Source: Aquabacter sp. L1I39
Lineage (GTDB): Bacteria; Pseudomonadota; Alphaproteobacteria; Rhizobiales; Xanthobacteraceae
Direction: 5' to 3'
Length of the DNA: 64,000 nucleotides
Assembly (NCBI RefSeq): GCF_017742835.1
Contig: NZ_CP072392.1
Span: 2,788,387 to 2,852,386, forward strand
In this document: piece by piece, positions 1-64,000 of the stretch
Numbering within the stretch: position 1 is the first letter of the stretch
Layout: each line of letters begins with the position of its first letter
Translations under genes and position numbers: made by a program
The notes under the pieces: generated by a model
Told to the model about the DNA's origin: nothing
The model's database searches: none
The model's input: the letters and a program-made list of their open reading frames with translations, nothing else

Positions 1-1
1 G

Positions 2-1069
2 CGCAGCCTGTTCGCGTGGCTTGCGCTGCTGCAATGGTCCGGCGGGCTCCTGACCATCGTGTGCGCCATCGCGGTGCTGGCGCCGGCCTCCATCGGCGGG
101 CTGCCCAACCGGGCCGCCCATCCGCTCGATGCGGTGCAGGCGGTGGAGACACTGGCCGCTCTGCGGGAGGTGACCCCGCTTTATGCCGGGGCCACCGGCG
201 TTGCTTTCCTGGCGATGCTGCTGGCCGGACATGGGCCCTATGTGGCCTTTTGTATTGCCAGCGCGGTCACCTCGGCCGGCGCGCACCTGCCGCCCGAGGC
301 GCGCGAGGCGATCCAGGCGGGAACGGCCACGCGGTGGATGATGATGCCGCTCCTTCTGTGGGCCGCCACTTCGGTGCGCTGGCACAAGGCGCTGGTGGGG
401 CGGCGCATCCATGCTGCGCCCGAACAATCCGAGAGCCTGCTCCTGCTGGGCTATTGGCTGGTGGCAGGCGTCTTTCTCGGCGTGATCATCTATCGGCTGC
501 CTTCGGTCATCCCGGCGGGCGAAGCGCTTAATTCCGGCCTCTTCGCCGCCGCTTCCCTGATCGCCACGAGCGGCATTCCGCCCGAGGCGGGAACGTTTGA
601 GGAGATCCCGCGCTCCCTCCAGCTCATCCTGGCGCTCGCGGGGGGCGGCGCGCTGTCCGTGGCGGCGGGTCTGAAGGTCTTCCGCATCCGGGCTCTGGTG
701 CTGCGGGCACAGGGAGACCTTTTGCGCCTGCTGTCGCCCAATCTGGTACAGCCGATGCGCACCGGGGAGGGGGGCGTTGGCTCAGCCATGCGGGGCATAT
801 GGGTGACCTTGCTGGCGGTGGTTTGCGCGCTCGCCGTGGTGCTCCTTCTCATGAGCACCTCCATGCCCTCCTTTGACGCCGCGTTGACGGGCGCAGTCGC
901 GGCTTTGACCAATACCGGGCCGATTTACGATGCCTCGGGCGCAGGCTGGCCGCCGGTGGCCACCCTGCCGCCCTGGTCCATGCTGGCGGCGGCCTTTGCC
1001 ATGATTGCCGGCCGTCTCGAAACCGTCGGTCTTTTCGTCCTTCTTCATCTCGCCGTCTGGCGCAAGTGA
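2..1069 (+). CDS. trkH: TrkH-family potassium uptake membrane subunit (5' end outside window)
   Basis: The reading frame is open from base 2, so this is the C-terminal part of a larger gene. It forms the ion-conducting membrane subunit of a Trk-type K+ uptake system. The translation is a series of hydrophobic helices with the loop ALTNTGP, which resembles the last pore-loop filter of TrkH, and it ends with GRLETVGLFVLL, the usual TrkH C-terminal signature. The stop overlaps the region just before dat. In related genomes a trkA gene lies just upstream, which cannot be checked here. The family call is firm; the N-terminus is not visible. Confidence 0.85.
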   Translation, partial: RSLFAWLALLQWSGGLLTIVCAIAVLAPASIGGLPNRAAHPLDAVQAVETLAALREVTPLYAGATGVAFLAMLLAGHGPYVAFCIASAVTSAGAHLPPEAREAIQAGTATRWMMMPLLLWAATSVRWHKALVGRRIHAAPEQSESLLLLGYWLVAGVFLGVIIYRLPSVIPAGEALNSGLFAAASLIATSGIPPEAGTFEEIPRSLQLILALAGGGALSVAAGLKVFRIRALVLRAQGDLLRLLSPNLVQPMRTGEGGVGSAMRGIWVTLLAVVCALAVVLLLMSTSMPSFDAALTGAVAALTNTGPIYDASGAGWPPVATLPPWSMLAAAFAMIAGRLETVGLFVLLHLAVWRK

Positions 1070-1080
1070 GTCTCACCCCC

Positions 1081-1941
1081 ATGTCCCGCATTGCCTATGT
1101 GAACGGCCGTTACGTGCCCCATCGCGACGCCACCATCCATGTGGAGGATCGTGGCTTCCAGTTTGCCGACGGCGTCTATGAAGTGTGCGAGGTGCGCGCC
1201 GGCCGTCTGATCGATGAGCGCCGTCACCTGGATCGGTTGGACCGCTCGCTCTCGGAACTGCGCATTGTCCCGCCCATGACGCGCGCCGCCCTGTCGGTGG
1301 TGATCCGCGAAACGGTGCGGCAGAACCGGGTGCGGGACGGCATCGTGTATCTTCAGGTCACGCGCGGCATCGCGCGGCGGGACCACGCCTTCCCTGATAA
1401 GCCCATTCCCGCTTCCCTGATCGTCACCTCCCGCTCCGCGGACCCCGTGAAGCGGGACAAGGCCGCGGATGCCGGTGTCGGCGTCATCACTGTTCCCGAC
1501 AATCGCTGGGACAGGGTGGACATCAAGACCGTCGGCCTCCTGCCCAACGTGCTCGCCAAGCAGGCGGCGAAGGAAGCCGGCGCCAAGGAAGCCTGGTTCG
1601 TGGATGCCAAGGGCGAGGTGACGGAGGGGTCCTCCACCAATGCCTGGATCGTGACCGCAGATGGTATCGTGGTCACCCGGCCAGCCGAGCATGGCATCCT
1701 GCGGGGTATCACCCGCGCGGTGATCCTGGACATCCTGGCTGCGGCCGGGCTGAAGCTGGAGGAGCGGGCCTTCACCCTGGCGGAAGCGCGGGCGGCGCGG
1801 GAGGCTTTCTTTACATCGGCGTCCAACATCGTGGTGCCGGTTGTGAAGCTCGACGGTGCCGTGGTGGGGGATGGAAAGCCGGGTCCGGTGGTGAGCCGGC
1901 TGCGCGAGGAATTCTATCGTTTTGCAGAGGCTTCCGCCTGA
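1081..1941 (+). CDS. dat: D-amino acid (D-alanine) aminotransferase
   Basis: A fold-type IV PLP transaminase of 286 residues that interconverts D-alanine and D-glutamate to feed peptidoglycan precursors in the cytoplasm. The PLP lysine is Lys149 in DIKTVGLLPN. The D-specific carboxylate-binding motif RGIARRDHAFP (the R-x-H pair of D-amino acid transaminases) is present, as is EGSSTNAW. This separates it from branched-chain aminotransferases. The ATG at 1081 gives the normal N-terminus (MSRIAYVNGRY). A GTG at 1066 would overlap trkH and add five residues; I think it is not used. It sits between trkH and hfq, as in many Rhizobiales. Confidence 0.9.
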   Translation: MSRIAYVNGRYVPHRDATIHVEDRGFQFADGVYEVCEVRAGRLIDERRHLDRLDRSLSELRIVPPMTRAALSVVIRETVRQNRVRDGIVYLQVTRGIARRDHAFPDKPIPASLIVTSRSADPVKRDKAADAGVGVITVPDNRWDRVDIKTVGLLPNVLAKQAAKEAGAKEAWFVDAKGEVTEGSSTNAWIVTADGIVVTRPAEHGILRGITRAVILDILAAAGLKLEERAFTLAEARAAREAFFTSASNIVVPVVKLDGAVVGDGKPGPVVSRLREEFYRFAEASA

Positions 1942-2088
1942 TGCGGTGCATCATGCCCATGCTGCGGGGCAAAATAATGTTGCGTGCAATTTTCCCTGTG
2001 CCATTTTAGCTTATCAATTCCCGCTCGCTCCGAAGCCGGCACCGGCCTTGGGGGAGGGTGGGGCAACGCCGAAGAAACGGACACGAAA

Positions 2089-2340
2089 ATGGCGGCGGAA
2101 CGCACACAAAATCTGCAGGACACGTTTCTCAATCATGTCCGCAAGAACAAGACTCCCCTCACCATCTTCCTGGTGAACGGCGTCAAGCTGCAAGGTGTCG
2201 TCACCTGGTTTGACAATTTCTGCGTGTTGCTGCGGCGCGATGGCCACTCGCAGCTTGTTTACAAGCACGCCATCTCCACCATCATGCCGGGACACCCGGT
2301 TCAGTTGTTCGATCCCACGGACGACACGGAGAAGGCGTAA
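2089..2340 (+). CDS. hfq: RNA chaperone Hfq
   Basis: An Sm-like RNA chaperone of 83 residues that forms hexamers and supports pairing of small RNAs with mRNAs. The Sm1 part ([20 protein letters not shown], then [15 protein letters not shown]) and the Sm2 part ([10 protein letters not shown]) are intact. The open frame reaches back to 1984, but the ATG at 2089 gives the canonical start [11 protein letters not shown], and the upstream residues have no Hfq-like character. hflX follows six bases after the stop, the usual hfq-hflX pair. The 147 bases before the gene probably hold its promoter. Confidence 0.97.
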
Positions 2341-2346
2341 CACGCA

Positions 2347-3723
2347 TTGGAATTTGGAACCGCTAAGGGCGCTCCGGGCGTCGGCGGAAAGGGTGTTGAT
2401 CGACAGGCGCCGCCCACGCGCTGCGCCGTCGTCACACCCTATTTCAGCAAGCGAGCGCCGCGCGGCACGGCCGAGCGGCGCACTCCGGAAGCGCGTCTCG
2501 AAGAGGCCGTTGGCCTCGCCCTCGCCATCGATCTTGAGGTGGTCTATCGGGGCCTCGTGCCGCTGGCCGAGGTGAAGCCCGCCACCTATCTGGGTTCGGG
2601 TAAGGTGGAGGAGATCGCCGGCATCGTCGCGGCCGAGGACATCGGCCTCGTCTTCTTCGATGCGGCGCTGTCCCCGGTGCAGCAGCGCAACCTGGAAAAG
2701 GCATGGTCCACCAAGGTGGTGGATCGCACCGCCCTGATTCTGGAAATCTTCGGCCGCCGGGCGCGCACCAAGGAAGGCGCGCTGCAGGTGGAACTGGCGC
2801 ACCTGAACTATCAGCGCTCGCGCCTCGTGCGCTCCTGGACCCATCTGGAGCGCCAGCGCGGCGGCTTCGGCTTCCTCGGCGGTCCCGGCGAGACCCAGAT
2901 CGAGGCCGACCGCCGCCAGATCGGCGAGCGCATCATCCGCATCGAGAAGGACCTGGAGCAGGTGAAGCGCACCCGCGCCCTGCACCGCACAAGCCGCAAG
3001 CGCGTGCCCTACCCGGTGGTGGCCCTGGTGGGCTACACCAATGCGGGCAAGTCCACGCTCTTCAATCGCCTCACCAAGGCTGAGGTGATGGCGCAGGACC
3101 TCCTGTTCGCCACCCTCGATCCGACCTTGCGCGCGGTCGACCTGCCGCACGGCACCCGCATCATCCTGTCCGATACGGTGGGCTTCATTTCCGAGCTGCC
3201 CACCCAGCTCGTCGCGGCCTTCCGCGCCACGCTGGAAGAGGTGATCGAGGCCGACGTGGTGCTCCATGTGCGCGACATCTCCCATCCCGACACCGACGCC
3301 CAGGCCGAGGATGTGAAGGATGTGCTTTCCGATCTCGGCATCGACGCGGAGAGCGGCGGACGGGTGATCGAGGTGTGGAACAAGATCGACGCCTTGCCGG
3401 ATGAGGAGCGCGAGCGGATCTTCAACGTCGCGGTCCGCGCCGAGGAAGGCCACCGGCCGGTGCTCGTTTCCGCCCTCACGGGCGAGGGAACCGGGCCGCT
3501 TCTGGACCTAGTGGAAGGCCATATCACCGCCGGCCGCGTGACCCTGGATGTCACGCTGGCGCCGGAGGATGGCGAAGGCCTCGGCTGGCTCTATCGCCAT
3601 GGCGAAGTGCTGGAGCGCCATACGGAGCCCGATGGCGTCATGCGCGTGGCACTGCGCATTCTGCCCGAGCGGGCGCCTCTGGTGACGCGTCGCTTCGGCC
3701 CTGATCGGGTGCACGAGGCCTGA
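2347..3723 (+). CDS. hflX: GTPase HflX
   Basis: A ribosome-associated GTPase of 458 residues that splits or rescues 50S subunits under stress. An N-terminal HflX domain with a glycine-rich, coiled segment (about residues 150-215) precedes the G domain. The G domain has G1 GYTNAGKST near residue 228, G3 DTVGFI, G4 NKID and G5 SALTGEG. The only start after the hfq stop is TTG at 2347, with a GGAGAAGG ribosome site about 11 bases upstream inside the end of hfq, which suggests translational coupling. The length is normal for alphaproteobacteria. Confidence 0.95.
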   Translation: MEFGTAKGAPGVGGKGVDRQAPPTRCAVVTPYFSKRAPRGTAERRTPEARLEEAVGLALAIDLEVVYRGLVPLAEVKPATYLGSGKVEEIAGIVAAEDIGLVFFDAALSPVQQRNLEKAWSTKVVDRTALILEIFGRRARTKEGALQVELAHLNYQRSRLVRSWTHLERQRGGFGFLGGPGETQIEADRRQIGERIIRIEKDLEQVKRTRALHRTSRKRVPYPVVALVGYTNAGKSTLFNRLTKAEVMAQDLLFATLDPTLRAVDLPHGTRIILSDTVGFISELPTQLVAAFRATLEEVIEADVVLHVRDISHPDTDAQAEDVKDVLSDLGIDAESGGRVIEVWNKIDALPDEERERIFNVAVRAEEGHRPVLVSALTGEGTGPLLDLVEGHITAGRVTLDVTLAPEDGEGLGWLYRHGEVLERHTEPDGVMRVALRILPERAPLVTRRFGPDRVHEA

Positions 3724-3746
3724 GGGCGGGGGTCTCCCCGCCCCTT
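3724..3746. terminator. Hairpin between convergent hflX and YciI-like gene
   Basis: A perfect 8-bp stem (GGGCGGGG, loop GTCT, CCCCGCCC) starts directly at the hflX stop and lies 16 bases from the end of the convergent gene. There is only a short T stretch, so termination efficiency is uncertain. Confidence 0.5.
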
Positions 3747-3759
3747 GACGTGGCGCGGT

Positions 3760-4182
3760 TCAGGCGCCGCCCAGCTTTTCCCGCAACCGCGCATCGCTGG
3801 CCGCTACTTCAGGCGTGGCCACTTCGGCGAAGTCGTCCATCTCGTAAAGCGGGCGGATCTCGATCTCGCTCGGGCCCGGCATGGGGTTGGGGCAGCGCTT
3901 TACCCAGGCAATGGCCTCGTCCATGTCCCGCACTTGCCACAGCCAATAGCCGGCGATCAGCTCCTTGGTCTCCGCGAAGGGGCCGTCCATCACCAGGCGG
4001 TTCGCCCCGTCAAAGGCGACACGCTTGCCGGCGGAGGAGGGCTTAAGGCCGTCGCCCGCCAGCATCAGGCCGGCTTTCACCAGTTCCTCGTTGAAGGCCA
4101 TCATGGCTTCCAGCAGTTCGGGCGCGGGCAGGATGCCGGCTTCGCTGTCCGCCGTCGCCTTCACGATCACCATCACGCGCAT
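3760..4182 (-). CDS. YCII/DGPF-domain protein
   Basis: A 140-residue member of the YCII-related (DGPF) family, small dimeric alpha/beta proteins of mostly unknown function, often found beside ECF sigma factors or regulators. Visible family marks are MRVMVIVKAT at the start, DGPFAETKELIAGYW in the middle and a C-terminal extension of about 40 residues. The ATG at 4182 is chosen because the strand beginning MRVMVIV is the normal N-terminus; the frame itself opens earlier at 4257. No partner regulator is adjacent. Confidence 0.8.
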   Translation of the reverse strand: MRVMVIVKATADSEAGILPAPELLEAMMAFNEELVKAGLMLAGDGLKPSSAGKRVAFDGANRLVMDGPFAETKELIAGYWLWQVRDMDEAIAWVKRCPNPMPGPSEIEIRPLYEMDDFAEVATPEVAASDARLREKLGGA

Positions 4183-4284
4183 CGCATCGTCTCCTCTTGG
4201 GGGCCGGCCTTGAACGGCCATGTCCCAAGAACGCGGCTGACGCGGTTGCGCCGACATCCGGCCCGCACTTTTTGCCTGGAGCGT

Positions 4285-5112
4285 TCAGGGCCGCTCCAAG
4301 CCCTTCGCCTCCACCCACAGGGCTTCCATCTCTTCGAGGCTCGCCTCCTGCGGATGGCGGCCCTGGGCGGTGAGGCTGTCCTCCACATGGCCGAAGCGGC
4401 GGGTAAACTTCTCATTGGTGGCCCGCAAGGCGGCCTCCGGGTCCACCCCGGCGTGGCGGGCAAGGTTCACCACAGCGAAGAGCAGGTCCCCCACCTCCCC
4501 TTGAAGGCCCTGATGGTCCTCGGCGTCGAGGGCTTCCTCCACCTCGTCTGTCTCTTCGCGGATCTTGGCCAGCACCTGGCGGGCATCGTTCCAGTCGAAG
4601 CCCACCTTGCCCGCTTTCTCCTGGAGCTTCAGTGCGCGGGTGAGGGCCGTCATGCCCACCGGGATGCCGTCGAGGATGCGGGCCGGCGGCTCGGCAGGGA
4701 GGCCGGCTGCGATGCGGCGCTGAGCCCTCTCAGCCTTCTCCTGCGCCTTGATCTGCCCCCACATGACCTTCACCGTCTCGGGCGGCAGATCGCGAGCCTC
4801 GCCGAAGACATGGGGGTGGCGGCGGATGAGCTTGGTTGTGATGGCCTCCACCACGTCACCGAAGTCGAAGCTGCCTTCCTCCTGGCCGAGCTGGGCGTGG
4901 AACACCACCTGGAGCAGAAGGTCGCCCAGTTCGTCCGCCAGATCCGCCTTGTCGCCGCGCGCAATGGCGTCGGCCACCTCATAGGCTTCCTCGATGGTGT
5001 AGGGGGCGATGGTGGAGAAGTCCTGTTCCAGGTCCCACGGGCAGCCCGTGACCGGCGTGCGCAGCCGCGCCATGATCTCGATGAGGCGGCTGATGTCGCG
5101 GGACGGCTGCAT
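4285..5112 (-). CDS. mazG: Nucleoside triphosphate pyrophosphohydrolase MazG
   Basis: Hydrolyses non-canonical or excess (d)NTPs to monophosphate and pyrophosphate. The 275 residues hold two MazG repeats. The first has EEAYEVADAI and DELGDLLLQVVFHAQ; the second has REETDEVEEALD and EVGDLLFAVVNLARH. These are the E-x2-E / E-x2-D metal sites. The starting block RLRTPVTGCPWDLEQDF is canonical. The ATG at 5112 matches family length; an upstream open stretch to 5247 is not family-like. It follows hflX in the order typical for this group of bacteria. Confidence 0.93.
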   Translation of the reverse strand: MQPSRDISRLIEIMARLRTPVTGCPWDLEQDFSTIAPYTIEEAYEVADAIARGDKADLADELGDLLLQVVFHAQLGQEEGSFDFGDVVEAITTKLIRRHPHVFGEARDLPPETVKVMWGQIKAQEKAERAQRRIAAGLPAEPPARILDGIPVGMTALTRALKLQEKAGKVGFDWNDARQVLAKIREETDEVEEALDAEDHQGLQGEVGDLLFAVVNLARHAGVDPEAALRATNEKFTRRFGHVEDSLTAQGRHPQEASLEEMEALWVEAKGLERP

Positions 5113-5197
5113 GGCAAGCTCCGGTGTTTTGCCGCGGCCACGGGCCTCGGCAGGCGTGCGCTGTGGTTTATGATGCGCCCGGCACGGAGGACAAGGC

Positions 5198-5689
5198 ATG
5201 AGTGGCGTTGGAACGGAAACGGCGGCGGATGTTCTGGAAGTGGGCATGCGCGCCGGCGAGGTGAAGGTGGCGCTACCGCAGGCCTTCGATGCCGGCGTCT
5301 ATTTCATCGGCCGCATCCGCACGCCCTGGACGCGCCGCTCCGACTGCCCCCGGCGGGGCGATCCGGTGGCGGGACCGGTCTGCCGACTGGAGATCGACCT
5401 GCGCTGGGCGCAGGCGCTGGAAGGCCTCGTCGACACGCCGCGCCTTCAGGTGCTCTATTGGATGCACGAGGCGCGCCGCGACTTGGTGCTCCAGAGCCCC
5501 GGCCATAGGGGCAAGCTGGCCGGCACGTTTTCCCTGCGCTCTCCCGTCCGCCCCAATCCCATCGCCTCGTCCGTGGTGGAACGTGTGGGCGTGGAGGGCA
5601 CACATGTGCTGGTGCGTGGCCTCGACTGCCTCGACGGCACGCCACTCCTTGACCTGAAGCCGGACGTCTGCGCCCACGCGTCCGCCTGA
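5198..5689 (+). CDS. trmO: tRNA m6t6A37 methyltransferase (TsaA/TrmO family)
   Basis: TsaA/YaeB/TrmO-type proteins use S-adenosylmethionine to methylate t6A37 of threonine tRNA. The 163 residues form the small beta-barrel domain, with GRIRTPW near residue 38, SPVRPNPI at 115-122 and LDGTPLLDLKP at 145-155, all signature blocks of the family. A GGAGG ribosome site lies eight bases before the ATG. It is divergent from mazG. Whether it acts on the same tRNA as in E. coli is inferred from the family. Confidence 0.87.
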   Translation: MSGVGTETAADVLEVGMRAGEVKVALPQAFDAGVYFIGRIRTPWTRRSDCPRRGDPVAGPVCRLEIDLRWAQALEGLVDTPRLQVLYWMHEARRDLVLQSPGHRGKLAGTFSLRSPVRPNPIASSVVERVGVEGTHVLVRGLDCLDGTPLLDLKPDVCAHASA

Positions 5690-5770
5690 GGCGTGGTGGG
5701 TGGACGGTTTGTCAGCGCGGCTGCTCTCCCTTAAGGGGGAGGCGGCGCGCGAAGGGAGCATCCGGTCCAA

Positions 5771-6361
5771 ATGAGCAAGGTCGACGAGGACGATGCCGGC
5801 GCGCTGACTTATGCCTTTCGCAGCCGGATGATCGGGCCGGGCTCGCGTTTCCGGCTGCGGGACGGGGTGTTGGAATGGGATGTGGGCGCGCGCTCCGGCA
5901 GGCTTGCCCTCGCCGACGTGACCAGGGTCCGCCTCCTCTACAGTCCCGGCCAGCTTGCCTCGCCCATGTATGAGATGCGCCTCACCGCCCGGTCCGGTGA
6001 AACCTTGCGCATCGGGTCCCTCAGCCGCACTGCGGTCGCGCAGGTGCAGGATCACCGGGCGCAATATCTCCCATTCATCCAGGCCCTTCACGCGGGGCTC
6101 GCGCCCCATGCGGCCGGCATCACGTTCTCGGGCGGCCTGCCGGCCTGGCGCTGGTGGCTGATGGCGGCGCTGGGCACCTTCACCTTTGCCGGCCTCCTGG
6201 CCGTTCTGGCCACGGTGGTGCTGGCCGGCCAATGGCCGGTGGCGGCGGTGGTGGTGATCCTGTCCTTCCTGATGGGCTGGCCGGTGGCGGAGATGCTGTG
6301 GCGGAACCAGCCCGTGACCTATGCCCCTTCCGCCTTGCCGAGCCGCTTGGTGCCGGCCTGA
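5771..6361 (+). CDS. Membrane-anchored protein of unknown function
   Basis: A 196-residue protein I cannot assign to a named family. Residues about 15-115 look like a cytoplasmic beta-rich, PH-like domain with alternating strands (for example RFRLRDGVLEW and YEMRLTARSGETLRIG). Two hydrophobic helices follow, at about 126-150 and 155-175, and then a short tail. The last 43 bases overlap the 3' end of the convergent ycjF-like gene. GGGAG lies about ten bases before the ATG. Coding is supported by reading-frame quality and membrane pattern. Confidence 0.65.
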   Translation: MSKVDEDDAGALTYAFRSRMIGPGSRFRLRDGVLEWDVGARSGRLALADVTRVRLLYSPGQLASPMYEMRLTARSGETLRIGSLSRTAVAQVQDHRAQYLPFIQALHAGLAPHAAGITFSGGLPAWRWWLMAALGTFTFAGLLAVLATVVLAGQWPVAAVVVILSFLMGWPVAEMLWRNQPVTYAPSALPSRLVPA

Positions 6362-7359
6362 GCCTGTTCCTCCTCGGCCTTGCGCAGGAGCCCCGCCGCC
6401 ACATCCGCCAGGCGCGGGGCGGGCAGGGCGGTGAAGGGCAGGGGACGGGTCACCGCAATGGCCGCAAGGCCGAGGCGGGCGGTGAGAAGGCCGTTCACCA
6501 CGCCCTCGCCGAGGCGGGCAGAGAGGCGCGCGGCAAGCCCGTGGCCCACCACTTGCTGCACGAGGCTGTCGCCGGCCGCCATGCCTCCCGTGACCGCCAG
6601 ATGGCTCACCACGTGGCGGATGAGACGCAACATGCCGAGCGTCCCCGGTCGCCCGCCATAGAGCTGGGACAGGCGGCGCACGAGGCCAAGCGCCGTATAG
6701 AGCACGAAGAGGAGATCCACCGCCGCGCGCGGCGAGACGGCTGTGACCACCGATACGCGTTTCGCCGCATCCGACACCATCTGCTTCGCCTGGCTGTCCA
6801 GCGGCGCCATCAGGGTGCGCTCGGTGAGGCGCACCAGGTCCGCCCCATCAATGATGGCGCCCAGATGGGAGGACAGTTCTGCGCGGGAGCGGGCGAGCGC
6901 CGGCATGTCGGCGGACAAGGCCAGGAGGTCGCGTGTGACGCCCTCCGCGGCCTTGCGGTCATCGGCAGCGACTGCGTCGGCGGCCGCCGACCTGAGGCGG
7001 TCGAGGCTGGACAGGCGCATCAGGGCCGCGCCCTCGCGGGCAAGAATGGCGATGAGCGCGAAGGCAAGCAGTGCGGCAAAGCCGAGGCCCGTATAGCCCA
7101 GCCACTCCGAATGGGAGAACAGGTCCTCCACCAGCCGGGTGACGGCCAATCCCGCTCCGAGGCTGACAAGACCACCCAGCGCTGTCCAGAACAGGCCGCC
7201 GAGGCTGATGCCGCGTGAACGGGCCGGTGGAACGGGCACCAGCGCCGCATCGGCCACTTCCGGCTCCGGGGCAAGGGTGATGCCCGCTTCGTCCAGGCGG
7301 AACACCTGCGGCTTCAGGCCTGGCCGCCCCCGCCCACTTTCGTCACCTTCCGCCATCAT
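6319..7359 (-). CDS. YcjF/TIGR01620-family membrane protein (DUF697)
   Basis: A 346-residue inner-membrane protein. Two hydrophobic segments lie near residues 60-120 (GLFWTALGGLVSLGAGLAV and LGFAALLAFALIAILA). The C-terminal half carries the DUF697 pattern with VSVVTAVSPRAAVDLLFVLY. It starts 22 bases after the ycjX-like gene on the same strand. YcjX and YcjF homologues are paired in many proteobacteria and belong to stress or envelope regulons; the molecular function is unknown. Two ATGs at 7359 and 7356 are equally possible starts. Confidence 0.82.
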   Translation of the reverse strand: MMAEGDESGRGRPGLKPQVFRLDEAGITLAPEPEVADAALVPVPPARSRGISLGGLFWTALGGLVSLGAGLAVTRLVEDLFSHSEWLGYTGLGFAALLAFALIAILAREGAALMRLSSLDRLRSAAADAVAADDRKAAEGVTRDLLALSADMPALARSRAELSSHLGAIIDGADLVRLTERTLMAPLDSQAKQMVSDAAKRVSVVTAVSPRAAVDLLFVLYTALGLVRRLSQLYGGRPGTLGMLRLIRHVVSHLAVTGGMAAGDSLVQQVVGHGLAARLSARLGEGVVNGLLTARLGLAAIAVTRPLPFTALPAPRLADVAAGLLRKAEEEQAQAGTKRLGKAEGA

Positions 7360-7381
7360 CACCTCTGTGTCGGCGCCACGG

Positions 7382-8839
7382 TCAGGCGAGCCGGTCGCCC
7401 AGCAGAAATTGGAGCGCCCTGTCCAGCCGGATATGGGGAAGGGGCGTGGCCATCCCAAGGCCGGGCGGGGGGCGGAACTTCAGGAAGCGGAAGTCCGCGT
7501 CCCCATGGTCGCCGCTGGAAAGGCCCCGAAAGGCGTCGGCGCGCCCGGAAAAGAGCGCGTCCGGCGCCTCCGGCAATTCGCCGGGAAAGAGCGCCACGTC
7601 CTCGGTGCCGTCGAACACCTGCCCGCCCGCCGATTGCCCGGCTTCCGGCGTGCCGATGATGGCGGGGATCTGCCGCCCGCCGCGCGAAACCTGCGCCTCC
7701 CGCGTGGCCCGAATGGCGGCGAGCGCCACCACGTCGAGGGCGGCACCGCTGTCCCTGGCTCGTTCGCCGGCGCGCTCCACCAGCCGCCGCAAGATGGCTT
7801 CGAGCCGGTCATGGCTGGTCTGGTGGAGATGGTCCGCCTTGGTGGCGGCGAACAGCACCTTGTCGATGCGCGGGCGGAAGAGCGCCGAGACCAGGCTGTT
7901 GCGGCCCACACGGAAGGCCGTGAGGATGGAATCGAGCGCCCGTTCCAGGTCGGCCAAGGCGGCAGGGCCGGCATTCAGGGCGGCCAGCAGGTCCACCAGC
8001 ACGATCTGGGCGTCGAGGCGCGCGAAGTGGTCGCGAAAGAAGGGGCGCACCACGGCGTTCTTATAGGCCTCGTAGCGGCGGGCCATCATGGCGGCCAGCG
8101 AGCCGGAGGGCAGGCTCGCATCCGCCGGGATGTCGAGGGGGGCGAAGGTGAGTGCGGGGGAGCCGTCCAGGTCACCCGGCATCAGGAAGCGGCCCGGCGG
8201 CAGGAGGCTCATGGCCACCCGCTCACTGCGGCACGCGGACAAATAGGTGGTGAAGCGGGAGGCCAGTTCCCGCGCTTTGGCCTCGTCTGCTGGCAAATAC
8301 GGATTGGTGGCGGCGAGCGCTGCCAACATCTCCTGCGCCAGGGCCTGCCGGGCGGGGGCACGGGCGAGCGCCAGGCTCTCCCGGCAGAATTCGCCAAAGC
8401 TCTTGTCCAGCAAGGGCAGGTCGAGGAGCCACTCGCCGGGATAGTCGACGAGGTCGAGCGTCAGGGTGCGCAGGCCACCGCGCTTGGGGGCGTAGCGGAT
8501 GGACAGGCGGGATTCGCTGATGCGGGTGGTGGAGGACGGCCAGTCCCGCGCCGCCAGGCGTCCCATATGATCCTCGAAGGGAAAGCGCGGCACCGCATCG
8601 TCCGGCTGGGGCTCCAGCCGCGCCGAGGCGATGCGGCCGGACGCCATGGCCTCGAACACCGGCAGTCGCCCGCCTTGCACCAGCGCCTGGATGAGGGCGG
8701 TGGTGAAGATGGTCTTACCGGAGCGGGCGAGGCCGGTGACGCCGAGCCGCAAGGTGGGGCGGGCGAGATCCTCGACCCGGTCGACCAAGGCGCGCAGGCC
8801 GATGCGTGCCTCTTCCAGGATAGGCAGGGACGGTGCCAA
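7382..8839 (-). CDS. YcjX-like P-loop GTPase/ATPase
   Basis: A 485-residue YcjX-family nucleotide-binding protein. It has a P-loop GLARSGKT at residues 36-43 and the Walker-B-like segment DLVDYPGEWLLDLP, both characteristic of the family. A further conserved block is TKADHLHQTSHDRLEA, where TKAD acts as the base-recognition motif. The only reasonable start is TTG at 8839, five bases after the sixA stop, so translation is probably coupled. The ycjF-like partner follows. The exact cellular role is not established. Confidence 0.85.
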   Translation of the reverse strand: MAPSLPILEEARIGLRALVDRVEDLARPTLRLGVTGLARSGKTIFTTALIQALVQGGRLPVFEAMASGRIASARLEPQPDDAVPRFPFEDHMGRLAARDWPSSTTRISESRLSIRYAPKRGGLRTLTLDLVDYPGEWLLDLPLLDKSFGEFCRESLALARAPARQALAQEMLAALAATNPYLPADEAKARELASRFTTYLSACRSERVAMSLLPPGRFLMPGDLDGSPALTFAPLDIPADASLPSGSLAAMMARRYEAYKNAVVRPFFRDHFARLDAQIVLVDLLAALNAGPAALADLERALDSILTAFRVGRNSLVSALFRPRIDKVLFAATKADHLHQTSHDRLEAILRRLVERAGERARDSGAALDVVALAAIRATREAQVSRGGRQIPAIIGTPEAGQSAGGQVFDGTEDVALFPGELPEAPDALFSGRADAFRGLSSGDHGDADFRFLKFRPPPGLGMATPLPHIRLDRALQFLLGDRLA

Positions 8840-8843
8840 GGCG

Positions 8844-9365
8844 TCAGCCGTCCGTCTTCAGCGCGCGGGGGGTGATGAAGCGGTCCAGGCGGCCGGACTT
8901 GGGGGTCACATCCTCCCAGCGGTCCACCGGCAGGTCGATCACCGCCAGAGCGCCGGTGGGGAACTTGGAGGCCATGGCAAGCCGAGCCTCCACGGGGCCT
9001 GCATCCACCAGCCGCCCGGCCAGGTCCTCGAAGCCGGGATTGTGACCCACCATCATGAGCGTGTGGCATTCCACCGGCTGGGCCTGCAGCACGGCAAAAA
9101 GGGCGGCAAGGCTGGCCTCATAGATGCGCGGTTCCCGCTCCACCTCCGGGGTGGAGCGCAATTGCGGCGCCACCAGCGCCCAAGTCTCCTGCGTGCGGCG
9201 TGCGCTGGACACCAGCACCCTGTCCGGCACCAGACCTTCGCGCGCCATATAGGCGCCGATCACCGGTGCCGCCTCGCGCCCCCGGTCAGCGAGCGGCCGC
9301 TCGTGGTCCGGCGTTCCATCCGGCCAGTCGGACTTGGCGTGGCGAAGCAGGATCAGGCGGCGCAT
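8844..9365 (-). CDS. sixA: SixA-like histidine phosphatase
   Basis: A histidine phosphatase superfamily protein of 173 residues. The catalytic RHAKSDW has the phospho-accepting His9, and the second histidine lies in MVGHNPGFEDL. SixA proteins remove phosphate from phosphohistidine in signalling or phosphotransferase proteins; the substrate here is unknown. It is the first gene of a tight minus-strand group with ycjX and ycjF. An assignment as a general phosphohistidine phosphatase is safer than a pathway claim. Confidence 0.85.
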   Translation of the reverse strand: MRRLILLRHAKSDWPDGTPDHERPLADRGREAAPVIGAYMAREGLVPDRVLVSSARRTQETWALVAPQLRSTPEVEREPRIYEASLAALFAVLQAQPVECHTLMMVGHNPGFEDLAGRLVDAGPVEARLAMASKFPTGALAVIDLPVDRWEDVTPKSGRLDRFITPRALKTDG

Positions 9366-9617
9366 CAGGGAAGTCCGGGTGAGAGGAGGGAGCCTGTTTA
9401 AGGCCCGTTTCCGACAGGATGACGAATCGCGGGCGGAATGTGCCCCGCGATGAGGGGCGTTGGGGAACGGCGCATCTTACCGAACGACGGCCCCCCTTCG
9501 CACGCGACAGCAGCGGCAAATTGCGTCACCATCATGGTGCTGGAAACCGTTGGGCGACAGGCCGGCCGAGGGGGGCTCGCCTAGGCTCCAGGTCGCCCTC
9601 AGGGGCTGGGACCGGTC

Positions 9618-10904
9618 ATGACGTTCGTGGATGAACGGGCGGGACGGCGCGCGGCACACGGCGCGCCCACACCCGGCTCCCTGGCGCGCGGGGAGATGGA
9701 GTGCGAGGTCTGCATCGTCGGGGCGACGCTGGCCGGCCTCTGGCTGGCGCTGGGTCTCGCCTTGCGTGGCCGGGACGTGGTGGTGCTCGATCCCGGGGAG
9801 GGGGACGCGGGAGATCCACTTCTGCGGCGGGAGACGCTGCGCCCTGGCCTTGGCCTCACCGCCACGGCGCTGTGCGCCGTCGCCGACCGCGACACGGCCC
9901 GCCGCCTCCACCATTTCTCCCAGACGGCCTATATGCGGGCCGTGCGGCTGCTGGAGGCGCTGGGATTCGCGCCGGAGGCCGAAGGCTTCATCCACGTGCC
10001 CGGCCCGCGCGGCCGCCTGGACCTCATCGACGAGGCCGCGTCGCGCGATACGCTGGGCCTTCAAGGCTTGGCAACCCTGGGGGCAGGGCATATCGCTGCC
10101 CTGATCGGCACCTCGGCCTTCGTGGGGGCGCTCCATGACCCGCAGGCGGCCACCTATTCCCTGACAGGTTTCCCGCGTCGCCTCGCTGCCGCCGCTTCGG
10201 CAGCCGGTGCCCGTCTCCTGCCGCGCACGCCGGTTGTGGGGGCGGACGTGAACGGGGTGCGCAAATATCTGACCTGCCCGACCTTGCGGGTTCGCGCGGA
10301 CCATGTGGCCTTCTGCATGGAGGAGGGCCTCGCGGCGGCCGCGCCTTGGCTGCGCCGGGCCCTGGGCCGAGGCTTCTTCGTCGAGGGCGTGTTTGCGCCG
10401 CGGGATACGAGCGGCACGGCGGACGAAACCGTGCGGGAAGGGGGCCAACGCGGCCTCGCCTTTGCCTGGCAGGCCGGCAAGCTCCGGGTGCGGGCGCCCA
10501 CGGCCACGCACACGGTGCGGGCGGGCGCCGCTGCCGTGGTCCTGCGCCGCCAGGGCAGCCGGCTGTTCCCCACCTTGCGCCGCGCGGTGACCGGGGAGGC
10601 GAGGGGCGGGAGCATCGGAACGACCGTCCACGGGCTCCCGCTGATCGGCTCGCCACGGCCGGGCGTCTGGTACGCAGTGGCGCTCGGACATCAAGCGGTT
10701 GTGAATGCCGCCATGGCTGCCGACCTGATCACCGCCGCCATGGTGGACCGCGACGACGCCATTCAGGCTTTCGCTCCCTTCGCGGCGGAGCGGTCGCGGC
10801 AAGTCGTGCCGGCCCTGGTGCGGCCGGTGGCCTATTGGATGGGCCACCTGGCCGATGCCGCGGAACGGCGCAGAGCCGAAGAGAATGACCGCGCGGCCCG
10901 GTAG
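9618..10904 (+). CDS. FAD-dependent oxidoreductase (DAO-like)
   Basis: A 428-residue flavoprotein resembling the D-amino acid oxidase/glycine oxidase group. The Rossmann strand at residues 31-57 (CEVCIVGATLAGLWLALGLA, ending VVVLD) has the motif GATLAG, so the second glycine of GxGxxG is replaced by Thr37. A C-terminal FAD block HGLPLIGSPRPGVWYAVALG is present. The substrate cannot be read from sequence. An internal ATG at 9696 would start right at the Rossmann strand, but 9618 has a better-spaced upstream purine stretch. No operon partner is evident. Confidence 0.75.
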   Translation: MTFVDERAGRRAAHGAPTPGSLARGEMECEVCIVGATLAGLWLALGLALRGRDVVVLDPGEGDAGDPLLRRETLRPGLGLTATALCAVADRDTARRLHHFSQTAYMRAVRLLEALGFAPEAEGFIHVPGPRGRLDLIDEAASRDTLGLQGLATLGAGHIAALIGTSAFVGALHDPQAATYSLTGFPRRLAAAASAAGARLLPRTPVVGADVNGVRKYLTCPTLRVRADHVAFCMEEGLAAAAPWLRRALGRGFFVEGVFAPRDTSGTADETVREGGQRGLAFAWQAGKLRVRAPTATHTVRAGAAAVVLRRQGSRLFPTLRRAVTGEARGGSIGTTVHGLPLIGSPRPGVWYAVALGHQAVVNAAMAADLITAAMVDRDDAIQAFAPFAAERSRQVVPALVRPVAYWMGHLADAAERRRAEENDRAAR

Positions 10905-10975
10905 CCCGCGGTGCTTGCAAAAAACGCAGCCAAACGCCTGGGATTCGTGACATTTGTGCCACCACTCGATGATCC

Positions 10976-11000
10976 GGAGCGGCTAGCTTTCCGTTACGTT
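10976..11000 (+). promoter_or_regulatory. Weak general-stress-type promoter candidate before mipA-like gene
   Basis: GGAGC (10976-10980), 16 bases, then CGTT (10997-11000), ending 25 bases before the ATG. It differs by one base from the GGAAC-N16-CGTT form used by EcfG sigma factors. This is pattern inference only. Confidence 0.3.
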
Positions 11001-11025
11001 ATTTTCTGGATCGGGTGCCAACCGG

Positions 11026-11892
11026 ATGCTCAGTTTCCCCGCCCTTCGCCGGACCGCCGCAGGACTCGGCATCTGCGCTGCCAGCGCCCTCTGCCTTTCG
11101 GCCCCCGCTCCAGTGCGGGCCGCGGACGCCGTCGTGCCGCCTCCCATGCCCGCGCCGGCCACGCAGGAGGACTGGTACCTGACCATCGGCGTGTCCGGCC
11201 GCATCGTGCCCGAATATCCCGGCAGCGACGACTATACGGTGCGCCCCGGGCTTGTGTTCCGGGTGGCGAAGGCAAGCGGCCTCAATGCCTTCCGGTCCGT
11301 CGACGACAATCCGTCTCTGGCTTTGTTCGATACCGGCACGTTCCGCGTCGGCGCGGTTGGCCGCATCGATTGGGGGCGCGACGAGGACGCCAATGACCGG
11401 CTGACCGGCCTTGGCAATGTGGATCCCTCCCTGGAGATCGGCGGCTTCACCGAGTGGTTCCCGGTGACATGGCTGCGTCTGCGCGGCGAGATGCGTTACG
11501 GCTTCGGCGGGTATGAGGGCTGGATCGGCAACGCGGGCGCCGACCTCATTGTGCCCATGGACCAGTGGCGCTTCGCGGTGGGGCCGCGCCTGAGCTTTGC
11601 GTCGTCGGCGTTCAACCAGGCGTATTTCGGCGTCACCCCGGCCCAGGCGCTGGGCGCCAACTTCCTGGGCAATCCGCTGCCCGTCTACACTGCCGGCGCC
11701 GGTATCAATGGCTGGGGCGTCACGGCGCAGCTTGAGCGCAATTTCGGCAATGGCTTCCTGGCCGGTGTGTGGGGCACTTATGGCCGCATCGTCGGCAGCG
11801 CGGCGGATTCGCCGCTGGTTGAGGACGCCAACCAGTTCTCGGTGGGCCTGTCGCTGGCCTACACCTTCAACATGGGCAAGTCCTGGTGGTGA
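11026..11892 (+). CDS. MipA/OmpV-family outer membrane protein
   Basis: A 288-residue secreted beta-barrel protein. A signal peptide of about 33 residues (hydrophobic core GLGICAASALCLSA, cleavage near VRA-AD) precedes amphipathic strands. The mature part begins DWYLTIGVSGRIVPEYPGSD, the MipA/OmpV start, and the protein ends YTFNMGKSWW with an aromatic residue as expected for barrel assembly. MipA proteins have been linked to murein-synthesis complexes and OmpV to osmoregulation. The specific role here is unknown. Confidence 0.85.
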   Translation: MLSFPALRRTAAGLGICAASALCLSAPAPVRAADAVVPPPMPAPATQEDWYLTIGVSGRIVPEYPGSDDYTVRPGLVFRVAKASGLNAFRSVDDNPSLALFDTGTFRVGAVGRIDWGRDEDANDRLTGLGNVDPSLEIGGFTEWFPVTWLRLRGEMRYGFGGYEGWIGNAGADLIVPMDQWRFAVGPRLSFASSAFNQAYFGVTPAQALGANFLGNPLPVYTAGAGINGWGVTAQLERNFGNGFLAGVWGTYGRIVGSAADSPLVEDANQFSVGLSLAYTFNMGKSWW

Positions 11893-11927
11893 TGTCGCAG
11901 GCGGACGGCCGAGACGCGCTTCCAAGA

Positions 11928-11962
11928 GGTATGATGGAAGGTCTTAACCCTTCCTCCATACC
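11928..11962. repeat. Imperfect inverted repeat after mipA-like gene
   Basis: Arms of 14 bases (GGTATGATGGAAGG and CCTTCCTCCATACC) pair with two mismatches around a seven-base loop. It lies 36 bases after the stop of the outer membrane protein gene. There is no T-run, so it may be a weak terminator, an mRNA-stabilising hairpin or an operator. Confidence 0.5.
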
Positions 11963-12145
11963 GTCCGACGCCTGAAGTGGCATCCATCTGGTCCTCTCCC
12001 TCCCTTTCGGCGCGCGCTTGGCGCCGCGTTCTGCTTGCCGCTGGCTTGCTCCGCCTTGCACATGGGTGTTGTCCCCTGGCGAGGCGGTGGATATAAGCGC
12101 GGCAACCCGCCGGGGGTCAGCAACGGTGTATCGAGGACAGTGCTG

Positions 12146-12562
12146 ATGTCGGTTCAAGTCGACGAGGACTATCGCCCCCGCGAGGACGAGCCCTTCATGA
12201 ACGACAGGCAGCGGGAATATTTCCGCACGAAGCTGTTGAACTGGAAGGACGACATCCTCCGCGAGGCGCGTGAGACGCTGCAGCACCTTCAGGATGAGAA
12301 TCAGAACCATCCCGATCTGGCCGATCGAGCCTCTTCTGAGACGGACCGCTCCATCGAGCTCCGCGCCCGGGACCGGCAGCGCAAGCTGATCGCCAAGATC
12401 GACGCTGCCCTGCAGCGCATCGAGGATGGCAGCTACGGCTATTGCGAGGATACGGGGGAGCCCATCTCCCTCAAGCGCCTCGAGGCCCGTCCCATCGCCA
12501 CCCTTTCGGTGGAAGCGCAGGAGCGCCACGAGCGGCGCGAGCGCGTCTATCGGGACGACTGA
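12146..12562 (+). CDS. dksA: RNA polymerase-binding transcription factor DksA (single-cysteine form)
   Basis: A 138-residue coiled-coil secondary-channel factor that works with ppGpp on RNA polymerase. The coiled-coil tip holds the essential Asp57, Asp60 and Ala62 (DLADRA). The zinc-finger region keeps only Cys100; the other metal positions read Thr103, Ser121 and Ala124. Cysteine-poor DksA forms are common in alphaproteobacteria, so this is probably functional but not a classical zinc protein. The ATG at 12146 gives the normal N-terminus; the open frame upstream from 12035 is not family-like. Confidence 0.92.
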   Translation: MSVQVDEDYRPREDEPFMNDRQREYFRTKLLNWKDDILREARETLQHLQDENQNHPDLADRASSETDRSIELRARDRQRKLIAKIDAALQRIEDGSYGYCEDTGEPISLKRLEARPIATLSVEAQERHERRERVYRDD

Positions 12563-12567
12563 CCATC

Positions 12568-12605
12568 GGGCGCGGCGGATCGTGCGAAACGGCTTCGCCG
12601 CGCCC
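12568..12605 (+). terminator. Hairpin downstream of dksA
   Basis: A perfect 10-bp stem (GGGCGCGGCG with CGCCGCGCCC) with an 18-base loop begins five bases after the dksA stop. No T-run follows, so it may terminate weakly or protect the transcript end. Confidence 0.5.
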
Positions 12606-12704
12606 GTTGCACCGCACGCCGGTGCTGAATATAGAATGAGTCAAAGAGGTAAGTTCGGTCGCGCCAAGGTGGCGCGAGCGAGCAGGATCGGGGACGGCGA
12701 AGCG

Positions 12705-13010
12705 ATGGTGGCACGCATCTTCAGGCCGGCGCGCAATGCGATGCAGTCCGGCGTCGCGAAGACCAAGCACTGGGTGCTGGAGTTCGAGCCGGAACGCCCG
12801 CGCTCCATCGACCCGCTGATGGGCTATACCACCTCCACCGACATGCACAGCCAGATCCGCCTGTCTTTCGAGACGAAGGAAGAGGCGGTGGCCTATGCCG
12901 AGCGCGAGGGCATCCCTTACCAGGTGTTCGAGCCCCACGATCCCGCCCGCAAGAAGATTGCCTATTCCGACAATTTCGCCTTCCGCCGCGTGGGACAGTG
13001 GACCCACTGA
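12705..13010 (+). CDS. NADH dehydrogenase complex I NDUFS4-like accessory protein
   Basis: A 101-residue member of the ETC complex I conserved-region family, homologous to the mitochondrial 18-kDa subunit NDUFS4. Family blocks visible are KHWVLEFEPE, DPLMGYTTSTDMHSQIRLSF and the C-terminal YSDNFAFRRVGQWTH. It probably binds the hydrophilic arm of NADH:ubiquinone oxidoreductase. Such genes occur widely in alphaproteobacteria away from the nuo operon, as here. The ATG at 12705 is preferred over 12636 because the protein then begins at the conserved MVARIFRPA. Confidence 0.9.
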   Translation: MVARIFRPARNAMQSGVAKTKHWVLEFEPERPRSIDPLMGYTTSTDMHSQIRLSFETKEEAVAYAEREGIPYQVFEPHDPARKKIAYSDNFAFRRVGQWTH

Positions 13011-13210
13011 CGGTACGCAATGGCATCTGACCGGGGCTGGAGCGTTGGCTTCGGCCCCTTTTCATATGGGGCTGGCACGAGCCAATGGCGGGCAGGGGCT
13101 GGCTTGCCTCCGGTTGCAGTCGCTAAGGTCCGGTCCTATTCAAGCCATGGCGGTTGATTCACCGTCAGGTGCTTTAATCCGGCCGCATCTGGCGCTAGAA
13201 GCCTCCCCAT

Positions 13211-13287
13211 GGCCCCGTAGCTCAGCTGGATAGAGCAAGTGCCTTCTAAGCACTAGGTCGCTGGTTCGAGCCCAGCCGGGGTCGCCA
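13211..13287 (+). tRNA. tRNA-Arg (anticodon UCU)
   Basis: A complete 77-base cloverleaf. The acceptor stem GGCCCCG pairs with CGGGGTC (one G-U), the D stem is GCTC/GAGC, the anticodon stem is AGTGC/GCACT with loop CTTCTAA, and the T arm is GCTGG-TTCGAGC-CCAGC. The discriminator base is G and CCA is encoded. Anticodon TCT reads AGA/AGG arginine codons. There is no sign of integration of a mobile element at its 3' end. Confidence 0.97.
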
Positions 13288-13327
13288 CCTGCCGCAGACA
13301 TGCAAAGCCGTCAACCCGGCCATGGCA

Positions 13328-14245
13328 CTACGCCCCCTCCGCCCGAATGCGCCGGCAATGGGCGAGGGCGGCTTCGATCAGGTTGTCGCTGGCCTCCGGC
13401 GTGCGGAAGGCGGAGTGGGCGGAAAGGGTGACGTTTTCCAGCCGCGTGAAGGGATGGTCCGCCGGCAGCGGCTCGGTGGTGAAGACGTCAAGTCCAGCAT
13501 GGGCAACGTGGCCGCCTTCCAGCGCAGCCACCAGGGCCGCCTCGTCGACCAGGGCGCCGCGCGCCGTGTTCACCAGGATGACGCCCGGACGCAAGGCGGC
13601 GATGCGGTCGGCGGAGAGGAAGCCGCGCGTCTCGTCGGTCAAAAGGAGGTGCAGGGAGAGCACGTGGCTTTGCGCCAGCACGTCCTCCAGGGACGCGAAG
13701 GTCACGCCGGGAAAGGTCTTGGGAGAGCGGTTCCAGGCGATCACCCGCATGCCCGCCCCCGAGGCGAGACGGGCGAGTTCCGCCGCGATGCCGCCGAAGC
13801 CCACGAGCCCCAGCGTCTTGCCGGTCAGTTGGACGCCATCGGTGCGCAGCCAGCGGCCGGTCCGCACGCCACGATCCATATAGGCAAAGCCCTTGGCCGC
13901 CGCCCACATCAGGGCGAAGGCGCATTCGGCCACCGCCGTGTCGCCATAGCCCTTGATGGTGTGCACGCTGATGCCGAGCCCAGCCAGCTCCTCAGGGCTC
14001 ATATAGCTGCGCGCGCCCGTGCCCAGGAACACCACATGCTTCAGGCCCGTGCACTGGCGGGCGATGTCGGTGGGCAGGGCGGTATGGTCGATGACGGCGA
14101 TCTCGGCGCCATCAAGGGCGTCGGGAAGCTCCGCCGGGGTGACGTTGGGCGTGCGGTGCACGGTCATGGCCGGATCGCCGGGGCGATGGAGGCGCTCCAT
14201 CACCGCCGCGAGGGTCGGGCTGGCATCAACGAACACGGCACGCAT
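13328..14245 (-). CDS. D-isomer-specific 2-hydroxyacid dehydrogenase
   Basis: A 305-residue NAD(P)-dependent dehydrogenase of the D-2-hydroxyacid family. It has the Rossmann motif LGLVGFGGIAAELA, the catalytic arginine in VNTARGALVDE, the glutamate in DVFTTEPLP and the catalytic histidine in LSAHSAF. The substrate (glyoxylate, hydroxypyruvate or another 2-keto acid) cannot be decided. The ATG at 14245 starts the first beta strand MRAVFVDAS; the upstream open stretch is not family-like. It is convergent with the tRNA gene and is followed by no operon partner. Confidence 0.88.
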   Translation of the reverse strand: MRAVFVDASPTLAAVMERLHRPGDPAMTVHRTPNVTPAELPDALDGAEIAVIDHTALPTDIARQCTGLKHVVFLGTGARSYMSPEELAGLGISVHTIKGYGDTAVAECAFALMWAAAKGFAYMDRGVRTGRWLRTDGVQLTGKTLGLVGFGGIAAELARLASGAGMRVIAWNRSPKTFPGVTFASLEDVLAQSHVLSLHLLLTDETRGFLSADRIAALRPGVILVNTARGALVDEAALVAALEGGHVAHAGLDVFTTEPLPADHPFTRLENVTLSAHSAFRTPEASDNLIEAALAHCRRIRAEGA

Positions 14246-14332
14246 GCGGCAACTCCCCTGTCGCGGGCACTCTATACCCGGTTGCCCGCGCGGGTCAGGC
14301 CCTCCGGCGCGCTTGGCTGTTGACGGCACCCC

Positions 14333-15655
14333 TCAGGCTCCGTGCGCATCCGGCCATAGGATGCGTACCCGCAGGCCCGTCCCATCCGCGCGATTGGCAA
14401 GGTCCAGCCGCGCGCCCATGCGTCCTGCCGCCAGCGTGGCGATGGTAAGGCCGAGGCCGCTCCCCGACAGGCTCTTGTTGCGCCCGCGGAAGAAGCGCTC
14501 GGCGACACGGGGCAGTTCGTCCTCCGGGATTCCCGGGCCGTCATCCTCCACGCACACGCCATGGGGAATACGGCGCCAGCGGATGCCGCCCGGCCCGGTG
14601 ACATGCTGGAGGGCATTCTCATGCAGGTTCCGCAGCACGAGATGGAGCGCCTCCCGGTCCACCTTTCGCGCCAGATCGTCCAGCGCTGGGTCGATCTCCA
14701 CCACGATGCCCGGCGCAGCGGGGGAATGATGGACGATCTCCCGCAGGGCCGGGCCCACGGGCACCGCTTCCTCCGAGGGCTTCTGGGCGGGCGCCGCCTC
14801 CAGCCGGGCCAGCGCCAGAAGCTGCCGCACCAGGCGGGCGGAACGCTCCACCGAGACGAGGATCTGGCGGAGCGCGTCGTCGCGAATGGCCGCGTCGGGC
14901 GCCGCGAGGGCGATCTGGGCCTGGGTCTTCAATCCCGCAAGAGGCGTGCGCAATTCATGGGCGGCGAAGGCGGTGAGGTCGCGCTCGTGCTGGCGCGCCG
15001 CCTCCACCTTTGCGAACAGGCTGTTCAGCGCACCGAGCAGCGGGCGCACCTCGGAAGGGGCATGGTCCACGGCCACGGGCCGGATGTCCTCTCCGTCCCG
15101 TGCCGCGATCTCGCTGGCCATGCGGGAGAGCGGCGCGAAGCCGCGCGCCAGAACGGCCCAGATGAGGAGCGCCAGGAGGGGGGCGATGAGGAGGGCGGGC
15201 GCCAGAAGGCCGGCGATGAGGTCGCGCACCAGCCGGTCCCGCAGTCCCACGCGGTCTCCCACCATGACGCGCACGCCCTTCTCTGTGTCCGTGATGGTGA
15301 AGACGCGCCAGTCCTCCCCGTTGACCACGCGGGATGAGAAGCCCTGCGCCGGGGCAGAGAGGGCCTCCTCGGGGGCGCCGGAGGAGCGGGCGAGAAGGCG
15401 GCCGTCCAGCGACCAGATCTGGCAGGACAGCTGGCGCTCATAGCCTTCCGGGCTGAGAGGGGCCGGGGGCGTGGTGGAAAGATTGCCGCCGGCGACCAGC
15501 GAATGGACCATGCGAGCCGCCTCTTGGAGGCGGGCGTCCAGCACATGTTCCAGTTCCGCGCGGCTGGTGATGGAGATCCAGGCCACGGCGCACAGCCAGA
15601 TGAGGCCGGTGGCGGCAAACAGCACCAGGAACAGGCGCCGGCGCAGGGAGGTCAT
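14333..15655 (-). CDS. QseC-like sensor histidine kinase
   Basis: A 440-residue membrane histidine kinase. The first membrane helix is at about residues 8-28 and a periplasmic sensor of about 120 residues follows. The second helix is near 155-180, then HAMP, HisKA with the phospho-accepting histidine in FAAHELRTPL, and an ATPase domain with NALQHV, EDDGPGIPEDE and GSGLGLTIA. Its start codon overlaps the stop of the response regulator gene (ATGA), so the two are cotranslated. The stimulus is unknown; similarity to the QseC/PmrB group is inferred from architecture. Confidence 0.92.
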   Translation of the reverse strand: MTSLRRRLFLVLFAATGLIWLCAVAWISITSRAELEHVLDARLQEAARMVHSLVAGGNLSTTPPAPLSPEGYERQLSCQIWSLDGRLLARSSGAPEEALSAPAQGFSSRVVNGEDWRVFTITDTEKGVRVMVGDRVGLRDRLVRDLIAGLLAPALLIAPLLALLIWAVLARGFAPLSRMASEIAARDGEDIRPVAVDHAPSEVRPLLGALNSLFAKVEAARQHERDLTAFAAHELRTPLAGLKTQAQIALAAPDAAIRDDALRQILVSVERSARLVRQLLALARLEAAPAQKPSEEAVPVGPALREIVHHSPAAPGIVVEIDPALDDLARKVDREALHLVLRNLHENALQHVTGPGGIRWRRIPHGVCVEDDGPGIPEDELPRVAERFFRGRNKSLSGSGLGLTIATLAAGRMGARLDLANRADGTGLRVRILWPDAHGA

Positions 15656-16314
15656 GCGCCCGCCCTCATGCGATATCCCAGTCCGCGTACGGTCTCGATG
15701 GCGTCGCGGCCGATCTTGGCCCGCAGATTGTGGATGTGCACCTCCACGGCATTGCTTTCCACTTCCTCCTGCCACCCATACATGCGCTCTTCGATCTCGG
15801 CCCTGGAGCGGATGATGCCCGGGCGTTCCATCAGCGCGGCGAGCACCGCGAACTCGCGCCGCGACAAGGGCACATGGGTGCCGTCCAGGGTTGCTGCGAG
15901 GGTGGCCGGATCCAGCAAGAGGCCGCCGGCTCGCAACACCGGCGCTGCTCGGCCGTGCCCACGCCGGGCAATGGCGCGCAGGCGAGCGGCCAGTTCGTCG
16001 AGATCGAAGGGCTTGCCGAGATAATCATCCGCCCCGGCATCGAGCCCGCGCACGCGGTCTGGGGTCTCGTCGAGGGCGGTGAGCATGAGAACGGGCGTTG
16101 TGTCATGGGCGGCACGCAGGCGGGCGAGCACGTCGAAACCGGAGCCGTCAGGCAACATGGCGTCCAGAACCACCGCATCGAAGCCGCCGGCAGAAATGGC
16201 CGCCTCGGCATCCGCGCAGGAGGTAACGCCGTCGACCGTAGCGCCGGAAAGGGCGAGGCCCACCCTGAGGCCGTTCATCAGGACCGGATCGTCCTCCACC
16301 ACGAGGATGCGCAT
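15652..16314 (-). CDS. OmpR/PhoB-family response regulator
   Basis: A 220-residue regulator. The receiver domain has the acidic pair in VVEDDP, phospho-acceptor Asp51 in VVLDAMLPDGSG and Lys101 or near in GKPFDLDEL. The C-terminal winged helix includes LSRREFAVLAALM and VEVHIHNLRAKIG. It is the first gene of a two-gene operon with the kinase. It is divergent from the L,D-transpeptidase gene with 249 bases between, making that envelope gene a possible target; this last point is inference. Confidence 0.94.
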   Translation of the reverse strand: MRILVVEDDPVLMNGLRVGLALSGATVDGVTSCADAEAAISAGGFDAVVLDAMLPDGSGFDVLARLRAAHDTTPVLMLTALDETPDRVRGLDAGADDYLGKPFDLDELAARLRAIARRGHGRAAPVLRAGGLLLDPATLAATLDGTHVPLSRREFAVLAALMERPGIIRSRAEIEERMYGWQEEVESNAVEVHIHNLRAKIGRDAIETVRGLGYRMRAGA

Positions 16315-16563
16315 GTATCTCTCCTACCTGTGAACAGCTGCCGGGCTCAGCTTAAGGCTGGCTTAAGGTCGCCCATGGATGCAGTGCGGCATGATGTTGA
16401 AAACGCCCACGAAGCGGCTCGGACATTGCGTCCGCCCCCCTCTCGCCCCTTTCCGGTGGCATGCGCCCATCCCATGCGTCAGGCGCGAGCCATCCCTTCC
16501 CTTCTGAATGCCACCCCGGAGCCCGCGCCGCGCGGGCCGGTGCGATGCGAGGTCGCCTCCTGC

Positions 16564-17250
16564 ATGTCTGTCCCATCCGATGAACCGCGCCAGTTCTCGC
16601 GCCGCACGCTGCTGTGTGTCCTTGCCTCGCCTTTGGTCCTGGCCGCCTGCGTGACGGATCGGACCCCGACGCCGGCACCGGCGCCGCAGCCGCTGGTCTC
16701 GCCCGCGGACGCCGCCCGCTATGGAGCGCGGGTTGATGGCGGATTCGACATTCCCGGCGTCGATCCCATGGAGTTGAAGCCGCGCTATATCCGGCAATTG
16801 GTGCCCAATCCCACCTCCTACGGCACCGGCACCCTGGTGGTCGATCCTGCCAATCGCTTTCTTTATCTGGTGCAGGAGAATGGCATGGCGCTGCGCTACG
16901 GCGTCGGCGTCGGCAAGGAGGGGCTGGAATTCTCCGGTACGGCCAATGTGGGATACAAGCGCACCTGGCCGAGCTGGCGGCCCACTGACGCGATGATCGC
17001 CCGCGAGCCGGAGCGCAATGGCCCGTGGAAGAACGGCATGCCGGGCGGGCCGCAGAATCCGCTGGGCGCCCGCGCCCTCTATCTGTTCAAGAACGGACAG
17101 GACACGCTCTATCGCATCCATGGCACCAACGAGCCCTGGTCCATCGGCGAGGCGGTGTCTTCGGGCTGCATCCGCCTGATGAACCAGGACATTATCGACC
17201 TCTATGGCCGCGTGCCGGACGGCGCGAAGGTGGTGGTGCTGCCCGGCTGA
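16564..17250 (+). CDS. L,D-transpeptidase (YkuD) lipoprotein
   Basis: A 228-residue periplasmic L,D-transpeptidase that cross-links peptidoglycan or attaches proteins to it. The N-terminus combines a twin-arginine-like RQFSRRTLL (Arg13-Arg14) with a lipobox LVLAAC (Cys29), so it is probably a lipoprotein, possibly exported folded. The YkuD active site is complete: IHGTNEPWSIG and SSGCIRLMN with the catalytic cysteine. The ATG at 16564 is chosen because it gives this signal directly; the frame is open far upstream but antisense to the response regulator. Confidence 0.88.
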   Translation: MSVPSDEPRQFSRRTLLCVLASPLVLAACVTDRTPTPAPAPQPLVSPADAARYGARVDGGFDIPGVDPMELKPRYIRQLVPNPTSYGTGTLVVDPANRFLYLVQENGMALRYGVGVGKEGLEFSGTANVGYKRTWPSWRPTDAMIAREPERNGPWKNGMPGGPQNPLGARALYLFKNGQDTLYRIHGTNEPWSIGEAVSSGCIRLMNQDIIDLYGRVPDGAKVVVLPG

Positions 17251-17255
17251 CCGAT

Positions 17256-18110
17256 CTAGCTCCGCACCGCCGCCCGAAAAGCCGCTGACAGCGCACCAAG
17301 CGCGGCGCGGGGGCGCGGATCCACCAGTCGGGTGTGGAGCATCACGGGAAGGCGGGGCAGATCGGGCAATCCGATGCGCCGCCCCACCTCCGGGACGCCG
17401 AGCGGCACCATGCGCGGAGACAGCGCCGCCACCCCGACCCCCGCCAGGACGGCCGCTGCCACGGTGGCGACTCCGCCGCCGACGAAGACCTCACGCCAGT
17501 CAAGGCCCGCCTCGTCCAGCAAGCGGCCCGCGAGCGCCCGCACGCCGCAGGGTTCGGCCATTGTGACGAGCGGCACCGGCTCGCCGGCCCGATGCTGCCA
17601 ATGGGAGGCGGCGAACCAGCCGAACCTTTCCTCGGCGATCCGCGTGCCATCGTCCCGTCCGGCCTCGAACCGCACCAGCACGGTGTCCAATTCCCGCCGG
17701 TCGAAGCTGCGCAGGAGATCGGCCGATGAGCCGATGCGGATTTCCATCAGCAGATGCGGGTCCTGCGCATTCATGCGCGCGATCAGCCCGGGCAGTTCCG
17801 GCCCGGCCACATGGTCGCTGATGCCGATGGCGATGCGCTGGCGCTGCGTGCTCCAGGCGGCCAGTGCCCGATCATGGGCTTCGAGCAGCGCGCGCGCATG
17901 ATCAACAAAGGCCTCCCCGCGCGCCGAGAGCTGGACGCGTCGTGGCGTGCGCTCCACCAGCCGGCAGTCGAGACGCTCTTCCAGCCGCTTCAGCTTCAGG
18001 CTGACCGCGGCCTGCGTGATGCCCAGCGCCTCCGCCGCGCGCGTGAAGCTGCTGAGGTCTGCGATGGCGACGAAGGCGCGGACCGCGTCGAGGGGGAGGG
18101 GATCCATCAT
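17256..18110 (-). CDS. LysR-family transcriptional regulator
   Basis: A 284-residue LysR regulator. The N-terminal winged helix has the signature FTRAAEALGITQAAVSLKLK, and the substrate-binding domain follows from about residue 90. It is divergent from a tautomerase gene with 96 bases between and is the likely regulator of it. ATGs at 18110 and 18107 and a TTG at 18116 are all possible starts; 18110 is used. It ends five bases from the convergent L,D-transpeptidase stop. Confidence 0.9.
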   Translation of the reverse strand: MMDPLPLDAVRAFVAIADLSSFTRAAEALGITQAAVSLKLKRLEERLDCRLVERTPRRVQLSARGEAFVDHARALLEAHDRALAAWSTQRQRIAIGISDHVAGPELPGLIARMNAQDPHLLMEIRIGSSADLLRSFDRRELDTVLVRFEAGRDDGTRIAEERFGWFAASHWQHRAGEPVPLVTMAEPCGVRALAGRLLDEAGLDWREVFVGGGVATVAAAVLAGVGVAALSPRMVPLGVPEVGRRIGLPDLPRLPVMLHTRLVDPRPRAALGALSAAFRAAVRS

Positions 18111-18120
18111 AGCCAAATGT

Positions 18121-18143
18121 TATCTTTGATATTCGATCAGATA
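18121..18143. promoter_or_regulatory. Candidate LysR-type binding site
   Basis: Dyad TATCT (18121-18125), 13 bases, AGATA (18139-18143) in an AT-rich patch within an otherwise GC-rich divergent intergenic region. It lies 10 bases from the lysR start and 63 bases from the tautomerase start. The geometry resembles T-N11-A LysR boxes that autorepress and activate a divergent gene. Confidence 0.45.
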
Positions 18144-18206
18144 GCATATTTAAATGATGGCGTGCTGCGTAACCTGCCGTCCTCTCTCCATCGGAAAGGA
18201 CAGGAC

Positions 18207-18581
18207 ATGCCGCTCATCCACGTCTACATGCGGGCCGGGAAGCCCGCCGCCTATCGCCAGGCCATCCTGGATGGCCTTTATCGCGCCCTGCGCGATTCCC
18301 TCGATGTGCCCGAGGGGGATCATTTCATGACCATTACGGAGCACCTCGCCTCCGACTTCCGGACGGGGGGCGCCTATGGGGTCCTGCGCAGCGAGGATGT
18401 GATCTATATCGACATCACCGTCTTCAACACCCGCACGGCGGCCCAGAAGGCCACGCTGTTCCGGCGCATCGTGGAGGTGCTCAATGAGAAGCCGGGCGTG
18501 CGGCCGGAGGATGTCTTCATCGTGGTGCACGATGCGCCAAAGGAAAACTGGTCGGTGGGCAACGGCCTGGCCGTGGCCTGA
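18207..18581 (+). CDS. Tautomerase-superfamily protein
   Basis: A 124-residue tautomerase-like protein. After removal of Met1 the catalytic Pro2 would be N-terminal (MPLIHVYMRAGK), as in 4-oxalocrotonate tautomerase, MSAD and the Mif group. Length and the block EDVFIVVHDAPKENWSVGNG match the longer bacterial tautomerases. A GGA-rich ribosome site (GGAAAGGACAGGAC) precedes the ATG. It is divergent from, and probably controlled by, the LysR gene. The substrate is unknown. Confidence 0.85.
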   Translation: MPLIHVYMRAGKPAAYRQAILDGLYRALRDSLDVPEGDHFMTITEHLASDFRTGGAYGVLRSEDVIYIDITVFNTRTAAQKATLFRRIVEVLNEKPGVRPEDVFIVVHDAPKENWSVGNGLAVA

Positions 18582-18594
18582 CGCCGAAGGGCGA

Positions 18595-18618
18595 CCGGTG
18601 CCGCGCGGGCGGCACCGG
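18595..18618. terminator. Bidirectional hairpin between tautomerase and SnoaL-like gene
   Basis: A perfect 10-bp stem (CCGGTGCCGC, loop GCGG, GCGGCACCGG) midway between two convergent stops at 18581 and 18624. There is no T-run; the position suggests a shared terminator. Confidence 0.5.
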
Positions 18619-18623
18619 ATCGG

Positions 18624-19025
18624 TCATGCGGTCACGGGGATGGGCGGGGTATCGCCATAAAGAGCTTCCCCCTCCATCTTCATGCCGTCCTCGAACCGAA
18701 AGATTTCGCAGGCGCGCCGGGGCGGCCCATCAAGTCTTGCCTCGTAGAGGACCACCATGGTCTGGCCGGCCTCGTCGCAAATCACGTCCTGGAGCTGAAA
18801 GCTCAAATGGCCGATGCGGGTGAGGGCGTCAGTCCAGTAGCGGGCGATGGCCTCTCGGCCCTTGAGTTCCCCCTCGCCGGTCACCTGCCGCGCCAAAGGA
18901 CTGCGAAAGCGGGCCTCCGGCGTAAACGCACTCAGGACCGCGGCCACATCGCGACGGTTCCAGGCGGCGATCCAGTCCTGGGCATGCTGGATCATCTCCG
19001 CACGGCTGAGAGGTCCGTTCACCAT
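18624..19025 (-). CDS. SnoaL/NTF2-like protein
   Basis: A 133-residue NTF2-fold protein (helix HAQDWIAAWNRRDVAAVLSAF, then the strands of the curved sheet, with GREAIARYWTDAL). Members are small enzymes or binding proteins such as polyketide cyclases and ketosteroid isomerases; the function is unknown here. The start overlaps the end of the cupin gene by seven bases, so the two are cotranslated. It is the last gene of a minus-strand group headed by a TetR regulator. Confidence 0.75.
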   Translation of the reverse strand: MVNGPLSRAEMIQHAQDWIAAWNRRDVAAVLSAFTPEARFRSPLARQVTGEGELKGREAIARYWTDALTRIGHLSFQLQDVICDEAGQTMVVLYEARLDGPPRRACEIFRFEDGMKMEGEALYGDTPPIPVTA

Positions 19026-19492
19026 GGCGTTCCGTCCTTATGCGTGAAGGTCCAGCCCTCGGGCGAATAGGCCGCCTGGAGGTCGTCTTCGGGATAGGAG
19101 GCGCGATCCTCCGGGGCGCGGTCGCCGATTTCCAGGTAATGCACGTCTTCGCTTGTCCGGTTGACGAGGTGATGGGCAAGGCCGTCAGCGACAAAGCCGA
19201 CGCACATGCCGGGCGCCAATGCGTGCTCGCCTTCATCGGTCCGCAGGGTGGGATGGCCCTTGAGGATATAGACGAACTCCTCCTGGCGGGTGTGCCGGTG
19301 CAGCAAAGCCGACTCGCCGCCGGGGGCCAGGATGGTGAGGTTCACCCCGAACCGGGACAGGCCGAAGGCATCGCCCAAGGCGCGCTTCTGCCGGCCCGCC
19401 ATGCGCGCAGCAAAGACGGGGGGATAGTTGGATGGTCGAGTCCGGGGCGGCACGTCGAGGGCAGGAAGGGGCGTGCGCGCGGGGGTGGTCAT
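19019..19492 (-). CDS. Cupin-domain protein
   Basis: A 157-residue single-domain cupin. Motif 1 includes LLHRHTRQEEFVYILKG with the HxH...E metal ligands, and motif 2 includes APGMCVGFVADGLAHHLVN with the later histidine. It is likely a metal-binding enzyme or sensor; the substrate is unknown. The ATG at 19492 is taken because the sequence upstream to 19591 is not cupin-like. It overlaps the SnoaL-like gene downstream and lies 111 bases after the YciI-like gene. Confidence 0.78.
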   Translation of the reverse strand: MTTPARTPLPALDVPPRTRPSNYPPVFAARMAGRQKRALGDAFGLSRFGVNLTILAPGGESALLHRHTRQEEFVYILKGHPTLRTDEGEHALAPGMCVGFVADGLAHHLVNRTSEDVHYLEIGDRAPEDRASYPEDDLQAAYSPEGWTFTHKDGTPW

Positions 19493-19603
19493 GAGGGCGC
19501 TCCCGTTATCAAGAAGGGGGAAGCTAATCCATCCGCGGGGCAATGATGGTGAGAACTTCTCATCGGTGCAGGAGCTTCTCTCACGCGCCAACCCAGACCT
19601 GTG

Positions 19604-19903
19604 TCAAAGGCGTGAGGCCTCCGTCATCAGGAAATCGAGCCGGGCATCGGTACGGCCAGGGGTGAACTCCAGGATGTCCGCGCTGACCACGCCTTCGCGG
19701 ACGAACGGGTCGTCCTGCACCCGCGCCTCGATGGCCGGCCGGTCCGCCTGATGGGCGAGAATGGCACCGCCGCCCGTGGGTTTGAGACTGCCGGCGGCGA
19801 GGAAGATGCCATCCTCGAAGCCCTGCCGGAGCCAAGCATTGTGGCCGTCCAGAAAAGCCGGCGCGCGGCTCTTGTCGGCAAAGCGTAAGGTGATGACGAA
19901 CAT
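19604..19903 (-). CDS. YciI-family protein
   Basis: A 99-residue YciI-like protein with the family start MFVITLRFADKS, the histidine in FLDGHNAWLRQG and the C-terminal DPFVREGVVSADILEF. YciI proteins are small dimers with a conserved His-Asp pair and uncertain catalytic role. It begins 11 bases after the TetR gene stop, so the two form one transcript. It is the second YCII-fold protein in the window. Confidence 0.83.
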   Translation of the reverse strand: MFVITLRFADKSRAPAFLDGHNAWLRQGFEDGIFLAAGSLKPTGGGAILAHQADRPAIEARVQDDPFVREGVVSADILEFTPGRTDARLDFLMTEASRL

Positions 19904-19914
19904 GTTTTGCTCCT

Positions 19915-20502
19915 TCAGGCCTGCAGGGTGGGGGACGGGGGAGGGAGGTCGGCGAGCCAGGCCTCCATGTCCGCCACTTCGCGGCGCAGGAAGGCTTCGT
20001 CCTGGAAGGCGGTGGCGAGCGTTGCGACGCCCTGGCTGCGCATGAGCACGTGGAGCGCCAAGGCGTCCGCAGTCTCCGTCTGGCCCAGCGCCACGAATTG
20101 GCGGGCAAGCCAAGTGCGGAAGAGGCCGAAAATGGCGGCGGCATCACCCTTGGCCGCATGGTCCAGCTTGGCGAGTTCGTTGCAGAGCGTGCCCACCGGA
20201 CAGCCGTGCGCCATGATCTGTGCCCGGTTCATGATGAGGATGTGGACGAAGCTGCGGATACGCTCCAGGGGCAGGGGCGTGCCCTCCTCCCAAGTCTCCA
20301 GCATCGCGCGCGTCGCGTCGAGGCGGAGCGCAATGACGGCCGCGAGGATCTCGTCCTTGGTCTTGAAATGATAATAGAAATTGCCGCGTGAGAGGCCTAC
20401 CGCCTGGGCGATGTCGCCAAACGAGGTGGCCTCATAGCCGCGCTCATAAAAGAGCCGGTCGGCGGCCTCGACGATCTGCTGGCGGGTCTGGCTCGCGGCC
20501 AT
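19915..20502 (-). CDS. TetR-family transcriptional regulator
   Basis: A 195-residue TetR repressor. The N-terminal helix-turn-helix reads RGYEATSFGDIAQAVGLSRG, then NFYYHFKTKDEILAAV, the classical block. The C-terminal ligand domain contains GCPVGTLCNELAKLD, which places it with the YcdC/AcrR-like group that uses a C-terminal TetR_C domain. It heads a group with the YciI-like protein and probably the cupin and SnoaL genes. A strong dyad lies 44 bases upstream and is the obvious autoregulatory operator. Confidence 0.92.
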   Translation of the reverse strand: MAASQTRQQIVEAADRLFYERGYEATSFGDIAQAVGLSRGNFYYHFKTKDEILAAVIALRLDATRAMLETWEEGTPLPLERIRSFVHILIMNRAQIMAHGCPVGTLCNELAKLDHAAKGDAAAIFGLFRTWLARQFVALGQTETADALALHVLMRSQGVATLATAFQDEAFLRREVADMEAWLADLPPPSPTLQA

Positions 20503-20545
20503 GGAAGCCTCCGGGGGCCTGGGCCTCCGGAAGGCACGGAAAGCC

Positions 20546-20587
20546 TAGGACAAGCGCCCTAGCAAGGTGTCTAGGGCGTTTGTCCTA
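20546..20587. promoter_or_regulatory. Large dyad, candidate TetR operator
   Basis: Two 17-base arms, TAGGACAAGCGCCCTAG (20546-20562) and CTAGGGCGTTTGTCCTA (20571-20587), match with one mismatch around an eight-base spacer. Each arm is itself a smaller dyad CTAGG...CCTAG if one flanking base is added. It lies 44 bases upstream of the tetR start and 22 bases after the fghA stop. It may serve both as operator and as fghA terminator. Confidence 0.65.
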
Positions 20588-20609
20588 AACGGTCAAGGTG
20601 CGGCGCTCC

Positions 20610-21446
20610 TCAGGCCTTCAGCCGCTCCGCATGCCAGGCCAGATGGTCCGCCATGAAGGTGGAGATGAAGAAATAGGAGTGGTCGTACCCCTCTTGCATG
20701 TTCAGCGTCAGCGGAATGCCGGCCTTCTTGCAGGCGGCAGCCAGCAATTGGGGCCGCAGGCCGGTCTCCAGGAACGGGTCGGCCGTGCCCTGGTCCACCA
20801 GCAGCTCGGGCACGCGGTGGCCGTCCTCGATGAGCGCCACCGCGTCATAGGCCCGCCAAGCCTTGGGATCAGCGCCGAGATATTTCTCCAGCGCCGGCCG
20901 GGACCAATCGGCAGTGGACGGTTCCACGATGGGCGCGAAGGCCGAGCAGGAGCGGAAGCGGCCGGGATGCTTCAGCGCCGCCGTGAGCGCGCCGTGGCCG
21001 CCCATGGAATGGCCGAAAATGCCCTGCCGCCCCATGTCCGCCGGGAATGCCTCCGCCACCAGGCGGGGGAGTTCGTCGAGGACATAGGAGGCCATGCGGT
21101 AGTTGGCGGCGTAGGGGGCTTGCGTGGCATCCACATAGAAGCCAGCCCCCGAGCCGAACTGCCAATTGGCCGGCTCGTCCGGCACGTCGGGGCCGCGGGG
21201 CGAGGTGTCCGGGCAGACGATCATCAGGCCCAGCTCGGCCGCCGCCGCGCGGTACTCGCCCTTTTCCATGACATTGGCATGGGTGCAGGTGAGGCCGGAC
21301 AGATACCACAACACCGGCACCGGCCCCGCCGCCGCCTGGGGCGGGACGAAGACGGCGAAGGTCATGGGCGTGCCCGTGGCGGCGGAAGCATGGCGATAGA
21401 CGCCCTGCACCCCGCCATGGGACTTGGCGGTGGAAACGGTCTCCAT
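20610..21446 (-). CDS. fghA: S-formylglutathione hydrolase
   Basis: A 278-residue alpha/beta hydrolase that cleaves S-formylglutathione to formate and glutathione, the second step of glutathione-dependent formaldehyde detoxification. It shows the esterase-D-type blocks LWYLSGLTCTHANVMEKG and the nucleophile elbow GHSMGGHGAL, with the catalytic aspartate and histidine in VDQGTADPF and YDHSYFFI. The ATG at 21446 fits family length. It overlaps or adjoins the end of adhC by nine bases upstream, consistent with an operon. Confidence 0.95.
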   Translation of the reverse strand: METVSTAKSHGGVQGVYRHASAATGTPMTFAVFVPPQAAAGPVPVLWYLSGLTCTHANVMEKGEYRAAAAELGLMIVCPDTSPRGPDVPDEPANWQFGSGAGFYVDATQAPYAANYRMASYVLDELPRLVAEAFPADMGRQGIFGHSMGGHGALTAALKHPGRFRSCSAFAPIVEPSTADWSRPALEKYLGADPKAWRAYDAVALIEDGHRVPELLVDQGTADPFLETGLRPQLLAAACKKAGIPLTLNMQEGYDHSYFFISTFMADHLAWHAERLKA

Positions 21447-21454
21447 CACCCGCC

Positions 21455-22567
21455 TCAATAGATCACGACGGAGCGGATGGACTTGCCTTCGTGCATCAGG
21501 TCGAAGGCGGTGTTGATCTCGTCCAGCGGCATGGTGTGGGTGATGAGATCATCGATGTTGATCTTCCCCTCCATGTACCAGTCGACAATCTTCGGCACGT
21601 CCGTGCGGCCGCGCGCGCCGCCGAAGGCGGAACCGCGCCAGTTGCGGCCCGTGACAAGCTGGAACGGCCGGGTGGAGATTTCCGCCCCCGCCGGCGCCAC
21701 GCCGATGACGATGGAGGTGCCCCAGCCGCGGTGACAGGCTTCCAGCGCCTGGCGCATGACGGTGACATTGCCGGTGCAGTCGAAGGTGAAGTCCGCGCCG
21801 CCATCGGTCAGGTCCTGGATGGCCGAGACCACCTTGTCGGACCCCACCTCCAGCGGGTTGATGAAGTCGGTCATGCCGAACTTCCGCGCCATCTCCACCT
21901 TGGCGGGATTGATGTCGATGCCGATGATCTTGTCCGCGCCCACCATGCGGGCGCCCTGGATCACGTTGAGGCCGATGCCCCCTAAGCCAAAGACCGCCAC
22001 GTTCGCGCCAGGCCAGACCTTGGCGGTGTAGACAACGGCGCCGATGCCGGTGGTGACGCCGCAGCCGATATAGCAGATCTTATCGAAGGGGGCGTCCTCG
22101 CGGACCTTGGCCAGCGCGATCTCGGGCAGCACGGTGAAGTTGGAGAAGGTGGAGCAGCCCATATAGTGGAAGATCTCGCCGCCATCGCAGGAGAAGCGCG
22201 AGGTGCGGTCGGGCATCAGGCCCTGGCCTTGCGTGGCGCGGATGGAGGTGCACAGGTTCGAGCGCTGCGACAGGCAGGTTTTGCACTGGCGGCATTCGGG
22301 CGTGTAGAGCGGAATGACGTGGTCGCCCACTTTCAGCGAGGTCACGCCCGCGCCCACCTCGCGCACGATGCCGGCGCCCTCATGGCCGAGAATGGCGGGG
22401 AACTTGCCTTCCGAATCGAGGCCGTCCAGCGTGTAGGCATCGGTGTGGCACACGCCCGTCGCCATGATCTCCACCAGCACCTCGCCGGCCTTGGGGCCGC
22501 CAATCTCAATGGTTTCGATGGTGAGGGGCTTCTTGGCCTCCCAGGCGACGGCGGCGCGGGTCTTCAT
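21455..22567 (-). CDS. adhC: S-(hydroxymethyl)glutathione dehydrogenase / class III alcohol dehydrogenase
   Basis: A 370-residue zinc alcohol dehydrogenase oxidising S-hydroxymethylglutathione to S-formylglutathione with NAD. The catalytic zinc ligands are in [18 protein letters not shown] and [10 protein letters not shown]; the structural zinc cysteines are in [17 protein letters not shown]; the NAD fold is [13 protein letters not shown]. Eight bases separate its stop from the fghA ATG, so the two genes form a formaldehyde oxidation operon. In methylotrophic or formaldehyde-exposed bacteria this pair is dissimilatory as well as protective. Confidence 0.97.
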
Positions 22568-22656
22568 GGGGATGTCCCTTCTTGCGTCAGAAATCTTGGC
22601 GTGAGCCTAGACATAGCGGATGACAACCGTGCTCTCCAGCCGGGCTTTTGCCCCGT

Positions 22657-23538
22657 TCATGCGCGGGCGCGCAGGCCGAGCGCCACGCCGGAAATCACCA
22701 GGGCAAATGCGAGGATCTGGCGCGGGCCGAGCGGCTCGCCCAGAACCAGGGCGGCGCCCGTCGTTCCCACGATGGGGACCAGGAGCATACCAAGCGCGGC
22801 GGTGGAGGCCGGTAGCCGGCGGAGTGCCGCGAACCAGGACAGGTAGCACACCGCCATGGGGATCAGCGTCATATAGGCCATGGCACCCAAGCCCTTGAGG
22901 CTGAGCGGGCCGATCTGCTGGCGCTCGAAGATGAGCGCGATCACCACCATCGGCAGGCAACCAAGGCCCGTTTGCCAGGCGACCGATGCAATGGGGGGGA
23001 GGGGGAGCGGCGTGCGGGCCATCACGCTGCCCAGCGCAAACAGCACCGCCGCCGTGAGAGGAAGGAGCATGGCGGGCAGATGCGGGCCCTCCAGCGAGAG
23101 GCCCGGCCCCGCCACCAGCAGGGCAATCCCGGAAAAGCCCATGGCCAGCGCACTCGCGCTCATCCAGCTCGGCCGCTCCCCCAGCGCCGGCCAGGCGATG
23201 AGGGAGGCCCAGAGCGGCATGGTGAAGGTGATGAGTGTCGCCTCAGTCACCGTCAGCCATTGCAGCGACAGGGAGGCGAATCCCATCCAGACGAAGACGT
23301 TGACGAAGGCGGCGACGGCCAGTCGGAAGCGGGCGCCCGAGGGCACGGCAAGCGACTGCCCCATGGCGACGGAGGTCGCCGCCAGCAGACATGCCGCAGT
23401 GACGCCGGCCATCCCGCGCGCAAACAAAGGCGGCCATTCGAACAGGATGATCTTGAACACCACCCAGGCCACCCCCCAGCCGGTGGCAGTGGTGAACAGG
23501 AAGGCGAGGCCGGGAAGGGAGAGGGAGCGGGGCGGCAT
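22657..23538 (-). CDS. EamA-family (DMT superfamily) transporter
   Basis: A 293-residue inner-membrane protein with about ten hydrophobic helices in two EamA repeats, for example TEATLITFTMPLWASLIAWP in the first and STAALGMLLVPIVGTTGAAL in the second. It is probably an exporter of metabolites or amino acids; the substrate is unknown. It is separated from adhC by 89 bases and stands alone. Confidence 0.88.
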   Translation of the reverse strand: MPPRSLSLPGLAFLFTTATGWGVAWVVFKIILFEWPPLFARGMAGVTAACLLAATSVAMGQSLAVPSGARFRLAVAAFVNVFVWMGFASLSLQWLTVTEATLITFTMPLWASLIAWPALGERPSWMSASALAMGFSGIALLVAGPGLSLEGPHLPAMLLPLTAAVLFALGSVMARTPLPLPPIASVAWQTGLGCLPMVVIALIFERQQIGPLSLKGLGAMAYMTLIPMAVCYLSWFAALRRLPASTAALGMLLVPIVGTTGAALVLGEPLGPRQILAFALVISGVALGLRARA

Positions 23539-23634
23539 GTCCCCTTATGGACGAAGAGCCCCGATGGGGGCTCTTACGCGGGTGCAGTCCCAGAGGCGAG
23601 GTCATGCGCGAGCGGCATGCCTCGGAGACGGTCC

Positions 23635-23877
23635 TCAGGACAAGCGCGCGGGCGCGCCGGAGGAAATGCCCATCGCCTGCGTGAAGGTGGCAAAGGCCTG
23701 CCACGCGCGGCGTTCCAGTTCGGGGTGGGAAGCAGCTTCCATCTGGTCCATGAGCATTTCGGCGTGTTCGTAGGACGGATGCCCTTTCATGAAACCGACG
23801 GCGTCATCAAGGGAGCGGAACACCACGCGGGATCCATCCACCAGGAGAGTCATCGGTGCAGAGCTGACCGTTTGCAT
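23635..23877 (-). CDS. Small protein of unknown function (DUF982-like)
   Basis: An 80-residue protein. The pattern VDGSRVVFRSLDDAVGFM, then a helix with regularly spaced acids and a final AFATFTQAMGI, resembles DUF982, a rhizobial family of small alpha/beta proteins without known function. The assignment is tentative. A strong match to the general-stress promoter form lies upstream (23981-24006), so it is probably induced in stationary phase or stress. A purine-rich ribosome site (AGGAGACTG on the coding strand) precedes the ATG. Confidence 0.65.
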   Translation of the reverse strand: MQTVSSAPMTLLVDGSRVVFRSLDDAVGFMKGHPSYEHAEMLMDQMEAASHPELERRAWQAFATFTQAMGISSGAPARLS

Positions 23878-23980
23878 GGGCAGTCTCCTTTCTTGTTGTT
23901 ATGAGGTGTCCAGGTACGCATCTGTTACGTGTGGTCGGGACGAGCGCCATCCTCGTGCCGAGGCGCGCTATTGAGGGCAT

Positions 23981-24006
23981 AACGGCGGAAGACGCCGTTC
24001 AGTTCC
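23981..24006 (-). promoter_or_regulatory. EcfG/RpoE2-type promoter before the 80-residue gene
   Basis: On the minus strand GGAAC (24006-24002), 17 bases, then CGTT (23984-23981). Both boxes match the alphaproteobacterial general stress sigma factor consensus exactly and the spacing is allowed. The start codon is about 104 bases further downstream at 23877. Confidence 0.6.
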
Positions 24007-24050
24007 GCGCGGGCTAATCTTTCTTCACACGCGACATTCGCCCGCCGGCG

Positions 24051-24092
24051 GCCTTGCCCCGTGGGGCAAGGCTGGGCGCTCCCATGAGCGCC
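24051..24092 (-). terminator. Two tandem hairpins after the Gln/Gly-rich gene
   Basis: Hairpin one pairs GGCGCTC (24075-24081) with GAGCGCC (24086-24092). Hairpin two pairs GCCTTGCCCC (24051-24060) with GGGGCAAGGC (24063-24072) over a two-base loop. Both are perfect and lie 11-52 bases after the minus-strand stop at 24104. No T-run is present. Confidence 0.55.
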
Positions 24093-24103
24093 GGAAGAGC
24101 GGG

Positions 24104-24427
24104 TCAGCTCCTATAGGGATTGTCGCGGCTCAAGTCGGTGCGGATGTCGTCCTTCACGCCGGGCTGGCTCTGCCGCTCGCCCGATCCGCCTTGCTGACCG
24201 CCAGTGCCAGCGCTCTGGCCCTGCTGGCCGGTCCGGGGATGGGCGGGCTGTCCGCCCTGCTGCTGTCCGCCGACGGGTCCACGCTGCGGCGTGCCCTGGC
24301 TCTGCTGTCCCGCGCTTGGCTCCCGGCTCGGATCGGGCCGTTCGATCTCAACGGGCTTGCGCGGCATGTCCTCGTGACGCTGCATGCCCTGCTGGGGTTG
24401 ACGCTGCTGGTCCTTGTTCATGGTCAT
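24104..24427 (-). CDS. Gln/Gly-rich, probably disordered small protein
   Basis: A 107-residue hydrophilic protein dominated by Gln, Gly, Pro, Ser, Arg and charged residues (for example GGQQQGGQP, GTGGQQGGSGERQ), with no hydrophobic core and no recognised domain. It ends in DDIRTDLSRDNPYRS. It is divergent from ku1 with 142 bases between. Its promoter region contains a near match to the EcfG form. The antisense frame is also long, but the minus-strand frame has a good start (MTMNKDQQ) with a GAAAGGA-like ribosome site. Function unknown; stress-related small protein is inference. Confidence 0.6.
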   Translation of the reverse strand: MTMNKDQQRQPQQGMQRHEDMPRKPVEIERPDPSREPSAGQQSQGTPQRGPVGGQQQGGQPAHPRTGQQGQSAGTGGQQGGSGERQSQPGVKDDIRTDLSRDNPYRS

Positions 24428-24467
24428 GCTGCTTTCCTCTTCTTGTCGTTGGCAGCCCCGACCCTCC

Positions 24468-24492
24468 AACGCGCGCCCGTGCCTCCCGTTTC
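24468..24492 (-). promoter_or_regulatory. EcfG-like promoter before the Gln/Gly-rich gene
   Basis: On the minus strand GAAAC (24492-24488), 16 bases, CGTT (24471-24468). The -35 box has one mismatch to GGAAC. The -10 box is 40 bases from the start codon. Confidence 0.4.
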
Positions 24493-24522
24493 ACCTTGGC
24501 CGCAAAGAAAGAGACGTCCACG

Positions 24523-24548
24523 GGAACGTGCGGCCCCGTCCGGGCATT
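24523..24548 (+). promoter_or_regulatory. EcfG-like promoter before ku1-ligD
   Basis: GGAAC (24523-24527), 17 bases, CATT (24545-24548), where the general-stress consensus is CGTT. The ku1 ATG follows 21 bases after the -10 box, giving a short leader. Confidence 0.4.
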
Positions 24549-24569
24549 CCTGCGCTCGGGAGACATGCC

Positions 24570-25484
24570 ATGCCGCGCGCCTTGTGGAAGGGAGTTCTGG
24601 ATCTTGGGGCGCTCACCTGTCCGGTGAGCCTTTATTCCGCGACCGCCACGTCGCAGCGGATTTCCTTCCACACCATCAACCGCGCCACCGGCCACCGCGT
24701 GCACCGCCGCTTCGTTGACATCGACACCGGCGAGGATGTGGACCGGGACGCGCAGGTGAAGGGCTATGAGAAGGCTGCCGGCTCCTATGTGGTGCTGGAG
24801 CCGGAGGAGGTGGCACAGGCGGTGCCCGAAAGCGATAAGCGCCTGGCGCTGGAAGCCTTCATCCCCTGCGCAGAGGTGGAGACCGTCTATTTCGACCAGC
24901 CTTATTTCCTGGCTCCCGCTGATTCCAGCGGCGAAGAGACGTTCGTTCTGCTGCGGGAGGGCATGCGCAAGGCCAAGGTGGCGGCGCTCACCCGCGCGGT
25001 CCTGTTTCGGAGGGTGCGCACCCTCATGCTGCGACCGGACGGGCCGGGTTTCGTCGCGACCACGCTGAATTTCGACTATGAGGTGAAGTCGGCGGCGGAC
25101 GCCTTTGCTGATGTGCCGCGCACGCGCCTGAAAGGCGAGATGTTGGAGCTGGCCGAACACATTATCCGCACCAAGGCGGGGCACTTCGATCCTTCCGCCT
25201 ACGAGAACGCCCACGAGGCCGCGCTGGCCGAACTGGTGAAGGCCAAGCTCGCCGGCAAGGCCATCAAGCCCCGCGCCGCGCCCAAGAGCGCGAAGGTGGT
25301 GGACCTCATGTCGGCCCTTCGCGACAGCGCGCGGCTGGCGGGGCAGGGGGCGGACAAGCCTGCGCCCGGCCCGGCGGCCAAAAGCTCGGGCAGCGGCACG
25401 CTCAAGACCACGACCAAGGCCACGACGAAGAAGACGGCAGCAAAGACCACGAAGTCCGCCACGCCGCGCCGCAAGGCGAGCTAG
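24570..25484 (+). CDS. ku1: Ku protein, first copy (non-homologous end joining)
   Basis: A 304-residue bacterial Ku homologue that threads onto DNA ends as a homodimer and recruits LigD. The Ku core runs from MPRALWKGVLDLGALTCPVS to about residue 230, with FHTINRATGHRV and RRFVDIDTGEDV. After the core comes VVDLMSALRDSA and a Lys/Thr/Ala-rich basic tail of about 40 residues, as in extended bacterial Ku tails that contact DNA. The ATG at 24570 is the canonical start; an earlier in-frame extension is not conserved in type. ligD follows after 18 bases. Confidence 0.93.
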   Translation: MPRALWKGVLDLGALTCPVSLYSATATSQRISFHTINRATGHRVHRRFVDIDTGEDVDRDAQVKGYEKAAGSYVVLEPEEVAQAVPESDKRLALEAFIPCAEVETVYFDQPYFLAPADSSGEETFVLLREGMRKAKVAALTRAVLFRRVRTLMLRPDGPGFVATTLNFDYEVKSAADAFADVPRTRLKGEMLELAEHIIRTKAGHFDPSAYENAHEAALAELVKAKLAGKAIKPRAAPKSAKVVDLMSALRDSARLAGQGADKPAPGPAAKSSGSGTLKTTTKATTKKTAAKTTKSATPRRKAS

Positions 25485-25502
25485 CCTGACCGAGGCCGCC
25501 TC

Positions 25503-28040
25503 ATGTCCCTCGCCACCTATCGCAAGAAGCGCAATTTCAAGGTCACGCCGGAGCCCAAGGGCCGCAAGGGCGAGGCGAAGGGGGCCCATTACCTGATCCA
25601 GAAGCATGCGGCCCGGCGCCTCCATTACGATTTGCGCCTGGAACTGGATGGGGTCCTGAAGAGCTGGGCCGTGACCCGCGGGCCGAGCCTGGTGGCCGGT
25701 GAAAAGCGGCTCGCGGTGGAGGTGGAGGACCATCCCCTCGCTTATGGCGATTTCGAGGGCACCATCCCCAAGGGCGAATATGGCGGGGGCACCGTCCTAT
25801 TGTGGGATCGGGGCACCTGGGAGCCTATTGGCGATCCCCATGAGGGGCTGAAATCCGGTCAATTGGACTTCCGGTTGCACGGGGAAAAGCTCGGTGGTCG
25901 CTGGCACCTGGTGCGCATGCACCGCAAGGAGCGGGACACGCGCGACAATTGGCTGCTCATCAAGGGCGAGGACGAAGCCGCTCGTCCCGCAGGCGCCGAA
26001 GACATTCTGGACGAGGCGCCACGATCAGTGAAAACGGGGCGCCTGATTGCCGATGTGGAGGGAGAGCCGCCGGGTTGGTCCTCGAAGACGGGACCGATCA
26101 AGAAGCTGGCTAATGAAAAACAGCCAACCAGCCCCGCACGCAAGAAGCGCACCGTCAAGACCAAAGCGGGGCCAAAAAACTCTTCCGCACCAAAGCCTCC
26201 GCCGGACTTCGCGGAGCCCATGCTGGCGCGCCTCGTGGACAAGGCGCCCAGGGGAGAGAGCTGGTTGCACGAGGTAAAGTTTGACGGCTACAGACTTCTT
26301 GGCCGGATCGAGGAGGGGACTGTGAGGCTTCTGACTCGCAGCGCCCTGGATTGGACCGCACGCTTCGGATCAGCGATCCCGGAGGCGCTTGCCGCGCTTG
26401 GTTTGACCAACGGCCTCCTGGATGGCGAGATCATTGTTGAGAACGGGGCGGGCGCCTCGGACTTTTCCGCCTTGCAGGCTGACCTCGCCGAAGGGCGCAG
26501 TGACCGCTTTGTCTATTATGCCTTCGACCTCCTGTACCTGGATGGCGAGGATTTGCGCACCTTGCCGCTGATCGAACGCAAGGCACGGCTGGCGCGGCTG
26601 CTAAAGGGGCAAGGTGGCCCATTGCGCTTTTCCAGCCACTTCGACGAGAGCGGTGCCACCGTGCTGCGCCATGCCTGCCGGCTCGGGCTGGAGGGTGTCG
26701 TCTCCAAGGAGCGCGGCTCGCCCTATCGCTCGGGTCGGGGACGGTCCTGGGTGAAGTCCAAATGCACAGCGCGGCAGGAATTCGTGATCGGCGGCTTCGT
26801 GCCCTCCACCACCGGCGCGGATCTGATCGGCTCGTTGGCGCTGGGGGTGAACGAGGACGGCAAGCTCCGTCATGTGGGACGCGTGGGCACCGGCTTTGGT
26901 GCGGCCATTGCCCGGGACCTTCACAAGCGCCTCTCCGCCCTTCAGGTGGAACAATCCCCCTTTGACGGACCCTTGACGGCAGAGGCGCGACGGGGCGTCA
27001 CCTTCGTGCGCCCCGAGCTGGTGGCCGAGGTGGAATTCCGGGCCTGGACCGGCGACGGTCATCTGCGCCACGCCTCGTTCCGTGGCCTCCGGGAAGACAA
27101 GGTGGCCGCCGAGGTGGTGGCCGAGCGCCCGGCGGCCCGGACGAAGGCAAAGGACAATGCTGTGCCCCGCCGCACCGTGAAACTGACACATCCCGACCGG
27201 CTCTATTGGCCCGAGGAGGGCATCACCAAGGAGGGGCTGGCGGACTATTACGCGGAGGTCTGGCCTGCCATCGCGCCTTTCCTCATCGGCCGGCCGCTGG
27301 CGCTGGTGCGCTGCCCCGATGGCATCCATGGCCCGCGCTTCTTTCAGAAGCATGCCTGGAAGGGCCTCAACCCGCGCATTGTGCTGGTGAGCGACCCCAA
27401 GGAGAAAACGGGCGCGCCCCTCATTTCCATCGCCGATCTCGATGGGCTCATCGGCCTTGTCCAGGCAGCGGTGCTGGAGATCCACCCCTGGGGATCCACC
27501 ATCGAGGATTGGGAACGGCCCGACACGCTGGTGATGGACCTCGACCCCGGCGAGGATGTGCCCTGGACGCGGGTCATTGCCGCCGCCGAGGAAGTGAAGG
27601 CGCGCATGGAGGCGGCGGGCCTCGCGGCGTTTGTGAAGACCTCCGGCGGCAAGGGCCTGCATGTGGTGACGCCCCTCAAGCCCAGCGCCAATTGGGCCGA
27701 GGCCAAGGCCTTCAGCAAGGCCGTCGCCCAATCCATGGCTGCCGATAGCCCGGACCTCTATACGGCGACCATCACCAAGTCGAAGCGCGTCGGGCGGATC
27801 CTGGTGGATTATCTGCGCAACCAGCACGGCGCCACGGCGGTGGCGGCCTATTCGACGCGTGCCCGGGAGGGTGCGGCCGTCTCCATGCCGATCGCCTGGG
27901 AGGAATTGACCCCCGCCATTGGCCCGGCGGCTTTTACGATTCTCAACACGCCCGGGCGCCTGAATGCCCTCGCCAAGCGTCCGTGGGACGGCTTTCGCGC
28001 GGCGGCCGTGCCTCTTCCCAAGGCGAAGGCGCGCAAATAA
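25503..28040 (+). CDS. ligD: ATP-dependent DNA ligase LigD (phosphoesterase-ligase-polymerase)
   Basis: An 845-residue multidomain end-joining enzyme. Order: 3'-phosphoesterase (about residues 25-175, with HYDLRLELDGVLKSWAV and HPLAYGDFEGTIPKGEYGGG); a Lys/Pro-rich linker; ATP ligase (about 235-545) with the nucleotidyl lysine Lys259 in EVKFDGYRL and EGVVSKERGSPYRSGR; and C-terminal primase-polymerase (about 565-840) with catalytic Asp679 and Asp681 in VMDLDPGED. All three active sites look intact. It is cotranscribed with ku1 and ends six bases from the convergent ku2. Confidence 0.96.
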   Translation: MSLATYRKKRNFKVTPEPKGRKGEAKGAHYLIQKHAARRLHYDLRLELDGVLKSWAVTRGPSLVAGEKRLAVEVEDHPLAYGDFEGTIPKGEYGGGTVLLWDRGTWEPIGDPHEGLKSGQLDFRLHGEKLGGRWHLVRMHRKERDTRDNWLLIKGEDEAARPAGAEDILDEAPRSVKTGRLIADVEGEPPGWSSKTGPIKKLANEKQPTSPARKKRTVKTKAGPKNSSAPKPPPDFAEPMLARLVDKAPRGESWLHEVKFDGYRLLGRIEEGTVRLLTRSALDWTARFGSAIPEALAALGLTNGLLDGEIIVENGAGASDFSALQADLAEGRSDRFVYYAFDLLYLDGEDLRTLPLIERKARLARLLKGQGGPLRFSSHFDESGATVLRHACRLGLEGVVSKERGSPYRSGRGRSWVKSKCTARQEFVIGGFVPSTTGADLIGSLALGVNEDGKLRHVGRVGTGFGAAIARDLHKRLSALQVEQSPFDGPLTAEARRGVTFVRPELVAEVEFRAWTGDGHLRHASFRGLREDKVAAEVVAERPAARTKAKDNAVPRRTVKLTHPDRLYWPEEGITKEGLADYYAEVWPAIAPFLIGRPLALVRCPDGIHGPRFFQKHAWKGLNPRIVLVSDPKEKTGAPLISIADLDGLIGLVQAAVLEIHPWGSTIEDWERPDTLVMDLDPGEDVPWTRVIAAAEEVKARMEAAGLAAFVKTSGGKGLHVVTPLKPSANWAEAKAFSKAVAQSMAADSPDLYTATITKSKRVGRILVDYLRNQHGATAVAAYSTRAREGAAVSMPIAWEELTPAIGPAAFTILNTPGRLNALAKRPWDGFRAAAVPLPKAKARK

Positions 28041-28046
28041 AGCGCG

Positions 28047-28862
28047 TCATCCCTTGCGCTTGCCGGACTTTTCGCCCGCAATGCTCCGGCGCAGCGCTTC
28101 CATGATGTCGACCACATTGTCGCCGTCCCCCTCCTTCGGCGCGGGAGCGGCCTTGGAGGGCTTGCGCGGCTTTTTGGTCTTCTTGCCGGCGATAATGTCC
28201 AAGAGCTTGGCCTGCACGGGATCAGAGACGAAATCCGGGCTCCAGTCGCGGGTGCGTTCGTCAATCAGCGCCGTCATGAGTTTCATGGCCTTGGCGTCCG
28301 GGGAGGCCTTGCCGATGGCATCGAACACCTCCTGCGGGTCGCGCACCTCGTCGCCATAGCGCAAGGTCCACACCACAATCCCGCCCTCGCGCGGGGCGAG
28401 CATCACCGCATGCTCGCGGCCATGGAGGATGAGGCGGGAAATGCCCACTTGGCCGGTGGCGTCCATGGCATCGCGGATGACGCAATAGGCTTCCTCGCCC
28501 ACTTTGCCGTCGGGGGTGAGGAAATGGGGGCGGTCGAGAAAGATCCAGCCGATGCTGTCGGCGGGCACGAACATCTCGATGTCGAGGGTGCGCCTATTCT
28601 CCAGCGCCACGGCTTCCAGCTCCTCGTCCTCCACGATCACATGGCTGTCCTCGCCGGTGCGATAGCCGCGCGCGAGGCCGTCATCTTCCACCACCTTGCC
28701 CGACACTGCGTCCACATACTCGCTGACCACGCGATTGCCCGTGGCGCGGTTCAAGGTGTGGAAGCGCACCTTGGCGCTCTCCGTGGTGGCTGGCGTCATG
28801 GCCACCGGGCAAGTGACGAGCGAGAGCTTCAGATAGCCCTTCCAGAAGGTGCGCGGTGCCAT
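28047..28862 (-). CDS. ku2: Ku protein, second copy
   Basis: A 271-residue Ku homologue, clearly different in sequence from ku1 but collinear with it: MAPRTFWKGYLKLSLVTCPV, FHTLNRATGNRV, EYVDAVSGKVV, then VVDIMEALRRSI and a short basic C-terminus. The tail is shorter than in ku1. It may form heterodimers with Ku1 or act with another LigD. It is convergent with ligD and has its own upstream stress-type promoter match. Multiple Ku copies are known in Rhizobiales. Confidence 0.93.
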   Translation of the reverse strand: MAPRTFWKGYLKLSLVTCPVAMTPATTESAKVRFHTLNRATGNRVVSEYVDAVSGKVVEDDGLARGYRTGEDSHVIVEDEELEAVALENRRTLDIEMFVPADSIGWIFLDRPHFLTPDGKVGEEAYCVIRDAMDATGQVGISRLILHGREHAVMLAPREGGIVVWTLRYGDEVRDPQEVFDAIGKASPDAKAMKLMTALIDERTRDWSPDFVSDPVQAKLLDIIAGKKTKKPRKPSKAAPAPKEGDGDNVVDIMEALRRSIAGEKSGKRKG

Positions 28863-28892
28863 GGCCGGTTTCCTGTGCGTGTGCGTGACGCG

Positions 28893-28917
28893 AACCCGGC
28901 AGGCGGCCTGTGGTTCC
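28893..28917 (-). promoter_or_regulatory. EcfG-like promoter before ku2
   Basis: On the minus strand GGAAC (28917-28913), 16 bases, GGTT (28896-28893). The -35 box is exact; the -10 box has one change from CGTT. The ku2 ATG is 30 bases downstream. Confidence 0.5.
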
Positions 28918-28927
28918 CCTCGGCCCG

Positions 28928-29641
28928 TCAGGGGCGATGGGATGGGGCAAGGGACAATCGCGTGCGCAGAGCCGCCCGCATATGGGCGCGGGCTGCCTGT
29001 TCCGCGCCATCGGCGTCGCGGGCGGTGATGGCATCCAGAATGGCCCTGTGCTCGGCGCGGGCGGCCTCGGGGCGGCCAGGGGCGGAGAAGGTGCTGATGC
29101 CCAGCAAGGCGATATTGTCGTCGAGGACGCGCGTCGCCTCGTCCAGATAGGCGTTGCGGGCGGCGCGATGGATGGCGGCGTGGAAATCCCGGTTGACCCG
29201 CGCCAGTTCCCCATAATCAGCCCCCTCGCGGCCGAAGGCGGCCTCAAGGTCGGCCAGCGCCGCCAGTTCGGGGGGCGAGGCATGCTGCGCGGCGAGGCGC
29301 GCGGCGGCGCCTTCCAGGATTTCGCGCATGGAATAAAGCTCGATCACCTCTGAGGGCGAAAGGGCTCGCACCGTCAGGCCCCGCCCGCCGGCCGTCTCCA
29401 GCAGCCGCTTCTCCAGCAGTCGGCCAAGGGCCTCGCGCACTGGCGTGCGGCTCATGCCGAAGCGGGCGGCGACATCCTGCTCGCGCAGCCGGTCGCCCGC
29501 TTTCAGGATCCCTTCGCGAATCTGGTCGAGAATCGCCCGATAGGCCGCCTCGCCGCGCGAGAGGTGGGCGAAAGGCTGGGCCTCCCCCGCCAGCGCCAAG
29601 TCCGGTGCGGCTTCGTCGTCCGAAAGGGGCGTTCCTGCCAT
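28928..29641 (-). CDS. GntR-family regulator with FCD domain
   Basis: A 237-residue GntR/FadR-type repressor. The winged helix holds LREQDVAARFGMSRTPVREA, the GntR signature, and the FCD ligand domain follows (IELYSMREILEGAAARLA, then NRDFHAAIHRAARN and EHRAILDAITARDADGAEQ with metal-ligand histidines). The ATG at 29641 fits; the frame upstream is not GntR-like. No catabolic gene sits next to it, so the regulated pathway is unknown. A palindrome lies 77 bases upstream. Confidence 0.9.
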   Translation of the reverse strand: MAGTPLSDDEAAPDLALAGEAQPFAHLSRGEAAYRAILDQIREGILKAGDRLREQDVAARFGMSRTPVREALGRLLEKRLLETAGGRGLTVRALSPSEVIELYSMREILEGAAARLAAQHASPPELAALADLEAAFGREGADYGELARVNRDFHAAIHRAARNAYLDEATRVLDDNIALLGISTFSAPGRPEAARAEHRAILDAITARDADGAEQAARAHMRAALRTRLSLAPSHRP

Positions 29642-29717
29642 GTCTCCATCCGTCCGGCGAGCCTCAAGGCGGGCCCGCCCTCTTATAGCAGGCGGGGCGG
29701 ACGGTGGCAGGGTTTTG

Positions 29718-29735
29718 TGTATGTCATTGCATACA
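29718..29735. promoter_or_regulatory. Candidate GntR operator
   Basis: Palindrome TGTATG-N6-CATACA in an AT-rich patch, 77-94 bases upstream of the gntR start and 14 bases after the MOSC gene stop. The form is close to the TGTATACA-type sites of FCD regulators and suggests autoregulation. Confidence 0.5.
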
Positions 29736-29748
29736 ATGTCCGCAATGC

Positions 29749-30447
29749 TCACCCCTGCGCCCCGTCGGGGCCTATGAGGCGGCGGCGCCAATCCTCCACC
29801 TGCCCGGTCTCCAGACGGCGCAAGGCGAGGCGGCGCCAGGTGTCCGGCAGGGGCGGCAGCCGCGCCATCTCGCCCAGGCCGTACCGGTCGTCCGTCTCCA
29901 CATAAAGCAGGCGCGAGAGGCGGGTCAGCGGCCAATGGGGCAGGGGACGGTCCAGAAGTTCAAGCGCATCCCCCGCCGCCACCGGCCCCTCCTGCCGCAC
30001 GCGATAATACCAGCCGGTGCGGCCACTCCGCTGTACGCGGATCGCCATGTCCGGGCAGTCGAATCGGTGGTTCAGCTTCCAGCAGGGCTGGCGGCCCTGG
30101 CTGACCTCCAGCACGGCGCCACCCAGGGCGAATACGTCGCCGAGGCAGATGTCCGCTTCCGTGACTCCGTGGGTTGAGAAGTTCTCCCCAAAGGCGCCCG
30201 GCTCATTGAGCACTGAGCGCGGACCAATCTCCGCCCGCCAGGCGTCATAATGCGTGCGGTCATAATGGTGCACCGCCTTGTCCGGCCCGCCATGATGGCG
30301 AAGGTCGCCCTGTCCGTCGCCGGCAAGGCCGAGGCGGCTCAGGAAGACCGGTCCGGCCACGGGGCGCTTGGCGATGCCACTCCCATCGCCGCGGGGGCCG
30401 AAGGGCTGGACCTGCCCGATGAGGAGCGCGTTCAGCGTCAAGATCAT
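29749..30447 (-). CDS. MOSC-domain protein (YiiM-like)
   Basis: A 232-residue MOSC protein of the YiiM type. It has the conserved LAGDGQGDLRHHGGPDKAVHHY, GAFGENFSTHGV and the cysteine in QGRQPCWKLNHRF that is proposed to ligate the molybdenum cofactor or sulfur. YiiM proteins reduce N-hydroxylated bases such as 6-hydroxylaminopurine. The start overlaps the amidotransferase stop (ATGA), so the two are translated together. Confidence 0.87.
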   Translation of the reverse strand: MILTLNALLIGQVQPFGPRGDGSGIAKRPVAGPVFLSRLGLAGDGQGDLRHHGGPDKAVHHYDRTHYDAWRAEIGPRSVLNEPGAFGENFSTHGVTEADICLGDVFALGGAVLEVSQGRQPCWKLNHRFDCPDMAIRVQRSGRTGWYYRVRQEGPVAAGDALELLDRPLPHWPLTRLSRLLYVETDDRYGLGEMARLPPLPDTWRRLALRRLETGQVEDWRRRLIGPDGAQG

Positions 30448-31148
30448 GTCTCAAGGCTCGCCAGCCAGTCCGCAAGCATGGCCGAGCCCGCCTGGCGCAA
30501 GGCGTCGCCATGCCGAGCGGCTCCAAGCCGCAGCGCCACGGGATCGATGGCCGCCCCGGCCAGTTCCGCCGCATGACCGATCAGCCACCGCTCGAACCCG
30601 CTGGCAAGGTCCGCCTCGGGGTGGAACTGCAGGCCGAGCACATTCGGCCCCATGGCAAAGGCCTGGTTGCGGCACAAAGGCGTGGCGGCGAGGGGAAGGC
30701 TGCCCGCGGGCAGGTCAAACATGTCGCCATGCCAGTGCAGAACCGGAACGTCGGCAAGGTGCCGCAACGGACCCCGCGCGCCATCCGGCGTCAGGGCCAA
30801 GGGCGAGAAGCCGATCTCCTTCACCCCGGTGGCGCCCACCTTGGCGCCGAGCGCGGCGGCCATCATCTGGGCCCCAAGGCAGAGGCCGAGGGTGGGCCGG
30901 CCGGCGGCAAGGCGGGTGCGCAGGAGGTCTAATTCATCGAGCAGGACCGGATAGGTCCTGGTCTCATAGACGCCGATGGGGCCGCCCAAAGCGATGACGA
31001 GGTCGGTGCGGACCGGGTCAATCGTCCAGAGCGGATCGACGCCCACATCAACATAGCGCACGCCATAGCCCGCCGCCTCGATCACGGGCGCGAACGTGCC
31101 CAGATCCTCGAAATGAACGTGCCGGAGCGCGACGGCGGTCTTCAGCAT
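30444..31148 (-). CDS. Class I glutamine amidotransferase-like protein
   Basis: A 234-residue free-standing GATase1 domain with the catalytic triad Cys90 (LGLCLGAQ), His176 and Glu178 (LQFHPEAD). Oxyanion residues in ALGGPIGVYE are present. It resembles the GMP synthase glutaminase-like group that includes gamma-glutamyl hydrolases of polyamine or other amide metabolism; the substrate is unknown. It is cotranslated with the MOSC gene and divergent from a MocR regulator across an 89-base gap, which makes it the likely MocR target. Confidence 0.82.
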   Translation of the reverse strand: MLKTAVALRHVHFEDLGTFAPVIEAAGYGVRYVDVGVDPLWTIDPVRTDLVIALGGPIGVYETRTYPVLLDELDLLRTRLAAGRPTLGLCLGAQMMAAALGAKVGATGVKEIGFSPLALTPDGARGPLRHLADVPVLHWHGDMFDLPAGSLPLAATPLCRNQAFAMGPNVLGLQFHPEADLASGFERWLIGHAAELAGAAIDPVALRLGAARHGDALRQAGSAMLADWLASLET

Positions 31149-31196
31149 GGCCCTTCCTCCTGCGGCTGTGGCGGCTTGATAAGAGCGCCCCGGAGG

Positions 31197-31218
31197 GTCA
31201 AAAAGAGCCAGTTTTGAC
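31197..31218. promoter_or_regulatory. Candidate MocR operator
   Basis: Perfect dyad GTCAAAA (31197-31203), eight bases, TTTTGAC (31212-31218) in the divergent gap, 48 bases from the amidotransferase start and 19 bases from the mocR start. The right arm includes a TTGACA-like -35 hexamer. Confidence 0.5.
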
Positions 31219-31237
31219 AAATCGAATAGGCCGGTGG

Positions 31238-32674
31238 ATGGATGAGATCATCTTTTCTCTGGAGCCGGGCGGGGCGCGGCCGGTCTTCCTTGAGTTAAGC
31301 GAGGCCCTGATCGCCGCCATTACCGCCGGCCGCCTGCGGCCCGGGCAACGCCTGCCGGGAACGCGCGCGCTGGCGCGAACCCTCGGGCTCAACCGCAACA
31401 CGGTGGACGCCGCGTATCAGGAGGCGGTGCTCCAGGGCTGGCTTGAGGCGCGGGCATCCAGTGGCACCTATGTGGCGCGCGACCTGCCGGACGGGACCGC
31501 GCCATCTGGAGGCACGGCGAAGAACGCGCCCGTCGCGGCTGCGAAGGTGCGGACGGCTCAGCCGCGCCTGTCCTTCTCGGACGGCGCGCCGGACGTGCGC
31601 CTGCTCCCGGTGGCGGAGATCGCCCGCGCCCTGCGACGCGTGCTGCGCGGGCCGGACCTGCGCGCCTCCGGTGCCTATGGCGACCCGCGCGGAGCACAGG
31701 CGTTGCGGGAGCAGTTGGCGCAGCATCTTGCTGCCCAGCGGGGCCTCGCCATCGATGCCGATGACGTGCTCGTCACCCGCGGCAGCCAGATGGCCCTCTT
31801 CCTGGCCGCCCGTTGCCTCGCCGCCCAGGGCGCCGCCATTGCCATGGAGGAGCCGGGCTATCCGCTGGCCGCCGCGGCCTTCCGGGCGGCGGGCCTGCGG
31901 GTTGTGGGGGTGCCGGTGGATGAAAGCGGGCTCTCCCTGACCGCCTTGGAGCAGACGGTCACGACCGATCCTTCCCTCCGGGCGGTGTATGTGACGCCCC
32001 ATCACCAATATCCCACCACCGTCACGCTGGGTGCTACGCGCCGGGTGGCGCTGCTCGATCTCGCCCGGCGGCATGATTTTACTATCATCGAGGACGATTA
32101 CGACCACGACTACCGCTACGATGGCCGGCCCGTCCTGCCGCTCGGTGCGCGGGCAGGGGGAGACGTGCGGCTCGTCTATGTGGGGTCGCTTTCCAAGCTG
32201 CTCGCGCCAGGCTTGAGGCTCGGCTATGCGGTGGCCCCGCCTGAACTGCTGGGGCCGATGGCAGAGCTGCGTCAGGCCATCGAGCGGCAGGGCGACCTGC
32301 CCCTCGAACTGGCGGTGGCGGCCCTCATGCGGGAGGGCGATCTCTGGCGCCATCTGCGCAAGAGCCGGCGCATCTATGAGGACCGGCGCGACGCTCTGTG
32401 CGATCTGTTGCGCGCCCGTCTCGGTGATCGGCTTGCCTTCACGAAGCCGGTGGGCGGGCTGGCGCTGTGGGCGCGGCTGGGTCAAGGGCAGGATGCTGGA
32501 CGGTGGAGCGCGGCAGCGGCGGCGCAGGGGCTCGCCGTGACCCCGGCCAGCGCCTTCTGCCTCCATGGCGAGACGGCCCCCCAGGCCTTCCGCCTGGGCT
32601 TTGCCGGGCTGGATGGGCGGGAAATGGCCGAAGCGGTGGACCTGCTGGCACGCGCGTCCGAGGAGGTCAGGTGA
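31238..32674 (+). CDS. MocR/PdxR-family regulator (GntR winged helix fused to aminotransferase)
   Basis: A 478-residue MocR regulator. The N-terminal winged helix (about residues 12-78, with LPGTRALARTLGLNRNTVDA) is joined by a Lys/Ala/Pro linker to a fold-type I aminotransferase-like domain with the PLP lysine in GSLSKLLAPGLRLGY, EEPGYPLAAAAFR and DDYDHDYRYDG. These use PLP or an amino compound as effector. ATG 31238 is preferred; TTG at 31214 would overlap the dyad. The last eight bases overlap the convergent epimerase gene. Confidence 0.9.
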   Translation: MDEIIFSLEPGGARPVFLELSEALIAAITAGRLRPGQRLPGTRALARTLGLNRNTVDAAYQEAVLQGWLEARASSGTYVARDLPDGTAPSGGTAKNAPVAAAKVRTAQPRLSFSDGAPDVRLLPVAEIARALRRVLRGPDLRASGAYGDPRGAQALREQLAQHLAAQRGLAIDADDVLVTRGSQMALFLAARCLAAQGAAIAMEEPGYPLAAAAFRAAGLRVVGVPVDESGLSLTALEQTVTTDPSLRAVYVTPHHQYPTTVTLGATRRVALLDLARRHDFTIIEDDYDHDYRYDGRPVLPLGARAGGDVRLVYVGSLSKLLAPGLRLGYAVAPPELLGPMAELRQAIERQGDLPLELAVAALMREGDLWRHLRKSRRIYEDRRDALCDLLRARLGDRLAFTKPVGGLALWARLGQGQDAGRWSAAAAAQGLAVTPASAFCLHGETAPQAFRLGFAGLDGREMAEAVDLLARASEEVR

Positions 32675-33683
32675 CCTTGTAGAAGGCCCGGTACCAGTCG
32701 ACGAACTCCGCCAAGCCTACCTCGATGGGGGTGGAAGGGGAAAAACCCACCGCCTGCTGCAGGGCGCTGACGTCGGCGAAGGTGCTCACCACGTCCCCCG
32801 GCTGCATGGGCAGGAGCCGGCGGCGCGCCTTGCGGCCGATAATGTCCTCAAGGACGTGGATGAACCTCTCCAGCGGGATGGGCGTGTGGTTGCCCACATT
32901 GAAGAGCCGATGAGGCACGTCGGCATGGATGCGGCCCGGCTCGCTGTCCCCCTCTTCCAGGCGGTCCACCGGCGGCAGCAGCATCAGCCGCTCGATGGCC
33001 TCCACCACCTCGTCGATATAGGTGAAGTCGCGCTTCATCCGCCCGTGATTGTAGACGTCGATCTCCTCGCCTTCGAGAATGGCCTTGGTGAACTTGAAAT
33101 AGGCCATGTCCGGACGGCCGAATGGCCCATAGACGGTGAAGAATCGCAGGCCCGAGGCGGGAATGCGGAAGAGGTGGCTATAGGTCTGGACCATCAGCTC
33201 ATTGGCGCGCTTGGTGGCGGCATAGAGCGAGACGGGAGTGTCCACGCGGTCGGTCTCTCGGAAGGGCACACGGGTATTGGCGCCATAGACCGAGGAGGAG
33301 GAGGCATAGATGAGATGCTTCACCGGCACCGCCCGGCACGCCTCCAGCACTGAGAGCGTTCCTTCCACGTTGGAGTGGGTGTAGCTCCTGGGGTCGTCCA
33401 GCGAGTAGCGGATGCCGGCTTGCGCGGCCAAGTGGATCACCACGTCGGGCAGGAAGTCGCGCACAGCCGCGAGGGTCTCCGGCCCGTCCGCCAGATCGAT
33501 CCGCCGCTCGGTGAAGGTGTTGGAGCCACGCAGGAGCTTGACCCGTTCCTCCTTGAGGCCGAGATCGTAATAGGGCGTCAGGCAGTCGATGCCCATCACC
33601 TCGACGCCATCCCGCAACAGGCGCTGCGCAACGGCACAGCCGATAAAGCCCGCAGTGCCGGTGACCAGAACGCGCACCATCAT
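32667..33683 (-). CDS. NAD-dependent epimerase, probably UDP-glucuronate 4-epimerase
   Basis: A 338-residue extended short-chain dehydrogenase. It has TGTAGFIG near residue 8 for NAD binding, the catalytic serine-tyrosine-lysine set in ASSSSVYG and YAATK, and the block YGPFGRPDMAYFKFTKAI plus DFTYIDEVVEAIERL typical of UDP-glucuronate 4-epimerases that make UDP-galacturonate for surface polysaccharide. The exact sugar is inferred from the family. It stands alone, with 315 bases upstream. Confidence 0.87.
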   Translation of the reverse strand: MMVRVLVTGTAGFIGCAVAQRLLRDGVEVMGIDCLTPYYDLGLKEERVKLLRGSNTFTERRIDLADGPETLAAVRDFLPDVVIHLAAQAGIRYSLDDPRSYTHSNVEGTLSVLEACRAVPVKHLIYASSSSVYGANTRVPFRETDRVDTPVSLYAATKRANELMVQTYSHLFRIPASGLRFFTVYGPFGRPDMAYFKFTKAILEGEEIDVYNHGRMKRDFTYIDEVVEAIERLMLLPPVDRLEEGDSEPGRIHADVPHRLFNVGNHTPIPLERFIHVLEDIIGRKARRRLLPMQPGDVVSTFADVSALQQAVGFSPSTPIEVGLAEFVDWYRAFYKVT

Positions 33684-33998
33684 TCACTCCTCAGGGCGCC
33701 CGGTGCACGCCTCGCCCCGCCTTGCTGCGGGTCGCCGTCCTCTGACCGCCCACCCCATCCGCTCCGGCTGGCGGATGGAAGGAACGGCCGCTCCTGGCGC
33801 CGGATCGCTTCGTCTTTGTTCTCCGCCTACGGACATTGATCCGCAGACGCATGGGTCGTCGCCCCCAGCCTTCCCAAGCACGGCTGTTCGGCCCATTCAA
33901 GGCAGACGTGGCGCAAGCGTCATCTTCGCCTGTGAAATAGCGGGCGTGTGGAGGTAAAAACGGCATCTCCCCTTGGCGCGAGGCCGCTTCACCCGCCC
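33684..33998. other. 315-base non-coding stretch with one hairpin
   Basis: This lies between the sufE stop and the epimerase start, both on the minus strand. No credible gene is seen. It contains a perfect dyad CCATCCGC (33755-33762), eight bases, GCGGATGG (33771-33778), 72-95 bases upstream of the epimerase ATG. The rest presumably holds the sufE 3' end and the epimerase promoter. Confidence 0.5.
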
Positions 33999-34436
33999 TC
34001 AGACGGCAAGCGCGGTGCGGGCGTCGTGGCGGATGCGCTCCACCATCGAGCGCAGGCCATTGGACCGTTGGGGGGTGAGATGACCTTCCAGCCCGATACG
34101 GCGGAACACAGCCAGCGGATCTGTGTCGAGGATTTCGCGCGCCGTACGGCCCGAGAGGAGGGTGAGCAGCACCGCCACCAGGCCCCGCACGATATGGGCG
34201 TCGGAATCCCCCTCGAAGCGCAGCACGGGGCCGTCCGGACCGGCCTCGGTGTGGCTCACCAGCCAGACCTGGCTGGCGCAGCCCTGTACCTTGTTGGCTT
34301 CGGTGCGTTCGGCTTCGGGGAAGGGGGCAAGGTTGCGGCCGAGCTCGATCACATAGCGGTAGCGGTCTTCCCAGGTGTCCAGCACCTCGAAGTCCGCCAC
34401 GAGGTCTTCCGCGTCCATCTCGCCTGTCCCTGCCAT
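33999..34436 (-). CDS. sufE: SufE-family cysteine desulfurase activator
   Basis: A 145-residue SufE-like protein that takes persulfide sulfur from SufS for iron-sulfur cluster assembly. The acceptor is Cys53 in VQGCASQVW. Other conserved blocks are WEDRYRYVIELGR and FPEAERTEANKV, and PQRSNGLRSMVERI near the end. It is not next to the suf operon, which is usual for sufE in alphaproteobacteria. An internal ATG six codons later is an equal alternative start. Confidence 0.93.
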   Translation of the reverse strand: MAGTGEMDAEDLVADFEVLDTWEDRYRYVIELGRNLAPFPEAERTEANKVQGCASQVWLVSHTEAGPDGPVLRFEGDSDAHIVRGLVAVLLTLLSGRTAREILDTDPLAVFRRIGLEGHLTPQRSNGLRSMVERIRHDARTALAV

Positions 34437-34522
34437 GCCCGCGCCTGGCGGACGATCCTGCGGCGCCGCACCATGCGGGCCACAGGCAGCATATAGAAGC
34501 GAGCGACGGGAAGGAAAAGCGT

Positions 34523-34939
34523 TCAGGCCGGCCGGCGCTGGGGCAAGGGGACGCTGAAGCTGGGCGCTTGTGGCGTTGCGCCGGGCGTGGCCGGCTCGCC
34601 GCCCCAGCTCGGTAGAAGGTCCTGGGGGGTCAGCGTGCTGCCGCCATGGGCCGCATCGGGCGCGCGCGGCGCCTCCGTTCCCGCATGGGAGCCGAAATTC
34701 TCATAGAGCCACTTGGCGCTCATCTGCGCCTTGTCGAGGATGTGGGAGACCATCTCGCCGCCCACCTCGCACGCATCCGGCTGGCGCTGGCAGAAGCCGC
34801 GCGCATCCGCCAGCACCGACTGCGCGGCGCTCAGCGCCTGCCACGCCCCGATCTGCCGGCCACCGTCGCTGGACGTACCGATGGGCAGGATCAGAAGAAT
34901 GAGGGCCAGCCAGAAGGCCATGCGCAACAGGAAGAACAT
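34523..34939 (-). CDS. DUF5330-like small exported protein
   Basis: A 138-residue protein beginning with a hydrophobic segment (LLRMAFWLALILLILPIG) that may be a signal or anchor. A helical segment with two cysteines (GFCQRQPDACEVGGEMV) follows, then a Pro/Ser-rich C-terminal tail. This pattern matches DUF5330, a family restricted to Rhizobiales, without known function. The call depends on the cysteine-helix block, so it is moderately certain. Confidence 0.68.
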   Translation of the reverse strand: MFFLLRMAFWLALILLILPIGTSSDGGRQIGAWQALSAAQSVLADARGFCQRQPDACEVGGEMVSHILDKAQMSAKWLYENFGSHAGTEAPRAPDAAHGGSTLTPQDLLPSWGGEPATPGATPQAPSFSVPLPQRRPA

Positions 34940-35128
34940 CGACGCCTCGACACCCCTGGCGAGCCTCCCATGCCAGGAGCCGTCATCCTAGCAAAGGGGA
35001 AGGGCCAGGGCAGCCGGGCAGGGCTATCCATCGCAAGACATCGTTAACGCTGTTACGCAATGTGGCCCGCCAAGGACTTGGGTGCACCCGCGCGGGGGCG
35101 CGGGCACCTGTGACCGGAGCCGGGTTGC

Positions 35129-36535
35129 CTATTTCCCGAGCCCCATGGTGCGCGGCAGCCACAAGGTCAGGTCCGGGATATAGGTGATGGCGATGAGCGC
35201 GATCAGAAGCGGCACCAGCCAGGGCAGGATGGCCACCGTCGTGCGCTCCACCGAGAGCTTGGCCACACGCGCCAGTACGAACAGTACCATGCCGAGCGGC
35301 GGGTGCAGCAGGCCGATCATCAGGTTCAGCGTCATCACCAACCCGAAATGGATGGGGTCGATGCCGAGCTTGAGGACGATGGGCAGGAGGATCGGCACCA
35401 GGATGGTGATCGCCGCGATGGTGTCGATGAAGCAGCCCACGAACAGGATCAGCAAGTTCGCCAGCAGCAGGAACACCCATTTGTTCTGGGTGAAGCCCAA
35501 TATGGCGTCCGAGAGGATCTGGGCCGCCTGGCTGGCGGTGAGGAGCCACGCAAAGATCGAGGCGGCGGTCACGATGAACAGCACCGAGGCTGTGGTCTCG
35601 ATGGTGTCGAAGGTGGCCTTGGCCAACGTCTTGAAGGTCATGGTGCGATAGCGCACCAGCCCCAGGAACAGCGACCAGATCACCGCCGCCACCGCTGCCT
35701 CGGTGGGGGTGAACCAGCCGAGCGTCATGCCGCCGATGAGAATCACCGGCGCCATCAGCGCCATGACGGCGGAAAAATCGAAATACCAGTCGGCCGCCAG
35801 CAGCACGGCAAGCGCGATGATCACCGCCTGATTGGTGGTCAGGCCGAGCGCCATGAGGATGTAGACGCCGAGCGGAAAGCAGGCGACCACCACCACTTCC
35901 AGCCCGGCGCTGGCGAGCCGACGCAGGGAGAATTGGGCATCGTTCCCCCAGCCGTTGCGATGGGCGAAATAGGCCACCGTCACCATCATCAGCACCGTCA
36001 TGAACAGGCCCGGCAGGATGCCGCCCAGGAACAGCGCGCCGATGGAGACATTGGCCATCATGCCGTAAATGACGAACGGCAGGGATGGCGGGATGATCGG
36101 GCCGAGCGTCGCTGACGCCGCCGTTACGCCGACCGCGAACTCGGTGGAATAGCCATGGTCCTTCATGGCCTTGATCTCGATGGTGCCGAGCCCGGCGGCA
36201 TCCGCGATAGCGGTGCCCGACATGCCTGAAAAGACCACCGAGCCGATGATGTTCACCTGGCCCAGGCCGCCCCGCATCCAGCCCACCAGGGCCACCGCGA
36301 AGCTATAGATCCGCCCGGTCACCCCGGCGATGTTCATGAGGTTGCCGGCCAGGATGAAGAAGGGCACGGCGAGGAGGGGAAAGCTCTCAACCCCCGCAAT
36401 CATGCGCTGGGCGATGACCACATCCGGCACGGTTCCCGAGACGAGGATATAGAGCAAGGACGAGCCGGCCATGGCGAGGGCCACCGGCACGCCGCAGATC
36501 ATGAGGCCGAGAAAGGCGCCAATCAGGATCCACAT
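35129..36535 (-). CDS. dctM: TRAP transporter large permease DctM
   Basis: A 468-residue DctM-type membrane protein, the sodium-coupled translocating subunit of a tripartite transporter. It has about 12 helices, with the blocks SGMSGTAIADAAGLGTIEIKAM and LGPIIPPSLPFVIYG, and in the second half GCFIDTIAAITILVPILLP and NLMIGLLHPPLGMVLF. It begins one base after the dctQ stop. The substrate of the system is not determinable from this subunit. Confidence 0.96.
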   Translation of the reverse strand: MWILIGAFLGLMICGVPVALAMAGSSLLYILVSGTVPDVVIAQRMIAGVESFPLLAVPFFILAGNLMNIAGVTGRIYSFAVALVGWMRGGLGQVNIIGSVVFSGMSGTAIADAAGLGTIEIKAMKDHGYSTEFAVGVTAASATLGPIIPPSLPFVIYGMMANVSIGALFLGGILPGLFMTVLMMVTVAYFAHRNGWGNDAQFSLRRLASAGLEVVVVACFPLGVYILMALGLTTNQAVIIALAVLLAADWYFDFSAVMALMAPVILIGGMTLGWFTPTEAAVAAVIWSLFLGLVRYRTMTFKTLAKATFDTIETTASVLFIVTAASIFAWLLTASQAAQILSDAILGFTQNKWVFLLLANLLILFVGCFIDTIAAITILVPILLPIVLKLGIDPIHFGLVMTLNLMIGLLHPPLGMVLFVLARVAKLSVERTTVAILPWLVPLLIALIAITYIPDLTLWLPRTMGLGK

Positions 36536-36536
36536 G

Positions 36537-37121
36537 TCAGGCCTCCGTTCCGTCGAAGGCCTCGGGGCGCTCCAGGATGGAATAGCCGCGCCTGATATTG
36601 GCGACCGTTACCTGGACCGAGCGAACGAACATGAGGGCAAAGCCCGCCAGCACCGCGTAATACAGGACGCTTTTCGGAGCGTTCACCATCACCATGGGCT
36701 CGTCGCCCACCAGCTCGATGTAGCGGACCATCAGCCAGCAGGCATAGGCGAAGAAGCCGGTGCGGACGAGGTCGACGGCAATCGCCATCCCTCGCCCCAC
36801 CGGCGCGGGCAGGAAGCGGTAGAGCAGGTCCACCTGGATGTGCCGGGACAGCCGCACGCACATGGCCGCGCCCAGGAACACCACTGCCACCAGGCAATAG
36901 GTGGCCAGTTCCTCGGTCCAGGCGAAGCTGTCATTCAGCACATAGCGGGTGAAGAACTGGGTGAAGACCAGCCCGGCCATGCCCCAGAAGACGATCAGGG
37001 TGATCCAGTCCTCCGGGGCGTAGGGAGAGAGATCAACGGGCGCGGTTTCCTCGAAGGTGTGGGCCAGCTCTTCGCCGGTGACCTGCGTGTGGACCTCGCG
37101 GGTGAAAGCCTGTTCAGCCAT
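36537..37121 (-). CDS. dctQ: TRAP transporter small permease DctQ
   Basis: A 194-residue DctQ-type subunit with four hydrophobic helices (about residues 40-62, 75-97, 115-137, 152-172), a hydrophilic N-terminus of about 35 residues and the family block NDSFAWTEELATYCLVAVVF. It partners DctM in the membrane and lies between dctP and dctM. The gap to dctP is 113 bases and contains a hairpin, unlike the tight dctQM junction. Confidence 0.93.
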   Translation of the reverse strand: MAEQAFTREVHTQVTGEELAHTFEETAPVDLSPYAPEDWITLIVFWGMAGLVFTQFFTRYVLNDSFAWTEELATYCLVAVVFLGAAMCVRLSRHIQVDLLYRFLPAPVGRGMAIAVDLVRTGFFAYACWLMVRYIELVGDEPMVMVNAPKSVLYYAVLAGFALMFVRSVQVTVANIRRGYSILERPEAFDGTEA

Positions 37122-37205
37122 GGCGATTCCGGACGGCGCAAAAGGGAGGGCATCCGGCAGGCGGCACGAGGCCCGCCGGAGCGGCGATCATGCGAGGGAA
37201 CGGCG

Positions 37206-37228
37206 GGCCGGGCGCTGGGCGCCCGGCC
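37206..37228 (-). repeat. Intercistronic hairpin between dctP and dctQ
   Basis: A perfect 10-bp GC stem (GGCCGGGCGC and GCGCCCGGCC) with a three-base loop, six bases after the dctP stop on the minus strand. No T-run follows. The position fits a stabiliser or partial terminator that raises binding-protein output relative to permease. Confidence 0.6.
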
Positions 37229-37234
37229 GGACCC

Positions 37235-38224
37235 TCAGGAGCCGGACTTGATGGCCTGGATGCGGTCCCAATCGGCCTTGCGGTAGCCGAAGCTCTCGAA
37301 GGTGATGGTCTTCATCACCTGGTCGCGGAAGTCGGTGGTGTCGACCTCAATGATGGTCAGGCCCTTCTGCTTGAACACCTCGATGAGTTCCTTCTCGCGG
37401 GCCTGCACTTGCTTGGATGCCTTCGCGGCCGCTTCCTGCGTGACCTCCGTGAAGATCTTCTGGTCCTCCGGGCTCAGCTTCGCCCACAGCCCCTTGGACA
37501 CGATGGTGTTGAGGTGGTCGACAATGTGGCCGGTGAGGATGATGTTCTTCTGGACCTCGTAGAACTTCTTGGCCTCGATGGTGGTCAGCGGGTTTTCCTG
37601 CGCGTCCACCGTGCCGTTCTGGAGGGCCAGATAGACCTCGGCGAAGGCGATCGGCGCGATATTGGCGCCGCAGGCCTTGGGCATGGCGAGATAGGCGGGG
37701 GCATCCGGCACGCGGATCTTCAGGCCCTTCATCTCCGCGCAGGTCTTGAACGGCTTATTGGAGGTCGCCTGCCGCACGCCATAATAGGTGACCGCCACAA
37801 TGTGGTTGCCGGTCTTGTCCTCATAGCCCTTGGCGAGGTCCTTGAAGACGTCGCTCTTGGAATAGGCGATGAGGTGGTCGGCATCCCGGAAGGTGTAGGG
37901 ATAATAGGTCACGCCGATGGGCGGGTAGGCCTTTCCGGCGAAGGACGAGCCGGAAATGATCATGTCCACGGTGCCCAGCGTCAGGCCCTGGTTGATGTCG
38001 CTTTCCTTGCCGAGCTGGGAGGCGGGATAGACTTCGATCACATAGCGCCCGTTGGTGCGCTTGTTGATCTCCTCCGCCGCCCAGACCGACGTGGTGTGGA
38101 AGGGCTCCGAGGTCTCATAGACATGGGCCCATTTCAGCTTGGTCTGGGCGCTGGCCGGCCCGGCAAGCATGAGGGCGGACCCGAGGGCAAGCGCGGCCGT
38201 GAGCCCGCAACGAAGAACGGACAT
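37235..38224 (-). CDS. dctP: TRAP transporter substrate-binding protein DctP
   Basis: A 329-residue periplasmic binding protein. A signal peptide ends near ASAQT (about residue 27). The mature part has the DctP blocks KLKWAHVYETSEPFHTT and QLGKESDINQGLTLGTVDM, the conserved arginine in GLKIRVPDAPAYLAM that binds the substrate carboxylate, and NGTVDAQENPLTTIEAKKFYEV. The ligand is likely an organic or sugar acid; a more exact call is not supported. First gene of the dctPQM operon. Confidence 0.94.
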   Translation of the reverse strand: MSVLRCGLTAALALGSALMLAGPASAQTKLKWAHVYETSEPFHTTSVWAAEEINKRTNGRYVIEVYPASQLGKESDINQGLTLGTVDMIISGSSFAGKAYPPIGVTYYPYTFRDADHLIAYSKSDVFKDLAKGYEDKTGNHIVAVTYYGVRQATSNKPFKTCAEMKGLKIRVPDAPAYLAMPKACGANIAPIAFAEVYLALQNGTVDAQENPLTTIEAKKFYEVQKNIILTGHIVDHLNTIVSKGLWAKLSPEDQKIFTEVTQEAAAKASKQVQAREKELIEVFKQKGLTIIEVDTTDFRDQVMKTITFESFGYRKADWDRIQAIKSGS

Positions 38225-38270
38225 CTGTTTCCTCCACCAATGGCCCGGCTTTGAGGTTTGGCGTGCCGGT

Positions 38271-38284
38271 TTAAATCGATTTGA
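38271..38284. promoter_or_regulatory. Candidate LacI-family operator before dctPQM
   Basis: TTAAATCGATTTGA contains the perfect palindrome AAATCGATTT with the central CG typical of LacI/GalR operators. It lies 47 bases upstream of the dctP start, in an AT-rich patch. No LacI gene is in the window. Confidence 0.5.
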
Positions 38285-38458
38285 GTCGCGGATCTGACGT
38301 CCCCGTCCTCATCTCGCTGCCATGGTACTATGGAAGATGGCCGGGGCAAGGGGCGATCGGATGGCGACCCGATGGCGATCGGTCGCGCCTGTCCGGGCTT
38401 GAGTACGTCGACGCGCAAACGGGCCGAAGGGACCGAGCGTGGAACGCGAAGGGGCTGC

Positions 38459-39553
38459 TCAGCAGCCCGCCTGTTCGGGCCCATCGAGCCAGAGCCGGTT
38501 CACATGGCCCATTTTGCGGCCGGGGCGGGCTTCGTCCTTGCCGTAGAGATGCAGGTGTGCGCCGGGTTCGGCCAGGATGTGGGCCCAGGTATCCACGTCG
38601 TCGCCGATGAGATTGATCATCTCCGCATGGCCCAGGCGCGCCGGATCGCCCAGCGGCCAGCCTGCAATGGCGCGCACATGCTGCTCGAACTGGCAGGTGA
38701 CGGCGCCGTCCATGGTCCAATGGCCGGAATTGTGTACGCGGGGCGCGATCTCGTTGACGATCACCCGTTCGCTCGGGCCTTCGCCCGCCACGAACAGTTC
38801 CACGGCAAACACACCCACATAATCGAGCGCGTTGGAAATGCGGCAGGCAATGCCCCGCGCCTGCTTGGCGGCTTCGGCACCGAGCCGCGCCGGTACGGTG
38901 GAGCGGTGCAGGATGTGGTTGCGGTGCTCGTTCTCGGTCACGTCGAAGGCGGCGAACGCATCGTCCGAGCAGCGGGCGGCGATGACGGACACTTCCCGGG
39001 AAAACGCGATGAAGCCTTCCAGGATGGCGCTCTGGGCGCCGATGGCGGTCCAGGCGGCGGCGAGGTCGTCGCCGGGGCGGATGGTGACCTGGCCCTTGCC
39101 GTCATAGCCGAAGCGGCGTGTCTTCAGCACCGCTGGCAGGCCGATGGCAGCGACTGCCGCTTCGAGGTCCGCGAGGCTGTCCACCGACGCGAAGGGGGCG
39201 GTCTCGATGCCGAGGTCGCGCACGAAGCTCTTTTCCGCCAGCCGGTCCTGCGTCACCGCCAGCGCCCGCGCCCCGGGGCGCAACGGCACCCGCGCGGCCA
39301 GGAACTCAGCGGTTTCCAGCGGCACGTTCTCGAACTCGTAGGTCACCACGTCGCAACGGCTCGCCAGTTCGGCCAGCGCCGCCTCGTCCTCATAGTCCGC
39401 GCAGATATGCCCGTCTGCCACCCGGAAGGCCGGGCTGTCCGGGTCGGGGCACAGGATCTGGGTGCGCAGGCCAAGCTGGGCGGCTTTCAGGGCGATCATG
39501 CGGCCGAGCTGGCCGCCGCCGAGAATGCCAATGGTGGAACCGGGTTTCAGCAT
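38459..39553 (-). CDS. purK: N5-carboxyaminoimidazole ribonucleotide synthase PurK
   Basis: A 364-residue ATP-grasp enzyme of purine synthesis that carboxylates AIR with bicarbonate and ATP. It has the N-terminal GILGGGQLGRMIALKAA, the ATP-grasp blocks PAVLKTRRFGYDGKGQV and ILEGFIAFSREVSVI, and the metal-binding NEIAPRVHNSGHWTMDG. The ATG at 39553 (MLKPGSTIG) is the normal start. It begins five bases after the purE stop. Confidence 0.96.
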   Translation of the reverse strand: MLKPGSTIGILGGGQLGRMIALKAAQLGLRTQILCPDPDSPAFRVADGHICADYEDEAALAELASRCDVVTYEFENVPLETAEFLAARVPLRPGARALAVTQDRLAEKSFVRDLGIETAPFASVDSLADLEAAVAAIGLPAVLKTRRFGYDGKGQVTIRPGDDLAAAWTAIGAQSAILEGFIAFSREVSVIAARCSDDAFAAFDVTENEHRNHILHRSTVPARLGAEAAKQARGIACRISNALDYVGVFAVELFVAGEGPSERVIVNEIAPRVHNSGHWTMDGAVTCQFEQHVRAIAGWPLGDPARLGHAEMINLIGDDVDTWAHILAEPGAHLHLYGKDEARPGRKMGHVNRLWLDGPEQAGC

Positions 39554-39558
39554 GAAGA

Positions 39559-40050
39559 TCAAACGGGCCGTTCGGCCACGGCCTCGGTGCGTGCGGCGCG
39601 CCACGCCTCAAGGCGGGTGGCAAGCTCAGGATCGGACAAGGCCAGGACGGCGGCGGCGAGCAGCGCCGCATTGGTGGCGCCCGCCTTGCCGATGGCCAGC
39701 GTGCCCACTGGAATGCCCGCCGGCATCTGGACGATGGAATAGAGGCTGTCGAGGCCCGACATGGTGCGGGATTCCACCGGCACGCCGAACACCGGCAGGG
39801 TGGTCATGGCCGCCACCATGCCCGGCAGATGGGCCGCCCCACCCGCACCGGCAATGATCACCTTGAAGCCTTCCGCGCGGGCGGATTTGGCGAAGGCCAC
39901 CATACGATCCGGCGTGCGGTGGGCCGAGACGATGCGCGGATCGCAGCCGATGCCCAATGCCTCCAGCGTCTCGACCGCATGGCGCATGGTGTCCCAATCG
40001 GACTGGCTGCCCATGATGACGGCCACGGGCCGCGATGTCATCGCTTCCAT
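39559..40050 (-). CDS. purE: N5-carboxyaminoimidazole ribonucleotide mutase PurE
   Basis: A 163-residue class I PurE that converts N5-CAIR to CAIR. It has the substrate loops GSQSDWDTM and [22 protein letters not shown] and the histidine and serine residues of the active site. It is in an operon with purK, the next enzyme upstream in the pathway. A second ATG three codons in is an alternative start. Confidence 0.96.
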
Positions 40051-40164
40051 CCCTGAAAAACGGAAAGCGCGGCTTTATCGGATTGGGGCGGGAGGGGCAA
40101 GTGCGGCAAGGGCTGCGGCCACGACTTCCTTTTGCCCGGATGAGCAAGAGGCCGCGCGCCACCT

Positions 40165-41112
40165 TCAGCGCAGCCGGCAGGCGTGCGGGGCCTTGTAGTT
40201 CAGTTCCACCCGGTCCAGCCGGCGTGCCACCAGCACCACTAGCCGGCTTCCGCCCCCAACGAGGGCCGCGAGGATGCCGTGGGTGGTGAGGTCGCTGGCG
40301 CCTCCCGGCAGCATGCCACGGGCGATGGCGCCGATGTCGCGGCTGGCGAAGGGATCGCTGCCGGGCGAAACCGGGAACACACGGACGCGCGCGTCATAGC
40401 CGTTGACATGCAGCCGCGTCACCGCGTCGCCGGCGGCTGGATCAAGCCCGGCGAACGCGGCCAAATAGGGCGGCGCCAGGGTGCCGATATGAATATGCAA
40501 CTGGTGCTGGCTGCGGTTGAGCGCGGATTGGGCGAGGAAAGCCAGTCCGTCCAATGCGAAGGGCGGCGTCACGAGGGATTGGGAGGCGAAATAGGCATCG
40601 GACCAGAAATTGCGCGCCGAAAGGCCATTGACGTCCTCGATCCCGATGACGGGATCCCGCGCCCAGAGAATGAACCGGCAATTCTCCCCCGCGGCGCGCG
40701 GATACCTGTCCGGGCTTTGGAAGCGGGTGTCATACTGCAGCACAAAGCCACCATCTGCCTTCCGATCAGCCATGAACTCACCCTGGCTGTCGCTGCACCG
40801 CCCGCCCGCGCACAGGGGAGAGGTGATGAAACGACGCACCGTGCAGGCTTTCGCCCCCGCGTTGCGCGGGTCGTCGCAGGAGCGGCAGGGGGCGGGCACC
40901 TTGTCATAGGCATTGGCGCGGGACGGGGAGGCCCAATGGTCGAGGGCTGGCGAATCGGAGGGGAAAGCGGGGCACAGGAAGGGGGCTCCCTGACCGCCGC
41001 TTTCTTGCGCCAGAGCCGGCATGGCCAAGGCAAGGAGAAGAACATGCGCCAGCACCTGGATCGGCAGGTGTATCCCAAAGCACCAGAGCCCTGGCATCCG
41101 CCGCCGCCACAT
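40165..41112 (-). CDS. cdh: CDP-diacylglycerol pyrophosphatase-like exported protein
   Basis: A 315-residue secreted protein. A signal peptide (VLAHVLLLALAMPALAQ) precedes a domain with ARSQHQ-type block NRSQHQLHIHIGTL, the HIT-like histidine motif of CDP-diacylglycerol pyrophosphatase (Cdh), and an upstream tryptophan/tyrosine segment FWSDAYFASQSL. Cdh cleaves CDP-diacylglycerol to phosphatidate and CMP. The N-terminal half is cysteine-rich (about six Cys), which is not typical of E. coli Cdh. An ATG at 41112 is preferred; GTG 41121 and ATG 41097 are possible. It is not linked by function to purE. Confidence 0.7.
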   Translation of the reverse strand: MWRRRMPGLWCFGIHLPIQVLAHVLLLALAMPALAQESGGQGAPFLCPAFPSDSPALDHWASPSRANAYDKVPAPCRSCDDPRNAGAKACTVRRFITSPLCAGGRCSDSQGEFMADRKADGGFVLQYDTRFQSPDRYPRAAGENCRFILWARDPVIGIEDVNGLSARNFWSDAYFASQSLVTPPFALDGLAFLAQSALNRSQHQLHIHIGTLAPPYLAAFAGLDPAAGDAVTRLHVNGYDARVRVFPVSPGSDPFASRDIGAIARGMLPGGASDLTTHGILAALVGGGSRLVVLVARRLDRVELNYKAPHACRLR

Positions 41113-41275
41113 TGCCAGCACCGTGATGCTCTCCCGGAAAAGTGGCGCATTCGCGCAAACGCACGCCGCATCCCCTTAGGGGACGCTGACCGTCCGCTGA
41201 GCGGGGTGGCAGCAGCATACCTGGATTGGGGCCGGTGCCCACGCAAAATGAGCGTTTCGGCCCCGCCGTTCTCCT

Positions 41276-42154
41276 TTACGCCGCCAGGTGCGCCGCCATC
41301 ACCACGCGGTTGTGGCCTTCGTCCTTGGCGGCGTTGAGGGCGTCGTCGGCGCGCTTCATCCAATCGTCCACGTCTTCCCGGGGAAGATATTCGGCGACGC
41401 CGATGGAGATGGTGACGGAAGGCCTTTCACCCGACGGCAGCAACACCGCCATGCCCTGGATCTCGCGGCGCAGAGCCTCGGCAATGTCACGGGCGGCGGT
41501 CTCCGGAGTGCCGGGCAGAAGGATCGCGAACTCCTTCACGCCCACACGCGCGGCGCGGCCAGCATGGGCCCACAATACCTTTGAGACGGCAACGAGAACC
41601 AGGTCGCCGCTGGCATGGCCATAGGTCTCGTTGACGCTCTTGAAGTGGTCGATGTCGAACAGCAACAAAGACAGATCGCCGCCGCCCAGGATCATTTCCT
41701 CGGCCAGGTTGAAATAGGCGCGGCGGTTCAGCAGCGAGGTGAGCGCGTCATGGGTGGCCCAGCGCACCAGTTCGCGGCGCGCCTGGTTCATGCGCTCAGC
41801 GCCGCGCAGGCGCGCTTCCAGCTCGATCTTGTCCGGGGGCTTGCGGATGAAGTCGTCCGCGCCGCTGTCCAGGGCTTCCACCAAATGCGTCGTGTCGTTG
41901 CTGGACGACATGGCGATCACATAGATCGGCCGGCCCTTGTTCGCGATGACCCGGGCCTCCCAGCACAATTGAATGCCGGAAACGCTCGGCACCTCGAAGC
42001 TGGTCATCACCACATCAAGGTTGGTGTCCTCGTGCAGATGATGCAAGGCGTCTTGGCCGTCAAAGAAAGGGCAAACGCTATGCCCCATGTCTTCGATCAT
42101 CCGGCCCATGAGCTTCAGGCTGACTTTACTGGGTTCCACCAACATAACGCGCAT
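41276..42154 (-). CDS. Receiver-GGDEF protein with degenerate receiver and degenerate GGDEF motif
   Basis: A 292-residue receiver plus GGDEF protein. In the receiver the usual phospho-acceptor aspartate position reads Ser52 (DVVMTSFEVP) and the acidic pair reads Glu-Pro, while Lys105 (RKPPD) remains. In the GGDEF domain the A-site reads GVKEF (residues 205-209), but FDIDHFKSVNETYGH with Asp167, Asp169 and Asn175 is kept and no RxxD inhibitory site is seen. It is probably neither phosphorylated nor active as a diguanylate cyclase; it may bind GTP or a partner. ATG 42154 gives a standard receiver start; 42172 is possible. Confidence 0.85.
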   Translation of the reverse strand: MRVMLVEPSKVSLKLMGRMIEDMGHSVCPFFDGQDALHHLHEDTNLDVVMTSFEVPSVSGIQLCWEARVIANKGRPIYVIAMSSSNDTTHLVEALDSGADDFIRKPPDKIELEARLRGAERMNQARRELVRWATHDALTSLLNRRAYFNLAEEMILGGGDLSLLLFDIDHFKSVNETYGHASGDLVLVAVSKVLWAHAGRAARVGVKEFAILLPGTPETAARDIAEALRREIQGMAVLLPSGERPSVTISIGVAEYLPREDVDDWMKRADDALNAAKDEGHNRVVMAAHLAA

Positions 42155-42357
42155 GGGAAAACCTTCGGGCATATCTGTAAAGGAAATATACCCGACGCAA
42201 AGAAATAGTGGTGATCGGCTATTGGAATTTTTGATCCATTATGAGTGAAAATGGTAGGGAGACACAGAAATCCGAACCGAAATGACTTCGACTTTAAATA
42301 AAGGGCGTTTCAATCCAAGAAGAGCGCGAGAGTGATGGTCCAGGCGCATCCGATGCC

Positions 42358-43293
42358 TCATCGCCACCGGCGATGCAGCCACAGCCATTGGGTGGGATAT
42401 TCGCGTACCCAGCCCTCGATCACGTTCGAGACCGCCTGCATGGCGCCTTCCACGTCGATGCGGCCTTCCGCGTCGCGAGGCAAGGGCACTTCCTCGGTGA
42501 TCTCGATGCGGAAGCGCCCGCGCGGCAGGCGGATGACGCGCATGCCGTGCACGGGGCAATCGAACTGGCGGGCAAGGCGGGCGAGGGTGGGGTTGGTGTG
42601 GGCGCGGCGACCGAAGAAGTCCACCACCACGCCCTGGCCCCAATACTGGTCCACCAGCATGCCGATATGTTCGCCGTCCTCCAGCATGCGGGCCATCTGC
42701 CGGCCGGCATTGCGGCTGGCCTTGACGAGGCCCGGCATGGTCTGGGCGCGCATTTCGGTGATGAGGTCCGCCGCCTTCTTGATGTTGGGCGCCCGGTAGA
42801 GCACGCCGCCGGGCACGCCGAGCTTTGCGCCGGTGATGGCGTTTAATTCCCAATTGCCGGTATGGGCGGTGAAGAAGAGGGCGGGGCGCCCGTCATCGCG
42901 CAGGCGCGCCATGATGTCCGCGCCGACAATCTCGATTGTGCCATTGCCGGGATGGTCGGGATCATAATCCCAGATGCGGTCGAGATGGGCGAACTCGGCG
43001 GCCATGCAGCCCAGATTGTCCCAGACCCCGGCCACCATCCACCAGATCTGCCAGGAGGACTTTTCCGGAAACGCGAGGCGGAGGTTTCGCCGCGCCGTGC
43101 GCGAGACGACGAACAGGGGACCGAACAGCCAAGCGAAACTGCGGATGATGGTGCGCGACCAGGACACCGGGAACAGGCGCGACCACCACACAAGGCCCTG
43201 GAGCAGGCCCACCACCGCGCTCTCCCACACGGGGGCGAGCGCGGAGCGGGTGCGCCGCGCCGCGCGTACGGCGAGAGCCTTCAGGGATGTCAC
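42358..43293 (-). CDS. lpxXL: Lipid A very-long-chain acyltransferase LpxXL
   Basis: A 311-residue LpxL/HtrB-family acyltransferase that transfers a very-long-chain (for example 27-hydroxyoctacosanoyl) group from AcpXL to lipid A. The HX4E catalytic motif is His144-Glu149 in AHTGNWEL. The later blocks are MLVDQYWGQGVVVDFFGRRA and ITEEVPLPRDAEG. A membrane-associated N-terminal helix is present near residues 28-60. It ends the acpXL gene cluster, 15 bases after the adh2XL gene, and shares its minus-strand orientation. Confidence 0.93.
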   Translation of the reverse strand: MTSLKALAVRAARRTRSALAPVWESAVVGLLQGLVWWSRLFPVSWSRTIIRSFAWLFGPLFVVSRTARRNLRLAFPEKSSWQIWWMVAGVWDNLGCMAAEFAHLDRIWDYDPDHPGNGTIEIVGADIMARLRDDGRPALFFTAHTGNWELNAITGAKLGVPGGVLYRAPNIKKAADLITEMRAQTMPGLVKASRNAGRQMARMLEDGEHIGMLVDQYWGQGVVVDFFGRRAHTNPTLARLARQFDCPVHGMRVIRLPRGRFRIEITEEVPLPRDAEGRIDVEGAMQAVSNVIEGWVREYPTQWLWLHRRWR

Positions 43294-43308
43294 CGCCCCC
43301 TCCCGCGC

Positions 43309-44331
43309 TCAGAAGCGCACGAGGATCTTGCCGAACACCCGTCGGCTTTCCAGCCGCTCCAGGCCCTCGTTGAAGGATTCCAGCGGCACCACGGTGTCGA
43401 TGACCGGCTTCACGCCCCGGCCCATCTTTTCGAGGCCATTGGCCACGTTGCGGATGGTGGCGCCGAACGAGCCGAAAATCTTGTACTGGCGCTGGAACAG
43501 CTGCATCAGGTTCATCTGCACCGAGACGCCAGAGGTGGAGCCGCAGGTCACCAGCCGCCCGCCGGGCTTCATGGACAGCAGCGAGCCGTTCCAGGTGTCG
43601 ACGCCCACATGCTCGAACACCACGTCCACGCCCACCTTCTTGGTGATCTTGCGCACCATGTGCTCGAACCGCTCCTCGCGGTAATTGATCACATGGTCGG
43701 CGCCCAGCAGTTCGGCCTTCATGGCCTTCTCGTCATCGCCCACGGTGGTGATGACGGTGGCGCCCACGTCCTTGGCGAGGCGGATGGCGGCGCTGCCGAT
43801 GCCGGAGCCGCCGGCATGGATGAGTACGGTCTCGCCCTGTTCCAGCTTGGCATTGTCGAACAGCATGTGCTCGACGGTGGAGAAGGTGATGCCGGCGCAG
43901 GCCGCCTCTTCGCCGGTGACGCCCGCGGGGGCGGCGATCACCAGCCGTTCGGGCATGTTGATGCGCTCGCAGGCGAAGCCGTCAATGTGGAAGCCGAGCA
44001 CGCCGCCCACATTCTCGCAAAGATTGTCGCGGCCATTGATGCACTGCTTGCAATGGCCGCAGGTCATGGCGCCATACATGGCCACCGTCTGCCCGACCTT
44101 TAGGCCACGCACATCCGCGCCCACGGCGATGATCTCGCCGGCGGCCTCGGCGCCCACCACCAGCGGCATCTTGCGCTTGGCGAAGGCCATGCCGCGCCAG
44201 CCCCACACATCGATGTGGTTGAGGGCGACGGCCGTAACGGCGATCTGCACCTCTCCCGCGCCGGGGGGCGGGGGCTCGGGCAGGTCGACGATCTGGAGAT
44301 TGCGGTCGGAAACGAGCTGGAGGGCGCGCAT
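43309..44331 (-). CDS. adh2XL: Zinc-binding dehydrogenase Adh2XL (probable enoyl reductase)
   Basis: A 340-residue medium-chain dehydrogenase. The structural zinc cysteines are in CGHCKQCINGRDNLCENV and the nucleotide-binding fold is ETVLIHAGGSGIGSAAIRLA. In rhizobial clusters this gene is required for very-long-chain fatty acid of lipid A, presumably as reductase in the elongation cycle; biochemical proof is lacking to my knowledge. It follows the SDR gene by 14 bases and precedes lpxXL. Confidence 0.9.
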   Translation of the reverse strand: MRALQLVSDRNLQIVDLPEPPPPGAGEVQIAVTAVALNHIDVWGWRGMAFAKRKMPLVVGAEAAGEIIAVGADVRGLKVGQTVAMYGAMTCGHCKQCINGRDNLCENVGGVLGFHIDGFACERINMPERLVIAAPAGVTGEEAACAGITFSTVEHMLFDNAKLEQGETVLIHAGGSGIGSAAIRLAKDVGATVITTVGDDEKAMKAELLGADHVINYREERFEHMVRKITKKVGVDVVFEHVGVDTWNGSLLSMKPGGRLVTCGSTSGVSVQMNLMQLFQRQYKIFGSFGATIRNVANGLEKMGRGVKPVIDTVVPLESFNEGLERLESRRVFGKILVRF

Positions 44332-44345
44332 GGTCTTCCTGAAGG

Positions 44346-45110
44346 TCAGCGATGGGCGGCGAGCTGGGCCGAGAGGCCCCCGTCCACCGGGATCACGGCG
44401 CCGGTGATATAGCCTGCCCCGGGCGAGAAGAGAAAGGCCACCACCTGCGCCACGTCGTCGGGTGTGGCGAAACGGCCGGCCGGGATCTGGGCGGCCATGC
44501 GGTCGCGATAGTCCGCGAACTTGGCCAGCATGCCCGTATCGATGAAGCCGGGGGCCACGTAGTTCACGGTCACGCCGCGCCGGGCGGTTTCCACCGCGAG
44601 GCCGCGGGCATGGGCCAGAAGCGCCGCCTTGGAGGCCGCATAGGCCGCATTGCCCTGGTTGGCCTGAAGCGCCGCCACCGACCCGATGGCCACGATCCGT
44701 CCCTCCCGCGCCCGCGTCATGGGCCGCACCAGGGCGCGGGTCAGGCGCACGAAGGTGAAGTGATTCACCTGCATGACCGCCTCGGCCTTGTCCTGGTCGA
44801 TCATGGCGGCGAGCGTGTCGTAGGAGGCCCCCGCATTGTGGCAGAAGCCGTAATAGGCCTCCGGGTCCGCTTCCAGCTCCTCCGCGAGAGCTTCGACGGC
44901 TGCACGGTCGGCGAGGTCCACCGGACGGGCAATCAGGCGCGCGTCGGGCGTGGCGGCGCGGATCTCGTCCATCAGCGCCTCGGCCTCGGCCACCGCGCTG
45001 CGATAGGTGAAGGTCACCGCATGGCCGGCCGCGCTCAGGCGGCGCACGATGGCCGCCCCGAGCCCCCGGCCCCCGCCGGTCACAAGAATGCGTTTGTGGG
45101 CGAGGCTCAT
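44346..45110 (-). CDS. Short-chain dehydrogenase, probable 3-oxoacyl-ACP reductase of the cluster
   Basis: A 254-residue classical SDR. It has TGGGRGLGAAIVRRL for NAD(P), the catalytic Ser-Tyr-Lys in IGSVAALQ and AYAASKAALLA, and a FabG-like NYVAPGFIDTGM. It lies between fabF1XL and adh2XL and reads as the ketoreductase of the very-long-chain elongation cycle. The six-gene cluster described in Rhizobium leguminosarum has no such gene at this place as far as I recall. ATG 45110 is used; GTG or other starts further upstream would run into fabF1XL. Confidence 0.85.
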   Translation of the reverse strand: MSLAHKRILVTGGGRGLGAAIVRRLSAAGHAVTFTYRSAVAEAEALMDEIRAATPDARLIARPVDLADRAAVEALAEELEADPEAYYGFCHNAGASYDTLAAMIDQDKAEAVMQVNHFTFVRLTRALVRPMTRAREGRIVAIGSVAALQANQGNAAYAASKAALLAHARGLAVETARRGVTVNYVAPGFIDTGMLAKFADYRDRMAAQIPAGRFATPDDVAQVVAFLFSPGAGYITGAVIPVDGGLSAQLAAHR

Positions 45111-45135
45111 GCCCGGCCCGCCAGGGACAAAATCG

Positions 45136-46419
45136 TCACGCCGGCTCTCCCGCCAGCACAAGGCTCACATTCTGCCCGCCGAAGCCGAACGAATTGGAGA
45201 TGACGCGCTTGACCTCGGCGTCCCGCGCAACGTTCGGCACCACGTCCAGCGGAATGGCCGGGTCGGGCAGGTGATAGTTGATGGTGGGCGGAATACGGCC
45301 ATTGGCGATGGTCAAGAGCGACACCGCCGCCTCGATGGCCCCCGCTGCCGTCAGCGTATGGCCGATCATGGACTTGTTGGACGAGATGGGGATGCCGGCG
45401 AGGAGTTCGTCGCCGAACACTGCCTTCATGCCCACATATTCCATGCGGTCATTCTCGGGCGTCGAGGTGCCGTGGGCGTTGATATAGTCCACCTCTGCCG
45501 GCGTCACGCCGGCATCCTCCAGGCCCTTCTTGATGCAGCCGACAATGGGTTTGCCGTCGGGGCTGGAGCGGGTGCGGTGGAAATTGTCGGCCATCTCGCC
45601 GCAACCTTCCACCACGCCGAGAATGGTGGCGCCGCGTGCCACTGCATGCTCCAGGCTCTCTAGCACCAGGGCGGCCGCACCTTCGGCCATGACGAAGCCG
45701 TCGCGATTCTTGGCGAAGGGGCGGGCGGCCTCTTCCGGCTTGTCATTGGCGGTGGTCAGAGCCGAGAGCAGCGAGAAGCGGATGAGGGCTTCGGGATGAA
45801 CCGAGCCGTCAGTGCCCAGCGAGAGCGCCACGTCGCATTCGCCGCGCCGGATGGCTTCCACGCCCAGCTGGATCGCGGTGGCGCCGGACGCGCAGGCGGT
45901 GGAGAGCGAAATGGGCTGGCCCTGCGTGCCGAAATGGTCGGCGAGCCGGTCCGCCACGGAGCCGAACAGGAAGCGCTCATGCCAGGGGCGGAACTTGCCG
46001 GTGGACGCGGCCGTCAGCAAATCGTGATAGACCAGCGGCTTATGGTCCACCACGTCGGCGAGCTGGCGCTTTTCCGGCCATTCCAGCTCCACCGGCGGGA
46101 CGGCGGCGAACAGCGGGCCGGGAAAGCGGCCCTTGCCGCCGATGCCGGACTGGGCGACGGCTTCCTCGGCCGCGAGCGTCGCGAGCTTCTGCGACAGATC
46201 GGGCGCGGGGACGCGGCCGTCGAACAGGAAGTCGACCGTGCCGGCAATGGTGGTGCGCATGCCCTCGACGGGAAAGCGGGTGATTCGGTGGATGCCCGAT
46301 TCACCGGCGGTGAGGCGGCGCCAATTGTCTTCCTTGCCCTGACCCAGGGAGGTGACGATGCCGATGCCGGTGACGACCACGACGGGCCGGCCGAACTTGT
46401 CCGTGTACGCCTGCGCCAT
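45136..46419 (-). CDS. fabF1XL: Beta-ketoacyl-ACP synthase FabF1XL
   Basis: A 427-residue condensing enzyme of the FabF family, with the catalytic Cys176 in STACASGATAI, the first histidine in NAHGTSTPENDRME and the second in NKSMIGHTLTAAGAIEA. It extends acyl chains on AcpXL. It starts about 147 bases after the stop of fabF2XL, at the ATG 46419 (MAQAYTDKFGRP). The active site is complete, in contrast to the neighbouring FabF2XL. Confidence 0.95.
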   Translation of the reverse strand: MAQAYTDKFGRPVVVVTGIGIVTSLGQGKEDNWRRLTAGESGIHRITRFPVEGMRTTIAGTVDFLFDGRVPAPDLSQKLATLAAEEAVAQSGIGGKGRFPGPLFAAVPPVELEWPEKRQLADVVDHKPLVYHDLLTAASTGKFRPWHERFLFGSVADRLADHFGTQGQPISLSTACASGATAIQLGVEAIRRGECDVALSLGTDGSVHPEALIRFSLLSALTTANDKPEEAARPFAKNRDGFVMAEGAAALVLESLEHAVARGATILGVVEGCGEMADNFHRTRSSPDGKPIVGCIKKGLEDAGVTPAEVDYINAHGTSTPENDRMEYVGMKAVFGDELLAGIPISSNKSMIGHTLTAAGAIEAAVSLLTIANGRIPPTINYHLPDPAIPLDVVPNVARDAEVKRVISNSFGFGGQNVSLVLAGEPA

Positions 46420-46566
46420 GGGCGCCTCCTGATCCGAAGGGCGCCCCGCCCGGCGCACCATTTGCCGTCTTATGGCACCCGGCGGCGCCTGCGTCATCCC
46501 ATCGACCCTGGCTGCCGCCCGTGCAGTGCGCGCATGACGCGGCCGGGCGGCGAGGGCAGGTGGCCC

Positions 46567-47766
46567 TCAGGCCACCTTCTCGACCAAGGCGGCGCCTTCG
46601 CCGCGCCAGTGGCCGACGGCGGTCACCAGGACGCGGTCCACCGCGCCTTCGCCCGCTTCCACCTCGTCCCCCGCAACGACGGGGAAGAGGGTCCCGCGCG
46701 AGACAGTAAGCGCGGCCACCGCGAGCGCGGCGGGGAATTGCGCCTCGAAGCCATGGCCGATGCGATTGGCCAGGGCCCGCACCGGCAGGCCAGCAGAGGT
46801 CAGCGCGCCGCGCTCAGCCTCGGTTGCGCCGCGCGCGCCGGTGGCACCGGACAGCACCAGGGTGGCCTTGTCCGAGCCCGCTTTGGCGACGAGCCCGGAA
46901 ATGACGGCGGCGAGGTCGCCCTCTCCATTGCGCCGGGCCCGCTCGGACCAGACGCCGGTCAGCTTGGCGATGGGCTTGGCGCCGCGGGCGGTGGCATGCT
47001 CGGGCGATTCCAGCACCAGGAACGCGCCCATGGAGCCGGAGGGAATTCCGGGGGCGTCACCCTGCGAGAAAACCGGGCGGAAGCTGCCGGTCATGCAGAA
47101 ATCGTTCAGCGCGTAGAGGAGCAGCATGTCCTCGCGCTCGGCATTATAGGCGCCGCCCACAAGGGCGATCTCGCTCTGGCCGGCGGCGATGCGGGCATGG
47201 GCGACGCGGGTCGCGTCCACGCCGGCGCTTTCCTCGCCCATGAAGGTGCGGGAGGAACCGGTGACGCCGTGCACGATGGAAATATTGCCGGCGAGCAGAT
47301 TGGAGAGCTGGGCCAGCGAGAGCGTCGGCCGCAGGTCCGCCAGCAGGCGCTCGTTCAGCAGCCGGCCGGGCTCGTTGGCGCCCACGAGGTCGTTGAGGAT
47401 GGCCGCGTCCACCGCATGGTCGCGCTCGCCGCCGCCGGCGCCCACGATCATGTCGGTGCGACCGAGAATGTCGGCGTTCTTGGCAATGCCGGCGCTGTCG
47501 AGGGCGAGGCCCGCCGCATAGGTGCCGATGCGCTGCCAGGGCTCCATCTGACGCTGATCGCCCTTCTTGGGGATCTGGCTGTCATAATTGAGCTTCACCA
47601 GCGGGTGCACCACATAAGGCGCGAATCGCTCCGCATCGGTGATGGGGGCGGTGCCCGCATTCAGGGCGTCCCAATGGGCATCGAGCCCCTCTCCCAGCGA
47701 GGAGACGAGCCCGATCCCGGTGATCCAGACCTCGCGCTTGCCGGCGCCGCGCTCAGTCATCGACAT
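46567..47766 (-). CDS. fabF2XL: Beta-ketoacyl synthase-like FabF2XL lacking catalytic cysteine
   Basis: A 399-residue ketosynthase-fold protein. The position of the catalytic cysteine aligns with Val168 in NISIVHGVTG; there is no cysteine in the motif. The first histidine motif (HGTxT) is replaced by LSGATGARGATEAE, while a later GH in RIGHGFEAQFPA remains. It is therefore probably a non-catalytic partner of FabF1XL, comparable with chain-length factors of type II polyketide synthases. Its start overlaps fabZXL by 14 bases, so the genes are coupled. Confidence 0.9.
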   Translation of the reverse strand: MSMTERGAGKREVWITGIGLVSSLGEGLDAHWDALNAGTAPITDAERFAPYVVHPLVKLNYDSQIPKKGDQRQMEPWQRIGTYAAGLALDSAGIAKNADILGRTDMIVGAGGGERDHAVDAAILNDLVGANEPGRLLNERLLADLRPTLSLAQLSNLLAGNISIVHGVTGSSRTFMGEESAGVDATRVAHARIAAGQSEIALVGGAYNAEREDMLLLYALNDFCMTGSFRPVFSQGDAPGIPSGSMGAFLVLESPEHATARGAKPIAKLTGVWSERARRNGEGDLAAVISGLVAKAGSDKATLVLSGATGARGATEAERGALTSAGLPVRALANRIGHGFEAQFPAALAVAALTVSRGTLFPVVAGDEVEAGEGAVDRVLVTAVGHWRGEGAALVEKVA

Positions 47767-48226
47767 ATTCCGTCACGGGGAAATGGACATGCTCGGCCAC
47801 CCGCAGGACGGTGCTCTTCATGCGGCCCTCGGGCCAGGAGAGCACGCGGAAGGTGAGCTCGGCATTGCAGATGGGCTTGCCCTCAAAGGTGGCATGGGTC
47901 TTTGCCACCACGAAGCCGGAGCCCTCGTGCAGGATTTCGGAGTGCAGGTCCAGATTCTGCCCCGGCACGACGAAGGTGCGAAGCTTGGCTTCCTTGACGG
48001 TGGCCAAGAACGGCATCTTGTCGAATCGGTTGCGCGCCAGCACCAGCCAGCCCGTGGTCTGGGCCATGGCCTCGATGAGCAGCACGCCGGGCATGATGGG
48101 GTAGCCGGGGAAATGGCCCTCGAAGATAGAGCTTTCCTCGGGCACCAGGCCCTGGCAGTGGATGGTCTTGAGGCCCGGATCGATGCTCACGATCCGGTCC
48201 ACCATCTTGAAGACTTCAGGACGCAT
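47753..48226 (-). CDS. fabZXL: 3-hydroxyacyl-ACP dehydratase FabZXL
   Basis: A 157-residue hotdog-fold dehydratase. The FabZ active-site motif GHFPGYPIMPGVLLIEAMAQ contains the catalytic histidine, and a glutamate is present in the following helix. It converts 3-hydroxyacyl-AcpXL to the enoyl form. It lies 15 bases after acpXL and overlaps fabF2XL by 14 bases, so it is the second gene of the operon. Confidence 0.93.
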   Translation of the reverse strand: MRPEVFKMVDRIVSIDPGLKTIHCQGLVPEESSIFEGHFPGYPIMPGVLLIEAMAQTTGWLVLARNRFDKMPFLATVKEAKLRTFVVPGQNLDLHSEILHEGSGFVVAKTHATFEGKPICNAELTFRVLSWPEGRMKSTVLRVAEHVHFPVTEYVDD

Positions 48227-48241
48227 CAGCTCCGTCCGACC

Positions 48242-48523
48242 TCAGGCCGACTTCGCAGCGACCAGCTCGTCGATGCGCGCGCAGAGGTTCTTGAGCACGA
48301 AATACTGCTCGGTGGTGGCCTTGCCGTCGTTCACTTCCTGCGTCCACTGCTCGAGCGGAAGCTTGATGCCGAATGCCTTGTCGATGGCGAAGGCGATGTC
48401 GAGGAAGTCGAGGCTATCGATGCCGAGATCGTCGATGGCGTGGCTCTCCGGCGTGATGGTGTCACGCTGGATGTCGCACGTCTCGGCGATGATGTTGGCG
48501 ACGGTATCGAACGTCGAAGACAT
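48242..48523 (-). CDS. acpXL: Acyl carrier protein AcpXL
   Basis: A 93-residue special acyl carrier protein that holds the growing very-long acyl chain for lipid A. Ser37 in [14 protein letters not shown] is the phosphopantetheine site; the helix II and III pattern is standard. The protein continues beyond a normal ACP with a [20 protein letters not shown] segment, as in AcpXL. The ATG at 48523 has a GAAAGAGG ribosome site. It is the first gene of the operon; the 180 bases upstream should contain its promoter. Confidence 0.96.
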
Positions 48524-48703
48524 GGATGCGCCTCTTTCAATGTCCGGCTTGCTGGCCCGTCCCCATCCAGCTCGCGGGAGCACAAATGCGGGCATGGCCG
48601 AGGGTCGGCCGACCGGCCCTGCGAATAAGTCGAGCGCCCCTATAGCGAACGTGGCGGGAGGTTTCAATGGCGAGCCCTACCGCTATCCGGTGCGCGGGGG
48701 GGC

Positions 48704-49762
48704 TCAGGCAGCGAGGATTTCCTTGAGCGCCGCCACGAGCCGGCCGCACTCCTCGTTCGTGCCCACCGTGATGCGTAGGAAATCGGCAATGCGGGGCTTG
48801 GAGAAATGCCGCACGACGATGGCCCGCTCCCGCAGCGCCTGTGCCAGCCGTGCCCCCTCATGGGCGGGATGGCGGGCAAACAGGAAATTGGCGGAGGAGG
48901 GCAGCACCTCGAATCCGAGGCTGGAAAGATCGGTGGTCAACTGCGTCCGGCTCGCTACGATGCGCCCGCACGTCTCCTGGAACCAGGCCTCGTCCTCCAC
49001 CGCCGCCGTGGCGCCGGCAAGGGCCAGGCGATCCAGCGGATAGGAGTTGAAGCTGTCCTTCACCCGTTCGAGCGCCTCGATGAGCGGCCGCTGGCCGATG
49101 GCGAATCCCACCCGCAGTCCCGCGAGCGAACGGGATTTTGAGAAGGTGTGCACCACCAGCAGGTTGGGATATTCAGCCACCAGCGGCACGGCGCTCTCAG
49201 CCCCGAAATCCACATAGGCTTCGTCGATCACCACCACCGCGTCGGGATGTGCCTTCACCAGCGCCTCGATCTCAGCCCGTGGCAGGGCGATGCCGGTTGG
49301 GGCGTTGGGGTTGGGCAGGATGATGGCGCCGCATGGGCGGTCATAGTCGGCGATGTTCACCCGCAGGTGGTCGTCCAGGGGGATGGCCTCGAAAGCGATT
49401 CCATAAAGCCCGCAATAGACCGGATAGAAGGAATAGGTGATGTCCGGGAACAGCAGCGGCGCCTCGTGCTTCAGGAGCGCCTGGAAGACGTGGGCGAGCA
49501 CCTCGTCCGAGCCGTTGCCCACGAACACCTCGTCCGCCGTCACCCCGTAGCGGGCGGCGAGGGCGACGCGCAGCTTCAGGCCGGTGGGGTCGGGATAAAG
49601 GCGCAGCGTGTCCACCTCGCCGGCCACCGCCTGCGCCACGCGCGGCGAGGGCGGGTAGGGATTCTCGTTCGTGTTCAGCTTGATGATCCCCTCCATCTTC
49701 GGCTGCTCGCCGGGGACATAGGGGGTCAGCCCGTGAACGATGGAACTCCAATACCTGCTCAT
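48704..49762 (-). CDS. hisC: Histidinol-phosphate aminotransferase
   Basis: A 352-residue fold-type I aminotransferase. It has [13 protein letters not shown] at the start, the aspartate in [12 protein letters not shown], the PLP lysine in [16 protein letters not shown] and the C-terminal [15 protein letters not shown]. It converts imidazole-acetol phosphate to histidinol phosphate. A second amino acid substrate is possible for HisC homologues outside the his operon. The ATG at 49762 ([12 protein letters not shown]) is the normal start. Confidence 0.9.
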
Positions 49763-49869
49763 GGAACGGGGCCTTTGAACGCGCGCATGCTGCTGTGCCG
49801 GCGGCAGGCCGCCAGCGTGCGCGTGTCTGTGCCACGGATGGCGCCTTTCATCCACCCTGAAGGCAGGTG

Positions 49870-51522
49870 TCAGGCGGCAAAGGCACGGGCGAGCAGGATG
49901 TCGGCCTCGCCGGGGAGGTCCGCCGTCCCAAGCATTCCGCGCCCCGCCTGGAGGCGGCTGCGCGCATAGGCTTCGGCAATGGGGGCGGGCGAACGGTCCG
50001 AAAGGGCGGCGGTGGCTGCCAGGGTGGCGAGCCCCTCCGCCAGCACTCGGGCCTGACGTTCCACGTCGCGCGACGCCAGCACCGCCGCGAGCGAACGGGT
50101 GGTCTCCTGAACACCAGGCAGGTCGCCCGCCTCTGATGCGAGCGTCTCCAACAGGTCCCGCGCCGCCTCCGGTTCACGGCCGGCGGCGCGTAGGAGGTCG
50201 AGCGCCACCACATTGCCGGACCCTTCCCAGATGGAATTGACCGGCGCCTCCCGGTAGAGCCGGGGCAGAAGGCTTTCCTCCACATAGCCATTGCCGCCCA
50301 GCCCCTCCATGGCCTCGTAGATGAAGCCCGGCGCCAGCTTGCAGACCAGGAACTTCACCGCCGGTGTCAGAAGGCGGGCGCGTGTCGCCTCCATGGGGTC
50401 GGTGGCAGCCCCGTCGAAGGCGTGAGCGAGGCGCATCACCAAGGCAACGGCGCCTTCCACCTCCAGGGCCATATCGGCCAGCAGGGCGTTCATGGCCGGC
50501 TGGGAGATGAGCGTCTTGCCGAAGACGGCCCGATGCCGGGCATGGTGGAGCGCTTGGGCCAGCGCCATGCGCATGAGGCCGGCGGAAGAGGCGGCGCAAT
50601 CGAGCCGCGTCATCTGCACCATGTTCAGGATGGTGGCGACGCCCCGGCCCTCCTCTCCGACGCCCCAGGCGAAGGCGCGGTCGAACTCCACCTCGGCGGA
50701 GGCATTGGACCGGTTGCCCAATTTGTCCTTCAGCCGCTGGAAATGCAGCCCGTTGAGGCTGCCGTCCGGCCGGAAGCGCGGCATGAGGAAACAGGTGAGC
50801 CCGCCGGGCGCCTGCGCCAGCACCAGGAAGGCATCGCTCATGGGCGCGGAGAAGAACCATTTGTGGCCGGCCACCTCATATTCCCCGCCGCCGATGGGGC
50901 GGGCACTGGAGACATTGGCCCGCACATCCGTGCCGCCCTGCTTCTCCGTCATGCCCATGCCCAACGTCACGCCGCTCTTTTCCCAGAAGGGCAGAAAGCG
51001 GCCGTCATAATGGCCGGCGCGAACGCGCGGCAGCCATTCGGCCGAAAGGGCGGGCGCGGCGGCGAGCGCGGCGGGGGCGGCATGGGTCATGGTCAGCGGG
51101 CACACATGGCCCGCCTCGACGCCCGAGACGAGATAGAGCCGCGCGGCGCGGGCGACGTGGGTGCCGCCTTGCCAGGTGGAGGCGCTTAACCCGCCGGCCG
51201 AGCTTTCGGCCATAAGAGCATGGTAAGAAGGATGAAACTCCACCAGATCCAGCCGCCGCCCCTGTGGATCGTGGGTGCGCAGACGCGGCGGGTTCTCATT
51301 GGCGAGGCGGCCCAGGGCCAACCGATCCGCCCCGCCCCAGGCGGCGCCGAAGCGCGTGAGGACGGCCGCGGGCTCGCCCCCGGCCGCGTGTTCGCGCAAG
51401 GGCGCGTCGAAGGCAACCAGGTTCAGATCGGCGAAGGGCGGCGGCTGGTTCTGCACCGCCTCATCAGCGGGCTCTGCCCCGTCCACGCGCGCCTGTGCCG
51501 CGCTGGAAACCCATCCTGCCAT
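49870..51522 (-). CDS. AidB-like acyl-CoA dehydrogenase
   Basis: A 550-residue acyl-CoA dehydrogenase of the AidB/isovaleryl-CoA dehydrogenase group. The signature [13 protein letters not shown] follows the flavin-binding domain, and [15 protein letters not shown] and [20 protein letters not shown] near the C-terminus are typical for AidB, which has been linked to protection of DNA from alkylation. Catalytic base assignment is not attempted. The ATG at 51522 is preferred; the upstream frame is composed of unrelated sequence antisense to the divergent gene. Confidence 0.85.
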
Positions 51523-51625
51523 GGCGTCCTCCCAGAGCCGGCCGCTTTCGGCCGTGGTATCTTTTGCGGGCTGGGATTCGCGCTTGAACCTTTGCGAAAC
51601 CCTCCCTTCCTTAAGCTGCGCCCCC

Positions 51626-52399
51626 ATGCCCCTGTTCGCAACCACCTGGCCCTGGATCGGCCTCGGCGCCGCCGGCATCCTTCTGATCCTCCTCGCCGCG
51701 GGCAACGGGCTCGCGGCGGATCGCAGCGTGCGACGCTGGCTGGACATGGGCTGGCTCACCTGGCTGGGGGTGGCCGTCTATCTGCTCCACCAGTTTGAGG
51801 AGCATGGGGTGGACATGCTCGGCCGCCCTTATGCCTTCCGGGGCGCCTTGTGCGCGGAGCTAAGCTATCGCGATCCCATCGCCTGCCCGGTGCCCTTGTC
51901 CTTCATCACCTCGGTGAATGTGGGCGGAGTTTGGCTGGCGGGCATTCTGGCGGCCTTGCTGGCGCCGCGCCGGCCGCTGCTGGGCCTCAGCTTCTTCGCG
52001 GTGCCGCTGGTCAACATCTTCGCCCATGCGGGACCGGCGGTGATGAATTCCCGTTACAATCCCGGCCTCTTCACCGCCGCCAGCCTGTTCGCGCCGGTCT
52101 GCCTGTGGGTGCTGTTCGTGGCCGTGAAGCGCTATGGCGCCGGGCTGAAGGCGCTGTCCCTGCTGGTGGCCAGTGGCCTTGCGGTCCACGGCGTGCTGCT
52201 CGGCTCGCTCTTGCTGTTCCTGCGCGGCTATATCGGCCCGGAAGTGCTGTCGGTGACGCAGGCGCTGAACGGCCTCGTGCCGCTCGCCCTCATGTATTTT
52301 GCCATGCCGGACCGGCCGGTGTCGGTGGCGCCTGCCCGTCCCGCACCCCGCGCGCCCCGGCGGCGCGCGCCGAAGCCGCCGCCACCGCCCGTCGAATGA
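51626..52399 (+). CDS. HXXEE-domain membrane protein
   Basis: A 257-residue membrane protein with about seven hydrophobic segments and the motif HQFEEHG (residues near 55), which defines the HXXEE family. A second histidine-containing block (FAHAGPAVMNSRYNPG) is also conserved in the family. The C-terminal 35 residues are Pro/Arg/Ala rich and cytoplasmic. No function is known. It is divergent from the AidB-like gene and ends three bases from the convergent moaB. Confidence 0.82.
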   Translation: MPLFATTWPWIGLGAAGILLILLAAGNGLAADRSVRRWLDMGWLTWLGVAVYLLHQFEEHGVDMLGRPYAFRGALCAELSYRDPIACPVPLSFITSVNVGGVWLAGILAALLAPRRPLLGLSFFAVPLVNIFAHAGPAVMNSRYNPGLFTAASLFAPVCLWVLFVAVKRYGAGLKALSLLVASGLAVHGVLLGSLLLFLRGYIGPEVLSVTQALNGLVPLALMYFAMPDRPVSVAPARPAPRAPRRRAPKPPPPPVE

Positions 52400-52402
52400 A
52401 CC

Positions 52403-52966
52403 TCAGACGGTTGCGCCCTTGGCCTTGGCGCGTTTGAGATGCTCGTCGAGGCGGGGCAGAATCTCGATGAAATTGCACGGCCGGTGCCGCACGTCCAGTT
52501 GGTGCACCAGGATCTCGTCCCAGCCATCCTTGCAGGCGCCGGGGGAGCCCGGCAGGCAGAAGATATAGGTGGCGTTGGCCACCCCTGCGGTGGCGCGGCT
52601 CTGCAAGGTCGAGGTGCCGATCTTGGCAAACGAGATCATGTGGAAGACGGTGGAGAAGCCCTCCATCCGCTTCTCGAACAGCGGCTCCAGGGCCTCCGGC
52701 GTCACGTCGCGGCCGGTGAAGCCCGTGCCGCCGGTGGTGATGACCACATCCACGGCGGGATCGGCGATCCAGGCGCCCACCGCCGCGCGGATCTCGTCCA
52801 CGTCATCCTTCACGATGGCCCGGCCCGCCAGCACATGGCCGGCGCCTTCGATCCGCTCGGCGAGCACGGTGCCTGAGCAGTCATCGGCCCGTTCGCGGGT
52901 GTCGGAGACGGTCAACACCGCGATGCGCACGGGCACGAAGGGACGGGTGGTGTCGAGGCCGGCCAT
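52403..52966 (-). CDS. moaB: Molybdenum cofactor biosynthesis protein MoaB
   Basis: A 187-residue MoaB/Mog-family protein, in the fold that adenylates molybdopterin. It has the blocks IAVLTVSDTR, VDVVITTGGTGFTGRDVT (substrate loop) and IFCLPGSPGACKDGW. The ATG at 52966 shares one base with the stop of the metallopeptidase gene (TGATG). Its function in Mo cofactor synthesis fits the MOSC protein elsewhere in the window, but no gene link is implied. Confidence 0.93.
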   Translation of the reverse strand: MAGLDTTRPFVPVRIAVLTVSDTRERADDCSGTVLAERIEGAGHVLAGRAIVKDDVDEIRAAVGAWIADPAVDVVITTGGTGFTGRDVTPEALEPLFEKRMEGFSTVFHMISFAKIGTSTLQSRATAGVANATYIFCLPGSPGACKDGWDEILVHQLDVRHRPCNFIEILPRLDEHLKRAKAKGATV

Positions 52967-53847
52967 CAGATGGGTCCCTGCAAGGTGTTGCACTGCTGCA
53001 TGGAGCCCGTCTTAAGCCCGCGCGTGAACCACGTCACCCGCTGCTGCGAGGAGCCGTGGGTGAAGCTGTCCGGCACGATGGTGCCCTGGGAGCGCTTCTG
53101 GAGCGTGTCGTCGCCGATGGCGGCGGCGGCGTTCAACGCTTCCTGCACGTCGCCTGGTTCCAGCACCTGGAAGCGGGCATCGGCATGGTGGGCCCACACG
53201 CCTGCGAGGCAATCGGCCATCAGCTCGGTGCGCACGGACAAGGCGTTGGATTCCCGCTCGGTGCGCGCATTGCGGCGCGCTTCCTGCACCTTGGGCAGGA
53301 TGCCGATGAGGTTCTGCACATGGTGGCCGACCTCGTGCGCGATCACATAGGCGGCGGCGAAATCGCCGGGCGCGCGGAAGCGCGTCTTCATCTCCTGGAA
53401 GAAGGTCAGGTCCAGATAGACCTTCTGGTCGTTGGGGCAATAGAAGGGTCCCATGGCGGAGGACGCCCCGCCGCAGGCGGAGCGGGTGGCGCCGGAGAAC
53501 AGGACAAGGGTGGGGTCCTTATAGGTCTTGCCCTGCTGGCGGAAGATCTCGGTCCACACATCCTCGGTCTGCGCCAGCACCTTGGAGGCGAAGCGGCCGA
53601 GCTCGTCGGAGGGCGCGCCGCGCGTGCCCTGCTGGGTGGGGGCGCTCTGCTGGGAGTAGCCACTTCCGCCGCCCTGGATGGCATCGAGGCCCGAGAGCAG
53701 CACCAGCGGATTGATGCCCAGCGCCCAACCCACGAGACCCACCACGATCAGCGTCCCGATGCCAATGCCGCCGCCCCGCCCGCCGGGCATGGAGAAGCCG
53801 CGCCGGTCCTCCACATTGCCGCTGGAGCGGAAATCCTCCCATTTCAT
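52966..53847 (-). CDS. Neutral zinc metallopeptidase (YpfJ-like)
   Basis: A 293-residue membrane-anchored zinc protease-like protein of the YpfJ family. It has a single hydrophobic helix near residues 27-48, a Gln/Ser/Gly linker, and a peptidase domain with HEVGHHVQN as the HExxH-like zinc site and ELMADCLAGVWAHH further on for the third ligand. The substrate is unknown. It starts at MKWEDFRSSGNVEDRRG, the family N-terminus. Its stop overlaps the moaB start. Confidence 0.9.
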   Translation of the reverse strand: MKWEDFRSSGNVEDRRGFSMPGGRGGGIGIGTLIVVGLVGWALGINPLVLLSGLDAIQGGGSGYSQQSAPTQQGTRGAPSDELGRFASKVLAQTEDVWTEIFRQQGKTYKDPTLVLFSGATRSACGGASSAMGPFYCPNDQKVYLDLTFFQEMKTRFRAPGDFAAAYVIAHEVGHHVQNLIGILPKVQEARRNARTERESNALSVRTELMADCLAGVWAHHADARFQVLEPGDVQEALNAAAAIGDDTLQKRSQGTIVPDSFTHGSSQQRVTWFTRGLKTGSMQQCNTLQGPI

Positions 53848-53980
53848 GCTTGTCTCTCCTGCGACCGGCCGGAATGTCCCGCCGGCATAACGCCCGGTGA
53901 AGCCGAAGGTTCGCGGCGTCGCGAGACAAAGCATGCCATTGCGGCAATTTCCATGACGGGCCTCGTCGAGCCTTCAGCCC

Positions 53981-54997
53981 TCAACCGGGGGCCACCAATT
54001 GCCCCGCCTGGCGGTCGAACCGCCAGATGTGGCCGGGCTTGAGGTGTGTGCCACCTTGCCAGCGGTCGATGGCATTGAGGGTGGCGTGGTCGAGCGTGCC
54101 GGCAAGCGCCGCGGTGCCGGCGGGGGTCAGGGTCACCGTGCTCGCCGCATAGGAGCGATAAGACAGTTCCTCGGCGGTGGGCACTTCTCCGGCGATGGCG
54201 AGCTTGAAGCGGGGCACCTCATGGACCGGACAGGGCAGTCCGGTGAGAAGGGGCTGCGGGCCGAAAGCCATCTCGTCGAGCCGGAGGAAGAAGCTCAGGT
54301 CGCCTAAGAACTTGGCCTCGTCCTGCTCGGTGACCGCGCCGAACAGGCGGCCGACCATGGCCGGGCCCTCCGACAGCGCCCGCAGCACCCGCTCCTGGGT
54401 CAGGGACAGGCCACTTTCCGGGGCGGGAAGCTCTTCCAGCCAGCGGCGCAAGGCGGGGGCGAGGAAGGGCATGTCGGGAACCGGTGCCTCGGCGAGGGCG
54501 GCGATGCCCTCGGGCGTGTCCGCCGTCACCGCTGCCCAGGCAGCGCGGCCGGCCTCCAGTTGCAGTGTGGTGATGGGCACGGCGCCGGGGGCGAGTGCGG
54601 CCGCCGCCTCCGGCGAGAGGGCGCCGAGATAGGTGTCCGCCTGCATCAGCTTGAGGCCCACCCGTTCCGGCTCGCGGGCGAAAAAGGCGAGCAGCTGCAC
54701 CAGCTGGAGCTGGTCGAACAGGTCGTGCTCGAACCACAATTCCACATCGCTATAGGCGATGTGGGCGGTGATGAGCCCGTCGCGTGCGGCAAAATCGCCG
54801 CGCACATCGGCAAAGTCGAGACCGAAGACAGTGGCGAGATAGTCCGCCCGTACGTCCGACACCAGCTCGAGGCTCTCCAGCCCCGGTACCGGGCCGTCAT
54901 GGAGCACGTCGCGCCATTCCAGCACCCGCCCGGAGACACCGCCACTGCGAATATTGGCGGCGGCGGAATCCCCGTTGGTGACGATCAGCCTGGCCAT
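53981..54997 (-). CDS. DUF1835-domain protein
   Basis: A 338-residue protein of the DUF1835 family. The N-terminal block VTNGDSAAANIRSGG followed by RDVLHDGPVPG, then a helical EHDLFDQLQLVQLLAFFARE, are characteristic. The C-terminal half (about residues 180-330) looks like a winged-helix domain with LTQERVLRALSEG. Function is not established; a role in sensing or replication-linked regulation has not been shown. It is independent of its neighbours. Confidence 0.75.
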   Translation of the reverse strand: MARLIVTNGDSAAANIRSGGVSGRVLEWRDVLHDGPVPGLESLELVSDVRADYLATVFGLDFADVRGDFAARDGLITAHIAYSDVELWFEHDLFDQLQLVQLLAFFAREPERVGLKLMQADTYLGALSPEAAAALAPGAVPITTLQLEAGRAAWAAVTADTPEGIAALAEAPVPDMPFLAPALRRWLEELPAPESGLSLTQERVLRALSEGPAMVGRLFGAVTEQDEAKFLGDLSFFLRLDEMAFGPQPLLTGLPCPVHEVPRFKLAIAGEVPTAEELSYRSYAASTVTLTPAGTAALAGTLDHATLNAIDRWQGGTHLKPGHIWRFDRQAGQLVAPG

Positions 54998-55038
54998 CTG
55001 CCTCTCCTTGTTGGGCCTCTGCCTGCGGGCCGTCTATT

Positions 55039-55491
55039 TCAGCCGCGCCCGCGATAGGGGGCGACGCCGGTGTCCGGCAGCCATGCGCCGGCCGGCAGCG
55101 TGCCAGTCTGCCAGAAAACGTCGATGGGGATGCCCCCCCGCGGATACCAATAGCCGGCGATGCGCAGATAGCGGGGCTGCAAAAGCTGCACGAGGCGCTT
55201 CCCGATGGCCACCGTGCAATCCTCATGGAAGGCGCCATGGTTGCGGAAGGACGCCAGATAGAGCTTCAGCGACTTGGATTCCACCAGATAAAGGTCGGGC
55301 ACATAGTCGATGACCAGGTGCGCGAAGTCCGGCTGGCCAGTCACCGGGCACAGCGAGGTGAATTCCGGGCAGGTGAAGCGGGCCACATAATCGGTGTCCA
55401 CATGCGGATTGGGCACGCGGTCGAGGGTGGCGGTTTCAGGCGTGTCGGGCAGGGCGGTCTGCCGGCCGAGCTGGAGCTCGTCTTGCGTCAT
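55039..55491 (-). CDS. queF: NADPH-dependent 7-cyano-7-deazaguanine reductase QueF
   Basis: A 150-residue type I QueF that reduces preQ0 to preQ1 for queuosine in tRNA. The catalytic Cys48 lies in [14 protein letters not shown]. Also present are the NADPH-type motif [21 protein letters not shown] and the C-terminal [13 protein letters not shown]. The ATG at 55491 is the family start. It is divergent from eno with 186 bases between. Other que genes are not seen in the window. Confidence 0.95.
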
Positions 55492-55605
55492 GAGGCGTCC
55501 TTCAGGCTCTGGCCCGGCAAGGCCGGGCGGTTCGGCGCGGACCATAGCCCAAATGGCAGCGTGCCGCTGCCGCGCCCTCTTCGCATTCCGCGCGGCACGC
55601 GCTAG

Positions 55606-56961
<1,356 letters not shown>

Positions 56962-56987
56962 GCTCTTGGTCGCTTGAGGTTGGAAGG

Positions 56988-57020
56988 AGCCGGGCCGAAA
57001 GGTCCGGCTTCTTTCGTTTG
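56988..57020 (+). terminator. Rho-independent-like terminator of eno
   Basis: A 9-bp stem AGCCGGGCC / GGTCCGGCT (one G-U) with a GAAA tetraloop, followed by TTCTTTCGTTT. It begins 27 bases after the eno stop. Confidence 0.75.
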
Positions 57021-57031
57021 AGGCTCCCGAA

Positions 57032-57060
57032 ATGCAAAACGCCCCGCCGGGGGGCGGGGC
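57032..57060 (-). terminator. Hairpin terminator for the minus-strand TrcR gene
   Basis: GCCCCGCC (57041-57048) pairs with GGCGGGGC (57053-57060) over a four-base loop. Read on the minus strand it is followed by GTTTTGCATTTC, a T-rich tail. It lies 61 bases after the TrcR gene stop and is paired back to back with the eno terminator. Confidence 0.7.
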
Positions 57061-57120
57061 GCTGGACCTTAACGGCGAAAAAGGCCGCGGGAGATGACCC
57101 TCACGCCTCGCCCTTCATCT

Positions 57121-57807
57121 TCACCCTTCGTCTTCGCCCTTCTTGGAGCCGCCGAGCTTGGCGAAGACGGTCTCCAGGTCGAGGTTTTCCTTGCGGCTGG
57201 GGGCGGGCTCGTCATAGCGGGTGGTGACATCCGCCGGCAGCAGGGTCTCGCCCTTGTCCTCGTGGGCCATGTTGGCGGGGCGATCCTTGGCGGAGCGCTG
57301 CACTTCCATGTCCAGGTCGATCTGGCTGCACAGGCCCAGCGTCACGGGGTCCATGGGGGCGAGCTGCGCCGAATTCCAATGGGTGCGCTCGCGGATGGAC
57401 TGGATCGTCGACTTGGTGGTGCCCACCAGGCGGATGATCTGGGCGTCCTTCAGCTCGGGATGATTGCGGGTGAGCCACAGGATCGCGTTGGGCCGGTCGT
57501 GACGGCGGGAGACCGGGGTATAGCGCGGGCCCTTGCGGGTCTTCTTCTCCGGCAGGCGGACCTTGGATTCCAGCAGCCGCAAGCGGCGGTTCTGGTCCTT
57601 CTCGGCCAGCGAAATCTCATCGCGGGAGAGCTGGCCGGTGGAGATGGGGTCGAGCCCCTTGATTCCCTGCGCCACTTCCCCGTCGGCGATGCCCTTCACC
57701 TCGAGCGGGTGCAGTTTGCAGAAGTCACCGATCTGCTCGAACGTGAGCGCGGTGTTCTCGACCAGCCATACGGCGGTCGCCTTCGGCATCAAAGGGGTGT
57801 TCGACAT
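57121..57807 (-). CDS. trcR: Cell-cycle transcriptional regulator TrcR (DUF1013)
   Basis: A 228-residue DUF1013 protein, an alphaproteobacterial family known as TrcR. The blocks ATAVWLVENTALTFEQIGDFC and LHPLEVKGIADGEVAQGIKG, then RPNAILWLTRNHPELKDAQI and RLVGTTKSTIQSIRERTHWN, form helix-turn-helix-like units. The C-terminus is acidic and Lys-rich. The role in cell-cycle control rests on the family; targets are unknown. The ATG at 57807 (MSNTPLMPKA) is the family start; divergent from ispH. Confidence 0.9.
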   Translation of the reverse strand: MSNTPLMPKATAVWLVENTALTFEQIGDFCKLHPLEVKGIADGEVAQGIKGLDPISTGQLSRDEISLAEKDQNRRLRLLESKVRLPEKKTRKGPRYTPVSRRHDRPNAILWLTRNHPELKDAQIIRLVGTTKSTIQSIRERTHWNSAQLAPMDPVTLGLCSQIDLDMEVQRSAKDRPANMAHEDKGETLLPADVTTRYDEPAPSRKENLDLETVFAKLGGSKKGEDEG

Positions 57808-58049
57808 GGGAGCCTCTCGGCGTTCTCTTGTTCTGGGCGGCGGACACAAGGGTCTTGCGCTCGCTCCCGCCTGGGGGGCGAACCGCGGATCTCAAAATGT
57901 CCGGGATGCTTGAACCATACTTGGGACCGGACCTTTATGCAAATGGGCATTGGTTTTCGGGCGCGCAAGCCGGCCGGAGGGCACAAGCCGGCGCAGTGGT
58001 GCGACCCGGCTCTTGACACCCCTTGCTGGCCGCGCCCATTCATGGGCCC

Positions 58050-59054
58050 ATGAGCGGCTCCGATCTCCCGACCACGCCCAAAGGCACGCCTGAAGGCGGC
58101 CTGCCTCCCTTGCGCGTGCTGTTGTGCGCGCCACGCGGATTCTGCGCGGGCGTCGTGCGCGCCATCGATGCGGTGGAGCAGGCGCTCACCCTTTATGGGC
58201 CGCCCGTCTATGTGCGCCACGAGATCGTCCACAACCGCTACGTGGTGGAGAGCCTGAAGCGCAAGGGCGCGGTGTTCGTGGAGGAGCTGGACGAGGTGCC
58301 GGCCGGCAACGCGCCGGTCATCTTCTCCGCCCATGGGGTGCCGCGCTCGGTGCCGGAGGATGCGGCGGCGCGCAATATGTTCGCCATCGACGCCACCTGC
58401 CCGCTGGTGACCAAGGTGCATCGGGAAGCCCAGGTGCACCATCGCAAGGGCCGGGACATCCTGCTCATCGGCCATGCCCGCCATCCCGAGGTGATCGGCA
58501 CCATGGGCCAGCTGCCCGAGGGCGCCGTCACCCTCATCGAGACCGCAGAGGATGCCCGGCAGGTGACGCCGAAGGATCCGGCGAACCTGGCCTATGTGAC
58601 GCAGACCACTCTCTCCTTGGACGATACGGCGGAGATCGTCGCCATCCTGAGGGAGCGTTTCCCCGCCATGGCGGCGCCGCACAAGGAAGACATCTGCTAT
58701 GCCACCACCAACCGCCAGGAAGCGGTGAAGAAGGTGGCGCCCCGTGTGGATGCCATGGTGGTGGTGGGCGCGCCCAATTCCTCCAATTCCCAGCGCTTGC
58801 GCGAGGCGGCCGAGCGCGCGGGGTGCCCCGTGGCGGTCCTGGTGCAGCGGGCCGGCGACATCGACTGGTCGCTGTTTGGCAAGATCACCTCGCTGGGCGT
58901 CACCGCCGGCGCCTCGGCGCCCGAGGTGCTGGTGGAGGAAATCCTCGACGCCTTCGCCACGCGCTATGCGCTGGAGGTGGAAACCGTGACCGCGGCCGAG
59001 GAGGATGTCTTCTTCCCCTTGCCCCGGGCCCTTCGTCCCGACGCCGCGGAGTAA
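58050..59054 (+). CDS. ispH: 4-hydroxy-3-methylbut-2-enyl diphosphate reductase
   Basis: A 334-residue IspH (LytB) that makes IPP and DMAPP in the last step of the MEP pathway. Its [4Fe-4S] cysteines are in [24 protein letters not shown] and [10 protein letters not shown]; the active-site block [10 protein letters not shown] is present. ATG 58050 has a normal N-terminus; an upstream TTG at 58023 adds nine residues and is less likely. A TTGACA -35-like hexamer lies at 58013-58018. thrB follows after three bases. Confidence 0.96.
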
Positions 59055-59057
59055 AAG

Positions 59058-60023
59058 GTGGCCGTCTATACCGATGTGTCCGCTCCCCATCTGGAGCAGT
59101 TTCTGGCGCGCTATGACATCGGGACCCTCGTGTCCTTTCACGGCATCGCCGAGGGGGTGGAGAATTCCAACTTCCTCATCCAGACCTCTTCCGGCACCTT
59201 CATCCTCACGCTTTATGAGAAGCGCGTTGCGCCGCAGGACCTGCCCTTCTTCTTAGGTCTCATGCAGCATCTGGCCGCGCACGGCCTGTCCTGCCCGCAG
59301 CCGGTGGCGGCGCGGGACGGGGAGATGCTGGGCGAGCTGGCGGGGCGGCCCGCCGCCATCGTCACCTTCCTGCCTGGCGTCTCGGTGCGGCGGCCGGCGG
59401 TCGCCCATTGCGCGGCTTTGGGCGAGGGGCTGGCGCGGCTGCATCTGGCGGGCGCGGATTTTCCCATGCGGCGGGTGAATGCCCTCTCCGTGCCCGGCTG
59501 GCGCCCGCTTTATGTGGCCGCTGACGGGCGCGCCGACACGGTGGCGCCGGGGCTCGACGAGACGATCGCCGCCGAGCTGGAGGACCTGGAGGCGCAATGG
59601 CCCGGCGACTTGCCGGCCGGCGTCATTCATGCGGACCTGTTCCCGGACAATGCCTTTTTCCTGGACGACAGCCTCTCCGGCATCATCGACTTCTATTTCG
59701 CCTGCACCGACCTTTTGGCCTATGACGTGGCCATCTGCCTGAATGCCTGGTGCTTCGAGGAGGACGGGTCCTACAATGCCACCAAGGGACGGGCGCTGCT
59801 GAAGGCCTATGAGACGGTGCGGCCTCTCAGCCCGGAGGAAGGGGAAGCCCTGCCGCGCCTCGCCCGCGGCGCGGCGCTGCGCTTCCTGCTCACCCGTCTG
59901 GTGGACTGGCTGAACGTGCCCCCCGGCGCGCTCGTGCGGCCGAAGGATCCCAAGGAATATCTGCGCAAGCTGCGCTTCCACCGCACCATGGCCAGCGCCC
60001 GCGACTACGGGCTCGGCGCATGA
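59058..60023 (+). CDS. thrB: Homoserine kinase ThrB (choline-kinase-like type)
   Basis: A 321-residue homoserine kinase of the aminoglycoside phosphotransferase/choline kinase fold, the form used by alphaproteobacteria. It has a glycine-containing N-lobe motif [10 protein letters not shown], the catalytic loop [11 protein letters not shown] and the metal-binding aspartate in [15 protein letters not shown]. It starts with GTG at 59058 preceded by AAAAG, three bases after ispH. Its last four bases overlap the rnhA start (ATGA). Confidence 0.93.
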
Positions 60024-60472
60024 GCGCGCGGGTGGAGATCTGGACCGACGGCGCCTGCTCCGGCAATCCGGGGCCGGGCGGCTGGGGCGCCATCCTGCGC
60101 GCGGGGGCGCATGAGAAGGAATTGTCCGGCGGGGAGGGGCTCACCACCAACAACCGCATGGAGCTTCTGGCCGCCATCAGCGCGCTGGAAGCGCTCAAGA
60201 AGCCCTGCGCGGTGGATCTCCACACCGACAGCGAATATTTGCGCAACGGTGTGACCAAGTGGATGTTCGGCTGGAAGCGCAATGGCTGGCGCACGGCGGA
60301 CAAGAAGCCGGTGAAGAACCAGGATTTGTGGGAGCGGCTCGACGCCGCCATCGCCCGCCACGAGGTGGCCTGGCACTGGGTGAAGGGCCATGCGGGCAAC
60401 GAACTGAACGAGCGGGCCGACGAACTGGCCCGCGCCGGCATGGCGCCGTTCAAGGCCGTGCGGCGGGCTTGA
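60020..60472 (+). CDS. rnhA: Ribonuclease HI
   Basis: A 150-residue RNase HI that removes RNA from RNA-DNA hybrids. The four catalytic acids are Asp10 ([15 protein letters not shown]), Glu48 (NRMELLAA), Asp70 ([10 protein letters not shown]) and Asp134 (ERADELAR). The basic handle region ([19 protein letters not shown]) is complete. It is the third gene of the ispH-thrB-rnhA operon, an order common in Rhizobiales. Confidence 0.97.
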
Positions 60473-60510
60473 ACGGATCGACCGGCCGGATCTTTCTGTC
60501 CTGAAAATTG

Positions 60511-60548
60511 AAAAGGCCCCGCGCGGAACGCCGGCGGGGCCCTTTTTC
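60511..60548. terminator. Bidirectional Rho-independent terminator
   Basis: GGCCCCGC (60515-60522) pairs with GCGGGGCC (60534-60541). It is flanked by AAAA on the left and CTTTTT on the right, so it can act for rnhA on the plus strand and the binding-protein gene on the minus strand. Confidence 0.85.
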
Positions 60549-60587
60549 TGGTCCGGCGCCGGAGACCCGGCGCCGGCTTGTCTCACA

Positions 60588-61694
60588 TCACTTGCCGCGC
60601 TTGAACGAGGTCCAGGTCTTGGTGACCACGCGCTGCACGTCCTGGGGATAGGTGGTCACCGTGAACAGAAGGCCCATCGTCTCCGCATTGGGATAGATGG
60701 ACGGGTTGTCCAGGATGTCCTTGTCGATGAACTTCTGCGAGGCGAGGTTGCCGTTCGCATAGGAAATGTAGTTCGTGTTCTTGGCTGCCACTTCGGGCTT
60801 CATCATGTAATTGATGAAGGCGAGGGCCTCATCCACGTTCTTGGCATCCTTCGGGATGGCGAAGTTATCGAACCACATCAGCGCGCCTTCCTTCGGGATG
60901 GCATAGGCGATGGTGACCGGCTTCTTCTTGGTCTTCTTGGCGGCTTCCTCGGCGCGGGTCTTGGCCTGGAACACGTCGCCCGACCAGCCCACCGCCAGAC
61001 AGATGTCGCCGCGCGCCAGCGCATTGATATAGCCGGAGGAATCGAACTTACGGATATAGGGTCGGATCTTCAGGAGCAGCTCGCCGGCCTTGGCGATATC
61101 GGCGGGATCCTTGGAATCGGGATTGAGGCCGAGATAGCGCAGGGCCGAGGGAATGATCTCCTCGGGGCCGTCCAGCATGTAGACGCCGCAATCCTTCAGC
61201 TTGGAGAGGTTCTCCGGCTTGAAGACGATGTCCCAGGTGTTCATGGGAATGTCGCCGAGGCGCGCCTTGACCGCATCCACATTGTAGCCGATGCCGGTGG
61301 TGCCCCACATATAGTTCACGGCATATTCGTTGCCGGGATCATAGACGCCGAGGCGCTTGGTGATTTCCGGCCAGGCATATTGCAGGTTCGGCAGCTTGGA
61401 CTTGTCCAGCTTCTGGAACACGCCCGCCTTGATCTGGCGCTGCAGGAACGAGCCGGTGGGGACCACCACGTCATAGCCGGTCTTGCCGGCGAGCAGCTTG
61501 GTCTCCAGCACCTCGTTGCTGTCGAAGACGTCGTAGCGAACCTTGATCCCGGTTTCCTTGGTGAACTCCTCGATGACCGACTCGTCGATATAGTCGGACC
61601 AGTTATAGACGTTCACCACCTTTTGCTGGGCGAGCGCGGGCACGGCGCCGAAGGCGATCGTGCCGAGCGCGGCCAGGAGGGCGAGGCGACGCAT
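60588..61694 (-). CDS. Polyamine-type ABC transporter substrate-binding protein (PotD/PotF-like)
   Basis: A 368-residue periplasmic binding protein. The signal peptide ends near ALAQQK (about residue 23). The mature start VVNVYNWSDYIDESVIEEF and the blocks YDVVVPTGSFLQRQIKAG, NYMWGTTGIGYN and ALMWFDNFAIPKDAKN are typical for spermidine/putrescine binding proteins. Transport subunits are not in the window. ATG 61694 gives a proper signal peptide. The ligand may be putrescine or a related polyamine; not proven. Confidence 0.92.
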   Translation of the reverse strand: MRRLALLAALGTIAFGAVPALAQQKVVNVYNWSDYIDESVIEEFTKETGIKVRYDVFDSNEVLETKLLAGKTGYDVVVPTGSFLQRQIKAGVFQKLDKSKLPNLQYAWPEITKRLGVYDPGNEYAVNYMWGTTGIGYNVDAVKARLGDIPMNTWDIVFKPENLSKLKDCGVYMLDGPEEIIPSALRYLGLNPDSKDPADIAKAGELLLKIRPYIRKFDSSGYINALARGDICLAVGWSGDVFQAKTRAEEAAKKTKKKPVTIAYAIPKEGALMWFDNFAIPKDAKNVDEALAFINYMMKPEVAAKNTNYISYANGNLASQKFIDKDILDNPSIYPNAETMGLLFTVTTYPQDVQRVVTKTWTSFKRGK

Positions 61695-61863
61695 GTGAGG
61701 CTCCTCTAGAAGGTCCACGATAGCCGTTGAACCGGCTTCGCCACGGTCAGGCTATTGCGAGGACGGGCGCCGCTCAACTGCTTATCCACCGGGCCGCTGC
61801 GTTGCGGCATCCGGTCACGAGCCGTCGCAGGGGAAGGGTTGGCGCCGACGATCTGGCCTCAGG

Positions 61864-62034
61864 CTAGGTCACCTTGTCGAGAAGCAGGAAGAAGACCAGC
61901 ACCAGCAGGGCGAGGCCGAGGAACAACCCGAACAGGACCAGGGAGATGCGCCGGGCGACGGCGGAGACGTTCATGAAGCCGAGTGCGCCGGCAATCATCG
62001 AGATGATCAGGAAGATGACGGCATACTTCAACAT
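61864..62034 (-). CDS. DUF1328 small membrane protein (YtjA-like)
   Basis: A 56-residue, two-helix membrane protein of the DUF1328 family: MLKYAVIFLIISMIAGALGF and a second helix with LVLFGLFLGLALLVLVFFLL. Function unknown. Many DUF1328 genes are stress-inducible. The promoter region carries an EcfG-like match. The ATG at 62034 is the canonical family start; an in-frame ATG four codons earlier is also possible. Confidence 0.88.
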   Translation of the reverse strand: MLKYAVIFLIISMIAGALGFMNVSAVARRISLVLFGLFLGLALLVLVFFLLLDKVT

Positions 62035-62086
62035 GGGGGCCTCCACCGGGCGTGGTCCTGTGATCCGGCGGGCGGATCGCAGCGGG

Positions 62087-62112
62087 AACCACGCAGAGGA
62101 GTTGGAGGTTCC
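62087..62112 (-). promoter_or_regulatory. EcfG-like promoter before the DUF1328 gene
   Basis: On the minus strand GGAAC (62112-62108), 17 bases, GGTT (62090-62087). The -35 box is exact and the -10 box has one change from CGTT. It also forms the dyad GGGAACC-N16-GGTTCCC. The start codon is 52 bases downstream. Confidence 0.45.
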
Positions 62113-62120
62113 CCGTTCCG

Positions 62121-62519
62121 TCAGCGGCTGTTGAGCCAGCGGCGGATTTCATCCTTCAGGCGCAGGAAGTCCCAGAAGGCGGCGGCCACCACCACGAGCG
62201 GCACCAGCGCCAGCACCAAAGCGGTGGTGGATGATACGCCGATCGCCCCCTGCAGAAAGTCATAGGCGAAATAGGTGGTCAGAGCGGTCACGGCGGCGGC
62301 GATGATCAGGTAGACCTTGCGGGTCAACCTCCAGACCGCAAACGCCAGGAGCACCAGAACGGCAAGCACCAAAGCCAGCCCCCAGGCCCAGCCGAGCCCG
62401 AAAGTCACCGCGGCGAAGCGCCCGGCGGAGACGGAGAAGAGCCCAACCGTCGCCAGCAGCAACAAGCCAGCCCGCAGGCGCAAGATGGATGGGGCGCCGG
62501 CATTGTGAGACATGGACAT
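62121..62519 (-). CDS. Small integral membrane protein of unknown function
   Basis: A 132-residue protein with about four hydrophobic segments, for example LRAGLLLLATVGLFSVSAG and LGWAWGLALVLAVLVLLAFAV. The C-terminal tail is basic and amphipathic (FWDFLRLKDEIRRWLNSR). I recognise no family. The ATG at 62519 is preferred over 62513; the frame further upstream is not coding-like. It lies 86 bases before the DUF1328 gene on the same strand. Confidence 0.65.
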   Translation of the reverse strand: MSMSHNAGAPSILRLRAGLLLLATVGLFSVSAGRFAAVTFGLGWAWGLALVLAVLVLLAFAVWRLTRKVYLIIAAAVTALTTYFAYDFLQGAIGVSSTTALVLALVPLVVVAAAFWDFLRLKDEIRRWLNSR

Positions 62520-62880
62520 CGCTGAATTCCCCCTTCGGCCCGCTTGCGGCGAGCCTAGGCCGAAAACATGTTCTCCATCAATAACGCGCAGCCGGTTGCG
62601 GATGGCAATGCCGGCCGGCAGCGTTGCGCCTCTGCCACTCACCCGACCCGTCGGACCTCCGAGCGGATTTGTTAGGCACGGATTCACCCAGCCGGGCGTT
62701 TGTGTCCGCATACCCCGGCGCCCAGATGGTGCTTTCCCCGCGAGGGACTAACGTGATGCACCGGCAACCCCCATTTGTGAGGGGTGGCATGGAACCGCAG
62801 ACACCGCCGCGAGCTTTGTCTGCGCGGCAAGGCGCGTGGGCCGTTCGCACAGGGCCGAAGGGGCGCACAGGAGACGAAGC
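62520..62880. other. 361-base divergent intergenic region
   Basis: This lies between the minus-strand membrane protein gene and the plus-strand lipid kinase-like gene. I see no credible coding sequence, RNA gene or repeat. It should contain both promoters; a GGAAC box at about 62790 has no matching -10 box. Confidence 0.4.
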
Positions 62881-63819
62881 ATGGGGCGGACGCTTGTGGT
62901 TCTGAACGCGCAGGCGGGCACCGTTCGGGATGTGGGTGCGGAGAAGGTTCGCGCGGAGGTGGACGCCGCCCTCACCTTGCCTGGCCAGGAGGCGGACGTG
63001 CGGGTGCTGGAGGGACCCGAGATGGTGGCCGCCATCGGGGATGTGCGCCGTTCTGGCTACGACACGCTCGTGGTCGGAGCGGGCGATGGCACCGTGAGCT
63101 ATGCCGCCTCCGTGCTGTGCGGTTCCAACATCACGCTCGGGGTGCTGCCGCTCGGCACCATGAACCTGCTCGCCTACGATATCGGCCTGCCGCGGGACCT
63201 GACGGCGGCCCTCGAGGCGCTGCGGCACGCCAAGGCGAAGCGAATCGACCTTGCCACCTTGAACGGACGCGCCTTCCACGGCGTGTCGGGCCTCGGCTTC
63301 TTCACCCAGATGGCCATGGCGCGCGAGCAGATGCGCTCCACGCGCGGTCGCGTGCTGGGCTGGTTCCTGGCGCTGGGGCGTGCGGTGGTGCGCTCGGGCC
63401 GCCTCTCGCTGGAACTGGAGATCGAGGGCCAGCGGGCGCCCATCGACGCCTATGCGGCGCTCGTTACCAACAACGTGTTCGACATGTCCGGCTGGCACCG
63501 TTCGCGGCTCAATGCCGGCGTGCTGGAAATCCACGTGGCCGAGGATCGCGGCGCGCTTGCCCGCATTAAGGCCGGGGCGGACCTGCTTGTGGAGGCCTGG
63601 CGGGACAATCCCGGCATCCATTCCTTCCAGGCGAAGGCGGTGACCATCCATGGCCTGCGCCGCCGACGCGCCTGGGTGGCCACCGACGGGGAGATCACCC
63701 GCGAGACCTTGCCGCTGCGTTATGAAGTGGCGCCCGGCGCGCTCTCCCTCCTGATGCCGCCGGATGCGTCCCAGTGGCAGGCGGAGGCGGTGGCAGACGT
63801 GAAGAGCGCGGCAAGCTGA
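62881..63819 (+). CDS. Diacylglycerol kinase-family lipid kinase
   Basis: A 312-residue protein with the DAGK catalytic fold. The nucleotide-binding loop GAGDGTVSYAAS is close to the GGDGT signature, GVLPLGTMNLLAYDIGLP is the following NDFAR-like block, and the C-terminal WVATDGEI is the usual DGE motif. It probably phosphorylates diacylglycerol, a sphingolipid-type base or another lipid. ATG 62881 fits; the frame before it is not conserved in type. It is followed by a perfect hairpin. Confidence 0.85.
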   Translation: MGRTLVVLNAQAGTVRDVGAEKVRAEVDAALTLPGQEADVRVLEGPEMVAAIGDVRRSGYDTLVVGAGDGTVSYAASVLCGSNITLGVLPLGTMNLLAYDIGLPRDLTAALEALRHAKAKRIDLATLNGRAFHGVSGLGFFTQMAMAREQMRSTRGRVLGWFLALGRAVVRSGRLSLELEIEGQRAPIDAYAALVTNNVFDMSGWHRSRLNAGVLEIHVAEDRGALARIKAGADLLVEAWRDNPGIHSFQAKAVTIHGLRRRRAWVATDGEITRETLPLRYEVAPGALSLLMPPDASQWQAEAVADVKSAAS

Positions 63820-63823
63820 ACGC

Positions 63824-63851
63824 GAAGGCCGGCGGGGGGCCGCCGGCCTTC
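63824..63851. terminator. Bidirectional hairpin between lipid kinase and universal stress protein genes
   Basis: A perfect 12-bp stem (GAAGGCCGGCGG, loop GGGG, CCGCCGGCCTTC) between convergent stops at 63819 and 63879. No T-run follows. Confidence 0.65.
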
Positions 63852-63878
63852 GGTTGGGATGAGCGGACCGGATCCGGC

Positions 63879-64000
63879 TCAGTGCGCCATGAGCACCGGA
63901 ACGGTCATGGTGGAGAGGATTTCGCGGGTCACGCCGCCCAGTACCAGCTCCCGCAGCGGGGAGTGGCCATAGCCGCCCATGACCACGAGGTCCGCGCCCT
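63879..64000 (-). CDS. Universal stress protein, C-terminal part (cut by window end)
   Basis: The minus-strand frame from the window edge reads GADLVVMGGYGHSPLRELVL, then GGVTREILSTMTVPVLMAH and stop. This is the typical end of a UspA-family protein: the GxxGHS ATP-binding loop, then the last strand PVLMAH. Only about 40 residues are visible. It is likely part of a stress response; the number of Usp domains cannot be judged. Confidence 0.85.
   Translation of the reverse strand, partial: GADLVVMGGYGHSPLRELVLGGVTREILSTMTVPVLMAH

Follow-up and report, generated by a model that had tools for sequence, protein, structure and literature searches.

In the window, the 64,000-nt stretch of the Aquabacter sp. 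L1I39 genome that was analysed, two ku genes and one ligD gene form a compact island accompanied by EcfG-type sites. The genes and sites are listed below. Matrix scores refer to a matrix built from 24 Sphingomonas melonis EcfG promoters, with the Ku gene of that organism left out; its maximum score is 16.62.

23635..23877, minus strand: 80-aa ORF from the ORF list, 3' of a perfect EcfG site
24006-23981, minus strand: perfect EcfG site of the 80-aa ORF, GGAAC-N17-CGTT, 103 nt before the ORF (23877-23635); matrix score 15.88
24104..24427, minus strand: Gln/Gly/Pro-rich ORF, divergent from ku1; ATG at 24427 likely, chosen by the analyst
24492-24468, minus strand: EcfG-like site of the Gln/Gly-rich gene, GAAAC-N16-CGTT, 40 nt before the likely ATG at 24427; matrix score 11.67
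24523..24548, plus strand: predicted EcfG-type promoter of ku1-ligD, GGAAC-N17-CATT, ending 21 nt before the ATG at 24570; matrix score 13.69
24570..25484, plus strand: ku1 (KuA clade), Ku core and Lys-rich tail, 304 aa; TIGR02772 253.8 bits, PF02735 140.4 bits
25503..28040, plus strand: ligD, 845 aa; domain order 3'-phosphoesterase, ligase, primase/polymerase
28047..28862, minus strand: ku2 (KuB clade), 271 aa; TIGR02772 270.5 bits
28917-28893, minus strand: predicted EcfG-type promoter of ku2, GGAAC-N16-GGTT, ending 30 nt before the ATG at 28862; matrix score 14.70

Both Ku proteins scored above the TIGR02772 cut-off of 150 and shared about 32% identity. A Pfam search matched the Ku core alone in each, with no vWA domain. 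By profile search, PE, LIG and POL were all present in the single LigD protein. The ku1 and ligD genes are both forward and separated by 18 nt, ku2 is convergent with ligD, their stop codons being separated by 6 nt, and a gntR-type (GntR/FCD) gene co-directional with ku2 ends 65 nt upstream of it. A Ku model search of the 5.39-Mb single-contig genome detected two Ku genes, both in the island, and the only LigD_Prim-Pol domain match in the genome was that of the island's ligD. The earlier note on this DNA, which had described two distinct Ku proteins and one LigD, was thus correct about gene content.

At the gap between ligD and ku2 (28041-28046), transcripts induced from the two sides may overlap and form antisense pairs. 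The Gln/Gly/Pro-rich ORF had no match in Pfam or NCBIfam, and the 80-aa ORF had none in Pfam. Minus-strand genes near the island, at 20610-22567, resemble those for S-formylglutathione hydrolase and glutathione-dependent formaldehyde dehydrogenase, as judged from translations read by eye.

EcfG-type sites precede both ku genes and are retained in a congener

The earlier note had placed EcfG-type sites before ku1-ligD, ku2 and the divergent Gln/Gly-rich gene. Direct reading and a pattern search recovered GGAAC-N17-CATT before ku1 and GGAAC-N16-GGTT before ku2 at the positions and distances claimed, and the GAAAC-N16-CGTT site of the third gene was likewise found. A search of 23600-29000 on both strands for G[GA]AAC-N16/17-[CG][AG]TT returned these three sites and the perfect site of the 80-aa ORF, and no others; this fourth site went unnamed in the earlier note. 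Both ku1 and ku2 therefore carry the start-proximal, GGAAC-N16/17-CGTT-like promoter expected of EcfG regulon members.

The genus-level comparison comprised one congener genome, Aquabacter sp. P-9 (NZ_JARBFX010000001.1). The boxes before ku1 and ku2 were kept in this genome and the spacers had diverged. The GAAAC-type boxes of the Gln/Gly-rich gene were also retained, with a different spacer, and a GGAAC-N16-CGTT site aligned with the N17 site of the 80-aa ORF, 16 being a still permitted spacing.

The ku2 site sits inside the 65 nt that separate ku2 from the gntR-type gene. This arrangement, with the GntR/FCD gene on the same strand, would allow ku2 to be transcribed mainly by read-through, with the EcfG site minor and with an additional housekeeping promoter serving ku1-ligD; several ku2-type genes of relatives also follow another ORF and have no site of their own. 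However, the ku2 site is again located in the gap upstream of ku2 in the congener, and a site was found for most kuB genes of loci with the window layout (42/51, among the best 80 of 583 kuA loci described below). A scan of 23600-29900 found 0 sigma-70-like sites versus 0.6 in shuffles, an expectation too low for the scan to say much about a housekeeping promoter. We consider predominant read-through unlikely and favor direct control of ku2 by its EcfG-type site.

Position distinguishes the sites from background matches

An alternative reading is that these matches arose by chance, GGAAC and near-CGTT boxes being common in this GC-rich genome. Bulk counts leave room for it: GGAAC-N16/17-SRTT was not enriched genome-wide (183 matches versus 222 for the reversed pattern), and neither was the perfect form (74 versus 113). 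When 400 kb of background was scored on both strands, 13 sites scored at least as high as the ku1 site and 4 at least as high as the ku2 site, corresponding to probabilities of 0.0016 and 0.0005 per 100 nt with the S. melonis matrix; extrapolation from the 13 gives about 175 ku1-grade sites per genome. Within the whole window, GGAAC-N16/17-SRTT occurred 7 times versus 2.6 in shuffles (sd 1.7), and 2 of 100 shuffles reached 7. Two of these seven matches are overlapping GGAAC-N17-GGTT sites, one on each strand, of a near-palindrome at 62085-62112.

With no bulk enrichment genome-wide, the case for the sites rests on where they lie and how well they are conserved. In the 400-kb sample, a ku1-grade site lay within the 120-nt leader of 1 of 306 genes, as called by the analyst's own simple gene caller. 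The earlier note had proposed ranking the sites with an EcfG matrix and had regarded equal-quality matches in gene interiors as telling against its reading. The outcome was mixed: score alone proved unspecific and equal-grade matches do exist away from leaders, so that the objection applies weakly, but such matches are rare inside leaders.

EcfG-type sites are conserved at ku genes across Alphaproteobacteria

A first survey covered 118 nonredundant ku genes, 106 from a family survey and 12 from six named plasmids, after 4 duplicate proteins had been dropped from 122 places. Genes were classed by tblastn score as kuA (ku1-like) or kuB (ku2-like), with the rest forming classes C and D, and gene starts, in this survey and in those below, were set by a conserved N-terminal anchor motif, not mapped. 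Six partial or frame-broken family matches were left out (three in genome G019 and one each in G033, G053 and G031), and 65 of the 67 Ku-positive family genomes were classed. The sites found in the 150 nt upstream of each gene were as follows, given as perfect boxes (shuffle expectation in parentheses); boxes with at most one -10 mismatch; and the same looser match on the opposite strand.

kuA: 13/20 (0.03); 17/20; 2/20
kuB: 6/21 (0.02); 11/21; 2/21
Class C: 19/68 (0.12); 30/68; 18/68
Class D: 8/9 (0.03); 8/9; 0/9

No perfect box was found inside these 118 ku genes. The opposite-strand counts of kuA, kuB and class C exceeded the shuffle expectation; in class C, where 18 leaders had such a site, divergent neighbors of single ku genes may share the regulon. 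Under the looser match, all six kuA and all six kuB genes of the named plasmid loci had a site, as did 11/14 kuA and 5/15 kuB genes of the family alone. Among the ten family kuB genes with no site of their own, three start no more than 18 nt after ligD or kuA, and others follow another ORF. A search further upstream of site-less ku2-type genes yielded a few sites and no clear rule.

A second set consisted of the best 80 of 583 named kuA loci, which is consequently skewed to close relatives and overlaps the other sets in part. These 80 loci belong largely to Rhizobiaceae, Phyllobacteriaceae and other Hyphomicrobiales, and also to Paracoccus and relatives, Nitrospirillum and Azospirillum. When one -10 mismatch was tolerated, sites preceded 67/80 kuA and 48/73 kuB genes in this set, most of them beginning 50-100 nt upstream of the gene. 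When 360 permuted box pairs were compared on these loci, GGAAC/CGTT ranked first with its 67/80 kuA genes, whereas the other 359 averaged 1.7/80 for kuA and 1.5/73 for kuB; the next pairs, with 38 and fewer, were mostly shifted or near-identical forms of the EcfG pair. The -10 boxes at the 67 kuA sites were CGTT (32), CATT (14), GGTT (7), AGTT (7), TGTT (4) and three others once each, and those at the 48 kuB sites were CGTT (31), GGTT (12), TGTT (2), AGTT (2) and one other.

The frequency of sites in these best 80 of 583 loci varied with gene layout. In the 51 loci with the layout of the window, kuA-ligD with a convergent kuB, sites were present before 51/51 kuA and 42/51 kuB genes. The 56 loci with kuA and kuB on opposite strands had a site before kuA in 55, before kuB in 47 and before both in 46, and the 17 tandem kuA-kuB loci had one before kuA in 5/17 and before kuB in 1/17. 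Tandem loci among L186-L238 (Rhizobium and relatives) mostly had no near site, unlike the tandem pair of Sinorhizobium meliloti.

As a lineage control, the analysis took in every full Ku match from the rest of the phylum (30; two partial matches of genome G148 were omitted), and 0/30 had a site. Sites were found before 7/25 ku genes of other orders of the class, which were all of those matched, and before 7/9 ku genes of the same order, drawn from 7 of 17 genomes. Thus, the site is conserved in relatives, with tandem layouts, family kuB genes and other orders as exceptions.

These comparisons bear directly on chance, which would have had to place identical boxes at the identical position in the congener, to do so before every kuA and most kuB genes of the window layout, to favor one box pair so far over its permutations, and to spare all 30 out-of-class genes. 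We regard chance as scarcely credible, and the island sites are with high probability real, conserved EcfG-type promoters. Because the site precedes 51/51 kuA and 42/51 kuB genes in the layout loci among the best 80 of 583, and 0/30 genes outside the class, these data suggest that, in this part of Alphaproteobacteria, nonhomologous end joining (NHEJ) came under EcfG control long ago and has widely stayed so, and that such control is not peculiar to a few species.

The genome encodes a probable PhyR-NepR-EcfG switch

In the PhyR-NepR-EcfG switch, PhyR takes NepR off EcfG under general stress. A single locus of the genome (5354000-5368000) encodes a NepR-like protein, an EcfG-like sigma factor, PhyR, an HWE/HisKA_2 kinase and a KGG stress protein. 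The best solved relative of the EcfG-like protein is 5uxx (E 5.1e-46). The NepR-like match (22.7-23.9 bits) falls short of the 25.7 that Pfam requires, and the gene was accepted despite this score because it adjoins ecfG and phyR. EcfG, NepR and PhyR are thus all represented in the genome.

This general stress locus holds 5 of the genome's 74 perfect EcfG sites. Perfect boxes lie 42 nt before the KGG gene and 29 nt before the phyR ATG, and another ends 12 nt upstream of ecfG as counted from its first ATG, although a later ATG is possible. A further perfect box, 34 nt before another short ORF, is 291 nt upstream of the nepR start given in the ORF list.

The sites could also be genuine ECF-type promoters that a different ECF sigma factor, or more than one, recognizes. 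Many ECF sigma factors share an AAC core in the -35 box (PMC7083833, partial text), and the genome contains four further weak EcfG matches of 26-31% identity. However, only one close EcfG copy is present, and matching boxes lie near ecfG, phyR and nepR. Further, CGTT and its variants CATT and GGTT are all -10 forms in the S. melonis EcfG list (PMC6599016, partial text), and the -10 box in Sphingopyxis granuli is reported as flexible (PMC7083833, partial text). Recognition by a different sigma factor is therefore very unlikely, and EcfG is the favored reader of the island sites.

The two Ku proteins belong to paired clades

The kuA and kuB clades each had a support of 1.0, and each includes one of two neighboring Ku genes on pSymB of S. 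meliloti 1021. This plasmid, whose record has one annotated feature, was scanned with the Ku model, and the pair was located at 1,337-1,339 kb. ku1 and ku2 are orthologs of the two members of this pair (57% each), which is probably ku3-ku4; both island Ku proteins thus fall in the clades of the pSymB pair. A third pSymB Ku, adjoining a ligD, lies outside both clades. A GGAAC-N17-GGTT site precedes the first gene of the pSymB pair by about 35 nt, as an EcfG-type site precedes the island ku genes. The layouts differ: the pSymB genes are in tandem, whereas in the Aquabacter island ku1 and ku2 converge on ligD, each with its own predicted promoter. Searching with the LigD of the window found no ligD in a 10-kb stretch around the pSymB pair (about 4 kb on either side).

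Of the 67 family genomes with Ku matches, 65 were classed; kuA was present in 14 of these and kuB in exactly those 14, of which G027 has a class C gene besides. Of the best 80 of 583 kuA loci, 73 had kuB within the fetched stretch; two of the remaining seven had a Ku of unclear class and five had no kuB, four of these five being shortened by a contig end. There was a hint that basic tails in this set are longer in KuA (median 28 residues) than in KuB (9), but the anchor motif was missed in 26/80 KuA and 28/73 KuB proteins.

Near-obligate pairing of kuA and kuB with one LigD is the pattern that a heterodimer would give. Alternatively, Ku1 and Ku2 could form separate homodimers, each serving LigD in its own condition, as their low mutual identity and separate predicted promoters might suggest; bacterial Ku complexes are mostly homodimers (PMC11936186, partial text). 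Against separate homodimers stand the shared occurrence of kuA and kuB in the family genomes and in 73/80 of the best loci, and the counting of S. meliloti Ku3/Ku4 as one pathway (PMC12844678, partial text). Separate homodimers are possible and seem to us the less likely arrangement. A Ku1:Ku2 heterodimer is plausible.

Stress-induced end joining in other alphaproteobacteria

Dupuy et al. 2019 is said to be the primary paper on stress-inducible NHEJ in S. meliloti and is known to us second-hand. A review, citing a paper by Kobayashi, describes Ku2-LigD2 and Ku3/Ku4-LigD4 pathways in this species that are induced through RpoE2 (PMC12844678, partial text). The link to RpoE2, which the earlier note had mentioned, is thereby borne out second-hand and by the orthology of the island genes to the pSymB pair.

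In S. granuli TFA, ku-ligD belongs to the EcfG regulon, whose promoters are of the GGAAC type with a flexible -10 box; the available text names one ku-ligD pair, whereas the island has two Ku clades and two predicted promoters (PMC7083833, partial text). Ku gene #1102 of S. melonis Fr1 is EcfG dependent, with GGAAC-N16-AATT 30 nt before its start and a log2 ratio of -3.2, and the EcfG list of this organism includes both forms found at the island, GGAAC-N17-CATT (#1831) and GGAAC-N16-GGTT (#0787) (PMC6599016, partial text). The term "ligD" is absent from the main text of that report and, in the portion available, no KuA/KuB pair is mentioned; the island has both.

EcfG control of ku has thus already been published for other alphaproteobacteria, the S. 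meliloti case being second-hand, and in view of these reports the idea is confirmed here rather than new. The class-wide conservation of the promoter is the result added to them. A literature search, made mostly without subscription papers, turned up no class-wide survey of EcfG sites at ku genes, which is weak evidence of absence.

A model for the island

We assign a probability of about 0.88 to the reading that the island is a stress-induced NHEJ module in which EcfG drives both ku1-ligD and ku2. The stress-controlled repair module envisaged in the earlier note gains backing from the congener, from the leaders of orthologous ku genes and from the EcfG, NepR and PhyR genes with their matching boxes. 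We infer the use of these sites by EcfG in Aquabacter sp. L1I39, and likewise which stresses count.

Under the proposed model, general stress would lead PhyR to remove NepR from the sigma factor EcfG. EcfG-RNA polymerase would then start ku1-ligD transcription at GGAAC-N17-CATT and ku2 transcription at GGAAC-N16-GGTT, so that both Ku types and the sole LigD would rise together in starved, dry or nondividing cells. Such cells often have no second copy of the chromosome with which to recombine. Broken ends would be bound by Ku, probably in the form of a Ku1:Ku2 heterodimer, and Ku would then recruit LigD to trim, fill and seal them. A layout of two different Ku subunits and one ligase would be analogous to that of eukaryotic Ku70/Ku80; the island Ku proteins differ in consisting of the core without a vWA domain by Pfam, and here the heterodimer is putative.

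Bacterial end joining is error-prone, and the timing of its switch-on is poorly known. The paired Ku clades offer a direct way to test for a bacterial Ku heterodimer, and the breadth of conservation together with the tight pairing of the two clades makes the arrangement worth following. On a broader view, to which we give even odds, kuA-ligD-kuB would be a widespread alphaproteobacterial cassette encoding an obligate Ku heterodimer, with each subunit separately wired to stress. End joining would then be a programmed stress state of nongrowing cells, and the capture of foreign DNA may be its side effect.
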